Positions 1 through 64,000 of a DNA stretch of 64,000 nt are shown here, piece by piece (the stretch's first letter is position 1; each line of letters opens with the position of its first letter). This DNA is from Sipunculus nudus (lineage: Eukaryota > Annelida > Sipuncula > Golfingiida > Sipunculidae). Both the position numbers and the translations under genes were made by a program. The stretch covers positions 53,608,370 to 53,672,369 of the forward strand of contig CM049307.1 in the NCBI GenBank assembly GCA_026874595.1, read 5' to 3'. The notes under the pieces were generated by a model that ran no database searches, was not told the DNA's origin, and was given only the letters and a program-made list of their open reading frames with translations.

Positions 1-262
1 ACCAGCTAAAACAAAGATGGCTACTTATGCAGGGACACATCTGATCTGTTAGATCATGGAAAAACAAGTTTTGAAACAAACTGGAGGTTTATTTTAATAG
101 TCTTGATTGCCATATTAGGAAATCACTTTCATGTGCAGCTTTCTTGGAAATCATTGAAAAATAAAAACTTTTTAGAAAATCATCTCCAAAAAACAGTTGG
201 ACACAGGTTGATGGAACATAGTCAGAAATGAAGGGATATGGCACACGCACAGACTTTTGTAT

Positions 263-264
<2 letters not shown>

Positions 265-345
<81 letters not shown>
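265..345. repeat. (TA)n microsatellite
   Basis: About 80 bp of uninterrupted TA dinucleotide. It creates long artificial Tyr-Ile reading frames on both strands, which are not genes. The bases on either side (1-669) show no recognisable gene. Confidence 0.95.
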
Positions 346-346
<1 letters not shown>

Positions 347-677
347 CTACTGAAATTGTCCTGTTTGTATGTTCGTTTGTCCCAGAACTTGTGCAGAAAT
401 GGACCATGACACTGAGCCAGTTTGGCTATCAGCATCAGTCCTCTGCCCTAACTACAGAATGCACACCAATTTTGCCCTTCCACTTTCACACAAATGAATT
501 CCAAGCAGCATCACATGGCTCTCTGTCACTTAACAACACATTGCTCTTGCCATTGCTGACCTTCACCTTGACTCGTTACCACAAAGATGTTTATAGTTTG
601 GTTCCATATAAATCACCAGTCCACCAGACATCGCTACCTTACAGGTCTTGGGAGTTCACTAAGTTGCGGGTCTGGGC

Positions 678-2072
678 TAGAGCCCTGGGCAGGCCAGATT
701 TTTCAGCCCGCACAAAAAACCTGCAAACGCCCCGCCCCACAGGTGTGAAGATCTGCCCCGCAACTAATGTAGAAATCTTGGCCCGCACATCTTGCGTTCA
801 ACCCGCACCCGCCCCGCCCCACAATTGTATCTTACAGTTCAACCCACATTCAGCCCGCAATAGCCCGCACTCACTAGTAAATAAAGATGCAAATGAATCT
901 TCATATTTATTATTTCATAACACATTGTAGATGATGCATTGCAAAAAGCTGAATGAATACTGTATCATAGCGACTGTGAACAGAATAACTATATTGTACC
1001 GGTGGAATATAAATTTCCTGAGTTTTTAGACAGATTAAAAAAATGCAGGGACCATGCACTAGTCAGAATATTGTACAAATGTACCTGGCAATAGTGTTGT
1101 ATATTTAGACTGTTCAGCACTGTAGGCCTATACTTGTAGCCAGTCTGAGATATTACATAACACGGCTGAGGGTAGGGTACCAGGATTATACCTGTGATCT
1201 TATATTAGTCACTGCATCTGGCTCTGGGGTGCATCTGGCTCTGTCACCAGCTGGATATAGCTTTACATAACACACAAAGAATGAGGTATATGCTATCACC
1301 ATGGATGAGCCAAAGAGCACTGGTTAGTTTAGAGGACTTCATTTGCACAGCAGAATGAGATAAAGGGCATGGCGCTCATTTGATATCTATTCTTGTGTAC
1401 ACAACCATGACATAGAGTTTACTCCCTCTGCAGTTCCATAGCCTTCCACCCTTCAGCTAATTAGCTGATCATCACTGAACAGGATTAATCTCTTTGTCAA
1501 ATAAATGGTGTGAACTGTGGTGAGCAAGTACTGTCCTCTAGCTCTGTGAACTGTGGAGGGTATACCACATTTAAAATGGTATCATCAGGAATTTGAACTC
1601 TCTCTCTCTTTCTATCTCTCCCCTTTGGTTAACAGATCTGATAGCAGGACCACTATACATGGGTGAAATCAAATCGCCAGGCCAAGTAAGCCTGAATAGA
1701 CGTATAGTTCATTGCATCAACATTTTTAGTCTTTCTCTCTCCCTCTCTCACACACATATATATATATAGCATTTTATATACACCCGGTCACATATATACA
1801 AACTTACTCATACAGAGAAATGTGATTTATGAATAACAGTCTATTAACAGATGGAACACATGAAGAAATGCATTGCATATAACAACTTTTTGGCCCGCAA
1901 GAACCCGCAAAATTATTTATGAAACCTGCCCCTCACTTCTCAGTCTTTAAACCGCACCTGCCCCGCAGTAAAAAAAAATTGGGACTGCCCCGCCCCGGGA
2001 AATAATTAAACAACCGGCCCGTGGGGCGGTTGTGGGCCCGGCATGTCGGGTTGAGGCCCGCGCAGGGCTCTT
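678..2072. mobile_element. Non-autonomous hAT transposon with 8-bp target duplication
   Basis: The left end reads TAGAGCCCTGGGCAGGCC and the right end is its imperfect reverse complement (AAGAGCCCTGCGCGGGCC when inverted). The element is flanked on both sides by the identical 8 bases GTCTGGGC (670-677 and 2073-2080). An 8-bp duplication with a CAGAGCCC-like terminal repeat is the hAT signature. Subterminal regions (about 700-860 and 1890-2070) are crowded with GCCCGC/CCCGC motifs, as expected of hAT transposase binding sites. No transposase reading frame is present, so it depends on a relative elsewhere. The centre is unremarkable AT-rich DNA with a CT-rich microsatellite near 1600 and 1730. 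Confidence 0.85.
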
Positions 2073-2080
2073 GTCTGGGC

Positions 2081-4990
2081 ACACAATAAGCGGAAATATA
2101 CCCTTCCTCTGCAACAGGACCCAACGGGTCCTCATTTTCTAGTATGCATTAAAGAAGAAGAAGGAAACAAAATTTTGCTTCTCTGTCATCAGTGTCGTGT
2201 AACACTGTTGTCAGCCAGCATGCTCTTTAATGTTGATGTTGCACACACACATGGTAATCAGCATTTAAAACGTTGCATTCAATTTTTCAACTGCATCAAA
2301 ATCAAACAAGTGAAAAATGCTTTAACATATGCTTCGTTTAATTTTAATGTGAAATATGAAAAAAATATGTGCCACTTCACCTGGCCCCCTCACAGGGGCT
2401 CAGACAGAAGTATGTTATGCATATGTCATCTGAACCTGGTAATATCATACATATTTCATCCACAACTTGTGCAGGGGTAATGGGGCTGATAATTAACATC
2501 CCTGTGTACCTCAAAATATTTCCCTAAATTTTTCTGGCAAATCAGACTTAACCAGTCAAGGACAAGAAGAGCAATGACTGGAATCACTTAATTAATTCAA
2601 GTGGACTGATATTACTGGATTTACCTGTACCACAAAAATTGCATTATATTTGTAATGTAAATTAAACTTGTTGTGAAGGCAATCTTTTGTTTAAAAAATG
2701 ATATGCAGATTTAAATCTGATAAGTGTGAACAACTGTAATTCCTTGATCAATAAGTGGGGCAATTGGCAGTAAATTGAAAGCATGACACACTAAAAAAAC
2801 CTGTAGCAAAACCCTTGGTTGTTATTATTTTGGTTTTTATACTTGGTTGGTACTAGTCTTGCAGCTCTTGCCAAATATTAGATTTTAAATTTGTCAATAT
2901 CACCCATTCTGAGACCATGAGGTCAGAGACCAATACTGAGAATAACTAACACAATCTAATGGTCCATTAGCCCCAGCAATGACAGAGACCTCAAGACCTG
3001 CTGTAAGTTATATGGGGAAAAGGCTAAAAGTAAAACTAAAAGAGAGCAAGGTCACATAGATGTATATATTTAATAAATATAGGTATATATAATTGACTTT
3101 CACTGTGTGTTTATTGCCACCCAAAATAATCAAATAGGGAACATGTATTAATAGTCTTGAACAGTCATTTTAAATTCTGAATGTTGATTAGAATAAGAAT
3201 GGTATTGTAAAGTATTAATTCAGACATCAGGCAGTTACATTGAAAAAAAAAAATAATCAGTAATAATTACTTCAAAAGTCTAATGATAACTATTATGATT
3301 GATAAAATATTTATGATTGCAATATAGGATTTTATTATTTGAATGTTATGTGACTCCAATAATTAGCAAAATTATCTGTATTCAATATGTTACGGGGGAA
3401 GTAGCTTTGTTTATGTTTAGACCTGTCTAGTATGTAAAATCACACCACATGTATCTATACCAGATGGTAGTAGACATTAGGTCAGAGGTGCATGCTGTTG
3501 TAGATGACATTCAGGTAGCGCTGTTCCAGCTCCAGGGCCCTGGAGGCGATATACATTACTCATCTTGTCATTAGTGGTAGCTGTACCCCTTTATGTCCTT
3601 ATATATGTTTCAGTAATAGACAAGTAGTGTTCGTACAGTAGTCCAAGTAACAAGGCATGTTTTTGAAGCATATAGTATTTTGTGAGCAGTATTTGTGGGG
3701 ATAGCAAGGTCTACCCGTTTCGGGTGGTCAGTGAGGCTTGGCCACATCTGATGAATCAACTGCATATATTTAACCAAGAGAACCTACTGGTTTTGTTTGC
3801 CTGACAAATATAATGAAATTGAGGGAGATTTAAAAGTGATTATAGACAAAATGAATTATAGCAGCAGCCCTCAGTCACACACTGGAGCATAATGTGAACA
3901 TCTTTATATATTAAGATATGGGGGGGGGGGGGGAGTACTGATTTAAATTTTAACTTAACTCACTTATCAAACATTGGTTAATGCTCAAATTGATCATTGG
4001 CCTTTGTTTGAAGAGTAATTATAGTTTGATTCTTAATTAAGTATGAAGAGAATTGTTTATATAGATAATAAAATATCATGAAAATCACAGATTATTCTGT
4101 GAATATTGTGTCTCTGCTCTTTACTTTTGCATTTTATTAATTTAACCTGTACTTAATTACTTTTAACAAGACTGGTGGTGCCACCTATGCAGCATAATGC
4201 TGCATGTCAAATTTGTCAGTAGAAAATTAGGCTAATATTATTAGAACAGGGGCACTGCCAAGGTCTATGGATGGCATTTTAGCTGCCAGAAATTTCCTGT
4301 TGTTATTTGATATTGGACCTTGTCAGTGTCAGGGAACTGGTTTTGTATGCCAGTTGCGGGCACTGGATCCAGTTATAAGTCAGGAGAGGCCAGGGATGCT
4401 GTCAGTAGGACAAACTCAGTACACAATAACACAGGCTGGGGATACAATAACATGTACACTGTGCTGTCAGTACTCACATGGATTTTATGTATTTTTAAAC
4501 TTATACTGAGCAAACTGCTGAAGGCAAAAGGGCAGTGTGCTGGCTGTGGTCATGATGGCATGGAAGGTATTTTAAGTTTGCTAATATTCTAGATCCTGAT
4601 TAACTGTATTAAATAAAACCTTTGATTGGAGGTATATAGTGTTTTGAACTTTTGCTTTACCCTGAAAGGTCAAATTTAAAGTTCTTGAAGTTCTGCAGTT
4701 ATATTTTGATTTGTAGTTTCTCAGAGCTATGGATTCATGTGGTTTCATTAATTGCATTGATTACTGAATAAATTCTTACTTAATAAAATAAATACTTCTT
4801 ATTCGTTTGCTTCTTTTCAAAATGCTGGTGTTCCTTTTGCTCAGAATTTTGTACATGCAGATTCCTCTTGCTGCATATTCATCATTGACTTAATTTTCCA
4901 ACCAAACAGTCCAAATTATTTTGATATCAAATGCCTTAAAATATAAAATTAAATCCAAAATTATCTTTGATTTTTCATTTTCCAATGCAG
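2081..4990. other. Gene-free stretch upstream of the SPSB3-like exons
   Basis: AT-rich DNA without a credible coding exon. It contains a G homopolymer at about 3920-3933. The missing 5' exons of the SPSB3-like gene could lie here or beyond the window; none was recognised. Short reading frames here (for example around 4267-4592) have no domain features. Confidence 0.5.
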
Positions 4991-5178
4991 ATTTTGCCTG
5001 GCTCTGGGACCCAGAGAACCGTTCGTCTGCTTGTGATGTTGCGGACGATGGAAGGCTGGCTAAGTTTCACTTGAACTATAGCTGCGGCACGGCAGCGTGT
5101 CGAGGCACAAAACCCATGAAGGATCAACAATACTTCTGGGAGATAAAGATGACAACTCCTGTGTATGGGACAGACATG
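4991..5178 (+). CDS. SPSB3: SPSB3-like internal exon (first visible)
   Basis: The exon starts after TCCAATGCAG and ends before GTCAGT. It encodes the beginning of the SPRY domain, from FAWLWD to PVYGTDM. It begins with the last two bases of a codon, so at least one more coding exon lies upstream. Confidence 0.9.
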
Positions 5179-8100
5179 GTCAGTCTGATATTTATTTATT
5201 TATATACAGTGGAACCCCGCCTTGCGACCATCCCACAATTGTGACCACCATACAATTACGATCACTCTGCTTGGTCCCAAATTTTTTTTAGTTTATATAT
5301 GTTTATAAATGACTCAATATTCTGACCAACCCCGAATTCTGAATTACGACCAGATTTCTTGGCCCCAGTGCTAATGCAACTCCACTTAAGCGACCACCAC
5401 CAACTAGTACTGAAACAGTATTTATCATGAGTCAATGGCTGCGCCTTATCACAGGCGCCTTAATGAAAGATCAAAGCGGGTAACAAGATTTCTCAACCTG
5501 AATGTTAATCTGGTTCCGCATATCTTCCTGACTGGTTGTGGCGTAGCTTATAGTTCAAAGAGGGTAACCATCGGCCTGATTACTTAATGAGCTGGTCTGC
5601 CCTGGGGTTTTTGGCTAGCGATACTAATTGCCCCTCAGTGATCACCTATATTACAGCTACCCTAAGTGCGGGGATGAGGGCTTAATATTTCAACCAATCA
5701 CATATTGTTTGATCCTCATTGGTCAAATTAAAGAACTAGTTAATCCTAAATATGTTCATACCTTACTCATACTGAGTATTGAGCAGTCAGTTAAATGTAT
5801 AAATAAAGCTTGCATGAGGGCAAATCCCACACATTGTCTTGCCTTTTCTGATAGATCACTGTCAGTTTATTTCACCACTGGTTCAGTTTGCATTTAAATT
5901 GCTTACTGTTGTGCGACATGCCTCTGAAAGAGCTCTCCTTAAAGGAGAAAGTGGCGTTAATCAAGGCGGCGACACCAAGACGCAGTCAGCACCAACCGGC
6001 TCAGCAGTTAAGCATTGGTAAAACTCAAGTGCACGCAATATATACTCAAGCAGAAGGCTAAATATATGACAGCCATATTTTTTGTTCAATATGTATTCAG
6101 TAGGTTGTCTTCATATAGCCTCTAGTGCAATTATGTGTAATCATCAGTCACTACGTATGTGTACATGTATATTATTTTATCATGAATAAATATATAAAAT
6201 AATTTTTATGCCCCCGCCACAAAGTGGCCGGGGCATATAGTTTTACCCATGTCCGTCATTCCGAAATCAAACAGTTGTACGGACTTTTTTCGCAATGCCT
6301 GCAGATATTGGCCTAATTTTTGGTGTGTGGGCAGATATAGACCAGTTACAGATCGAGTTCGCGTTTCGTCCCGGTTGACCTACTTTTGACCGTTTTACGG
6401 CTCCTAAACTTAGAAAATTTCATAAAAAATAGAAAAATCAATGACAGATACACATGTACGGACTTTTTTTCGCAATGCCTGCAGATATTGGCCTGATTTT
6501 TGGTGTGTGAGCAGATATAGACCAGTTACAGATCGAGTTCGCGTTTCGTCCTGGTTGACCTACTTTGGACCGTTTTACGGCTCCTGAACATAGAAAATTT
6601 CATGAAAAATATGAAATTTCATGACAAATACACATGTACGGACTTTTTTTTGCAGTGCCTGCAGATATTGGCCTGATTTTTGGTGTGTGGACAGATATAG
6701 ACCAGTTACAGATCGAGTTCGCGTTTCGTCTCGGTTGACCTACTTTTGACTGTTTTACAGCTCCTAAACTTAGAAAATTTAATGAAAAATAGAAATATTC
6801 ATGACAGATACACATGTACGGATTTTTTTTCGCAATGCCTGCAGATATTGGCCTGATTTTTGGTGTGTGGACAGATATAGACCAGTTACAGATAGAGTTC
6901 GCGTTTCCTCCCGGTTGACCTACTTTTGACCGTTGTACAAACATAGAAAATTTCATGAAAAATATGAAATATCATGACAAATACACATGTACGGACTTTT
7001 TTTGGCAGTGCCTGCAGATATTGGCCTGATTTTTGGTGTGTGGCCAGATATTGACCAGTTACAGATTGAGTTTGCATTTCGTCCTGGTTGACCTACTTTT
7101 GACTGTTTTACGGCTCCTGAACATAGAAAATTTCATGTAAAATATAAATTTTCATGACAAATACACTTGTACAGACTTTTCTTCTTAATACCTGCAGATA
7201 TTGGCCTGATTTTTGGTGTGTGGGCAGATAATGACCAGTTACAGATCAAGTTCACGTTTTGTCCCAGTTGACCTATTTTTGACCATTTGACTGCTCCTGA
7301 ACCTAGAAAGTTTCATGAAAAATATAAATTTTCATAACAAATGCATATGTACTGACTTTTTTTCCTCAATGCCTGCAGATACCACCCTGATTTTTTATGT
7401 GTGGGCAGATAATGACAGTTACAGATCGAGTTCGCGTTTCATCCCGGTTGACCTACTTTTGATTGTTTTACGGCTCCTAAACAAAGAAAATTTCATGAAA
7501 GACAGAAATTTTTATGGAAAATGCACATGTATGGACTTTTTTCACAGTGCCTGCATATACTGGCATGATTTTTGGTGTGTTGCTTGATAATGACCCGTTA
7601 CAGATCGAGTTTGCATTTTGCCCTTGTTGACCTACTTTTGACCATACGACACCTCCTGAACTTAAAAAAAATTTCAAAATTTAACAAATGTTTCTAATTT
7701 GCCCAAGGCGGGGGCATTCGTGTCGTTCCGACACATCTAGTCTTTTCTTTTTATTTACACCCAAAATAATTCAAAGTAAAATATTTTGTTATAATTCACA
7801 TAAAAAATATGCTATTTAATACACATTAAACATCAGCATGTTATATGCGACTAAGGTAAGAGTTTCACAAATACGACCTACCCCAAATTAAGACCACTTT
7901 GCTCAGTCCCTAGGGTGGTTGTAATTGTGGGGTTCTGCTGTATTTATTAAGTACAATAATTTGAACAGGATAACTCATTTAGAATGTTTTGTTTTTCAGT
8001 AAGGTCCTGCTACAATTTAAAACATAAAGTACAATAAAAAAGATTGACACGTTGAAGTAGTTAACATATTAGACGAACTAGTTGTATTCTCACATGATTA

Positions 8101-11100
8101 TTTGAAATGATTTTGTAGGCCAGCAGAGTTTGTTCTGGTTATGGTGCTTGAAGGTGCCCATTCATCTACCTTTGTAAAAGAATTTATTCGTTTTCTGGCT
8201 TCCTCTGTGTATATATTAATGATCTAAGGGTAATTCTGGGTATGAAAAGTTCTTATAAGGCCTCTGTGAAGGATGTAGGAATTGTTTATCAACAACATGT
8301 TTGTAAACATAGCAATGTTGACAAATGGGAAAAACATGTAACCTAAGGTTGTAGGTAACTGTAGGTTGCATATATGCAGAGGTAGTAAGGGCACTTGTTG
8401 CAAAATGCCATTTGCAAAGCTCTGGTTTATCTGACGTTATGCTCTTGTAAGGGCCCTGCTTGACAAGCGGTGCCCTATAGTGATCACCATGTCAGTCCGT
8501 CATTCTGTCCGTCCGTCCTTCCGTACTTCTGTCCTTCCAATGACTCAACAACAACATTCTGCAGCTTTCCCAAATTCACAGGGATGATTGGTACCTATGA
8601 GGGCTCCAGACCTATGGAATTACAGACTTGTCAAAATTCCAATATGGCCGCCACAGCCCAATCGCTGATTTTTTTTTCGCCTGCAATAACTCAACAACAA
8701 CATACTGCAGCTTTCTCAAATTCACCGGGATGATTGGTACCTATGAGGGCTCCAGACCTATGGAATTACAGACTTGTCAAAATTCCAATATGGCCGCCAC
8801 AGCCCCAATGCTGACTTTCTTTTGTGCGCGTTACTCAACAACAACATACTTCAACTTTTCCAAATTCACAGAGATGATAGGTACCTATAAGGGCTCCATC
8901 TCGATTTTCTTTTGCGCAATAACTCAACAACAACATACTGCAGCTTTCCCAAATTCACAGGGATGATTGGTACCTATTAGCGCTACAGACCTATTGAATA
9001 ACACACCTGTCGGAATTCCAATATGGCTGCCACAGCCCTATTGCTGATATTATGCACCTATTAATTTGCACACAATAACTCAAAAACAACATACTTCAGC
9101 TTTCCCATATTCACAGGGATGATTTGTACATATTAGGGCTCCACACCTATTGAATTACAGACCTGTCCAAATTCCAGTATGGCCACCACAGCCCAATTGC
9201 TGATTTTCTTTTGTGCATGATAACTCATTACAACATACTTCAGCTTTCCCAAATTCACAGGGATGATTGGTATATATGAGGGCTCCACACCTATTGAATT
9301 ACAGACCTGTCCAAATTCCAATATGGCCACTACAGCCCCATTGCTGATTTTCTTTTGCACCCAATATCTCAACAAGAACATGCTTGATCTTTCTCAAATT
9401 CACAGGGATCATTGGTGCCTATATGGGGGCTTCTGACCCAGATTGAAATACAGACTTGCTCAAAATCAAATATGGGTAACAGAGTACAATCGATGTTTTT
9501 CCTATTGCCCACATTATTTCAGACGTATCTTCTTTAATATTACTTGAACAAGTAGGATTTTTTCCCTCATGCATATGGATAAAAACCTAATTCTGTTTTT
9601 TATATTTTTCAACTTGAACCTAAACTTTTCACCCATATGTAAACTCGTCCAGCACTACAAGAAATGGGGGCCCTCTGAGGACCATTGTCTGACCACATCT
9701 AGTTGAATTTGTTTTGATACTGCACTTGTTAATAGCTTACCACAACAGAGTTCAGATGAGCTTTTGTTAAAGTAAGCTATAGGTACTTGCCAACTTTGAG
9801 TATTTATATGAACAAAGGGAAACCTGCTTTATGTCATGCCAGGATATGCCAAAGTGTTTCAGTTCAGGTCATTTCACGTTGACACAGTGATGTTCCCTTG
9901 CATGTAGATTGATATTAACTCTTTTTATTATTAAGTATACCATATGCAGTAATACAAGACACATACCAGAAAGAAAAACCAGATCAATGGATTTCAAACT
10001 AAATAATAACCACCAAGGCAAGATTAAATATAAGAACAGTATATTCTCCATTTTTAGCTGCTCATCCATATAATGCCTAGCTCACATATACACTGGACAG
10101 CCTACGTTTTTTCAACCTGGCTGCTTGCCGTTGGTTTTCAAGAATGTACTGTCTCTGTGTGATTTTTCATCCCATGTTGTTTGCACTCACATAATCTATG
10201 GCTACCATACGGTGACCTCTGAAACTTGGTTTGTAAGGGGGCCATCCAGGAACCGTAAGGTGACCATGCAGGTTCAATGCATGAAGCAAGGGCACCCTAC
10301 GTTGCCCAGCTGGTGACTTGCAGGTGCCCAGCCGATGATTGCTGGCACCGTGTGGCCACCATAAGGGTTTTTCATGCTTCATATATAGATGATTTAAACA
10401 ATCATTTGTTCAACATGAAGCCAAAGAATAAGAAAGGGAAAGAAAAGTAATGGTCAAGTTGAGGAGGAGACATCAAGCTGCAAAGATGTGGATGAGACGG
10501 AAAGAAAGTGAAACAGGATCTTATCAAGGAATTTCTAAAATTCTTGATGGGCATCCTTGCTTCAACACCAAGAATAGAGTGAAGATGAACAGACAATAAT
10601 GTGATTTGATGAATGTATATTTTTTTCTCCTAAATTCGGGTTTGGTGTTTTTTTTTACTGTTTGAAATATATGCCACTGTGGCTGTATTTATATATCTGA
10701 CAGTTCAGATTCAGGGCACTGTGAGGACACTGCAAGGGCAAAATTTACATCACACGAGAGCTGTGCGGACCCGGAACAGCAACCATTCAGCTTTTCACAA
10801 ATAGCACAGGCCCTCACAGGGACTGTAAGGCTATGTGCCCGTATGGCAACTGCTGACACCAGCCTGTATGAATATTGCTGAGAAAATTACCTGGAAAAAG
10901 GGAGAATCTTGCGGGCCAAAAAATATTGCCAAAAATGCTGTTTTATTTACTGTTAGGTGCCTTAGGCTATATGTGATAGCAGCATAAAGCTGCACTCAGA
11001 CATTTGTACCAATAGTATAACCCATGTATTATTACCAGATAGGTCAGTATGTACTTGTATACAATATTAATTCACATTTCTCCATTTGTCTAGATGATCC

Positions 11101-13269
11101 TTTACTAATTTATGATTAATTAATGTTTTTAGCTTTAGTGTGAAAGGATTCCCAGATATTACATTTGCTTGTCTTCCATCTTTAAAATTACTTTTCTTCA
11201 TCTGTCAAAAACTTATCCAACTACATCAGGAGCAGTTTTCACCAAAGGTCAAACAAGCACAAACTGTGCAGAGTCTAGTAAATTTGAATGTAGATGGCTC
11301 CACCTATATACCTCCAGTGTCACAGTGGGACTGTTGATCTTCTTCAGATGGTTGGTGTTGGGACCAAAGAAGTGAACCTGAATGGACACACTCAGCAGTT
11401 CATCAGCCTGCTCGGCCAGGATTCAGAGAGCTGGGGATACTCGTACACAGGAAAATTTTACCACGCTGGCCACCCAAAGCCGTATGGTAGTAACTTTGGC
11501 CAAGGGTCAATCATTGGGGTTCACATGGATATGTGGAGAGGAACACTGGCCTTCTACAAAAACAGAAAATTTATGGGTCAGTATATATTGATTTTGAAAA
11601 AAAAATATTGGATATCATAACCCTTAACTTTTTATGTGCCTGTTTATGACTGGAAATATGTTATACCCGCTGTCAGTCTGTCTGTCCGTTAACTTTTAGT
11701 GTCGCCATGATAACTTACTGGGGCTTTGATGATTTTACGTAACTCACCATAACTGCTTACTAATAGATTATCTCTCCAGAGTTCGAATATGGGCAAAATC
11801 CACACATATTTAATAAAGTCAGAGGTCACTAGGCTACTAACAAGGTGTTGCCGTGATCACGTCCGAGGAATACCATGGATTTTGATAAAACTCAACTGAA
11901 ATATAAATCAGTATAATATCTCGCATAAGTTTGATTTCCAGAAAATCCATGCATATTTAATGAGGTCAGAGGTCACCGGACTTTGTTGGCACCAATGGTG
12001 ACTTACCAAAAATCTTGTGGCTTTGATGAAACTCATATATATTTACCAATGAAGTTTCTCACCTGAATGACATTCACAGCAAAATTCATGCATATTTGAT
12101 GAGGGTAGAAGGCACCAGATATGCAAGGGGCGTGTTATGCACCATTTTCCATGCTCTTGTTTGAGGGATAGGATATAACCTAGTTATTAAATCATCAGAC
12201 TTTCCAGCAAGAGATGCTCATTTCATTTGCAATAAGAGCTTGCTAAATGAGAGTAGACCCATTTTAAAATGTTCTAAGTTTATCACACCAATGCAAACAA
12301 ACATTCAGTGACATCTGGAAATAATCATACCTATGCATTATAAAACCTGTTATCCAGAAGGCTTGATAATTATTTATAATTCCTTTCATATAGCTGCCTT
12401 AATCCTTATTCAATAGACCGTGCCTGCTACAGGCTATAGCCTATAGTCCTGAAATTGTTAAAAAAATGGATAAATTTGATCCATAACTCCATAGCTTTAT
12501 CATCTTGTGCAGCAGCTTGGTGTTAGCACCCACACTTTCTGCTTTTGAGTTCTTTCACGTCCCCCCTCAGTCCCATAACACAATACAAGCAGTGTACCTG
12601 TAAAACTAATTAACAGAATCCTTTTGGCAGTAGGGTGATGAATTGCCCACAAATATGATATGATACAAGCTCTTGCATAGTTTTATATCATATATATGAG
12701 AGATGGTGCCACCAGCAATCCTTTCTCACTTTTGTGCACCTAACCTTCCATCACAGGTACTTATATATAATGAGCAGCTTCCTTTGTATTTTGCACATGC
12801 ATCATTATAGAGAAGAGGACTTAGCCTATTTACCAGTAAATTGATTTCATGATTTTTAGTACAACTGTGACCTTCACCTTGAATTTATCAACAATAGATG
12901 AAAAGCATTCAAAACATGAAAAAGTCCTCATTGAAACTTTTAATGAGCTTCCAGATATGAAGCCCTTTTTTTGCTCATCTATTACTTTCGGTTTTTTTTC
13001 CAGGTTTAGCTACTAAAGGTTTATACGGGAAGATGTTGTACCCAATGGTGTCATCAACAGCAGCCCGCAGCGCCATGAAGCTGATAAAAGCACGGACCTG
13101 TGAAACGACGCTGCAGTTCTTCTGTTGTCAGGTGCTGAGACGAAGCATTCCTAAACACATGGGAGTCGTGGAAGTGCTGGAATTCCCACCTGGACTGAAA
13201 GTGTTCCTGGACAATAATTACGGCTGGCTGTTGAACTCTGTGGAACCGTATGCGTGTTTTGATAGATAA
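4991..13269 (+). CDS. SPSB3: SPRY domain-containing SOCS box protein 3-like (5' partial, three exons)
   Basis: Exons 4991-5178, 11348-11576 and 13004-13269 join in frame (phases 1, 0 and 1 at their starts and ends; first codon split with an unseen upstream exon) to give 226 residues plus stop. Family knowledge: SPSB proteins use a SPRY domain to bind substrates and a C-terminal SOCS box to recruit elongin B/C and cullin 5, acting as ubiquitin-ligase receptors; SPSB3 has been reported to target nuclear cGAS in mammals. Visible landmarks: YSCGTAA and [15 protein letters not shown] in exon 1, [24 protein letters not shown] in exon 2 split here as GQGSIIGVH and [24 protein letters not shown], a BC-box-like [12 protein letters not shown] and a cullin-box-like [11 protein letters not shown] near the end. 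The wording matches SPSB3 far better than SPSB1/2/4. The N-terminal part before the FAWLWD motif is missing. Intron 1 (6.2 kb) is filled with mobile elements. Confidence 0.9.
5207..7940. mobile_element. pogo/Tigger-like element, non-coding, with a nested insertion
   Basis: The left end (5207) begins CAGTGGAACCCCGC after a TA. The right end, reverse-complemented, begins CAGCAGAACCCCAC and is followed by TA. The pattern TA|CAGNNGAACC is that of pogo-type Tc1/mariner elements with a TA target duplication. Both ends then continue with similar GACCA/GGTC-rich sequence (near 5240-5280 and 7880-7920). A separate array-bearing element occupies 6207-7740 inside it. No transposase frame is visible. The pairing of the two ends as one insertion is inferred. 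Confidence 0.6.
6207..7740 (+). mobile_element. Helitron-like element carrying eight tandem 180-bp repeats
   Basis: The left boundary has a 14-bp hairpin with one mismatch (TATGCCCCCGCCAC, loop AAA, GTGGCCGGGGCATA). The body is eight head-to-tail units spaced 173-181 bp (landmark GCAGATATTGGCC at about 6301, 6481, 6661, 6841, 7014, 7194, 7375, 7554). The right boundary has a perfect 6-bp hairpin GTGTCG-TTC-CGACAC (7720-7734), followed by AT and CTAG, with a T next. Helitrons end in CTRR after a short hairpin and insert next to T. Array-bearing relatives of this kind (pearl/HINE-type elements) are known in bivalves. The element lies in intron 1 of the SPSB3-like gene. Confidence 0.65.
8100..8430 (+). 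repeat. Dispersed repeat, copy 1 (related to 33780-33965)
   Basis: Sequence around CCTCTGTGAAGG, CAATGTTGACAAA and AAAACATGTAACCTAAGG recurs in the same order at 33780-33965. The ends are not resolved. It lies inside intron 1 of the SPSB3-like gene. Confidence 0.55.
8460..9702 (+). mobile_element. Second Helitron-like array element (about 145-bp monomer)
   Basis: It starts near a GTCCGTCCGTCC-rich (CCGT)n microsatellite (8495-8535). About seven units follow, spaced 143-158 bp with one short unit, each carrying AAATTCACAGGGATGAT followed by a GGTACCTATGAGGGCTCC-like tract and CCAATATGGCCGCCACAGCCC. It ends ACCACATCTAG before a T, the same terminal ACATCTAG|T as the element ending at 7740, although the monomers are unrelated. 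The combination of CCGT microsatellite, tandem core and CTAG|T end matches pearl/HINE-type elements described in bivalves. Confidence 0.6.
9703..11347. other. Remainder of SPSB3-like intron 1
   Basis: Non-coding, mixed composition, with some moderately GC-rich stretches (10180-10370 and 10690-10860). No gene, RNA or clear element ends were seen. It ends in the acceptor CTTCTTCAG before the exon at 11348. Confidence 0.5.
11348..11576 (+). CDS. SPSB3: SPSB3-like internal exon, core of SPRY domain
   Basis: Acceptor CTTCTTCAG, donor G|GTCAGT. It encodes MVGVGT through FYKNRKFM, including the conserved SWGYSYTG and [10 protein letters not shown] motifs. It joins the previous exon as GTDM-MVGVGT, the same order as in vertebrate SPSB3. 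Confidence 0.93.
11660..12171 (+). repeat. Array-type dispersed repeat, copy A
   Basis: Begins with GTCTGTCTGTCCGTTAAC and has about three degenerate units of roughly 140-150 bp, each containing a CATATTTAATGAGGTCAGAGGTCAC-like core. It ends GGGGCGTGTTATGCACC...CATGCTCTTGTT. The same sequence in the same orientation is present at 19370-19868. It sits in intron 2 of the SPSB3-like gene. Confidence 0.75.
13004..13269 (+). CDS. SPSB3: SPSB3-like terminal exon with SOCS box
   Basis: Follows a T-rich tract and CCAG acceptor. Encodes the end of the SPRY domain ([15 protein letters not shown]), the BC-box-like [12 protein letters not shown], the cullin-box-like LEFPPGLKV and ends [18 protein letters not shown] with stop TAA at 13267-13269. 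No AATAAA was seen close behind; the nearest noted is at 14426-14431. Confidence 0.92.
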
Positions 13270-16200
13270 TAGTTGGTACAGTGCTCTTTTTGGTTATAAG
13301 TTGCCTTCCCATCATGCCACATTTTGGTCTTAATAACTAGGGCTGTAGTTATGATCTGGTGTAAGTCATATAGTCAGATGATTTATCAGTATCAGCAAAT
13401 ATCCTTTACTGATGTGATTGCAATATTTGACCTTTTGATTGAAAGTGACATTTGTAATTGATCACAGTGTCAGCTGCATGTATAAAGCATATATTTAGGT
13501 GAAATGTTATTGGTCAGATTCAACAGCAACAGCATGTGATTGGTTAATCAGTATATGATTCAACCAATAGGAGGGATTGTTCTACAATAGATGCATTATT
13601 GTTTTCTAAATCATACTTCATGAATAACATTGGATTACTTTTTCGGTTTTGAAGTCAGTTGTGTAACCTAAAGATTGGGTATCTCTCTATGAGCAAAGTA
13701 AAACATAAAAAATTAATACAACTTGCATCTATTGTTCCATGTGTTGTGATTGGAGTATCGCCATATGGATCACATCATGAGACAAGAAATCTGCTTTTTA
13801 ATGAATGCAAGCCTCCACCATGTGAGGATCCCTTTTATTTGATGATCCCAAAAACCGTGTTTGCATTCACTTATTTGGACTATATTCCCAGGTTCATTCA
13901 TGCATAGGTGACTTTATTCTGGTAATATTCCTTGAGGATATACCTGAGTCTGGATCATGTTCCGGGTCCACACCGAAATCTAGTTGATTCTTCATTGGCC
14001 TATTCCTGAAAAAGCTCTGAACATTTTGTGAGATTCATTTGCCCATCCAGAAAAGCTCTGTGGACAGCTTTGTAAGATTCCATTATGATTATGTGAGTTA
14101 TGTTGTAAACAAACTCACACACAAACGGGGATGAACACATGCCCTCCTGGCAGAGACAAAAATATATGTTACAGCCTTAGTTAAGAAAATGTTTCATTGG
14201 AATCTATATGGTATGATTTCATTGGAAAGAACGAAACCCAATCTTTGGTCTATCATGAAATTTTTTGGAAAAAAAAAAAACATGATGGATCAATAGGGGA
14301 AATATGGGAAGGCAACTTATTAAACACTCAATGGAAGGTGCCAGTTGAATGCAGTGTTGAGTGAATGCGGATGTTGATTGCCGATGATGATATTACTTAA
14401 TCATACTAGAATCAATTATGTACTGAATAAATAATTTTATGGTTGAAATGAGGGTTAAATAACAGAGGGTCCTCCAGCTCAAATCCTGGTGAACCATACG
14501 GTGTAACTACAACTTGCCTAATATGAAATCAACTAATATAATGCCTTACTAAATAATTTAAACATATGTGATTTGGACAATGAACACATCATCCATCATC
14601 ATGTAATCATCTTCATCTGAAGAAAATAGACAGTGCCACCTTCAGGCCATAGCTGTAACTGGGAAAATTTGGTCAAGTATGGCTGTTCATGGCACTAATA
14701 TGTTAATATTAAAGAAGACCTTTCATATAGTCAACAATGAATATTGTTAAAGGCAGCTTGAGAGAGTGTTGAGCTCTCAACCAGTGTGGGGTTTCTTTAT
14801 TTGTGTGTATTGTTTATTTATATAGTAGCTTTGTTTTTAGCTTATTTGTTGAACAACATGTTACTTTTAAATGTACCATATGAAAACGCCGGGGATATTG
14901 AAAGTAGACGTTAGACTGGGGAACAGTTAATAAACACTGTTGAAGTTGCAATCATGTTCACAAACTTCTAACTGAGCTTTCTGATAGGTTTAGGTAAGAC
15001 CTCTTTCATGACTAGCATTTAGGTCAATATTCAGTAGCCATACCAGACGTTGGGCACTATTACCATTGGTACAGCTACCATAAGGTTATTAAAACTCCAA
15101 ATAAACCATTTGATATCTTTGGTAAAGGTCTCCCTCGTCTGAAAAAGTTAGATCACTACAGCAGTATTTTGCATATTTTAAAAAATTTGTTTGATGTGAC
15201 AAAATATTTTGTGACATAATACAATGCACAGAGTTCATCATTGAGAATACCTATATTTACTAGTTTTAAATCACTGAACTGCATTCTGGGTATAGCATGT
15301 GCAGGGGATACCATTTAAAATTCTCCATCAGGTGGCAGCATTGATGATCTGACCAGGGTTCTGTTCAGGTGGATGAGCTGGATTATCTTGTAATGTTACA
15401 GGCTCAAGTCATATTTGAGTTCAATCAGTGAAACAGGAAAAAAAGGTTTTGGCAGTTAGGAGGACTTTCTGCTGTTACTATAAAAAAAGATAGTGCAAGG
15501 AAATTTTAAGCAGGAAAAGTGAACAAGATTGCTGGTGGAACAACCACATGGGTGTTTAATTAATTTACACTAAGAAATCCAGTAACAAACTATATTTAAT
15601 ATTTCTCATATTCTAGAGTATGTTTATAATATCTGCTGTTTATGTATATGCTGTATATAAGACACGATGGCAGGCTATCAGATGTCATTAAATTTTAGAT
15701 GACTTTAGCTATCTCAAAGCTGCAAGGACAGTGCTTTTGAATACACAATTCCCTGCTTGGTTAATTGTGAAAATTGTGATCTGACTGGTTTAAGATATGA
15801 TGATTTATACTCAACAATTAATAAAAGAAAAATAACCATGCTACTTCCTAAATTTTGAGTCAGTTTCTTAGAAACGTCATCAAATTGTTAGTCTTACTTA
15901 AAATCACATATTTATGTTACAGGTTTTGTAATTCCCCTTTTCCCGGAGCATTTGGACATGTGTACAGTGATTATTAGCTGTGCTCCAGTGAAATAGCCAG
16001 CAACATGTTTTGTCAAGTAAAGTCAGGTACAAGACAGTCTTAGACAAAATACATGGCTTTAAAAAAGAAGAGAGATTTTTCAGTTTGTATGATTTTAGAT
16101 ATGATTCTGATATTTGAGGGTTTTTGCCAATATACCTGACCCAAACAGTCAGTGTTAGTTATTGCCAATAGGTGTCACAAGTTTGGTGGGAAAGGTCTAT

Positions 16201-17040
16201 ATTATCTGTCATGCTTGACTCTGTGGGAGCCAGACTGTTATATGGATGTGAACTACCACTGTAGGCCCTTTTGTTATATGCTAGTGATGAAACCAGGTTA
16301 TTTAGTTGCTGCTTTGTATATAAAAGATACCCTTAAAGTACCACAAAATACACAATTTTCCAATTCCAGAATTCTTATGAAACATTATGGGACTTAGGCA
16401 GAGGTGTGCTACAGTGGAGGAAAGTGACCTCTGGTGGCACTTGCTCTGATTCAGTTTGTCTGCTGGATAAAACCTTGTGCTCATTGGATACTTATTCAGT
16501 CTCATTAATATTCATGGTGTAATTAGGCATTGTAGTTTAATTTAGGAAAACCCAAGGGTAGTCTACCATTGTTAATTTGTATTATAGTGTGTATAAAACA
16601 AATTATTTGTACAGTAAGGAATCTTTAATTTTATCTTTTCAAAAGAGAATATGTGTTTGATGATGTGAGATTATGAATTATGTGATATGGATAGCTTAAT
16701 ATAATTAATTTGTAGTCGTTATCAGTGAAATTGCCTTTTGTTTCACTTAGTTTGTGCTAAAGGGTCAAAACCAAAAGAGTGTTAATGGATGGGTTCATAG
16801 TAATTAGGGAGTTTTCTAACTATTCTTGGTGATCCATTTATGGTTCTTGTTCTGGTTTATTTGAGATCCTTTAGTCACTGATTCGTCATTTCGAGCTTCT
16901 TGGCTGTCACTTGACTAATATGCTCTGGGTTTTCCGTTTACTTTGGAACCCTTTGTCTTTGTAAACCCATGGCCACTTTCAGGAATGTTTTCTTTGTGTC
17001 TTATTCAGCATTTGATCTCTTCGTGAGTCTCTTGGTAAAG
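13270..17040. other. 3' UTR of SPSB3-like gene and intergenic DNA
   Basis: The first part is presumably 3' UTR. The rest is AT-rich DNA with no recognised gene. Reading frames in 13659-13907 and 16152-16397 have no domain features and no splice-supported extension. Confidence 0.5.
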
Positions 17041-17836
17041 GCCTTTATCACGATGGGTGTCCCTTTGCAAAGGCCTTGATCATGACGGGTGTCCCTTGGT
17101 AAAGGCCTTGATCATGACAGGTGTCCCTTTGTAAAGGTCTCGATCACAACGGCTGTCCCTGGGTAAAGTCCTTGATCATGACAGGTGTCCCTTGGTCAGT
17201 GCCTTGATCATGACGGGTGTCCCTTTGTCAACACCTAGGTCATGAATGGTGTCCCTTTGTAAATGCCTTTATCATGACGGGTGTCCCTTGGTAAATGCCT
17301 TGATCATGAAGGGTGTCCCTTTGTCAACACCTTGGTCATGACAGGTGTCCCTTTGTAAAGGTCTTGATCATGACAGGTGTCCCTTGGTAAATGCCTTGAT
17401 CATGACGGGTGTCCCTATGTCAACACCTCGGTCATGACGGGTGTCCCTTGGTAAATGCGTTGATCACGACGGGTGTCCCTTGGTAAATGCCTTGATCACG
17501 ACGGGTGTCCCTTTGTTAAGGCCTTGATCACGACAGGTGTCTATTGGTAAAGGCCTTGATTATGACGGGTGCCCAGTCAGGGCCTTAATCATGACGGGTG
17601 TCCCTTTTTTAAGGCCTTGATCATGATGGTTGTCCCTTTGTAAAGGTCTTGATCATGACGGTTGTCCCTTTGTCAAGGTCTTGATCATGACGGGTGTCCC
17701 TTTGAAAAGGTCTTGATCATGACGGGTGTCCCTTTGTAAAGGCCTTGATTATGGCGGGTGTCTCTTGGTAATCCTTAATCATGACGGGTGTCCATTAGTA
17801 AAGGCCTTGATTATGACGGGTGTCCGTTGGTAATCC
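17041..17836. repeat. Minisatellite, 25 copies of a 32-bp unit
   Basis: Head-to-tail copies of a 32-bp unit whose consensus starts GCCTTGATCATGACGGGTGT and continues CCCTTGGTAAAG. I counted 25 copies; three are 29-31 bp long. Units 5-13 show a higher-order pattern: the variant junction GTCAACACCTNGGTCATGA recurs every third unit (after units 6, 9 and 12), that is every 96 bp. Each unit carries the palindromic TGATCA/TCATGA overlap. Degenerate traces of the unit extend to about 16990 on the left and 18230 on the right. Confidence 0.95.
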
Positions 17837-18240
17837 TTTTGACCCCGATCTCTTTCCGGGTCACTTGGTAAAAGCTGTGATTACAACAGTGAGTATCTTG
17901 GAAATTCCTTGTCCCTGTTTTGGTCTTTTGGTAATCCCCTGATCCCTTTCAGTGCCTCTTAGTCAAGACCGTGATCACAACAGTGGATGCCATGGTAATC
18001 TCTTGATCCCTTTCTGGTTTTCTTTATAATCCCTTGATCCTCGCTGAATGTGTCTCTAGGAAATCCCTTTATCCCGTTTAGGTCTCTTGGTTATCACTTG
18101 GTCTCTTTTAAATAACCTGATCCCAGCATCGAGTTTAATGATAAAGGCATTGACTGTAGCAATGTGGAGTTCTTGGTGAACCCTTGATCAGTCCCCTTAA
18201 ATTCTTGGTTAAAACTTAACTGGGCCTGATTTCCTGTTTG
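17837..18240. repeat. Decayed flank of the minisatellite
   Basis: Recurrent fragments such as CTTGATCCCTTTC, CTTGGTAATCCC and GTGATCACAACAGTG resemble the 32-bp unit but no longer keep phase. This looks like an older, eroded arm of the same array. Confidence 0.6.
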
Positions 18241-19369
18241 ATGCCGTGGTTATTACGTACACTGCTATACATCGGTGTTAAAGGAATCAGTTAATTGTTA
18301 GTAGAGTCCACTCAGAGTCAAATATGAACTATAACCCCAGGCTGAATATCCAGGAATTTTAAATTTGTGTCTCAAACACCTTAATTTAAATTTTTGGGTA
18401 AAAAGGCCAAACTATCACACTTCCTTTACATGGAAAATACATTTTATCATTGTAAAATTATACTAATACAAACACACACATATATATTTATAATATATAT
18501 TTATATATTTAATATATTTATATATTACGAGATATATAAATATATACACATATATATTTATATATCGTAATTCTTTACTATACTGTACTACTGTAGACCG
18601 ATACGCTGAGCCTAGGTTATAATGCACTAACAGGACACGATATTTCCACAAGCTGTGTGGATTGTGTAATATGGAACATGTGTATCACAGCTGTACACGT
18701 CCTGGCTGAATATGTATGATACCCAGCTGCGGGGTACAGTTTTGTATGAACTGGTTCATGTGAGTTGTTTGGTATGGATTACAGTCATACATAACAGTCT
18801 GTGAATCAGGGGACGCACCAGGAATCAGTGGCGGCCGCGAGCTGTGGTGACTCGATAGGTCAAACATAGTACCACGGGCGAAAACAATATATGTAAAGGG
18901 GAGGGGCTACTGATGAATGACATAATAATAATTATTATTATAAGATCACTGACAGTTGTGGGATTTCCCGAATAACAGGATTGAGGAAGTTTTATTAAGG
19001 GTTTGACTCGCTTGTCAGTTAGCCCGACAAGTTTTAACTGGTGTGACCGTAAATTGTAGGGAACCTGCCATATATTACATTGCATACAGGCATAACCCGC
19101 CCTGAACGGAACATTTACTATGCACCGAATCATTTTCAAAAGAGTAACCGCTGACTAGGGATTATGGGTGAAGTAATAATTTCCCAAACAATGCACATTG
19201 CCTCTAAACACACCAGTGGCCTAGCTATAAATGCTGTGACGAGAATAGATACAAGCCATTTAAAATTTGTTTGGTCAGAGATGGTTCATGGCAAATTACA
19301 TGCGCATGGATTTTGTTTGGTGGAAATGCTTGAAATACGCCCGTGTATGACAGGACGTGTTATGGTATA
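18241..19369. other. Gene-free stretch
   Basis: Contains an AT-rich, partly palindromic tract (18470-18570, TATATATTTATAT-type repeats). No gene was recognised. Confidence 0.5.
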
Positions 19370-19868
19370 CTCACCGTCCGTCCGTTCGTTAACTTTTAGT
19401 GTCGCCGCGATAACTTACCGGGGCTTTGATGGATTTTCACGAAACACACCTTAACTACTTAACAATAGTCTATCTCGCCTGAGTTCGATTATGGTCAAAA
19501 TCCGTGCATATTTAATAAGGTCATGCAGAGGCCACTAGGCTACATTGTGGCGATAACCTATACGAGGAATACGATGGATTTTGATAAAACTAAATAGAAA
19601 TGTTAATCAATAAAGTATCTCGCTGAATTTCGATTTGCAGCAAAATCCACGCATATTTAATGATGTCGGAGGTCACCACACCTTTGTGGCACCACCCAGA
19701 CTTTTCAAAAATCTAATGTTTTTTTTCATATAGCTCATGATGAGTATTTACCAATACAGTTTTTCATCTGAATAACATTCTCAACAAATTCACGCATATT
19801 GAATGAGGTCAGAGGTCACAAAATATGCTAAGGGCGTATAATGCATCGTTTGCGGTGCTCTTGTTGAA
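19370..19868 (+). repeat. Array-type dispersed repeat, copy B
   Basis: Matches 11660-12171: GTCCGTCCGTTCGTTAACTTT, then GTGTCGCCGCGATAACTTAC, three CATATTTAAT...GGTCA cores spaced about 140-150 bp (near 19497, 19636, 19788), and the end GGGCGTATAATGCATCGTTTG...GTGCTCTTGTT. The two copies differ by scattered substitutions, so they are independent insertions and not a recent duplication. Confidence 0.75.
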
Positions 19869-20026
19869 TTAAGTAACATTTATTAAACATGTCTATGTGG
19901 CGCTTGAATTGTGAAAAAGGTTTTGATTTCGAAATTTGACAGTTGTGGCCGACGTCCCACGATCCATAACTGAAAGATGTTTGTTTTGAATAGAAGTAAC
20001 CTGGTGCAGAACATTAAACTAATTAA

Positions 20027-20368
20027 AATTAAACATGTACATCTGCAGAATTTCCATTTTGGTTTGGGACTACTTGACAGGGCGGTTGCACTCGCTTCCT
20101 ATCTTTTTATTTTGTATCCCGGTGTCGTCCAGGCCCGGTGTCTACCGCACCTGTGGGTCCAGGGTGTATAGTCAACCCCATTGCTAGGTCATAATACGAG
20201 GAACCCCCCAAAGGACGCACTCGTATGTGTGGGGCACAGCCTTCCCATTAAGCCAGCAAAGCGCTCACCCTGGGTCTGGACCGACCGTGAAAAACCTCGC
20301 CACCTCGGCTGAAATTCGAAACCACGATCTTCCGGCTTTACCCCTGAGCCACAGAAGCCGGTCACAGG
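20027..20368 (-). mobile_element. tRNA-derived SINE with 16-bp target duplication
   Basis: Read on the minus strand the element starts near 20368 with a tRNA-like head: an A-box-like TGGCTCAGGGGTAAAG and, about 30 bases later, a B-box-like GGTTTCGAATT. The remaining part is unrelated to a tRNA. It is flanked by the perfect 16-bp direct repeat ACATTAAACTAATTAA at 20011-20026 and 20369-20384, the mark of L1/RTE-style retrotransposition. The head is not a functional tRNA gene because the fold is degenerate. Confidence 0.85.
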
Positions 20369-20384
20369 ACATTAAACTAATTAA

Positions 20385-23300
20385 TCCAAAATTGTCCGTC
20401 TGTCCGCAACGGGAGGTCACGTTTGAACCCATGGCATGTATCTCAAGAAAATCTTGATCGGGTCACCGTATGACCGTTGTGAAGCGGGCCCAGTTAACAT
20501 TTATCAAATACTTGACCCTATCCAAAATTAGATGAAATATGGCTTTTACTGTTTTCTGTGTGTATATCTTTTCTCTTAAAACAGCTTCATGGCAACTGGT
20601 GAGGATACTTAAAGATTATGGCACTTTCAAGTTTAATGAAATGTTGGAAATAATCCCTTATAGGTTTATAATGCGTCAGTTGGTATATACAGGTGTCGGC
20701 TCAGGTATGCGCTTTCCTGGTGCTGCCCATTCATATATTAACGTCTGATAAACGGTATATTGTGGTCTAACAACAGTCTTGAAGAATGCTTAAGTAATAT
20801 CTACGATCATCAGAGAACAGAGAACATCAGGGTAATCCATAGAGCCTTACGGGTACTTAGGTTGCCTTCAATGGAACAAGGTGAAAAACTCCCGATATGT
20901 GCATATCGATACATATTCATGATCCCCCTGCTGGTTAATTCTCAGCTCTATATTTCGTGATCTTGAATATGTTAATTTTGTAATGTCACGTGTTGTATTG
21001 AGAGCCGAGACTGGTGTATGCTCATGAATATAAATATTCAGGCCCCAATGCAGTGGTGTTTTTAAGTATATATATATAGCGATTGACTTGAGTGAACACA
21101 TTGCCTTGACCAGTATAAGAAAAGGCTGACGCCACATGTTATGAGTTCTATTCAATGAAAAAATATTAGTTTCTAAAGTTATTTAGCGGTGATTACTTCT
21201 CCGTGTTGTATCAGCCGGAAGATAAATGTCTTTGTCATGTAGTAAGAGAAGGATTAGCTCGCCATTGGTAAATTCAGTAATTATTCATGTACATAATTAT
21301 AGCATTATCATCCTGTCGAGATATCTGACAATAGTACAAGTAACAATTTTTCCTTTCATATGTTAACTTCCTCAAGGAAATTTTAAATTCAGTATTTATT
21401 ACTTTGTGCATTAGTTTGGTTATCAAGCTTTATCATATCCTTATGTTTCAAATGAGGCTGCTCGATTCTGTTGTCCAATGAATAATCAGATGTTGTTTGC
21501 CCGAAAATCCCTTTTATAGTACAAACGCGTTTCCTTCTCCAATTGGCTCCACCAATCTGTTCTTTTACAGAAATATCCTGCATGAGAGCGAGAAGGCTCA
21601 CATAACGTATTGTATTTTATAAAACAAGAAAATGATTCACATAGGATGCAGATGCAATTTAGTGCCCCCCTGATATGCATGGACCACAAAATATGCATAT
21701 AGCCATTGGGTGTATTTTTTAATGTGAAATCTTACCGGTCGAGACAAAATATACGTGAAACTACAATATTAGCAACAGTTTTTGAAATAGTGCATATGCA
21801 CAATTTCCAATCGTATCTTAACGATTTAAATAATTGCATTACTAATTTCGCAACAATTTCTGTCAAAAGTTTGAGGCAAGAGTAATAATTAACTTATTAC
21901 TACCGTGGACATGGTTCTCACTCGAAAAATAATTGGTTCCATGAACAGAGGTTATGGTTAGGCCTACGTCAAAGGACTATTTTTGGTTGTTGCGTAGTGC
22001 ATTGCATAGTTGATTGAAAGGCCAAGTCCGCCAAGGGCAAACCAAGAGATGTCCATTGTAGTGTGAACAGTATTTTTGTTCATGTACGATTGTTTCCTGC
22101 AGCTATAGAGAATTAATATATTAAGGGTGCAGGAATGCCATTCAGATCACTATTATTATGAGACTTTCTGTTAGAACATTATATAAGGAATGTGCATTTT
22201 ACACGAGGCGAGTATGTAGCGGTTATTAGTGACCTCTTGTTCGGTGTGTGTGTGGAAGGGAGGCGCGTCCTGAAGTGATACATTGATGTACATAGCAGCC
22301 ATGTGTGCCGTTAAAAAATGTCATCGTGCCATACTGTATGTTGTTCTGTAAATAAAATCAATGACGCTATCTTGTGCGCCTTTTTGATTATACTTTGATA
22401 CATTTATAACACAGCGAACCCATATCCCGTTACTAATCTGGGGAAAACTCTAAAAGACAATTTAAAAAATAATAATAGTTTACGAAGTAATTTGGTAGGT
22501 CATTCATTTATTAACATGCAAGCTTCATGTAATTCCCTTAGGTGACAGTACTGTAGATAATTAAAGAGAAAAAAGTCGATTAAAAACACGTGTACTTGTT
22601 TTGTACGTTATATCTTTTATATCTTTAACATCCTCAACTGGTAACCTGTATGTGTGGTAACAAATAGTAAAGCACATACTATATTAACAATTTTCCGAAC
22701 ATTTGTTTATACTCCTGCTAAAAAAAGCACATACGCAGAGAAAGATTATACCACTCAAGTGAATGATATTAATGATATAGCACCATGCTCCTGCTATGCC
22801 ATACATAAAATACGCAGTGAATACATGCAGAGACATGCCGTGATATCACGAACAGACTGTCCAATTCAGTCACCATCTAATGAAGACCAGGTCATGTTAA
22901 AAAATAAGTATCATTTGTAAATCTGTGACCTGTGGCTAATATTCTGACAAAGGTCTGTTCTGGAGAATTCGACGATCTATCGTCGACCCAGTGGAAGAAA
23001 CAAAAAGAGAGCAGGAACATATCGATGCATTGGTTGGCATTCCGGGACAAATAACATAGAAAGTCACTTATTAAAAACCCAATTTCAGTTATTATTTATA
23101 ATAAAGTCCGACATGGTCTTGATAAAACCATATACAATTTTTACATATACCTATAGTTATGATCCTTTGTCCGTCCGTGCTTTGACAGGACACGTTTTGA
23201 AACCGTTTGACCTACGAATCCAAAATTCAGCTAACAGTTAGTTGTCCCAAAAATCTCCTACCATACCGAGATTAGCTCACTAGGACTTTGTTTCATCGAG

Positions 23301-23560
23301 ATATTAAGGAAAAAGCTCAATTTTCCATAAAAAATTGTAACACTTCAAGAAGACTGCTTAATATCAAAACCACTAATCTGACTTCGATCATATTTAATAT
23401 ACATATTCCTCTATATATTTGCTATGTACTTGCCAGAAATTAGGTCAGTATTGCATAATTGTTTTGAAGTTATGGGCCCGAATATAATTCACTCTGCAAA
23501 AATTAGGAAATATATTTACTCACTTGAGAATTGCTGAATCTAGAATCTGAATCTAGAGAC
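20385..23560. other. Gene-free stretch
   Basis: AT-rich DNA. A probable dispersed repeat begins near 23150 (CCTTTGTCCGTCCGTGC, then several CATATTTAATAT-type phrases). No gene recognised; reading frames are short and featureless. Confidence 0.5.
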
Positions 23561-24310
23561 TTTTTTCAGGGATGTAACTTTATTTTAACAAGATTCAATT
23601 GTATACCCAAAATTATATCTGAATTTTGCAAATTTTCAAGTTATTTGCATTAATATAAAATCAGTACCTTATATTTTACCTAACTTTGACCATGGCACTT
23701 TTTTTTCCCTGTAAGTGCTGTAGATTTCAATTTTCACAGTTACATAAGCATTGTCTCTTTAAAATCTGAAATTTGAAACCAACTGATCAAAAAATGAAGA
23801 TTTTAAGCACCATGTCAAGTATTTTTACATCAAGCCAGTGGTATGCAGTGTGCTATAGGGCTAGCTCTCAGGTGCCCTGGATGTTATGTAATCCCTTCAC
23901 TCCTGGCCAGCTCCCATTTCCCTCAGTGTCTAGGTAAGCCGTGTCAGGCTGTCTGAGGTAACTACCACAAAGAGCCTTTTTTTTTCTCTCTCTCTCTTTC
24001 TGTATCTCTACCCCATAGAGACTTTTTTTTCAGGGATATCACTTTATTTAATCAGGATTCAATTGTACATCAAAGATTAGATCTGAATCATGCAAATTTT
24101 TAAGTTATTAGCATAAATAAAAAATCAATACCTTAGATTTTGCCAAACTTTGCCACTTCACGTGTTACCCTGTACGCATTCTTCATTCAGTTTTCACGGC
24201 ATGTATACATAAGGATTTAATCTGAAATTTCAAAGGAATTGTTTGAAAAGAGTAGCTTTTATTGAAGTATTTAGACAACATGCCAAGTATTGTTTACATC
24301 AGGCCAGCCC
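23561..24310 (+). repeat. Diverged direct duplication, period about 460 bp
   Basis: The block 23561-23840 (starting GACTTTTTTCAGGGATGTAAC) recurs at about 24021-24310 (GACTTTTTTTCAGGGATATC), with the phrases CAGGATTCAATTGTA, CTGAAT..TGCAAATTTT and CAAGTATT...ACATCA(A/G)GCCAG in the same order. The spacer between them includes a CT-rich microsatellite near 23985. Confidence 0.75.
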
Positions 24311-24436
24311 AGTTTAATAGTGGTGTGTATGGGTGATGGAGCCCTCACTTGTTTTATGAAATCACACCACACTCCAGGCGGCTTACCTACATAGGCTTCA
24401 GCTTGGTCCAGCTTAGCTTGGCTTCCCCTATGCACT

Positions 24437-24441
24437 ATATA

Positions 24442-24500
<59 letters not shown>
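24437..24500. repeat. (TA)n microsatellite
   Basis: Nearly uninterrupted TA dinucleotide run. It sits immediately beside the start of a dispersed repeat at 24504. Confidence 0.95.
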
Positions 24501-24503
<3 letters not shown>

Positions 24504-24660
24504 AAGAGGGCACCAGGTCGCTAAGGTTAATGAGAGTTAAGTAACCACAGGAAATTAAATAAAAACCAGATATGTATGAACTTGGTACGACATTTATGTA
24601 CTATATGTACTCTTTCAAGCCAGTGCGATTTTTAAACCAGCTTTATATAGGTACTAGTCA
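24504..24660 (+). repeat. Dispersed repeat, short copy (related to 33545-33690)
   Basis: Starts AAGAGGGCACCAGGTCGCT and shares a collinear stretch (GAGAGTT.AGTAACCAC, GGAAATTAAATA, TATGAACTT, CAAGCCAGT.CG, AAACCAG) with 33545-33690. Different insertions of one family. Confidence 0.75.
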
Positions 24661-24923
24661 CAAGGGCGGATACATTTATAAATAGAACAACGTTATCTTA
24701 AATCACATATATACATTATGGCTGCTTTACGTTTATGCCTAATAAACCGAGGAAAAATGCATGTATGAACAGGACTAAAAGACAACATTAAAAAATAATA
24801 TGTAAACCAGATTAAACTGACATTGTCTTTGCTACATCACTGTATGAACGTATTCAATTTACCTTGGACATTTTCGTTGCTCAGGCAACATGAAAAACTG
24901 TACATAGGAATGCGTTTCACCTA

Positions 24924-25075
24924 CCTGAACGGATTTCAAAATTAAAATCATGGAACCATTCAAGTATTCACCACAGCTATTCATAAAGGAAGAATATTTG
25001 CCTGAACGGAATTGCAAAATTTAAACCATGTAACCATGCAAGTATTCACCACAGCTATTCTTGAGGGAAGAAATT
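24924..25075 (+). repeat. Tandem duplication of a 77-bp unit
   Basis: CCTGAACGGA at 24924 and again at 25001; both copies end with GCAAGTATTCACCACAGCTATTC-type sequence. Two units, moderately diverged. Confidence 0.8.
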
Positions 25076-25978
25076 TGAAGTCTGCTTTTTTACCGACTGT
25101 TAAATCACTTTGCATGTACATACCTTTCTGATCGCATAACCACATAATTTATTTCCAGTATGATATATTAATTGAAATTGCAAAAAGCGTGCAGCAAAAT
25201 ATTTGCACAGCCATGTGTAGGATAAGCTCTCGGTAATAAGGATGAAGTAACTTAACGTAGCATCTCTGGTAAATTACAATCCGAAAGTTGTATTAAATTC
25301 GTATTATATACCCCATGATGTATGTATCATTTTAAAGCTGCTACAGTGTTTATTTTTTTTCATAATGGCATATCATGAACTTTAGAAATATACATGTAAA
25401 GTACTAGAATACTTCAGGTTTAGCATACATCATATATTGAAGCAATTATAATGCTTCATTTTCAAATACATGTATTACATAAAATGTGACTTTTGTATTT
25501 TAATAAGTCAATCATGGCGCAACAGTACCCCTCCATGGGACCTTAGGCCCCTATAGCAGCGGCGTACCCTCATTGCCTAGGCATATTTCTGTAAACGTAG
25601 ACGGCCCTGAAATGCAGGCCTCAATATGACTTTTCAGATTATCGATGGCGTTCTGACATTGCAAGACCGCTGGTCTAATAAAGAATTATATTGATTCCAA
25701 TGCCCAGTTGATAATTCCTGAAATACTTGAAATGGGACAAACTGCCAAAACCCTCCAAACATTTGAATTTTCTCCCCAATCTTGAAAAAAAGGCCAAATT
25801 TGTATTTTTTTTTAGGAACTCCTCATGCCACTTCAGTTTCCTAATTCCCCGAAATGCCACATGCCACCCCCCCCCCCCCCCCCAAAAAAAAATGTGTTGC
25901 CTAGGGAAAAGGAAACTTATCCTTTTTCCAATGTCAATAGATTTGTGTGACATTTTTGTTACATTCCAGTCACTGGTT

Positions 25979-25979
<1 letters not shown>

Positions 25980-26044
<65 letters not shown>
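25980..26044. repeat. (TA)n microsatellite
   Basis: TA dinucleotide run. A 17-base C homopolymer lies just upstream (about 25867-25883). Confidence 0.95.
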
Positions 26045-26045
<1 letters not shown>

Positions 26046-26570
26046 TTATATACACATTATTCTTAGGAACCTTTAATGTTTTTCAATTAAATAATTCCTT
26101 ATACAGGGCGTTAACATGTAAACCAATCGTTACTGCCTATAATCAACTACAAGCATATTGGTTTATAATAAAAAAAATTACAACATATTTCCTCCAATTA
26201 TATATCATTGTGCCAACACTTGCCTCAGCATGCATGATTATTTTCCTGTTTTTGTTATTAGGTACTCTGTTTTAACAACACAGTTTGCACACATATACAT
26301 ATATTAAATGTTGAATTACATAGTTGTAAATGAAATATTAAAAGTAAATTGAGAGTATAGGATATTACTAGAATATGGCGTCGGACGTCCGGCATCCGAG
26401 ATGCGTTGGCTTATGTATTTACTTTTCTGAACCAGTTAATTTATTCATACTTTTTTTTTTGCCCTGAACAGAAATCGCATACCTTTCGTTCGTGAGTATG
26501 GCTGTCATATAACAGGGGTCATAAACGCTTCTTTTTCGAGTTTAAATCACATAAATATCGATTAACATAT

Positions 26571-26885
26571 AAGGCCAAAAAAGGTATGGTTTTTAGGCAC
26601 TGTTTTTTTTTTCAGAAATCAGTGCGGACGGGCGATTTTTTTAAACTTTTTTTTGTATGTTTCGGTCAAAATGTCCTTTGAACAACGAAAAGCATGATAA
26701 TAACACCTTTTTTATGCTGAACAGGTAAAATCTCTACATAAAAAAGGAAATCTTATCAAAATTGTATTATTTTATCTTCTTGAAAGATGAAAATCAAAAT
26801 AATATTTTGATGCGGGGGGGGGGGGGGGTATTATAATTGACAAGGGCGATGCCTGAGAACCAGCCCTATTTTTTTTCAGCCCAAG
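26571..26885. mobile_element. MITE, copy A of the GGTATGGTTCTCAGGCAC family
   Basis: The left end reads AAGGCCAAAAAAGGTATGG then TTTTAGGCAC; the right end carries the diverged inverse GCCTGAGAACCAGCCCTATT. The interior near the left end (TTTCAGAAATCAGTGCGGACGGGCG) matches, inverted, the right interior of the copy at 27523-27855. The right half contains a G homopolymer (about 26815-26828). Confidence 0.65.
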
Positions 26886-26974
26886 GAAATGAAATATAAA
26901 TGTACACACTTGGAACCAATGCTTTGTAAAGCTTTCTGACAAAACGTGCAAAAAAGGTAAATTTCCCCGTGTGG

Positions 26975-27420
26975 GGGAGGGGGGGGGGGGGGTTTGGGGG
27001 TTAACCTCCAAACCCCATCTGAGGATTTGAGGGGAGGGGGTAAGTGGGCAATGGCGAAACCAGGGGTAGCTTCGGGAGCTATAGCTCCCCCCATAAAGGT
27101 TCTGCCCTTCTTATATTCATTCATAATTTTATTTATTATAAAGGAGTTTGTTCCCCGGTGTATAGATATAAACGAATAGTCGAAAATTTACAAATATTAC
27201 ATATAAAGTTAGGCTATACATTCAATGAGTAAAATGCCAGATTATACCATTTACAACGCAAAGATATCATTCTAATCAACAAACTCCTTTTACGGACCCC
27301 ACTCTGCCTTCCCCATCCTAGCTTTGCGATATATCAGCTCCCCCCCCCCCCCCCCGAAAAATTTCATGGATCTGCCACTGTAAGTTTGGGCGGGGAGGGT
27401 GGGGGGGGGGGGGGGTCGTC
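26975..27420. other. Cluster of G and C homopolymers between the two MITE copies
   Basis: Long G runs at about 26976-26995 and 27403-27415 and a C run at about 27340-27356 in a few hundred bases. The fragment ATTTCATGGATCTGCCACTG near 27360 resembles the end of the CAGGGGCGGATCC repeat found at 43523 and 48818. No coding potential. Confidence 0.6.
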
Positions 27421-27522
27421 ACCAGTGCTGCTTAACTTTATTTTATCGAAATAGTATAAAATGTACATAAAAACTATATAATACTACAATGCAAAATGTT
27501 ACAATTACAACTATATATCAAT

Positions 27523-27855
27523 AAGGCCAAAAAAATAAAAGGTATGGTTCTCAGGCACCGCCCGCATAAATTTTAAACCCCTGCATCAAAAATTTTTATT
27601 TTAATTTTCAATGGAAACTTACCAATTTTGTGCTGCAACCGCTCGGACATTTCTTTCAAGGAGATAAAATCATACAATTTCCTTTTTTATGTAGGGCTTT
27701 TACTTGTTTAGCAAATCTGTCATTATCATGCTTTTCCCTAATCATTTGTCATTTTTATCAAACTATACCAAAAAATTAAAAATAAAAAAACCGCCCGCCC
27801 GCATTGATTTCTGAAAAAAAGTGCCTGAGAACCATACCTTTTTTTATTTTGGCCT
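27523..27855. mobile_element. MITE, copy B of the GGTATGGTTCTCAGGCAC family
   Basis: Perfect 18-bp terminal inverted repeats GGTATGGTTCTCAGGCAC (27541-27558) and GTGCCTGAGAACCATACC (27821-27838). The inverse symmetry extends outwards through A/T-rich bases to AAGGCC / GGCCT, giving terminal repeats of about 35 bp. The interior is AT-rich and non-coding. Orientation is opposite to copy A. Superfamily not determined; a TA or longer AT-rich target cannot be resolved in this context. Confidence 0.8.
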
Positions 27856-28141
27856 CATATATATAGCTTAAATTGCAACTATAGTTATCACACAATAATA
27901 CACAACCCCTTTAATAACACGTTTAATTTATGTGATGCTTGTACAGACAACCCAAGACAGATTTCTATAATACCTGATAAATCGACATTCTCTATAGATT
28001 TATTAATTAATTTATTTAAACATGCTTACACATCAGGGTAACCCGTTCAGACAAGACTGTCTGCCACATGCAGGGCCCTGTTTGGAAATATAATTTGTAC
28101 AATGTTAAATCATTTAAAGTACAATGACCAATGACAATGTA

Positions 28142-28486
28142 AAGCTGTGTTTCCATGTATCCGTAAAAATCGTATCCGCAAAAGACGTACGTACGCTCCA
28201 TAGTGCGCAGTCCGCTAAAACTGTTTCCATAAGTACATACGTTTTTCTTGCGAAGACCCTTTCGCGTGCCTCTTTATGAAACTGCAAAGACAACTGCCAT
28301 AAGCACAATTTTACTGTAAATGCACCCGGTGACCCAGGGTCGCTGTCGGGAAATGTAGGCATTTTTGTCATCCGCAAAACGGTTGAATCGCTCACCGATC
28401 CGTTTCGATGTGGTCCGTTTTTGCGGCTACGCATGCGGAGCACGTCAAAACGTACACATAGAAACGGATACATGGAAACACAGCTT
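28142..28486. mobile_element. MITE with 23-bp perfect terminal inverted repeats
   Basis: The 23 bases 28142-28164 (starting AAGCTGTGTTTCCATG) are the exact reverse complement of 28464-28486. Length 345 bp, richer in CpG than its surroundings, with further partly inverse-symmetric TCCGC/GCGGA and ACGTACG motifs inside. A GTA on each side could be a 3-bp target duplication (PIF/Harbinger-like), but one spare base makes this uncertain. The reading frames across it are symmetry artefacts. Confidence 0.85.
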
Positions 28487-28909
28487 GGTACAAGTGGCTT
28501 ACGACAAAATGACACTGCAAGATGTGACATTTAACATAAAAATATACAACTACGACATGCAACTATATATACAGTATATGCACGAGAGCAGCTGAACTGA
28601 AGGACGTATAGCATACGGAATACGAAATCAAATGTAATACAAGGTATATGAAGTAAAATTAAGACAGAAATAACGTGATCATTTTTAAAGGCATTTGAAA
28701 AGGAACAGTTTCTTTGATTGCCATTTAATGTGTTCCACAAAATAGGGCCTCGGCATATGTAGGATTTCTTAAAGTAGTCTCTGCGAGGTTAGGTATACAT
28801 ATAATTTATGGGACTGACTTTTGCGTGTGTCACATTTGTGAACACATAAGTGAACGGGTCGCTCTTTAACTGATTTGATGCCGAGGGATCTATACGGATA
28901 TTGGTAATG

Positions 28910-28911
<2 letters not shown>

Positions 28912-28958
<47 letters not shown>
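28912..28958. repeat. (TA)n microsatellite
   Basis: TA dinucleotide run of about 47 bp. Confidence 0.95.
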
Positions 28959-28962
<4 letters not shown>

Positions 28963-29504
28963 TAGTTAAAATAGCGAATTATAATAAGTGCGGCTCGATG
29001 TCAAAGTCTGTGTAATGGTTAGATATGAGGAAGGTGCATTTCCCAGACAAAGAGGCCATAATCAATATGTGGCTGAATCAGGCCAATGTATATATTCAAA
29101 TATATCAAGTATCGCTCATATTTTGCTAATTCAATAACGAATAAACCTTTCCTTCATAAATTCACTAACTTTTTGGAAATTTTATTTCTTGTAGATCAAT
29201 TGCAGAAAAGTTAAAAACGCGTTTGCAGCTGAAATATGCTGGAAAACATAGTATTCCATTCATAAAAATGAAATTTATGGTTAAAATGTGTCCGCAGGAC
29301 TGATTAATGATTGAAACCATATTTCCTAAAGTACATGCTGATAAGGTATATTGCCTTGCTATCCGCCGTATATAGCGCTGCAGATTATAATGTCAAGTTT
29401 AAAAAGAAGACCGTTAAAAACAAAAGAAGCCTCTTTGTCATGATGCAGCTTACAGTTTTGCATTTTTTTCACAATAATCATTTATTTCGATTACGAAATG
29501 ACGG

Positions 29505-30060
29505 TCCTGTGACCTTCACCTTTGACCTCTGGACCCTGATAATCAAAATGTTTCTGACTTTAAAGGTGGGTCATTAATAGGTCAAGTTTGAAGACAATCT
29601 GTCTAGCCAAAGCAGAATTATCATCCATAAACTAATTTGTGAATGAATGGGTCCTGTGGCCTTGATCTTTGACCCTATGACCTCTATATCGAAAAGAATC
29701 TTCCCTTATCGGCAGGTTAGTAATATCTTGAAGATGGAAGGTTTGTGATGAAAAGTTAGGCCGGAAATGCATACACATCCCTTTTAAAGAAATGGGTCCT
29801 GTGACCTTGACCTTTGGATACCAATATCGACAGGGTTCCTACTTTAGTTGTGAGCCATATATAAATTAGGTTTGAAACCAATATGTCAAACTAAACTGGA
29901 GTTATCACCTGGAAACTAATTTGTGAACAGATGGCCCCTGTGACCTTGACCTTTGACCTTGTGACCCCAAATACATTAATGCTCTCCCCATAATGGCAAG
30001 TAAGCTAAATGTGCAAGATGGAAAATCTGGGATGAAAAGCTTATCTTAAAAAGCAGACTT
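29505..30060 (+). repeat. Four tandem units (about 145 bp) with GTGACCTTGACCTTTGACC cores
   Basis: The core CCTGTGACCTTGACCTTTGA recurs at about 29507, 29653, 29798 and 29938, each followed by a similar block ending in phrases such as GATGGAA...GGATGAAAAG. This is a known kind of invertebrate dispersed repeat. In the fourth unit, 29947-29959 reads TGACCTTTGACCT, a perfect direct-repeat-1 nuclear receptor consensus. The array ends about 190 bp beyond the stop of the endoglycoceramidase gene. Confidence 0.8.
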
Positions 30061-30250
30061 CGAGTCAGCTGAGGTAAATACTTGATAAGTTTACAAACTA
30101 TATATCATTCAAGTCAAGTGAGAACCCTAGTCCTGTTGTGTAATGTAAACTCTAAGTGAAAAGATGGGTTTGAACGTTTTAACTATAAACGATAGAAAAT
30201 AACATGACACATCAGTGTACATATATAACATGCATATTTTGGTGATTACT

Positions 30251-31747
30251 TCATCCGATTTTCGTTAGATTTACAGACACAGTTTGTGGTTTACCTATTG
30301 CAGTAGCAGGAAGCACTGTGACCACTCCGGCGTCTTTTAGATACTTCCATGTAAAACCTGCGGAAACGCTGACATTAAAACCCTTTGGATAATGCAATGA
30401 CGGTACAACGATTTCTGTCGGTGTTTTGATGGACGGGTTATAGATATATTCAAATACAAATGATTTCGTCACAGGGTCAAAGGTCATGGATGTGGGCGTC
30501 CCAGCGACAGCACGGCAGTAAACGCGGGAAAATGCGCGTGCAATGTTCCACTGGACATGTCCCCCGTTGTCAAAAAATCTCCAGTCCCAATAGGTCCATG
30601 ATTGAAGGTTTTTGTCGGCTTGGTCCATCACAAAATTGCATTCGACTGTGGCCGTAGAATTTTGGTTTCCGTCAGGTTCACAGAGACCAAATTCAGTGAG
30701 GAAGCTGCTGCCCCCGGTAACCGAGAGGTCTTTCTGAATAGCAGAAAAGACGAGTGGACCTAACACGTCATCACACACCATTCGTTTTATTCCCCCATAG
30801 CTGCCGTGATCCCCAGGATTCAGTAACCAGCAATAGTAATGGTATGATAAAACACTACGGTTTCTGTAATTCGGCCCTCCCGGAACAGTCGTGAAACCAG
30901 AGCCGAGATATTTCCCCTGCGTAATCATACCCCACGTGACCGGTTCGTAAAACACAAGCGTCTCATTGTCTACACATCTTATTGCATTGTTGATCACGTG
31001 ATATAACGGCATGAGATTATTGGCTCCTGCTTTTCCGGGTAAAAACAGAGCAGGATCGGAAAACACGTCACCGGCCCATGGTTCATTTAAAATTTCGTAA
31101 CCGAGCACATTTTTCGTATTCTTGAACACGGACGCCACCTTCTGCCAAAATTTGGCAAAATAGTTTCGTGTCCCCATTACGTTGTCGTAAATCTCCTGAA
31201 ATGCCCTGCTAGTAGCTTGAGTCAAATACCCATCGGCCCACGCAGTAATGTTCTTCCATGGCCAGGGGTAGGGGTTGGGGGACGGAGGTAACAAATCGAT
31301 CAACCATCGAGGGGCCCCGTCGTAAGAACCAAATTTCGACGAGAGCACATCTTGATGGACGTCTAGTATAGCGTACATACCCCGTTCTTCCAGTTTGGAT
31401 AATATTTTCTCTATGATTGATAGGTATGTCTCGTTGAAGGTATCCTTGGCTGGCATGGTTCCCGCCCACATTGTGCCAAGACGAACTGCAGTGAATCCCC
31501 AAGACTTCAGCAAGTCTAGTTTGGTATCGTTCAGCATATCTTCAGGATACCATGGCGGTGATTTTTTCACTGCGTTGAACCCGTGAAAAAGTCTAACTCT
31601 TCCGCTTTCGTCAACCATCCATTTTCCATCTGCCCGTATCCTATCCAAGCTCACCGCAGGCTGTTTATCAAAACAGCGAAAGCAGCCACAGCAATAGCTG
31701 TGTAGCACTGCTATCAAGCCAAGCAGCAACAGGTTCCGCGTCCTCAT
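30251..31747 (-). CDS. Endoglycoceramidase-like glycoside hydrolase family 5, intronless
   Basis: A single uninterrupted frame of 498 residues. Endoglycoceramidases cut the bond between the oligosaccharide and ceramide of glycosphingolipids, outside the cell or in digestive/lysosomal compartments. Residues about 1-22 form a signal peptide (MRTRNLLLLGLIAVLHS). The GH5 barrel follows: HGFN at 55-58, VRLG near 88-91, DVHQD near 129-133, the acid/base in ILNEPW (Glu222), SYHYYC at 301-306 and the nucleophile in LTEFGLCEPDG (Glu352). A beta-sandwich-like tail with several N-glycosylation sequons completes it. All family hallmarks are intact, so activity is likely. Start: the first ATG after an in-frame stop is at 31747; the frame upstream has no other ATG. 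Every other gene here has introns, so a retrocopy or ancient horizontal origin is worth testing. No AATAAA was seen close behind the stop. Alternative: another GH5 glycosylceramidase. Confidence 0.93.
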   Translation of the reverse strand: MRTRNLLLLGLIAVLHSYCCGCFRCFDKQPAVSLDRIRADGKWMVDESGRVRLFHGFNAVKKSPPWYPEDMLNDTKLDLLKSWGFTAVRLGTMWAGTMPAKDTFNETYLSIIEKILSKLEERGMYAILDVHQDVLSSKFGSYDGAPRWLIDLLPPSPNPYPWPWKNITAWADGYLTQATSRAFQEIYDNVMGTRNYFAKFWQKVASVFKNTKNVLGYEILNEPWAGDVFSDPALFLPGKAGANNLMPLYHVINNAIRCVDNETLVFYEPVTWGMITQGKYLGSGFTTVPGGPNYRNRSVLSYHYYCWLLNPGDHGSYGGIKRMVCDDVLGPLVFSAIQKDLSVTGGSSFLTEFGLCEPDGNQNSTATVECNFVMDQADKNLQSWTYWDWRFFDNGGHVQWNIARAFSRVYCRAVAGTPTSMTFDPVTKSFVFEYIYNPSIKTPTEIVVPSLHYPKGFNVSVSAGFTWKYLKDAGVVTVLPATAIGKPQTVSVNLTKIG

Positions 31748-32742
<995 letters not shown>

Positions 32743-32789
32743 CAGCTGCGCGTTCGCTAGAGTTTATTTCTGCCGAGTAAAAGATGACC

Positions 32790-33175
32790 TTCATACCACC
32801 AAGTCTGCCAGCTACGCTTTCACAGACCTCGATTCAGCGAGGTGCGCTGGTCTCAATTTCATGAAATCCAAACCGACAATCAAATCCAACGATCAACATG
32901 TAAACAATATACTGTTCACACGCCGCCTGAACAAGAACACATGCACCAGAGATGGGACAAGTATTATTTGTATGGTCAAACTTTCGATGCCCTTTAGGCA
33001 ATACTAAATCTGCTTGCATGGGTAATACAAGTAACAGATGTGCCAGGGCAACGGCGTGAAACAATTAATTGGTTCATTATTTAACTGTTCTCTTTTTTTC
33101 ATGATATAGACTCCAGAGCGACTCGTTGCATCAAGGTCTGTGAAAGCGTAGCTGCCACACACTTGGTGGTATGAA
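32790..33175. mobile_element. Foldback MITE with about 77-bp terminal inverted repeats
   Basis: The left arm starts TTCATACCACCAAGTCTGCC and runs to TCATGAAA (32866). The right arm is its imperfect reverse complement ending CTTGGTGGTATGAA at 33175. The 21-base heart, CAGCTACGCTTTCACAGACC plus one base, is perfectly inverted. No coding frame. Target duplication not evident. Confidence 0.85.
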
Positions 33176-33544
33176 AATGTTGGAGATGCACTCTGCTCTA
33201 CCTGCACGAGGCTGCTGTTTCAAATAATAAAGTTAAGTTGTGCCATCAGATTATCTATAATACAATTTGTATACGCATTTGGGTGTGAATTTATGAACTG
33301 AGTTAATTTACATATGATCTACCTAGCCACATTCGGCTTGTTAGGATAATAACTCTATTTCTACATGTTTCCTTATTATGCTATAGGTCGGTGCATGTGA
33401 CATCTCACTTCTTCAGGATGAGCCCAAAACAACATGCTTAATTACCATTAAGCCCTATGCCCTAAATTCCAAGACTGCTCGTGCCAATGCTTCAAAGAAC
33501 ATAAATGAGTTTATATCTATAGCAAACCTTATTGACACATTCAA

Positions 33545-33965
33545 CAAGAGGGCACTAGGTCGCTGAGGTCAACGAGAGTTTAGTAACCACCGGAAATTAA
33601 ATAAGCAGCAGATATACCGGTATGAACTTTGTTCGTCCTAAATGTAGTACTCTCTCAAGCCAGTACGTGATTTACAAACCAGATATTCACATTTTCTGTA
33701 GATTTTATGTGATTTCTGACTTACTCTGTGCATTTACCAATGAACTGTGAGTAAGTCTTGTTAAGAACCGTTTGAAAAGTTTTTATAAAGCCTCTGTGAC
33801 GGTTAAATGCATGTGCTTGTTAATCTATAACCGTAAGCACGGTACATGAGTCAATGTTGAAAAAATAAAAACATGTAACCTAAGGTGATTGGTTGCATAT
33901 TTGTGAAAAAGTTCAAAGGTCACCAGTTGCAAAACGACCTTTGCAAAACTCTTGTTCGTTTGAAT
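33545..33965 (+). repeat. Dispersed repeat, long copy
   Basis: The left part matches 24504-24660 and the right part matches 8240-8430 (GCCTCTGTGA, CAATGTTGA, AAACATGTAACCTAAGG, GTTGCAAAA..GCC/ACC..TTTGCAAA). This copy therefore links the two shorter fragments into one family. Confidence 0.75.
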
Positions 33966-34045
33966 GCCCTTCATTTAGATGCTGATGGGAATTTATCATT
34001 AAAAAAATAAGTGCAAATGTTTTTGACCTTATCGTATTTGTATTG

Positions 34046-34147
34046 GTTATAACCCAATGAAATGTAATGCAAGCCGTGAGGTTTCCGATTGACATGCACA
34101 AGCCAAGCAAATATCATGGTTTGCATTACATTTCATTGGGCTATAAC
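34046..34147. repeat. Near-perfect 27-bp inverted repeat (hairpin)
   Basis: 34046-34072 (GTTATAACCCAATGAAATGT and on to GCAA) is the reverse complement of 34121-34147 except for one position. The loop is about 48 bases. It looks like a very small MITE or foldback remnant. Confidence 0.85.
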
Positions 34148-34159
34148 TGATGTCTCACA

Positions 34160-35640
34160 TGCCCCGCCTCCTTGTTCTAAAGTCACACGTGACTATTTTT
34201 TTTTTTTGGCTACGCATCGCGTTCTCTCAGAATGTCAAACTTGAAAAAATTCTTTCCACACAGCAATGTAAATATGGAGTCAGACAAGCTATGAACGTGT
34301 TTTTTCCCGGGGATCAAGGAAGGTGGAGTTACTTTGCTAATGAGAATAAAACCAGTTCTTTGCCATATTTGGAAAGTCGCCAATTAACTTCACTTGCATG
34401 GTTACTTTTCATGACCCTGCATGTGATGCCAGCAGATTTGAACGTACAGTTAGAAAAAAGGGAAAATACACCACATGTGGGACAAATAAATAATACGGTA
34501 TCCGCTGACCTTCTTAAATTGTTTCATGTTTAACACATACCCATGACCCGTTGTGTACATAAACATACACTAACTTACATACCAGTACAGGCCCGATCTT
34601 AAAAAAGCAAACAAAGAGTAATTTCAATTCTTTATTATAAAACCTGAACTCCTGTTCATTAATATCAGAACATTAATAAAATACACCAAACCTTGACGTT
34701 TAAAGCCTTATTAAAAGCGTTTCTTATTTTATTAGTTTTTATATCACTAAGGCATATTTTATACAAGCATACATTATTAGAAACTTCCGGTTATCTTCGC
34801 TTGGATGAAGTTTGAACTTCAGTCTTTCGTAGTTTGAAATGTACAGACGTTAAAGTTTGCCCTCCTATATTCTCCTTGGGTCATGCATCCAGCCTCGCAG
34901 CCGAGGTAACCACTTTAGACCTTCCATTCTACAGCTTGTGGTGTAGACCTTGGTCGGTGGTTTTCACTAATGATGAAATGAGACCTGAAATCTTGCAATC
35001 TGACCAAACACATAAACAAATGTTGTACTACGGATTCTGGGAAAACATAAAATGGTACCAAGAAACATTTATTAAAACCAGTTACCGTACACAACCAAGC
35101 CGGATACAAAAACAGATTGGGGACACATTTATAAAATAGTAAATAGTAACCTCTTTCACGATCATAGAATTTGTCAGAAACAGCCAAAATAAGATATTAT
35201 TTATTTAATGCGTATAAGTCCTTGCAAAATAAATCGCTCCTTTTCATATAAATATGACAAGCAATTTAATAATCAAATACAAAACAGATAAAAAATGAGG
35301 TTCAGTAAAAGATTTTATGAAAGAATATCAGGAAACTATTACGTATTCGATAGCCATTTAATATTTCATGTAATGCCACGGAAACGTACTTCATTTCTGC
35401 AGTAATATGCCCCTATTTCCATGCAATTATAGATACAATACTTCAATAAAACCGTTTGAACAGTCATTTTTAGAACAGAATGTGCTATACCTGTAATCTG
35501 CTCGCATAAAATACCAATAAAATATGATATAAATGTAGAACCAAACACCTGGTTAAATATTTTGAACAACTGCAAAACAGCAGGTATTATATACTGGTCA
35601 ACCCCTTGTGTATACAATCCATATTTTTGTAAAAAGAAAG
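34160..35640. other. Gene-free stretch between hairpin and SYT15-like 3' end
   Basis: AT-rich; reading frames at 34150-34533, 34834-35139 and 35366-35617 show no domain or splice support. Confidence 0.45.
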
Positions 35641-35646
35641 TGATGT

Positions 35647-35652
35647 TTTATT
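35647..35652 (-). terminator. Candidate polyadenylation signal of the SYT15-like gene
   Basis: TTTATT on the plus strand, i.e. AATAAA on the minus strand, about 390 bases after the SYT15-like stop codon. The position is plausible; no cDNA is available to confirm it. Confidence 0.4.
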
Positions 35653-36039
35653 AAAACTGCATCACACAATGACAAAAAAAATCCGGCATATATGGTCATT
35701 GAATCCCTTGCCCTTCTATACCAGTAAATAAATAGGTTATAATTCCAGTGGATGCTCGTCCATATCGTTTATATATTGTTTTACCTCTGCATAAAAGTCA
35801 GTACTAGGGGTAAAAAGGATGTAATAAAAAATATTAATTAAACCAAACTTAAAAAAAAAGTCATTTCTCAGCCGATTCAGACTCCTCAAGTTTTGAAAAT
35901 GATGTCAAGTGTATTTGATGTGTGTTGTTATCCCGGTTTCATCTTTGAAGTGCCAGGTCCGATTTTAAAAAAAAAAGAATTTTTTTTGGGAAAAATGCAT
36001 TCCCTTTTTTGGATTAAACAGGATTTTAGCAAAATCACA

Positions 36040-36368
36040 CTACGGATGCATCAGATAGTGCCATCTAGTGACAGGTGTGCGAGGCTGCGCCAGCATATCC
36101 TGCCAGTGACGTAACTCATCGCCGCGCGCATACAGGAAGGGGCCCGTAACAACCTTTCCGTAGACGCGCTGATTTTCTGTCATGCCGTCCTCGACAATCA
36201 CCAGCATGGCGACTTCCACGCTAATCGAGTCCATCTGCCTGCTGGGGATGGTAAAACTGACGGAGCCGTTAAAAGCGACCTCTGGTGACCAGAACTGCGT
36301 CTCGCTGTGCTTGGTTTTACACAAAGTCGGGCCGTTGTACAAACGAACTCTCACCCTAGATCGTAGTT
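36040..36368 (-). CDS. SYT15: SYT15-like exon 8 (rest of C2B, stop)
   Basis: Acceptor ATTTTAG|AACTA. Encodes LRSRVRVRLYNGPTLCKTKH through RWHYLMHP and TAG. Loop 3 reads VIVEDGMTENQ, lacking the aspartate pair of calcium-binding C2B domains. Confidence 0.93.
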
Positions 36369-39300
36369 CTAAAATAATAAAAATGAGCCGAAATTAACAA
36401 TAAATGTATTTTTGAATATGATTATGTTTTGGTAATATTACTTCGAAAGATTACATAATGACACATGTATAGGCCTATAACATAATGATGTAGTAGTGCC
36501 TATATTGATCCAATGTGTTTTAAAGAAAATGTCATTTAGCAGTGTATGTGAACCGATCTATATATTAAATTCATGTTCTATCTTAATTCTATCTTAAATG
36601 TTCATCTAACCAAAATAAGTTTGGTAGACCTAAATTAATGTCTACTATTAACGGCTACAACATATATGGAGATTCTTACAAATGGAGCGTGAAATTAATA
36701 TTGGACTTATACATGCTTTAGAAATCTGACGTGTCGGCAGTTAACGTTTTATATCATATGTCTTCTACTTTGCGGGAGTTACATGTCAGCAGCCAAGTAC
36801 ACAAAAGCGCCTGACACAATGCAATGAGGTGCCACTCATTTACAGATATCCGCCCATATACAACGCCGCCTTGCAGCACTTGATTCCATAAAAAATACTA
36901 CAAACTGTGCATAATATTGTTAACCAGACAAAATAACCACGAAATCTAATAGAAAAAAAAACAGATTTGCTTTATTTACCAATTTAAGTTACTTTAATTA
37001 CAACCGGCTTGTCTGAAACTCTTCCGCTTCCTGTGATAATATTAAAATTTCAATAGCTATACCGGTCATGTGATCATCACCATCCGAGAGTCTTCGCATG
37101 TTCTTTGCCCTCAGTATATGGATTCTAAGTTTTTCCGAGTTCTGCGTGTAGGTCAAAGAGAACTGTAGCTGGCCCAAATCAGACCCCTGGAAAATGGAGA
37201 AAAGTGAAAAATATATGTATTTCTTACAAAAGAAAAATTGTCTGGTTCGGTGTAAATTACATGGAAAATATAATGCGTTGCAATACGGGTTTGAAAAAAT
37301 ATCACATTGCAAAATCTGCGGATTTCGGGAACCTTTAACGTTTGAACTGTACCGTGAGTTATCTTAATTCTCACTTAAGTTATACTGTGCTCCTACCTAC
37401 CAGTTTCCTAAATTACAAGATGGCAAACTTGACAATACCTTTGTATAAATATTAGTATATTTATTTGAATTATGAAAGCAAAAAGAATCTGTTAATTTAA
37501 CAAAGCATATAGAGAGAAAAAATGTGAATTTTTTTTTAGTTTAATATTAATGACAGGATATCTCGTTACTAGTACCTATGAAACTGGCCGCGAGATGGCA
37601 GAAAAAAATATTGAGATGCCTTCTGTTAGGCCCATCAGAGCTTTCAGCCAGGGTTTTTATTCGTTACATTAATTGGTTTTCCTTATAGAAACAAACATTT
37701 TTATTTTTTTTTTTTAATTATCACGAACGTCCTGTCATCTACTACATACCTTTCCTCCTGAAACAGAGGTCGTTTTAAAATTGTAAATTTTCCCACCTGT
37801 CTTCCTCCTTCCGTCAGGTCTCTCCACAATGTTTCACTTGATGAAAGGTCCACCTCCGACAGCGGTACAAGGGCGTGGCCCAGGCAGTGACGCACGCGTC
37901 TCTTGTCTACGTCATAAACAGACAGACGCAGAGTGCGTTTTGCCACCTCCGTTTCTTCCACCTGTGACACCAAGTAGATTTAATGATAATAGAAATAATG
38001 ATTTGATGATATGTTAATCAGAACGAATAATGTCTGTCCAATATATTAAAATTGTCCTAATGAAACATTTTACCTTTCCATTTTTTGGCGTTAGATTATA
38101 TATATATATATTCCATTTTTTTTTTCATAATTTTAGCCTGCTGTTGTTGAGGGTGTTTCTAGAATGTAAGCTTCCTGGCAAATCGGAGAACTTTCATAGG
38201 CCCTGTAATCCGAAGTTCTGAACCAACCATTCCTCCGTAAAATATTTAATAGAATATGCATAACGGGATAAAATGTGTCGTTCCTATATCCCGTGAGTGC
38301 ATGGATGCGTTTCCGGTTCCGACATTTGCTATAGATCTTGGTTTTGCGTTTGTGGCCAAAAAAAGTATCAACCGAACAATTAATTAAGGATCACCCAAGC
38401 TTTAAATTCCCTTATTAATTCCAAGAACGACTGATATATGAAAATTGACACCAACAGCTAAGCAATGGATATCTTAAGCGACATGGTTACTTGCGTGTAT
38501 GTAGGCCAAATGTTATGCCCTAATTATAACCAACAGTAAATAAAAGCATGATTAAAACTACAGTAATGTGCTTTTCACGATTGTTCGTATTTTGCAATTA
38601 TCTTTATAACTGTAGTAAACCCTGTCTCATATTACCCAGAATCCTGATACAAAGTACATACACTGAAAATAAAATTTTCGTTGAATTTTGGCGAATTGTT
38701 TTTGCGGCAAACCCTCGACTCATGTGACGTCTTTTCATCCGGCAGCAGGAATACTTTCACAAACGGGTCCCTGGTGGTGCTTGTACGGTCACGCGCTGAA
38801 AATACCAATAAATTGATGATAGAAATAAATGGAAATTTGCATGCAAAGCTGTGCAATGGGATATACATAAGGTTTAATGCTTCCATGATAACATGCTTGG
38901 CCATTATTTGAAAAGTACTTGATTACTATTCAAGTACATGTGTGACATATACATGTACAATGCAAGTACTAAATAGTTTGGACCCGAATAAAAGCACCAA
39001 TTACACAAACGTCTCTCCTGAAATAATGACATGGATGGACTCACACAAATCATTTAAGGTGGCACTAACAGTCTTGTGTATGAGAAAGCCCTTGAAGATG
39101 TATGGACATGCAAAATTTCCGGCAGATATTTCAATCATAATGGGGTTTGTGCACAGATGCATGAAACCCAAAAACAATTAGAGGTGCTGCCACAAGTCTT
39201 ATATACAACTAAATTATTCGAGATGAATAATTATGCACAATTTCAGGCTGATAAATCAAATCCCTCCTGAAAAATAAGCAGTGACATAGACTGTTCAAAA

Positions 39301-41225
39301 AATATTGTGGTTGGCGCCACCAGTCTTGTATATGACAAAGCTATCCGAGATGTATAGACATGCACAATTTCAGGCTGATATATTTAATCCCTCAAGAAAA
39401 ATAAACAGGGACATACACTTTGCAAAAATCATTGTAGGTGGCAATACCAGTCTTGCGTATGAGAAAGCCATCAAAGATGGACAGGCTGATACATCTAGCT
39501 TCTCAGTCAGGTGCACTGGGATGACCAAGCTCAACTGAAGAAGGAAGTTGCACTTGAACCCAAATGAACCGAAACTAATTTGCAGGTGCAGTTGGACTCT
39601 TGACCTGTACCTGGCTGCACTGACTGAACACTAGCTTGACCTGTTGCCTTAACTGAAACAGTTGGAAGGCTGCCAAAGTTATTTATAGATACAGACAAAA
39701 TCTTGGCCTGTTGCAAAATTTGTTAACACAAACTAAAAGACTTTGGCTACAATGTTCTTTTCATGCTGACATATTCATTAGATTTTTTTTATCAAAAATA
39801 TTTAGAATAGTCCCAGGTGCGTTAAAAAAAGCAATATCAGAATACAAATATATTTTATGCATGGATTAAGCTTACACATAAGTTGGATATGGACACGAAT
39901 TATTTATGTTGCCTGTCCAGCTCTGCTGATATACCTAAAGAGCTCAGTCTGCTACCACAAAAAAATCATTAAAAACATTTTAAGTAAAGAAGCTGAAAGG
40001 GGGCTAAAATAACGAGGTTTTTGCCCGTTAAAAAAAACAGGTTGATGTAGGTGGCGCCACAAAAACCTCAATGTCAAAAATGAGTCATGAGACCAACATT
40101 TGCACAAATTTTGGTGATGCTAGCTCCTGTCGTTCTGAGATTGTTATGTTAGTATGCTTACTTGGCCAGATGCTTTAGTTTAAATTCCTGTAATTGGGCT
40201 AAAATTCATGAAACCCAAATCATTTGGACAATATTGAGAGAGCTAATCTCTGGGACCATTATTGTAAAATATTGAACGATTCGGCTGAAAGATTTCGGAG
40301 AAGAAGATTTTAAAAGTTTTTTTAGCTTTTCCCCGTAAAATGTACGTTGATGCAGGTGGTGCCATAAAAAGCTCAATTCCACATCAGTTGACATGGGACA
40401 GATTTTGCATAAAATTTAGGGATGCTAGCTTCTGCTGTTCCTAAGAAATTATGGGTTAATGTACTGATAACCCCGTACAAAAATGTCGATGCAGGTGGCG
40501 CCGCCAATACCTCAATTTCAAATAGGACTCATGTGACCAACATTTGCATAAATTTGGTGATGATAGCTCAAGCCATTTCTAAGATTGTAATTTTAGTAAC
40601 CTTTTTTGTCCAATTCACCGAAAAGCCAAAAATCACCGACATAAAACCATTCGAACAAACTTAAGAAAGATTGTTTCTGGGATTACTTCTGTGAAATATT
40701 GAAGAATTTGGCTGAACAGTTTCGGAGAAGAAGTTGCTTTTTAGCTTTTCCCAGTAAAACCTAAGCCAATGCAGATTACCAAAAAATTAAAAAGGTCTAG
40801 AGTTTGCATTTGACTGATTATTCCATAAAATTTTGCGCTGCTAGCTCTGCCGGTTTTTGAGATAGCATGGGTGAACGTAAGGACGACGGCAGACGGACGA
40901 CGCTGCGCCATCACATAAGCTCACGGGTTCGCTAAAACAACACTTCAGAATTAATAATGTAATGCTAATGAGCGGGAGTACAATTCGGTCCAGGCAAACT
41001 GGATGCGAACATATTTTTGTTTTCTGCAAATACGAATAAAGCATGTTTAATAAATACATTTCTTTATTAGTTCACGTGGTTGTCCAATGAGATATGGCAC
41101 TGCCATTGGGAGGGCTAACCATTAAAGGCCAACCATTAAAACTTATCTAACGGTACATGAAAACAAAATCTACAAGCCAGTAGGGAATTTAGTGTTTTAT
41201 AATATTTATGTGATAACAATTATAC

Positions 41226-41310
<85 letters not shown>

Positions 41311-44300
41311 GTAGGTGGAAGTTTGACGTACGTCTAAGATTCTGGACCTTGCTCAGGTGGATCTTGAGCTGCTGTAGTTTGGTGTCGTACGTCACTGAGA
41401 AGTTGATTCGACTCGGCTGCTCTTTCATATCGTCGTTATAATCATCATCATCATCATACCTGCAATAACATTTTTGTTTCTAGATATATAATCGCACGCA
41501 ACAGTCACATATTTCTCCTACATCGTAGCAATTCGTTACTCTGAGGGTACATTATATTATTTTTTTCTTCAAGTTTACAGATGTAAATAAAAATTCACAT
41601 CTTGTTCGCCTTCCTGCCGCCAGCTGGCAGTACTAGTAAGTATTGATTGACATATTGTTCGCCTTCCTGTCGCCAGCCGGCAGCGCTAGTGGGTTTTTTA
41701 CTTTCACTCGTAAGATGCCAATGCACATGTTGGCGGGGCTTGCTTGATTACCTGGAGGAATGTCAGTATTTTTTTTCGGTCAGGGTTCTGTTGTTGATCC
41801 TCGATAAAATAAAGGCCGAATAATCGGTAAAATTGATGGTATTGATTTTCGGCAAAGGATTATCAATAACATATTTCTTACAACAGAGTCTGTAAAAATT
41901 ATTCACTCGACAACAATGTTAGCAAAGATAACACATGTTCTTTCTGAAGGTTAACGTTAATTCACCTCCTCATATCCTAATATCCTCTCAAAGGTCACAT
42001 AAAGACTACGTTCCTTTAACATGCAACGTATGTTAGATATAAATGAAGTATATTTTGATCTACTTAGAGTATCATGTTATCTGCCAATATTTCTTTCTAA
42101 AGGGGTTCTGCTTACTCCTGTATATGAGTAGAAATATGCATGCACCGGGCGGCATCAATGGCGCAAAGCATTAACGTAACGGCATGCCATGTGCCGTAAA
42201 GCGCAACTTCACAAATCAATATTGTTTAAGCTTCAAACTGGTATTTCTTCTGTGTTTTTACTTTCATGTTTTTTTTTACCTTGTTCCCGAGTTATCGCGC
42301 AAGCGCAGGATCGAATATCTGTTTACATTTAATGGGGTAAATTTGAACATGATATTGTTATTTACGGTAATTACTAATTACCGCATTTGCTTATCAGCGC
42401 CATCTAGTACTCAAACGCTGAACGATTTAGAAGTTTAAGAAATTTGTCTTTTCGATAAAACATTAACTTTAATCATATTTCAGCTCAACGCAATGAAGCC
42501 TTGTGTATTCTCGTTGGCGATCCACTCAAATGGTTAAGAATATTCGATGGAATTATCCAGTTTTAATGCCTTACTCAAACGTCATATGGTTCACTAAATT
42601 AACATAAGATGGCGCTGATATGCAATAGCGGTTTACCGTAATTAATTATGAAGACATATGCTGAGGTACCCCACTGTCTTGGTAAACAGATACACGTGGG
42701 CTGTGTTTTCTCCCACACAGAGCCATAAAACAGGTAAATTAGAGATAGTAAGTCCATTTGCTGGGATGTTTTTACTGCATATTTCTACTCATGTAAAGTA
42801 TATTAAGCCAAACTGAACTAATAACGTGAGATAATACCTATATTATGGCAAATGATTATGAACCTTTAATATACTATTAGGAAGATTACTCCTTGTCAGT
42901 GGCATCGATAATCATATCGGCCCTTTCACTTAGGACCAATGACCACCAATGTTTTCCCGGTGTTCGCCTCATTGGGGCTGTTTCAATATTGTATATTTTG
43001 GGCTTCAGGTCAAAATGTACGTGTAGGCTTATATAACATGGCATTACATTTGATCAATTGTATATAATCATACTCCCAAATTAACACAACTATAACAATA
43101 TTGTTCAAACAGATCCAAGGCTTTGTAAGTGCACCTGTCCTTGTTTGATGTATAGGCCTGCATTATGGTTGATTAATATTTCGACGCTCAGGCTGATAAA
43201 ACGCGGGATGGAGCGATGTTGATCTGACACCAGACGCATATACTCGATCTATTATTCCGAGCTGTTCCGTGCAGGCGGGACATATGGAGGAAAAGATACA
43301 CTGAGCACCAACTTTGATTACCATAAAATGTTCAAGCCTCGTCCAGTATTTATAAGGTATAGGTTGAAATGACACTCCCTTAATCCTTAATGGTCTAGAG
43401 ATATGTTCACATGAATGTCATTAACCTGTAGTTTGCTTCCATTATTCGAACATCAAAGATCTACTAAAAATCAGGTATATGTGTAAGGAAAAGGGCCTTC
43501 ATAATATAAAATTTTTATATATCAGGGGTGGATCCAGGATTTTGGAAAGGGAAGGGTCAAACCCAGAACATAAGAAAGCCTAAGAAGAGGTCCCCTGATC
43601 CGGAAGAGTTTTTTTTTTTTTTGGGGGGGGGGGGGGGTCGGAGGGGCAGGGGAGTCCAGGCGCAAATAAAATTTGGTCTGAACTTCTCAAAAAAGGTTGC
43701 CGGGACCCCCCCCCCCCCCCCCCTCCCCCCCATCCCAACCGCCACAGTATCTAATAAAGATCTATATCATACTTTTCTACAAACTTTAAAGTTTGATTTT
43801 AAACCAAAAGCGGGCATACATATTGTATTTTGATATATGTATTGTAATAAAATGTATTTTAAACCATCTTTTAAAGTAATGAAAATCTACCCTGAAAGAT
43901 CATCCTTTAGGTAGAATAAGAGAAACTTCATATACATGACAAAAATTCAAATAGACAAGTGTACATCGGAAGTTATCACTGAAAAATGTTGATTATTATG
44001 TACAGTAAAACCTGTGTAATACGACCACCTGTAGGAACTGGCTAATGGCGTATTTAGTTCACAAATGGTATTATAAGACAGGTTGGTTTAACCAATGTGA
44101 ATGCTTCTGATTCACTTCATGGTGGTCTTAATAGACCAGGGGACCCATTAGACAGGTGGCCTTTCAGACAGATTCCACTCGTAAATATTATTGATGTATG
44201 TTGGGCGTGGATACAGAAGTACTGACCTGTTTAACATCCGTGATGACGTCAGACTGGACTGGTAATGTAGAGGGATGGTAAATATCCCGTCAGCCTGCTG

Positions 44301-44785
44301 TAGCGGTGACAGGGGCTGGGTGTAGTCGTCAGGCAGGGTCATGGCACGGACCAGCTTTCTCGTCTCCAAGGGTGATCCCGTGCCCGTATCCAGGCTATGA
44401 CGTTTCCCGATCTTTGGCGTTGAAGTTCTGTAGACCATTATAAACAATACTTAAGTTCAAATCATATAAAAATCAGAGACTCCGACATAAACTCCGACCT
44501 TACAGATAAGATAGGACTTCAAATAAATTGTCGATGAACCTGACCTGAACACTGGGTACCGGTTGTCGCCGACAGATGTCGTTTTGTGATAAAGATCTAT
44601 TGTGTCTGTATCTGGGTCTTGTGGGATCTATATATATGGGTACGTGGAATTTTATATGTTGGTGCTCAGCCTATCCTATCGATCCACCGAACTCTTCATG
44701 ATACCTAAACAGCATTTCTTGTAAACGACATATCATCTGAAAAAAAATACCTAAATACTACATCAACAGTTTTTCGTTACAACTA

Positions 44786-44843
<58 letters not shown>

Positions 44844-45285
44844 GGCTAGTTGGAGAAGCTTACCCTGGCAATCATACTAAATGTATTTGTACTTTAAATG
44901 ACATGTGAGCTGTCTACTCTAACTCGTCTTTTTGGTATATAGACCACGATTAACTAATACAGATAGACAATGGTCAACATAAACCCTTACAGAGGAAGCC
45001 AGTCATACTTGAATCATGTGACACTGTCTCAAATGGGGAATTTACGGTCCTAAATGTACGGAATATGAAACTCTTAAATTGTCTGTGACCTTAGGATACT
45101 GCTGAAATCACGGGGACTCAAAATGGACTATATAGATTTCATGTTGTGATGCACATGTTCAGTTCAATACCATACAGCTGGTATTGCACGCCAAAAGCAC
45201 AAGCCTACGTTCGGAGAACTTGCAATACTGGGTGACATATAGTGTTACATATGGTACAAATATCAGACATATGATGGGTCTCAGA

Positions 45286-45331
<46 letters not shown>

Positions 45332-48300
45332 GAATACGTACCGCATACGCATATATAGTTTCATGAAAAAAGCTGTATATGCGCACGAAACACATATACT
45401 TACTGACTACGCATATATGAAATGCCACCTTAATGCTCCTCAAAATTAAACCAGCATTATCAGTAAAAAAACTTTTATTGAATAAAACTATAGATTGCAA
45501 GCTTGTATACGAACCTTGTGGTAGGAGCCGATTTGGAGCTGTTAGAGCCCGCAAGTTCCTTGAATTCATCGCCAAGGAATTCACCTTTCCGCCGACGGCA
45601 GCGCCGCAAAGCGAGTACTACCAGAACTAGGATGAGTGCTAGTCCTCCCACGCAGAGTCCGATGGTTATGCCCAAACGCTGCCCTGGAACAGTATCATAT
45701 CATAAATTGTATGTATTTAATATATGGTTACATCACAAAAGAACTATAGAATACATGATCTAACATTATGCAAGGAAACTTATGTTCAGTAAGGTCAGTA
45801 TACTGTACACCTCGTTTTTTTTTGTTCTCATATATTGAGAAATTCTCGAATTCGGAATTTTGTTTCATTGATCTTTTCTCGCAAACTCACATGTGCCGGG
45901 CTGACCAGATCTTATAATAAGGACCGTTTTGTTTAAATAACATATACTGCATTCGCATGCACAGGGCCAAAAATTTCAGGTGGCCCAGTTTGATAAAAAA
46001 ATAAAGAATAAAGTTAAAAAAACAAGCAAAGTAGTCAACAGTAAAATAACAGAAATGTAAAATTATAATTCTGTCATGGAGCAGAAATACTTAATATCAA
46101 AGAGGAGGAGTTGACCATAACGTGAATGTGATTATTAGATACGTTTCCCTGTATCTAACAAAAGTGGCAGTTTCATTTTGATGTTGACACATATTGTAAT
46201 TTACAATGATACCATTGGTCCATTCTTCGTACATTTCACAGTTTTATTTGCTGACTGTGGTCTCTTGACCCTAATCACCCGAAATATGGCTATCAGGAAT
46301 TCATTATGTGCTAAATGGTACATTAAACATATTGGCAGTATTTGTCCTCAATAAATGTTTCCCGAATCAATACCCTCGATTATCCGTCATCTTCTCCTAC
46401 CGCAGATAGCAATTGTGATGCTGATCCGTGATGTTTCCGAAAAACCGGGGTTATACTGCATTGGTATCCAACTGATCTATCAAAGATATCTGACTATATA
46501 CACTTGCAGCCAAGGATAAAGCCAAACGGTTTCATGCCGTATAGAGACTCTCACTTGGACTCGTGGGTACACTGGACTTGGTCTTGTACTCAGACTACGA
46601 GATTGGGACTCGAAAAATAAGGCCAAATCCATTTCGAGATATTTGTATTGGACTCGTATCCGGGTTCCACACGACTGGGACTCGGGAAGAATGGACTTGG
46701 ACTCAAACCTGAAGAATAAAGACTTGGATTTGAACTCGAGTTGCCTGGACTCGGACTTGCATTCGGACTCGGATATAGTACTTAGTGAGGACTCAACAGC
46801 GTCACCGCGGCGTAGCACAAGGATTCACTGTGACTTGCATGATCTATTTTTTCAAAAATGGGCGACCTAAACAGTATATACAGTCGGTCCTGCTTAATTG
46901 TATATCGTATAATTGTATATCCCGTTTAATTGTATAAAATAATGAAAACTTAAACCTTTTTCTATGTCTTCTTTATAAAATTCTCCGGTTATATGAAGAT
47001 CTGATAAATTTATATATCGGGTAATTGTAATAGTAAAATCCGTCCATCATGCACGACAATCCCGGATATTCATGTGCGACAAAGGTCTCACGGACTGCTG
47101 ACCGCCCGGTGCCCTAATTAGCCTTTGATATCGCTCGCCCGACAGGTTTGAAGGGTTACCTCCTGGACCACTGACCACTCTTTCTTCTAATTAGCCTTTG
47201 ATATGACTCGAGTCATCGGCTGAAATGGTTCCCCTCCTTGATTACATGCGTAATTAAATGTGTGTTTGATGCGTTAAATCTACACGTGCTCTCCGGAAAA
47301 CTGTTACAGGGAAGGTTGCATTATAAAACACGGGATACGCTATAAACATGGTCTTTTATTCGAGAGCATTATACCTGTATGGTCAATCGGTGAATATGTT
47401 TTATAATTCATAATAAAATCCGTATGGAAAACAGTATCGATGCGTTTTTTTTATAGTTAATTCGAAGTATGAATCTGTATTTTGCTAGCCTTTCGGGCCT
47501 CTCACCTTATTGACCTTTGACATTTACGTTATCGGTATGCAGCCAGCCATGCACACTGCGTAGGATCGTACTCGCAATGGTTTTGAGTAGAAACGATCTC
47601 TGGCGGAAGGATTACGTTTTCCAGAAACTTCTTTTTTTAAGACCACACACGAACAGGTTAACGTACAGAAAGTATTTTTAAAAGTAAAAAAAAAAATTCG
47701 TGTTCCAGAAATCGAAATCTTTCAGGAATCTTGCTAAACTTCGTGACAGTTGACACATTCACGTGTTCGTTAAGCTGTCAGCCATTTTGCAGGATTGCTT
47801 TTAATAGATAACATACAGGTGAATGCACCGTAATTCTTTATCACTTGAGCTGAAACAAATAAAATGTTTTATGATAAATCAAAATCCTTAAGGAATCGTA
47901 TTAAACCTTTGACAACATTTGATTTATTCACGTGATCGGTAAGCTGTCAGCCCTTGGCAGTGAGATCGTTTTTTTATCAATAATAAAATCAAACAGGGGA
48001 ATATACTGTATTTTTCCGTAGAAAGTGTAGAAATTATAAATAAATAAAATATATGAAATAATTAATTGAAATATCATTCACTGAAAATTCCAAAACAGAT
48101 GATTCAGAACAATCTTAATAATACCAGAAACACACGCAAGCCATCCGATGGCAGTTCATTGTATTATAGTGACGGCTACAACCTTGAAGATTAACACCCC
48201 GTGTATTTGAATAGCCCGCTTAAATGAATATTATCGGTTGACAAATACTATATTCAGTTAAACGGGACCGATTTCTATCGTACTGATATACATGAGTGTA

Positions 48301-51300
48301 TATTTGGGTAATCACATAAAATTTCATTCATTCATTTATTGTTAATCTATAGAGAATTCAAACACATGCAAACAAATGTATGAAAGGAAAGAACATCAAA
48401 GCGCTGAGAATTGTCAAAATGCATATCATTATATATCCGTAAGTGATGTTGTGCCGGCATATTAGCCGCTTGTTTAGTTTATGTGAGGAGCAGGGCGTGA
48501 TTGTGAAAATAAAAGATGGGTTATCTCAGTTCGTAATTACGACACAGAACTCGAGTTGTTCAGCATGACACCTGGCAACACGTGAGCTCCATAGAGACAC
48601 GTGACCCAAGACCTTCGGGGAGGACTGAAGTGCCGACGACAGACTTGTTTGTGCTGTCAAGGTGGCTGGCTCCATTGACCGCAATAAACACTATAATTGT
48701 TCAATATGAATGTATCTGTTACCATTTTATCAGCACAGGAAGACATGACGGCGAGCTGGCTACTTGCTAACATGGCCATTGATGGCTCACGATCGACTTA
48801 TAATTTTATTCAAAATACAGGGGCGGATCCAGCATTTAGGAAAAAAAAAGGGGGGGGGGGGGGGGGTCCAACGCAGGCGGACTAACGAAAACCCTAAAAA
48901 AAAGGTCCAAGGTCCGGTAAAGGGGGGTCCAGCCCGAAAATTTTGTCTGAAACCCTTAAAAAAGGTTGCTTTGGATAAAAAGGGTGGGGGGGGGGGGGGG
49001 GGGATTTTCAGGATCCGCTTCTGAAATAACCTAATTGTTATCCACCAATGGGCTCTCGTTTCTTTAATTTGTGGCCACTTACTTTGGCGATTATTGCGTC
49101 AATCTGTTACATTAAATTAGTCTGGGATATAATAACACGCCCCATAACTCAGAGAATATAGGTTGAAGTGACCTAATTTCTTGTGTCCAGGGAGAATTTT
49201 CAAGAACCGCCCTGGATTTCAGGTGAGTAGATTCTAGGTGCAACAGTCAAGTTTTGTGCCCTGTCTGACCGTCTGGTGCTTAATATCATGTTTTGGCCCG
49301 TAGCTCGCATACATAGGTAACCATGAACCAATTTCAGGTTTCCATGGAGATTTGCCAATTACTTTCAGGATTTTACGTTAGAAGTTATAAGGGCTAGCGG
49401 ATACAATTTGTGCCCATCTCACTTTGAGGGTGCTCAAAATCATGTTTTTGGCAAGTAGTTCGCAGAATATAGGTCGCCATGACCTAATCTCAGGTTTCCA
49501 CGGAGATTTATCCAGGACCTCCCTGAATGTTATTTCAGAAGATTCTAGGCTAAATGGACACAATTTATGCCCCGTCTGACCCACTGAGTGCTCAAAATCT
49601 AATTTCAAGTTTCCATGGAGATATGCCTAGGACCATCCTAGGTGTACATATTGATAAAAGTCTCTAGGTCTAACGGTTACGGTTTGTGCCCTGTTAACGG
49701 CCGTACTGCTTGATCTGAAGGTCTCAAAAACAGAGAATAAATGTGTTAAAAATAGAATAAAATACGGATGGCACCACCATTCTTCAGGAACTGATGAAAC
49801 ACTCCATGATCAATATGCATGGAAAGGATCTTTGCTATCAATGCATTATTTATTCAGATACTGGAGCTTTTGTATCAAATTTTTATTGATTCTGGGGGTA
49901 CTTACGAGCCCCATAGCTTGGAGGATATGGGTCGCAGTGACCTAATTTCATGGGTTCAGGGAGATTTTTTATGGACCTCTATGGTTTCTCAGTAAGAAGT
50001 TTCTAGGCCCAGTGGTTACGTTTTGTGTCCTGTTTACGGACGACCGGACGGACGACGGACCATCAGTGATTGCAATAGCTCATATGACTTTCAGTCAGCT
50101 GGGCTAATAAATAGAATACGGGTAGTCGAAAAGCGACTACGTGTATCCACAAAAATCAGAGTGGAACGGGTGAAGTGAGGTGGGATTGAATGGAAAGGGG
50201 AAATATAGTGAGGTGTGTTGCATATTAGCATGGATGTCTGCTGCCGAAATGTGTATGTAGATTAGGCCACCTATTACAGAATCCAGAAACTCCAAGAAGT
50301 ATAAACACGCATAATTTTAGGCAAATAAGTCACACCACTACTGAGATATGAGTGATTTTAGCCCACGGCAGACAAACAGACGGTCGCTATGCAAAAATGG
50401 TTGCAGGTGGTCTCTCCAATTTTGTGTATGATAAAGAGCTATTTGAGATCTATAAACATGCAAAATTTTGGCCCAATCGGTCGAACGGTTCCAGATATAG
50501 AGCTTGGATGTCTGCAGCGAAAACTAGAATGTAGGTGGCGCCACCTGTCATAAAATCAAGAAAGCTGTCCAGGATGTACAAACCTGCAAAATATTAGGCA
50601 GATATGTCAAACCATCGCCGAGATATGAGTGATTATATCCCACCGCAGACAAACAGTCGGAAGCTGTGCAAAAATGGTTGCAGGTCGCGCCACCAGTTTT
50701 GCGTATAATAAAGAGCTATGTGAGATCTATACACATCCAAAATTTTGGCCCAATCGGTCAAGCGGTTCCCGAGATATGAGTTTGGATGTCGTAGCGTAAA
50801 CTCGAATGTAGGTAGCGCCACCTGTCATAAAATCAAGTAAGTCTTCCAGGATGTATACGCATGCCGAATTTCAGATGAATTAGTCAAACCACTGCGGAGA
50901 TATGAGTGATTTTAACCCCAAGCAGACGAACAGATGGACACTGAACTAACAAGTTTGCAGGTGGCGCCACCATTTTTTGTGTATGTTATAAAGCTATCCA
51001 AGGGCTACATTTGTACAAAATTTTCTCCTGATCGGTCAAACGGTTCCCGAGATATGTGGATTTATGTGTGGAAACAGACGCACAAATGGACGCTGGGCAG
51101 AGAGGAAAGGTCAGAGGTCAACACCAATTGGTTAGGCACCAGTTCACATGTGACAGGATAATTGGTGTAAGTTTCGGAAAAATCAGTCCAGTAGTCTCAG
51201 AGGAGTTCTCCGGAACCCGGTCAAAAACACAGTATCTGCAAAACTTTGTTTTGGCGGATACGATTGTAGGTTTATTTATATGATATATATTTTCTTGTAT

Positions 51301-52019
51301 CTAAAAAGGAAACTAAAACGTAAGTTCATCTCGAGCTTCCAAGGGATAATGCTAATTATAAGATGAATATATGCATAAGCCTATTGTATCTATAAATTTG
51401 GCAAGCTTTTAATTACCCTGTTATCGACCAACCGTTATTAGTGGATAAAGGAAGTTGCCGGAAACATAAGGCAACGATGTTTAAAGAGGATGTTTAGCGA
51501 AGATTGAACAACTCGTGAATGCGTATATCCGGGACATCATATTACATTATATACAAACAGTCCCGCTGTTGTTTTAAACAAACCAGGGTAAAACTTAGCT
51601 CTATAAATCCATCCTTGTGTCACGTTTTATTTGAAGAAGATAAAATGCGTTTGACGTAATGTGAGCACGTGAAGACGATGCTTCCTGATAAAATAGTAGC
51701 AATGTCATGCAGACTTTCTTCCGCTATAGATTTCCATAAAATTACTTGCTGGGTTTTGTCGGAGCTTTGAGCACCGTACTCTTGACAAGGAGTGGGCAAA
51801 GATATACTAGTTTGGCAGCATGGAAGTTCTTTTCAGGGTTCACATATTGACAATACATTGATTCTACGTATATTTCTATGACTCTATGACTTGATGCATC
51901 AGTACTGCCATGAAAAAAAAATAAAGCCTTACAAAAAGTAAAAAATTTTCTGACAAATGGGGTAATTTTTGTACAATTTTACAGTATGCGATACTTCGGA
52001 ACAAGCTTCAAGTAAGAAC

Positions 52020-52083
<64 letters not shown>

Positions 52084-54113
52084 ATATATTCCAGTATGCC
52101 ATATATCCAGTGATTATGCAAAACATTGGCAAGATGGCAGAAAAAAACATTGCTAATAAATTGCCACTAATATAAAATATTGACGGAGCATGTCTACTGC
52201 ACTCAATTGGTACAGGTTAAAAGCCTATGTATAATCACCACCTGAAAATGATGGTTTTAGAAAAAAAGTATAAAAAAGGTATTAACCCCTGTAAAAGCAT
52301 AGAATGGCAAGCCAGAGAATAGAGAAGTAAAAGTTAGCCAGACGAGGTTTCTGTTAGCCATGACAACAGGATCAAATTTTCACAGTAAAATAAAGGTCTG
52401 ATGTCTCCGCTTCTGATGTCGATTTAAATTGATGATATAATTCTCATCTGACAACCAGGCCCACGTTGTTTCTTCGATTTGTTAACCAACGAATTTAGTT
52501 TAATAATAACTTAGCAGATGCCATATCAGAACTGATTGCCATAACCATTAAAATTAGCAAGAATTCGATACAGAATATATTTACTGATTGTTTAGTTGAT
52601 GACTTTTGAATAACATGCGGGGTGATAAAATAACTCTTGACACGGCTATCCTTGACTTCTGATTACATAGTGATGTCCTTTGGTAGATTCGGATTTCCAT
52701 CTTGTTACTGAAATAGAATTCATATGATTGGTAACTCTTAGAAAAATAATCAGGGATGCTCTGTATCCATTCTTCTTGCATTTTTTACACGACCTTTCTT
52801 AATGTGTTTTAGAGGGTATGCAGGGGCGTCAGTAAAGGGGGTGGGGGTATATATCCCCCCCTCACTTTTTGGCAAGGGGGGATGATCAATAAAATCCCCC
52901 CCCCCCCCCCACACACACTATTCAGAGAATAATATTCATATATTGCGAATGAAATATATAAAACTTCTATTGTGAGTTTACTATGAAATATTATATTTAA
53001 ACCTAGTTTAGAATTAACTTATACTGGAAACATAATACCTTATTTTCTACAAAACCTTATATATAATTGTAATATACTTGAAATGTGATTAATTATATAT
53101 ATATATTTGAAATGTGTCATACAGACGCTAATATATTTTAAACGTGTTCATACAGACGCTAAAAAGGTGTGTGTGTGTGTGTCTGCAAGTCATCTCCCCC
53201 CACCCTGGAAGAAAAATTGACGCCACTGAGGGTATGTTAAGAAACACTAGATGCAATACTTTTGGTGCTTTACTAATCAAACATTCCTGAATCCATGACT
53301 TTGTGTGACTTCATTTCTGACTCGTCTTTAACATTTCCGATTTTTCCTTACCGTCACGCTTACACATGCTGTCGTTTGAAGCAAAAGTGTATGATTCTGT
53401 TAAGAAGATACCTGTTCAGGAGGTGTTAATGCTTGCTGTATAGAATAAAGTATGGATCTGTATCACATGCACAATCTGGCGGATCGATTATATCAGCTGA
53501 AATTAGTGTTCAGGAAAAGTTCTGATACAAGAAGTTATATGCGAATGGTCTCTGAATCATCCTCCTGTTTATTCAGAAAATAATATTTTTTATTGGAAAT
53601 GAAATATAATGATAATTAGAATTATAGGCTTTCGTTCCATTTCTGAGTTTGCTATGAAATATTTTAGATTTAGACCTAGCCAGCCATAAAATTAACCTAA
53701 ATACTGGAAACATATTACCTTTTTCAAAAACCATATTATATTGTCATACATTTGAAATGTGTCAAACAGACAAAACACGCACACACACACATATATATAA
53801 TGTTTATTTTTTCCCAACTTTGATTACCCTCCCTCGCCTGTGAGTCTCCCCACCCCCACTCTTGAAGATAAATTGATGCCACTGCTTGACACAGCAAATG
53901 AATGACATTACACTGTCTACAGCAAATGGTGAATTCTAGTCATAATTGAATTTAAGAGTAGAGTACATGCTATAGTTTTAGGGAACTGAACATTAGGAAA
54001 ATGAAGATCTACCTACCATCCGTCAAGGAGAGTTCCTGCCGACGGACCAGGTCCTGGGCGTCTGGGTGTAGGTTTACAAGAGGTTCTGTTGGTTTGGGGT
54101 CGGTGTCCCCCAT
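36040..54113 (-). CDS. SYT15: Synaptotagmin-15-like protein, complete, eight coding exons
   Basis: Exons in transcript order: 54113-54017, 45683-45515, 44427-44227, 41459-41332, 38795-38662, 37961-37797, 37186-37063, 36368-36040. All junctions are GT-AG and phases agree; the sum is 1347 nt, 448 residues plus stop. Layout: 36-residue N-terminus, one membrane span (38-58), basic RRCRRRK (59-65), a linker ending in an acidic DDDDD run (158-162), C2A (about 172-296), C2B (about 300-440), and the family's C-terminal WHxL (WHYL, 442-445). SYT15 is indicated by LWRDL, GQLQFSLTY, LRAKNM and especially VYGKVVTGPFLYARGDELRHW. C2A keeps four of five calcium-ligand aspartates (201, 208, 260, 262; fifth is His268); C2B has lost nearly all. 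Expected role: membrane trafficking, probably not a classical calcium sensor in C2B. Human SYT15 is of similar length (about 420). Confidence 0.93.
37063..37186 (-). CDS. SYT15: SYT15-like exon 7 (start of C2B)
   Basis: Acceptor TTTCCAG|GGGTC, donor ACCG|GTATAG. Encodes GSDLGQLQFSLTYTQNSEKL through DGDDHMT, the first C2B strands with a non-canonical loop 1. Confidence 0.92.
37797..37961 (-). CDS. SYT15: SYT15-like exon 6 (C2A loop 3)
   Basis: Phase 0 at both ends. Encodes VEETEVAKRTLRLSVYDVDK through LWRDLTEGGRQ, with Asp260 and Asp262. The KRRVRHCLG stretch replaces the usual last acidic ligand by His268. Confidence 0.93.
38662..38795 (-). CDS. SYT15: SYT15-like exon 5 (C2A loop 1)
   Basis: Acceptor TTTTCAG|CGCG, donor CAGT|GTATGT. 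Encodes RDRTSTTRDPFVKVFLLPDE and on to NENFIFS; carries Asp201 and Asp208. Confidence 0.93.
39040..39540. repeat. Four tandem units of about 125 bp in an SYT15-like intron
   Basis: Landmarks GGTGGC...CAGTCTTG at about 39058, 39182, 39309 and 39435, each followed by GAGATGTATAGACATGCACAATTTCAGGC-like sequence. It lies in the intron between 38796 and 41331. Confidence 0.8.
40020..40930. repeat. Degenerate tandem repeat with GGTGGCGCCAC motif
   Basis: Blocks built on GATGCAGGTGGCGCCAC...CTCAATTTC...ATTTGCATAAATTTGGTGATGCTAGCTC recur at about 40043, 40348, 40486 and 40760. The right end, GGACGACGGCAGACGGACGACG (about 40878) followed by TCACATAAGCTCA, is a common terminal phrase of marine-invertebrate dispersed repeats and also occurs near 50040-50100. 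Confidence 0.7.
41231..41307. repeat. (GA)n microsatellite
   Basis: GA dinucleotide run with one GGGG and an ATGA interruption. It begins 25 bp inside the intron from the donor of SYT15-like exon 4, reading as CT-rich on the transcript strand. Confidence 0.95.
41332..41459 (-). CDS. SYT15: SYT15-like exon 4 (acidic run and start of C2A)
   Basis: Acceptor TTGCAG|GTATGATGATG, donor AGAC|GTACGT. Opens with YDDDDDYNDD, encoded partly by a GAT trinucleotide repeat that begins right at the splice site, then INFSVTYDTKLQQLKIHLSK, the first C2A strands. Confidence 0.9.
41601..41700 (+). repeat. Tandem duplication of a 52-bp unit
   Basis: TTGTTCGCCTTCCTG(C/T)CGCCAGC at about 41602 and 41654, two diverged copies. 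Confidence 0.8.
42110..42800. mobile_element. Foldback element, about 690 bp
   Basis: The left arm ATGAGTAGAAATATGCATGCA (about 42125) is inverted in the right arm TGCATATTTCTACTCATG (about 42778). A second, inner inverted pair lies at 42362-42412 (ACGGTAATTA...CAGCGCCATCTAG) and 42608-42646 (AAGATGGCGCTGATATGC...CGGTTTACCG). No coding frame. Confidence 0.65.
43523..43740 (+). mobile_element. CAGGGGTGGATCCAGG repeat (hAT-type end), copy 1
   Basis: Begins CAGGGGTGGATCCAGGATTT; collinear with the element at 48818 through GGTCC..., a G homopolymer (43621-43637), AGTCCAGGCGCAAATAAAATTT and AAAAAAGGTTGC, then stops at a C homopolymer (43707-43728). The right terminus was not found. Confidence 0.65.
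44003..44170. mobile_element. Solo pogo-type end beside SYT15-like exon 3
   Basis: TA|CAGTAAAACCTGTGTAATACGACCACC followed by GGTCTTAATAGACCAGGGG-type phrases resembles the ends of pogo/Tigger-like elements. The other terminus was not found. Confidence 0.45.
44227..44427 (-). CDS. SYT15: SYT15-like exon 3 (cytosolic linker)
   Basis: Acceptor CTACAG|AACTTC, donor AACAG|GTCAGT. Encodes TSTPKIGKRHSLDTG through SSRMLN: a Ser/Thr/Pro-rich linker without a domain. Contains KRHS and RKLVRAMT stretches that could be phosphorylated by basophilic kinases. Confidence 0.85.
44790..44841. repeat. (CT)n microsatellite
   Basis: About 52 bp of CT dinucleotide on the plus strand, intron 2 of the SYT15-like gene. 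Confidence 0.95.
45289..45330. repeat. (TA)n microsatellite
   Basis: TA dinucleotide run, about 42 bp, in the intron next to SYT15-like exon 2. Confidence 0.95.
45515..45683 (-). CDS. SYT15: SYT15-like exon 2 (transmembrane segment)
   Basis: Acceptor TTCCAG|GGCAG, donor ACAAG|GTTCGT. Encodes QRLGITIGLCVGGLALILVL and the rest of the membrane span, followed by RRCRRRKGEF. The cysteine at residue 61 beside the basic cluster is a possible palmitoylation site. Confidence 0.92.
46545..46790. repeat. Degenerate GGACTC/GGACTTG hexamer repeat
   Basis: Irregular repeats of GGACTCG, GGACTTG and GACTCGGA in plus orientation. On the minus strand it reads as a Ser/Glu/Lys-rich pseudo-protein (SESECKSES); this is a low-complexity artefact in SYT15-like intron 1. 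Confidence 0.7.
46881..48275. mobile_element. Possible 1.4-kb non-coding DNA transposon with about 30-bp inverted ends
   Basis: The left end CAGTCGGTCCTGCTTAATTG resembles the inverted right end (CGGTCCCGTTTAACTGAATA). The similarity continues through GTATA and another CCCGTTTAA/GCCCGCTTAA phrase about 30-60 bp inside. The interior includes a direct duplication of about 180 bp (GTTAAGCTGTCAGCC near 47770 and GGTAAGCTGTCAGCC near 47940). No transposase frame. Confidence 0.55.
48818..49023. mobile_element. Short CAGGGGCGGATCCAG element (hAT-like MITE), copy 2
   Basis: The left end CAGGGGCGGATCC is mirrored by the right end GGATCCGCTTCTG (CAGAAGCGGATCC inverted). It contains two G homopolymers (48851-48867 and 48987-49002). 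A clean 8-bp target duplication was not seen. Confidence 0.7.
49138..50105 (+). repeat. Degenerate tandem array, unit about 150 bp
   Basis: Phrases AGAATATAGGTNGNNNTGACCTAATTTCAGGTTTCCATGGAGA split as GACCTAATTTCAGG and TTTCCATGGAGATTT, plus GTTTTGTGCCCTGT, recur about five to six times. The right end GGACGACCGGACGGACGACGG (50037-50058) is followed by GCAATAGCTCATATGA, the same type of terminal phrase as near 40880. Confidence 0.7.
50227..51010 (+). repeat. Three tandem units of about 278 bp with GGTGGCGCCACC palindrome
   Basis: GAGATATGAGTGATT recurs at about 50343, 50619 and 50898. Each unit has two copies of a GGTGGCGCCACC-like palindrome (50534, 50690 as GGTCGCGCCACC, 50813 as GGTAGCGCCACC, 50960) and the phrase AAATTTTGGCCCAATCGGTC. 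Partial sequence of the same kind continues to about 51240. SYT15-like intron 1. Confidence 0.8.
52021..52075. repeat. (TA)n microsatellite
   Basis: TA dinucleotide run of about 55 bp. Confidence 0.95.
52821..53228. mobile_element. hAT-type MITE with perfect 8-bp target duplication
   Basis: Terminal inverted repeats CAGGGGCGTCA (left) and CAGTGGCGTCA (right, inverted). Flanked by identical AGGGTATG at 52813-52820 and 53229-53236. Length 408 bp; contains G-rich and C-rich tracts just inside the left end and a (GT)n near 53167. Non-coding. Confidence 0.88.
53572..53884. mobile_element. Diverged relative of the 52821 MITE
   Basis: Collinear with 52920-53228: TATTCAGA.AATAATATT, GAGTTTRCTATGAAATATT, TACTGGAAACATA, TTTGAAATGTGTC, then GATAAATTGATGCCACTG at the right end. 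The left terminus is missing or eroded. Confidence 0.75.
54017..54113 (-). CDS. SYT15: SYT15-like exon 1 (start codon)
   Basis: The ATG at 54113-54111 sits in an ideal context (CCCGCCATGG). It encodes MGDTDPKPTEPLVNLHPDAQ and twelve more residues, then splits a Gly codon at G|GTAGGT. The phase matches the acceptor of the exon at 45683, giving TDG-QRLGITIG. It is too short to stand out as an open frame. Confidence 0.82.
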
Positions 54114-54117
54114 GGCG
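54108..54117 (-). promoter_or_regulatory. SYT15: Strong translation start context for the SYT15-like gene
   Basis: On the minus strand the bases CCCGCCATGG surround the start codon, an essentially ideal Kozak context. This supports choosing this ATG. Confidence 0.6.
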
Positions 54118-55124
54118 GGATGGTCACACCCTCCGGTACAAGCATGTACAGTGACCGGTCCGTATGTTATCCTTAGTGTGACACGTACTGTATGGTGAAA
54201 CTGTTAGCCACAAACAGTTACTATTCAAAGGCCAAGCAGACCACGTATTCGTTTGTTTGCCGACTTCAGTAATACTTGCAGATACAGAGAAACAGTTTTA
54301 TTTCCGTCACAATGATGTTTTGCTATTCATTTTTTTTTCTTTTTGTATAGCGCATTATCTTTCGTAGTTGCGAAAGCAGCATTTTTATGTGCCCACGGCA
54401 TCAAGCGCAAAGGAGCTTGTTGTGGACAATAAAGGTGGTAGAAGTTTAATATTTCGTATTCGATAGTTCGAATATATATAAATATAAATATTACAAATTC
54501 ATAATTACAATGATACCCTCATCTAAACTATTCATCTCCCTATTCGGTAGTTCTGCATGCCGCTGCTGCAGTCTACATTGTGTCATTATTTGCGATACTT
54601 TTACTGGTCTGGCCTGACCGGGCCTCTAGGAAAGACTACGTACTGTCAGTCAATAGACATCAATAGGCCGCAGATGTTCAAATTCATACCGCGATGCACG
54701 ATCTCATTTACCCAATAGTCCTTGAACAAAATCAATATAGACTGAGGGAAACTGATTTCCTTTGTTGTGAATTAATAAGTGGACTAACTAACCATGACCG
54801 CATATGAGAGGTCGTGCTTAAGGTTAAAGTACGCCGATTTTTTTCCGTAGTCTCTGCGCTTTGTCAGACAAAAATCCAGATATTACGCCATTACATATTT
54901 TTCCCCGCCCACTCCAGGCTGATATATTGCGAATGCGATAGAGCAATCAGTTAATACGTGGGCGTTGAACCTTGTACTTACAATTCGGATGAAAATCAAA
55001 ACGTAAATAATCGAAGCGTTACAATGTGAATTCCTTCTCTACTTCATGCACGTAAAAAAGGCAATTGCATGTTCTTCCACCTGTTCAGGGTAGGAATCTG
55101 GATTATATAACTACATATTTCAGC

Positions 55125-55130
55125 TTTATT
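55125..55130 (-). terminator. Candidate polyadenylation signal of the class C GPCR gene
   Basis: TTTATT on the plus strand (AATAAA on the minus strand) about 300 bases after the receptor stop codon. Confidence 0.4.
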
Positions 55131-55430
55131 TCAATGGCGATGGGCGGATGGACATCACTCTGCGCATTTTGGAAGGGCAATTTTGAATTAATGTGTTTCA
55201 ATATTTTATGTTAAGTCTTCTTATCTGCTCATTTTGATTGCAGATACAATTAAATGCCAGTAGGCACACCAATTCCTAACCATATATCCATTCCTGGTTA
55301 AAATCCTAGTTTTCATTATACGCACAATTTTGCAAATTTCATTAATTAATGGTAGGTGGTGAAACTACCAGAATAACAGTTTAAATTAAATTATTCTATG
55401 TGTAGTGTAGTGAACTCAAGAAATAAAGCT

Positions 55431-55970
55431 TCAGATTTTCTTAGTACCGTTCAGGTCTTGCTTTCCAGAGGAGTCCGGGATCGGGGCAACTTTCTTACTT
55501 TTTGCAGTAAACCGCATGCGAGTTGTCGTGGCGTCCAGGGTGGACTGGGTGATAGTGTTGGCGTCATCAACCAGCAAATTTTCTTTCTTCACACAGTAAA
55601 TAGCGAACAACTTTGGAATGTACATACAGACAAGGACAACGGTGGCATTGGCCATCACCGCAACAGAAAGTACCGTCACTTTGTAGTACGCCATCGGTAC
55701 AAGGAAATACACAGGCACAAATGACAGCCAGAGGAAAACAGTGCTGTAGACACAGAACGCAATAAAGCGGGACTCGTTGTAGTTGTCCGGCAGCATCCTT
55801 GTCTTGAAGGCGTAAAAGGCACAGGCGACCACTAGGATCATGTTATAACACAATGCGAGAGCGAACGGACCCAGCGGGAAGTAACACGTCCGTTCCACGG
55901 TCCCGCTTGTAGATGCTATGTCTTGTACCCTGGGGTAATCTATAACCATGCCTATGGTCAATAACACCGC
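55431..55970 (-). CDS. mGluR-like terminal exon: TM5 to C-terminus
   Basis: Acceptor CGTTTCAG|GCGGTG. Encodes AVLLTIGMVIDYPRVQD, TM6 (STVFLWLSFVPVYF), TM7 ending MYIPKLFAIYC and a short tail (TTTRMRFTAKSKK...GTKKI), stop TGA at 55433-55431. The intron between the two exons is 520 bp. Confidence 0.92.
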   Translation of the reverse strand, partial: AVLLTIGMVIDYPRVQDIASTSGTVERTCYFPLGPFALALCYNMILVVACAFYAFKTRMLPDNYNESRFIAFCVYSTVFLWLSFVPVYFLVPMAYYKVTVLSVAVMANATVVLVCMYIPKLFAIYCVKKENLLVDDANTITQSTLDATTTRMRFTAKSKKVAPIPDSSGKQDLNGTKKI

Positions 55971-58596
55971 CTGAAACGAGTATGTTAAGTTCTATCTAAA
56001 GTCATGAATGTGAGATATCATGTAAACAGAACTATATACACAAGTATTTGGGCCTTTAGAGAACTCTACGTGTCCGTCTGGCTGATTACTGTTTATTGAT
56101 TATCGTGAATTCTCAGCATAATAAACCCTGAAAAAAAAACCTTTCTGTGGTCTATATTTCCGTTACCTATAAATTTCATGCACCATGTCTTGAAAACCCT
56201 AGGTACTTTGGTTGCCCCGTTTTACAACATAATGTAAATGTCTGTATACCATTCCTTGACTTATGTTAGACTAAATCCTATTTCATTTTCTGTAATAATA
56301 GATGAAAGCCTGACCGTTTGCGTAAGTATGATAGAATGCGCAAGTAATGTGAGACAATTATGGCACAATATCTAATATAACTTCAAAGAAAATGACAGTT
56401 CTCTCTGAAAGTTACACACTTCTGACTTAAAACTATGTACATATTTATATTACAATTAAAAGTCTGAGGTGTAAAAGTTTGGCATCTTACGTGAATCAGG
56501 ATGATGACCAGGGCTATAATAACCTGATAGCGGGACTCAATGAGAGGAGGTCTCTGTTTTGTCCGTTTGCCAGCCTGAAAAATTCGGTAGATGCGGTTTG
56601 TCTTGGTGACGAGTGGTCCATACAAGGACGTGAAAGTCAGGCCGATCCCATAAAGGTGCACAACGCATTTAGCGTCAGTCAGCGCCCCAATGAATGTAAA
56701 CACTAACGCATATGATAAAATGATGCCAACCAGCATGATGTAACTTAGCTCACGGCTGCAGGCTTTAATCAAGACCTGCTGGTTGTTTATCACGTACATC
56801 ACTAATACACCACAACTAATGATAATTCCCAATCCGGATACAGAAGCACAAATGATGCCCAAAGCATGGTGCCATTGTAGGAAACTCGGCTTAATGTCGA
56901 CGCAGGTGGCACGGGTTTCTTGATCTGGCCATGTGTGGTTTGAGCATGTGATGCAACGCAACCACCCGTTCACAGGAACTGATATTTGGTTGTCTTGGCA
57001 ACGTTCACAATCCCAGCAACATTTAGCTTCCCTCCTGTGTTGTTGTTCTCCGATTTTGCAGGGGGCGCTGCAGCGGGATAGCGGGATAGCGCCCCCTGGC
57101 CAACTTAATTCAGTGCTAAAATTAAGCGATGCCGTGTGCGTATTCCAGTGTGCAACCTTATCCAGGATGTAAGCGGTACCTCTCTTTTGGAAATGAAGTA
57201 CTTCGTATGCCGGGACACCGTCCCCGGTTATGTCGTATTTGATATGCCCAGTCTCCCCGATGAAGCTTGTGTTGCGGAGATACTCGAGTAGATGGTCATC
57301 AACGCACTCTTCTAGGTCTTCCACTGTTAGGTTGAGGCAGTGCTGTTTAATAACCGAATCCAAGGCGTACGCATAAGAATATACTGTGTCAAAACATGCT
57401 GATGCATACACTTCAGGCTTATAGTGAATACTTTGGTCAAGGCCATAGGTGGAATTGCATGTTTTACTTTTTATCGAGCAATCCATTGCCCATTCCCAGT
57501 ATTTTGCAAACCACGGATTTTGCTTCCAGGTATCTGGTGTTAGAGTCCGAAAGTGCTTGTCAAAACGAGGAACATTCTTCAACCGGAAGTTGACAGAAAG
57601 TGTACCCACCGCTTCTTCCTCTATACCATGGAACTCTTCCAAATTTCTACCCCAGGCGTCGCTGGCGATGAAAGTCAGCTTAACTTTTTCTTGCCCCGTA
57701 TTCAGCTTTCTGAATACCTCAAGAATCCTCCGAGCTTGTGAACCATACAGGAACATTATCACAACGGAGGCTTTGTCTCCGATCCTGATGAGATTTCCCA
57801 CAATACTTACGTAATCATCTTCTTTAAGTGCCGAATTTATTTCGTATGTCTCTGCGTAGCAAATTCCTCGTTTTTCTGCCTCCTGTTTTAAAGCGTTGTA
57901 AGCTTCAGTTCCATACGTTCCCTCTGCATATACTACGGAGACAAAGGTCCAGTTAAACCGCTCAAGCAAATCAAGAATCGCTTCAATCTGATATCTATCT
58001 GACGGGATAGGGCGCTGAAAGTAAGGATACTTTTCTTTGTTGCTTAGTGCAGAGCTGCTTGACATGTAACTAATCTGAGGGATTTTAAAAGCAGTCAACA
58101 TGTTCGCAACTTGGACGGATAAGGGACTGCTTTCTGATGCTATAACGCCGATGACGTTATACTGTTGAACGGTGTCGTTTTCACAAGGGTCAGGCAAAAT
58201 CGGTGTGATTCCAGCATGTCTCGCGCATCTCCCAGCCATCCCGGATTTCCGAAACCTGAGAGTTTGCGCTAGTGCTGTGATATCCTTGTTGCAATCATCG
58301 AAAAAGACGAATCCAAGGGTGTGGTTGTTGAGAAGATTTGGGTTACGGTTGATTTCTTCAATGGCGAACACGATCGCTTCCATCCGCTGTAGCAACCCGA
58401 GGCTTGAGACTTCATTGCTGCAAAAGGCGCTCCGGTTATACCTGTGTACCGGCATCAACACACCGAGGTTAAACGTCCCCTCCTTGCTGTATGTAACACT
58501 TGGGAGGTTTTGGATATACAGATTGGATGTGTGGCTACTATATACCATCACCCAAAGTGTGACAACCACCGGCAGCACCCGAAAATGAAGCCTCAT
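55431..58596 (-). CDS. Metabotropic glutamate receptor-like class C GPCR, two coding exons
   Basis: Exons 58596-56491 and 55970-55431 join in phase 0 (IH-AVLLTIG) to 881 residues. It should be a plasma-membrane receptor for an amino-acid-like ligand, acting through G proteins. Order: signal peptide (MRLHFRVLPVVVTLWVMVYS), Venus-flytrap domain (about 30-480), nine-cysteine domain (about 508-566), seven membrane spans, short tail. mGluR hallmarks: QRMEAI (Arg71, equivalent of mGluR1 Arg78), SSPLSVQVANML, FKIPQISYMSSSSALS, PSD (Asp200), GTYG (Tyr228), ASDAWGR (Asp313), RELSYIMLVGIILSY, TKTNRIYRIF (664-673), and MYIPKLF after TM7. The residue equal to mGluR1 Tyr74 is Leu and the Lys409 equivalent is not clear, so glutamate itself is unproven. 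Start: the ATG at 58596 gives a clean signal peptide; an earlier in-frame ATG (58635) follows a stop codon directly, and a good splice acceptor (CTTACTTTCAG) lies between them. Confidence 0.9.
56491..58596 (-). CDS. mGluR-like exon: signal peptide to TM5
   Basis: One large exon holding the whole extracellular region and TM1-TM5 start; donor ATTCAC|GTAAGA. A possible acceptor CTTACTTTCAG with exon start at 58619 suggests the 5' UTR is split. If the ATG at 58635 were used, thirteen residues would be added in front. Confidence 0.9.
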
Positions 58597-60719
58597 GTCT
58601 TTCGCAAACGTTGGTTTCCCTGAAAGTAAGACCATTTATGATAAACTGTACCCCGCTGGTATAGTTAAGAGTTAAATGTGTCATTATTTTTTCTGCAAAA
58701 AAGTGAGTTTTGTCTGATGCTAAGATTCCTGGTTTTTTTTATTAAATTCAACATAAATTTTACCAAATTTTCTCTTTTTCTGTATCCATGTATCCGTTTT
58801 GCAATATGGCCAAAATTAAATGATTTGTTATTTATTTAAATCAACTATATATTGAAATAACCTGTTATAACATAGAGTTTCAAATGAGATCTAACGATTG
58901 ATCTCTGACACATCATATTAATCACATCAAAACTACGCAAAAGCTTGAATTAAGGCAATATCAGTGTATTTTAGATAAAATAATTGAACGTCATATCAAT
59001 CATTTTACAAACACACAAAGTTTGCAAAATCAGGCTTTTATAACATTTTTCAGAACTCCATTGAAAAATGTTTCTGGCTAATTAAATGCAAACTGGGTTA
59101 TATATTCCATTCAATTATTGAGAGGCTGCAGCCACAATTTGACAGGATTAAACTGTTATCAGATTATCAATATATCAGCTCTGCCATACGACTGATATCT
59201 CGGACATAAGTAAAACTTTCCATATACAAGTTCAATGTCGTATAGAAGCAAAATAAAAATATTAGACACATTTGCACATACCTTCATCGAATCATTCTAG
59301 GATGTTGCTAGACACAGACTCCTATATATGTGCTGTCAATCCATGCAGGCTTGGGACATTCTGAAACAAACCGATGCAATGTGGTCAAACAGTGGCGCAG
59401 AATAAATACAATGACACACTTAAATTATTTAATTCATCGGACTGATATCTTCACAAAAGCTTCTTGTTGAAACACTCCAAAGAATATATTAGGGAAACGC
59501 TGGGGAAACACATGACTGGAATTGGTAATAAGGGCGAGTCGACAAACAAAACCCGAGAGCGTTTTGTGTACCAACCCCTCGTGCCTGGTCCTTTTTTCCT
59601 GGGTTTGCTAGATGAAGGGTCTGCAAGTGTGGTTAATGTTGATTTCTGATGGCGGAGCACCCCGGAGGATGGGGAGGGTATCTTACTACATCCACCAATT
59701 ACATTACCATTGACTGATTGTGAAGTGTACTCAATAACCTCTTTTCATGACGCGCCCGTCTTCACGTTCCGAAGCAAGACGGATTATGATAAATATGTCT
59801 GTCAAAAAAGCCAATTAAGTTGTTGTCGGCTTTTTGCCATTGTCTTGGCTGCCGACCCTTGTGGTGAAATCACCACATCAATGCCATATATTATACATGC
59901 ACCATTTAATTTCTTTGTTTTTCTATGCCTGTCCTTAAATAAGATAGTAAGGTTTGTACAGGTGTCTTATTTTTTTTTTAAATATTTTTGTATTTTTTAT
60001 TACACGGTCAATGTCCATTAAAGTTGTAAGAGTTGTAAACAACAAACTTCACTTGGGCATTCAATAAACCACATAATATAAAATGACCTGACTCCCCTTA
60101 AAAATAACTCATTTTCGAATCTTCCGGTTCCTTATATTAGACTCCGTGATCAATCCGAAGGTAGGCTATTTAAATGACCACCAGCCAAGAACGAGGTTTG
60201 GACTGATAACACTTGCATGGCTTATATGTCCTAGAATTCTCCGCCAGTTCCTTTTAAAAAGAAACTGCTAGTTCACTGCGAAAGACAACTAGTTACAATA
60301 TTAACTGTAAATGTCAAACTACACAATTAAGAGTTTCTTTAAATTACCGAAATACCCTCGTCGGTATAGTAAAATGACCGCTAAATCTTAATCAGAAAAG
60401 GCTACAGAAACTCCTGAAGAAGGGATCAAAGAAGAAAATAATAATGTTCCTACAATATCAGCAGGACCATGAGGATATTCGTTAATAGATGATTTCATTT
60501 TAATAAATACTTAAATTTTAGTTGACTTTTTTGAATGAAAATTCAATTTATACCAGAAAAAAATATTGATGAATTATACTTACATGAACACAATGGAAAT
60601 AAAATTTTCACTTGAGTTAAAATGGAGCGATCACTGCCTTGGTTTTGTTGTTTGGATCCTTTGGAGGTTTTTCCGGCAATTAAAGGTGGAACAAATAGCT
60701 ATTGTCCGAGAGATACAGG

Positions 60720-60960
60720 ACTTAATCGGTCGGCGGCACGCCCTGCCGACGGTGCGTCACTCATTGATACCCGAGTCATTGCAGCTCACTTGGCAGCGCA
60801 CGTTTCCCTCGGAGCTGCATCTGCGGCAAGCGGCTTCGGATTACAACTTATCGCCTTATCACAAGGCTCCTGAAATATGGCCGGCCTATGGCGGCACCAC
60901 CATCATGATATGCTAGGGAGCGGCCGCTTAGGTAATTGATCAAAGTGTCCGCGGAGGTCA
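60720..60960. promoter_or_regulatory. CpG-rich patch, candidate promoter or 5' UTR exon
   Basis: A GC- and CpG-rich island (CGGTCGGCGGCACGCC, CTGCCGACGGTGCG, GAGCGGCCGC) in otherwise AT-rich DNA about 2.1 kb upstream of the receptor start codon. It does not read as a known protein. Promoter or untranslated exon of the receptor gene is a guess from position and composition. Confidence 0.25.
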
Positions 60961-61379
60961 TTTCAAGTGCTGATTGATGCTTACTGTCTTTACGGTAGCT
61001 TAACGTGTGTGGCATTATACCTGTACTCTGGGTGAAATAACAACGATACGCCAAGCTATGGGATTATCTGTGGATTTGTATTCCCTGATATTACATAAAA
61101 AGTTGATAAATTGTCTCGACTTGTCTTATGAAAAGATTATCTCATGACGAAATATCATTTCTACTTTTCAGTTATTATGATCTGGGGAGAAAGTTTTACA
61201 CCCGTCATAACATAATGAGTTAAAATCTTTCATTTATTTTTCCTACGTTATGGTTCTTTGAGGAAATATGGAAAAAATGCAGCTTTATGATTTACAGAAT
61301 GTATTTCAATGTGTATGTTTATAAACAAACTCATGTACTTTAGTATTACCACCGTGAACGTTTACAATTATATCTATGC

Positions 61380-61401
61380 TTATATATATATATATATATA
61401 T
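61380..61401. repeat. Short (TA)n microsatellite
   Basis: TA dinucleotide run of about 22 bp. Confidence 0.9.
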
Positions 61402-62458
61402 GTTCATGTAAGGGATAATTTATTCAATTCACCTGCTCTTTCAGTGCATGAAAGTTTCATAATTGTACCTTTATTTTTGTCTTGGCTGTTTGATCGTTTT
61501 TCTGTTAGCAGCCTCACTCTACAGGTTTATGGCCATACTTTGCCTATATTTCTCGGAGGATCAAGGTTGTGCTTAAGGAACACTAAATGACAACTTATAG
61601 ATACGCTTAATCCCCAAGATGTTTTAATATGTTTAATGTATTTAACAGATTCTTTGCCATTGGGAGAGGGGACACTTTGTTTTTTCTGACCGAGAACAAC
61701 TGTTATTCACTGGTATTAGGGCCTGTCTTTGTTCTGACTAGCAGAGCTTACCTGTGATACAACCATCGAGTTGGTGAGCCGTGACACACATTCCACTCGC
61801 ATTTATATTTTTTGTTTAGACTCCTGTTACATGCACACAGTAAATCAGAATAATAAGAGTGATCAGAATACTGGCGGAGGTAAATAATTAATGCGGTCTC
61901 TGACTGCCTTCTCGTTACAACAATAATTTAAACATTATTAATTCCGTCTTCCACTAATAATGGTTTTCGTTGTAACGATTCATAAAGTATATTTGAGAAA
62001 ATATTCTCAGCTAGGACATCAAACTTATTGCATTTGTATTTTAATATTCACACACAAACAGTTTCACTTTTATGTTTTATATTATGGTAATGAATAAAGT
62101 AAGGAAGATCAAACGTTATCGCTTTTACTTTGAAATTTGGCATTAATCCTGTGCTCTGATATAAAAGTCTCATATTCAATTGGTGTTTTAATGTTAAAGT
62201 GCAAATAATACTCCATTTATTCATTAACGTTGCATCAAAAGCGGTCAGGTCCATAATTTGCTTCGATCAAAAAATTTTGTTAATCCTGATCGGCTAAAAT
62301 AGAACAAAATATTAACCAATGTATTTTACATGTAGTGTACCTTCGGTAGAGTGGTTTCGCTGGTAATGGATGACGTCCCCAGCGAAGCGTACCATAATAT
62401 AATCAATCATAAATAGACACACCGACATTGGTCAACAAAGCAAATTCTGGTCATAAAG

Positions 62459-62544
62459 CTTCCATGCATTCTGTGAAAGGATGAGACTTAATGTCGTAAA
62501 ACTTCCATGCATACAGTGAAAGGATGATTCCTAATGTCGTAAAT
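62459..62544 (+). repeat. Tandem duplication of a 43-bp unit
   Basis: CTTCCATGCAT...GTGAAAGGATGA...TAATGTCGTAAA occurs at 62459 and again at 62502, with few differences. Confidence 0.9.
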
Positions 62545-64000
62545 GGAAGTTACGCAATTTATCCTCCTATAAATACTGAACTTTATTTACATGTGAATTT
62601 AGAGAGTAAATCTACTGTATGAGTCAAATATAAACGTTGGATAAAAATAAGTAAGGTCTCTTGTTCGTTATTGTGAAAGTTTATTTTAATGTAAAAATAC
62701 ATCGATAGCCGAGCAGGGTACCTGTGCATGTGTGATTCCATGACAATCTCCCAAACACTAGATCAACGATTTTCTGTACTCTGTAGAGTCTATAGTAGAT
62801 TTAAAGGGGCTTATTCTGACAGCTGACGTCTATTAACTAAAGATAATCCCTGAACCTTTCTTCAAAAATAAGTCAGAAAATCACAATGCAGACAGGATTT
62901 CGTTTTGTTTATATTTACGTGTTTACAACATGTGGGGGGCGCAAAAAAATCCAAACACATTCAAGAAGGACAACTTGCGGCAAGTCAGACGAACCAGAGG
63001 TTTGCCAAGAGCATTTTGCAACTAGTTACTTACAACTTCAGCACATTTGTAACCAACCACTTTAGGTTACATTTTTTTTTCTGTTTATCATCATCGAAGC
63101 TTGTAGCTTGTTTACTAATATCTTGTTGATAAACAAGCGCATACATCTGACAGAGTGGCATTATAAGGACTTTTCTCAACAGGAATTAAGGCACAATTCA
63201 CTAATATGTACACAGAGAATAGGCCAGAAATCACATAAATACAGTGAAGATAGATGATAAGTTGAATTTGAAGGAGCTGATAAGGCATTGGGTTGGAAAG
63301 AGCCAAATATAAATCACCACGTGAACCACATGAACTATATTAAATCGCATACGTAACGCTTCGTCTCGGACGGCACTTGGTCAAGTCACTTTTACGTTAA
63401 TCGTTAATCGACATCAGAGGAAATCTTTTGAAAGTGACCCGCCGCGATTGTAATAGTTCGTTGACCATCACGTTTAACTAATAGACTGGCTGTATATACT
63501 TTGGTTTAGTAATAAGAACTATTCTACATGTTACCAGAACTTTCCGCCATTTGGTAATCTAAAACTTGAATTGATGTGTTGTTTTATTTTATTTGTGGGG
63601 GAAATCCTATATTGCGTAATCTGTATACGAAATTACCCTGCGTGTTCACTGGTTGTAACACAGACGTATAATAGTAAGTGCATGTTCTTAAATTTCTAAA
63701 AGTATAGCGCAGTTAGACCGCAGAAAAAAAAGTGAAGATTCTCAAAACTCTGTTTAAAAGTGAGCTCCGTGAAAGCTGGATGTACATGCTACGTCTGGCA
63801 TCACTTGTATATATTGATGAAACGCAGGCGTACATATAGCGTTATCTGTACGCCATAATACGCTAAGCGCACGTTTTAACATTGTGATCGTCGGAAATAA
63901 GCTTGGATCACCTCGAACGCCCACACCTATTTTTTTCCCAGTGAAGATAAGAAGACTGGGAGGAGAAACATATTAATATAAAAGAACAGTTTGATGAGTA

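Follow-up and report, generated by a model that had tools for sequence, protein, structure and literature searches.

Unrelated tandem arrays with a common TCTAG|T terminus: probable HINE-type rolling-circle families in Sipunculus nudus

Introduction

Two tandem arrays with unrelated monomers lie close together in the window (the whole 64,000-nucleotide stretch of Sipunculus nudus DNA analysed here), and both terminate in ACATCTAG|T. What does such a common ending say about how the arrays came to be there? A first-pass annotation read it as the work of one Helitron-type machinery that inserts at A|T, mobilises different tandem cores and seeds new arrays at many sites. Comparable elements are known from oysters: the Cg_HINE class of Crassostrea gigas is already published (Vojvoda Zeljko 2020, PMC7492417), and the sections of that paper drawn on here leave open both the origin of double-array HINEs and the autonomous mover of Cg_HINEs. 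The consulted part of a second oyster study (Penaloza 2021, PMC7992393) likewise leaves open whether elements that combine CTAG ends with subTIRs stand as intermediates between Helitrons and Helentrons. In the sections of Thomas 2014 (PMC4067079) used here, the sole mention of CTAG concerns a Phytophthora proto-Helentron that inserts at A|T.

Results and discussion

Architecture of the two elements

The arrays belong to two elements, here called A and B, with the following features.

6203-6207, plus strand: T-run adjoining the 5′ end of element A (T's of the target, of the element or of both)
6208-7740, plus strand: element A, whole copy, read directly from the sequence
6208-6218, plus strand: 5′ subTIR of A, ATGCCCCCGCC, complementary to 7707-7717
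6224-6236, plus strand: 5′ inverted repeat of A, pairing with the subTIR as a hairpin (DNA fold -13.1 kcal/mol, z -5.1)
6250-6264, plus strand: degenerate GTCC-type microsatellite of A, longer in other copies
6276-7643, plus strand: core of A, a 180-bp tandem array of 7.7 copies (TRF)
7707-7717, plus strand: 3′ subTIR of A, GGCGGGGGCAT, read directly from the sequence
7720-7734, plus strand: 3′ palindrome of A, GTGTCG-TTC-CGACAC (DNA fold z -3.2)
7735-7740, plus strand: 3′ terminus of A, ATCTAG, then T (genome end counts)
about 8449-9702, plus strand: element B, its exact start inferred
8449-8476, plus strand: 5′ end of B, subTIR-like AAGGGCCC plus hairpin (DNA fold z -2.5)
8493-8538, plus strand: GTCC-type microsatellite of B (TRF rows of period 8 and 16)
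8538-9416, plus strand: core of B, a 144-146-bp tandem array (TRF)
9666-9702, plus strand: 3′ module of B, GGGGGCCCTCT to CCACATCTAG, then T (genome end count)

Element A begins at 6208, directly past the T-run, and shows two HINE hallmarks: subTIRs identical over 11 bp or more (11/11 between 6208-6218 and 7707-7717) and a palindrome near the 3′ end, the perfect 6-bp hairpin that had been described directly before the terminus and that folding bears out. Element B terminates in CCACATCTAG (to 9702), the next base being T. Its window copy has a subTIR match of 7 bp only (AGGGCCC), short of the 11 bp of HINEs, and its 3′ end has no hairpin comparable to A's (DNA fold z +0.85); a weak stem, GGGCC/GGACC with a single mismatch, lies 19 nt from the end. 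Comparison of A with B returned no match at E 1e-5, confirming that unrelated monomers carry the common terminus, and an Rfam search of 5800-10200 returned no match.

Genome-wide boundaries and copies

Both ends proved to be true family boundaries. The hairpin end of A plus T has 2796 exact matches in the genome, against 21 with a base other than T in next position and 0 for the reversed control, and the end of B has 1257 matches within 2 mismatches (reversed control 0). The 3′ part of the B module is conserved in 3 further copies, each followed by TT, so that TT follows the end in 4/4 B copies read, although the search pattern already demanded the first T.

We sampled 20 of the 2796 A copies, all within the first 5.8 Mb of C1. 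The 5′ module was recognised in 16, and in four (L013, L023, L027 and L028) no 5′ end lay inside the stretch examined. The A monomer was the best-scoring array in 17 of the 20, and the remaining three carry A sequence at their 3′ ends: L013 and L015 have best array rows of 280 and 277 bp plus a 180- or 181-bp row, and L023 has no array row. The hairpin end is therefore specific to the A family, contrary to the suggestion that it is common to different cores. Between 15 copies and the window, the 3′ monomers of the array are conserved by position (L013, L015, L023, L027, L028 and monomer gaps outside 120-210 bp were left aside), indicating that arrays travel as part of whole elements. Window A was taken from one base late in this comparison, as in the array, composite and joined-flank analyses.

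These data bear on a rival view, in which the arrays are common satellite DNA dispersed through recombination or circular DNA, and ACATCTAG is shared by coincidence. Monomers of 145-180 bp are satellite-like and short motifs do recur by chance (the window contains 5 instances of CATCTAGT, counting both strands, only two of them at the ends of the A and B arrays), but the same boundary recurs at over a thousand places for each family, empty sites exist for A (see below) and the 3′ monomers keep their positions between copies. We regard this explanation as scarcely credible, plain satellite spread being rejected on the boundary counts together with the positional conservation. The proposed seeding of new arrays survives in a narrower form, in which whole elements carry their arrays and insertion into a monomer makes a composite array. 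In this way, short satellite-like arrays can be carried to thousands of sites and keep exact ends.

Insertion sites

All 16 scored 5′ ends of A have 4 to 8 T ahead of ATG, and the base preceding this T-run is A in 8 copies, C in 5 and G in 3. Joined-flank queries (n=20) yielded good spanning paralogs, representing empty sites, for six A copies (L010, L012, L018, L019, L021 and L026). Each is a T-tract (T|T), and apart from 0 to 3 extra T (in most cases two) nothing is duplicated. A seventh spanning match, for L014, was weak at 64%, and 13 queries, window A and window B included, had no spanning paralog; among the 18 joined loci, two (L013 and L027) had a loose 5′ match, and window B was cut three bases late. 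The sampled A copies are thus shown to insert in T-tracts without duplication beyond the T's, the T|T insertion without TSD that is typical of HINEs.

The A|T insertion that had been supposed would instead make these canonical Helitron1 elements, which have a 5′ TC, a 3′ CTRR and A|T targets. The CTAG of A fits CTRR, its hairpin stands 6 nt upstream of the end, A precedes the T-run in half of the scored copies, and oyster elements with CTAG ends are reported to have A|T targets (Penaloza 2021, PMC7992393, in the part consulted). However, the 5′ end of A reads T(n)ATGCCCC rather than TC, subTIRs are present, C or G precedes the T-run in the other 8/16, and the autonomous protein described below bears endonuclease and OTU domains. 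Empty sites at T-tracts, six for A and one for element D, contradict A|T insertion for both, and a canonical Helitron1 identity is very improbable.

The terminus shared across families

Terminal similarity extends well beyond the two loci, to thousands of ends, and TCTAG|T also closes most copies of two further elements, C and D, as well as an autonomous Helentron, H. The terminus common across families is TCTAG|T only, not the hairpin end. In a scan of 262,440 bases, a hairpin preceded CTAGT at 33 of 257 sites, 21 of them with the A terminus; the remaining 12 include a variant A end in L023 and D ends in L011, L013, L015 and L024. Eight control 5-mers had hairpin rates of 1.8-5.8% (seven below 4.7%), and since the rate for non-A CTAGT (12/257 = 4.7%) falls within this range, there is no clear excess of hairpin plus CTAGT outside A.

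Element D and an autonomous Helentron

One copy of D lies in the window.

50111-51261, minus strand: element D, HINE-type, with 277-bp monomers; this copy ends in CTAT (TRF, end comparison)

Ends of D read CTAG|T in 5/8 examined. The element combines a subTIR (13 bp in L011, with two mismatches in the window copy), a 3′ palindrome (DNA fold z -4.6) and T|T insertion, the one empty site, for a copy other than the window's, being a T-tract with no duplication beyond the T's; all three are HINE traits.

Helentron H encodes Helitron_like_N, OTU, PIF1 and Exo_endo_phos domains in a single 2250-aa open frame and is bounded by 11-bp subTIRs 20.8 kb apart. It is the one element delimited here with a Rep-helicase-endonuclease fusion between subTIR ends, as expected of an autonomous Helentron. 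Its ends have 16 exact genome matches to a pattern that contains CTAG|T, and a Rep match lies 8.8-11.1 kb inside five of these 16, always antisense, where about 0.01 would be expected by calculation. An arrangement with the open frame in the same direction as the ends was rejected, the ends lying on the other strand. Both elements that insert at T|T and a Rep-helicase-endonuclease Helentron bear CTAG|T ends, so CTAG alone is no mark of a canonical Helitron. A search for a Rep/helicase between the same ends had been proposed: the protein found lies in an element that ends in CTAG|T, but the subTIR of H differs from A's. Among the elements found, none that is autonomous carries the subTIR of A or B.

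Our data argue strongly that A and B are two non-autonomous Helentron-type (HINE-type) rolling-circle families that differ in subterminal repeats, 3′ end and tandem core and have only their last bases in common. Of the idea of one Helitron-type machinery with different cores, the part that holds is that HINE-type elements of the Helitron superfamily disperse different cores; a single machinery for A and B is not supported, as their subTIRs and 3′ palindromes differ and H has yet another subTIR. The chances seem evenly balanced that TCTAG|T is a terminator of general use, or arose by convergence, and that A, B, C and D are moved by different Helentrons rather than one. SubTIRs and palindromes are unlike among A, B, D and H, and Rep matches number at least 143 and vary in score (150 of 195 candidates scored), which favours different movers, whereas the ACATCTAG common to A and B exceeds the common core.

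For HINE-type families such as A and B, a Rep-helicase-endonuclease would start at the 5′ subTIR module and stop at the 3′ palindrome plus CTAG, so that everything between both ends would be copied into a T-tract; array length would then change in the 5′ part. A HINE could land inside the array of another because monomers contain T-tracts, and the composite would spread with the outer ends. More tentatively, CTAG|T could be the common stop signal of a whole Helentron clade here, with monomer T-tracts as landing sites, nested insertions repeatedly making multi-array elements that spread with their outer ends, and arrays growing in their 5′ part; we lean somewhat against a generalisation of this breadth.

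Comparison with known elements

As far as the consulted sections describe them, Cg_HINEs resemble the present elements in their subTIR, inverted repeat, GTCC-type microsatellite, 140-180-bp tandem core, 3′ subTIR and palindrome, in T-rich insertion without TSD, in having families with unrelated cores and, for some, in double arrays; here, in addition, we could delimit an autonomous Helentron, which is not the partner of A (PMC7492417). HINEs and Helentrons in the parts of Thomas 2014 (PMC4067079) used here share 11-bp subTIRs, a 3′ palindrome, TT insertion, a variable number of terminal T's, the endonuclease fusion and, in one Drosophila element, an antisense ORF, whereas element A is dominated by tandem arrays. 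Helitron-like elements of C. gigas, as covered in the portion of PMC7992393 consulted, likewise have a 3′ CTAG, a palindrome and, in 257/751, subTIRs, but they are reported with TC at the 5′ end and with A|T targets in 86%, while A and D insert at T|T and A lacks the 5′ TC. Pearl elements (CvA and relatives) have a like architecture, according to second-hand descriptions only.

Nested arrays

In 7/20 sampled A copies, a monomer of A is broken at a T-tract by element C, at an identical point in the six composites with both C ends read. One border consists of a T-tract, a HINE-type 5′ hairpin and a microsatellite, and the other reads CTAG|TTT in 6/7. The C ends themselves show CTAG|T in the same proportion (five TCTAG, and CCTAG in L021), L020 reading CTGG; no 3′ subTIR of C was recognised. 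All seven A(C) copies, together with the plain copy L025, fall on one side of a 100/98 tree branch, in a bootstrap that had not settled.

This pattern suggests that the A(C) lineage is a nested insertion of C into A that later spread. The composite could also have formed without C transposing into A, by elements recombining with one another or by capturing a satellite junction; both have been proposed for oyster double-array HINEs (PMC7492417, consulted in part), and C was found solely inside A copies in the sequence examined. Yet the HINE-type borders of C, with T-tract and CTAG|TTT, and its single site in the A monomer make such an origin unlikely. With nested insertion followed by spread as the preferred reading, the A(C) lineage bears on the origin of double-array HINEs as a case for that route: likened by description to Cg_HINEs (PMC7492417, same sections), the double array here looks like a HINE nested in a monomer T-tract.

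Two unrelated arrays with a common terminus

Both arrays in the window (G000:C2:53608370-53672369) lie within elements whose ends are clear. Element A starts at 6208, where it follows a T-run, and stops at 7740; reading of the sequence confirmed the perfect 6-bp hairpin that the first-pass annotation had placed just before its terminus, followed by ATCTAG and then T. For element B the span is about 8449 to 9702; its last bases are CCACATCTAG, again with T as the next base. A and B gave no match to each other at E 1e-5. The observation that unrelated arrays share their terminal bases and the T that follows holds.

6276-7643: 180-bp tandem array, inside element A
within 8538-9416: 144-146-bp repeats, inside element B

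The 5' subterminal inverted repeat (subTIR) of A, ATGCCCCCGCC, is followed by the inverted repeat of this subTIR and a short GTCC-type microsatellite, while its 3' end consists, in order, of GGCGGGGGCAT (complementary to the 5' subTIR at 11/11 bases), the palindrome, and ATCTAG. Folded as single-stranded DNA, the hairpins score z -5.1 (5') and -3.2 (3'). This anatomy fits non-autonomous Helentrons (HINEs) as described in the accessible text of Thomas 2014 (PMC4067079) and Vojvoda Zeljko 2020 (PMC7492417); tandem-array HINEs have been published from oysters (accessible portions of PMC7492417, PMC8268682, PMC11136912). In the window copy of B, a 5' hairpin (z -2.5) and the microsatellite are present; because its matching subTIR bases number only 7 and its 3' palindrome is weak (z +0.85), we describe B as HINE-like rather than as an established HINE.

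Both ends recur more than chance would predict across the 1.43 Gb searched. Exact matches to the A end, GTGTCG-N3-CGACACATCTAG-T, number 2796 (reversed control, 0), and a further 21 ends have another next base, so that T follows in 2796/2817. On the 5' side, 4 to 8 T directly precede ATG in all 16 scored A ends of the sample, and the 5' module with a non-T base before ATG has 69 genome matches. The B end has 1257 matches with up to 2 mismatches (control, 0), and three additional B copies have the same 3' part with TT next.

Fixed 3' tails and probable change in the 5' part of the array

The suggestion that different cores lie behind the common hairpin end was contradicted by comparing, as the first-pass annotation had proposed, the sequence upstream of it in 20 A copies. 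The A monomer formed the best tandem array in 17 of these, and A sequence stood at the 3' end of the other three (best row a 280-bp array in L013, a 277-bp array in L015 and no array in L023); the hairpin end thus belongs to one monomer.

When the A monomers of 15 copies plus the window were numbered from the 3' end, between-copy identity was 0.89 for the last, 0.88 for the second-last and 0.84 for the third-last (105, 45 and 66 pairs). Neighbours inside one copy were 0.75, 0.75 and 0.80 alike at the 3' end (10, 10 and 12 pairs) and 0.91, 0.90 and 0.88 alike at the 5' end (16, 15 and 13); first monomers compared between copies reached 0.92, about level with those 5' neighbours. Since 3' monomers resemble their counterparts across copies and 5' monomers resemble their neighbours, the last two monomers are a fixed tail (the third less clearly) and the array alters in its 5' part; the arrays therefore travel with the element.

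A probable composite lineage

In 7/20 A copies (L011, L015, L016, L017, L020, L021, L026) the array is broken by a second module, C, which opens, after a T-tract, with a 5' hairpin resembling those of HINEs and a GTCC microsatellite; C of L026 holds two diverged repeats, 75% identical. Its position in the A monomer is identical in the six copies with both C ends read (in L015 C is split by other sequence, and just the 3' junction was read). In a tree built from the final 300 bases, a branch (100/98) separates the seven composites and L025, which is plain, from the 13 other plain rows, though the bootstrap of this tree is not settled. The plainest reading is a single insertion of C at the monomer's T-tract, after which the composite spread via the A ends; either a loss of C or an earlier split would account for L025. 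For double-array HINEs, the accessible text of Vojvoda Zeljko 2020 (PMC7492417) names recombination, junction capture and insertion as origins without deciding among them, and the composite favours insertion. Word searches of the open literature, as far as its text was accessible, found no report of a nested-insertion composite HINE lineage.

Other elements with the terminus

Outside A, the plain count of hairpin plus CTAGT falls in the range of control 5-mers, so the case rests on the family ends of C, D and the autonomous Helentron H. C, located solely within A copies in the examined sequence, ends in CTAG|TTT in 6/7 copies (five TTCTAG, and TCCTAG in L021) and in CTGG in L020. D has 277-280 bp monomers, and its eight 3' ends in examined sequence read CTAG|T in five, CTGG|T in one (L026), TTAG|T in one (the c3 Helentron locus) and CTAT|T in one (window, 50111). 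The H 3' end reads TTCCGGCAAGC-GTT-CAACC-TCA-GGTTG-TCTAG.

Several further features were seen in the window. At 50040-50105 (- strand) the D 3' end is directly followed by another module resembling a HINE 5' end (AGCCCAGCTGACTG..., leading into a GTCC-type microsatellite), and at 2116-2143 the hairpin AGGACCC-AAC-GGGTCCT precedes CATTTT CTAG|T, with no array seen alongside. The palindrome GGTGGCGCCACC lies within repeats at 39170-39479 and 50222-51056, and also in C and the c3 Helentron locus. At 17027-17833 a 32-bp unit is repeated in tandem about 25 times.

Insertion sites

For 20 elements, made up of 18 loci together with window A and window B, the two flanks were joined and compared with the examined sequence. 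Seven had a spanning match, that of L014 being weak (64%); 13, including window A and window B, had none there. The other six empty sites (L010, L012, L018, L019, L021, L026) are T-tracts, and the filled sites differ by 0 to 3 additional T (two in most cases); nothing else is duplicated. L018, L019 and L021 are inserted in other tandem arrays, whose remaining monomers act as the empty sites. Likewise, a D copy within one Helentron locus is missing at the homologous place in another, the filled site having two extra T. The A|T insertion proposed in the first-pass annotation was thus not borne out: insertion is T|T in the usable A sites and one D site, the target described for Helentrons. CTAG ends have been published in C. 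gigas, where the accessible text of PMC7992393 reports A|T targets and terms the elements possible intermediates, whereas A and D here show T|T.

L018 and L019, two A copies separated by about 10 kb, occupy the same position in an array whose repeats are spaced about 76 bp; their flanks are near-identical and their lengths differ, through duplication or two insertions.

A Helentron with a TCTAG end

Helitron_like_N has at least 143 genome matches, versus 0 in 14 control genomes. One locus on C8 carries a 2250-aa open frame with DUF6570, OTU, Rep, PIF1-helicase and Exo_endo_phos, the domain make-up of a Helentron. The H ends lie on the strand opposite to this frame:

C8:80149626, opposite to ORF: H 5' end (subTIR GCTTGCCGGAA, inverted repeat, GTCTGTTT microsatellite)
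C8:80128783, opposite to ORF: H 3' end (matching 11-bp subTIR, palindrome, TCTAG)

An antisense ORF has been reported for one Drosophila Helentron (accessible text of PMC4067079). Exact genome matches to the H 3' end number 16 (control, 0). At five of them a Rep match, antisense in every case, lies 8.8-11.1 kb inside; the other 11 lack one within range. By our own arithmetic about 0.01 such linkages are expected by chance against the 5/16 observed, a rough figure because Rep matches cluster. The first-pass annotation had proposed a search for a Rep/helicase protein between the common ends; the H frame does lie within an element that ends in TCTAG, but the H subTIR differs from those of A, B and D. 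H loci also have their own tandem arrays (319-331 bp). Word searches of the open literature, within its accessible text, found no genome combining CTAG-ended, T|T-inserting HINEs with a delimited CTAG-ended Helentron.

Just before B, window 8147-8435 is 75-77% like the sequence upstream of the Helentron ORF at both Helentron loci. The C8 copy of H appears to lie within the microsatellite belonging to a different H copy. A similar arrangement occurs at L054 (C3:43356650-43356999), a further H 3' end reading TCTAG then CCTGTC, which adjoins the microsatellite situated towards the 5' side of the second Helentron locus; possibly, H elements favour one another's microsatellites.
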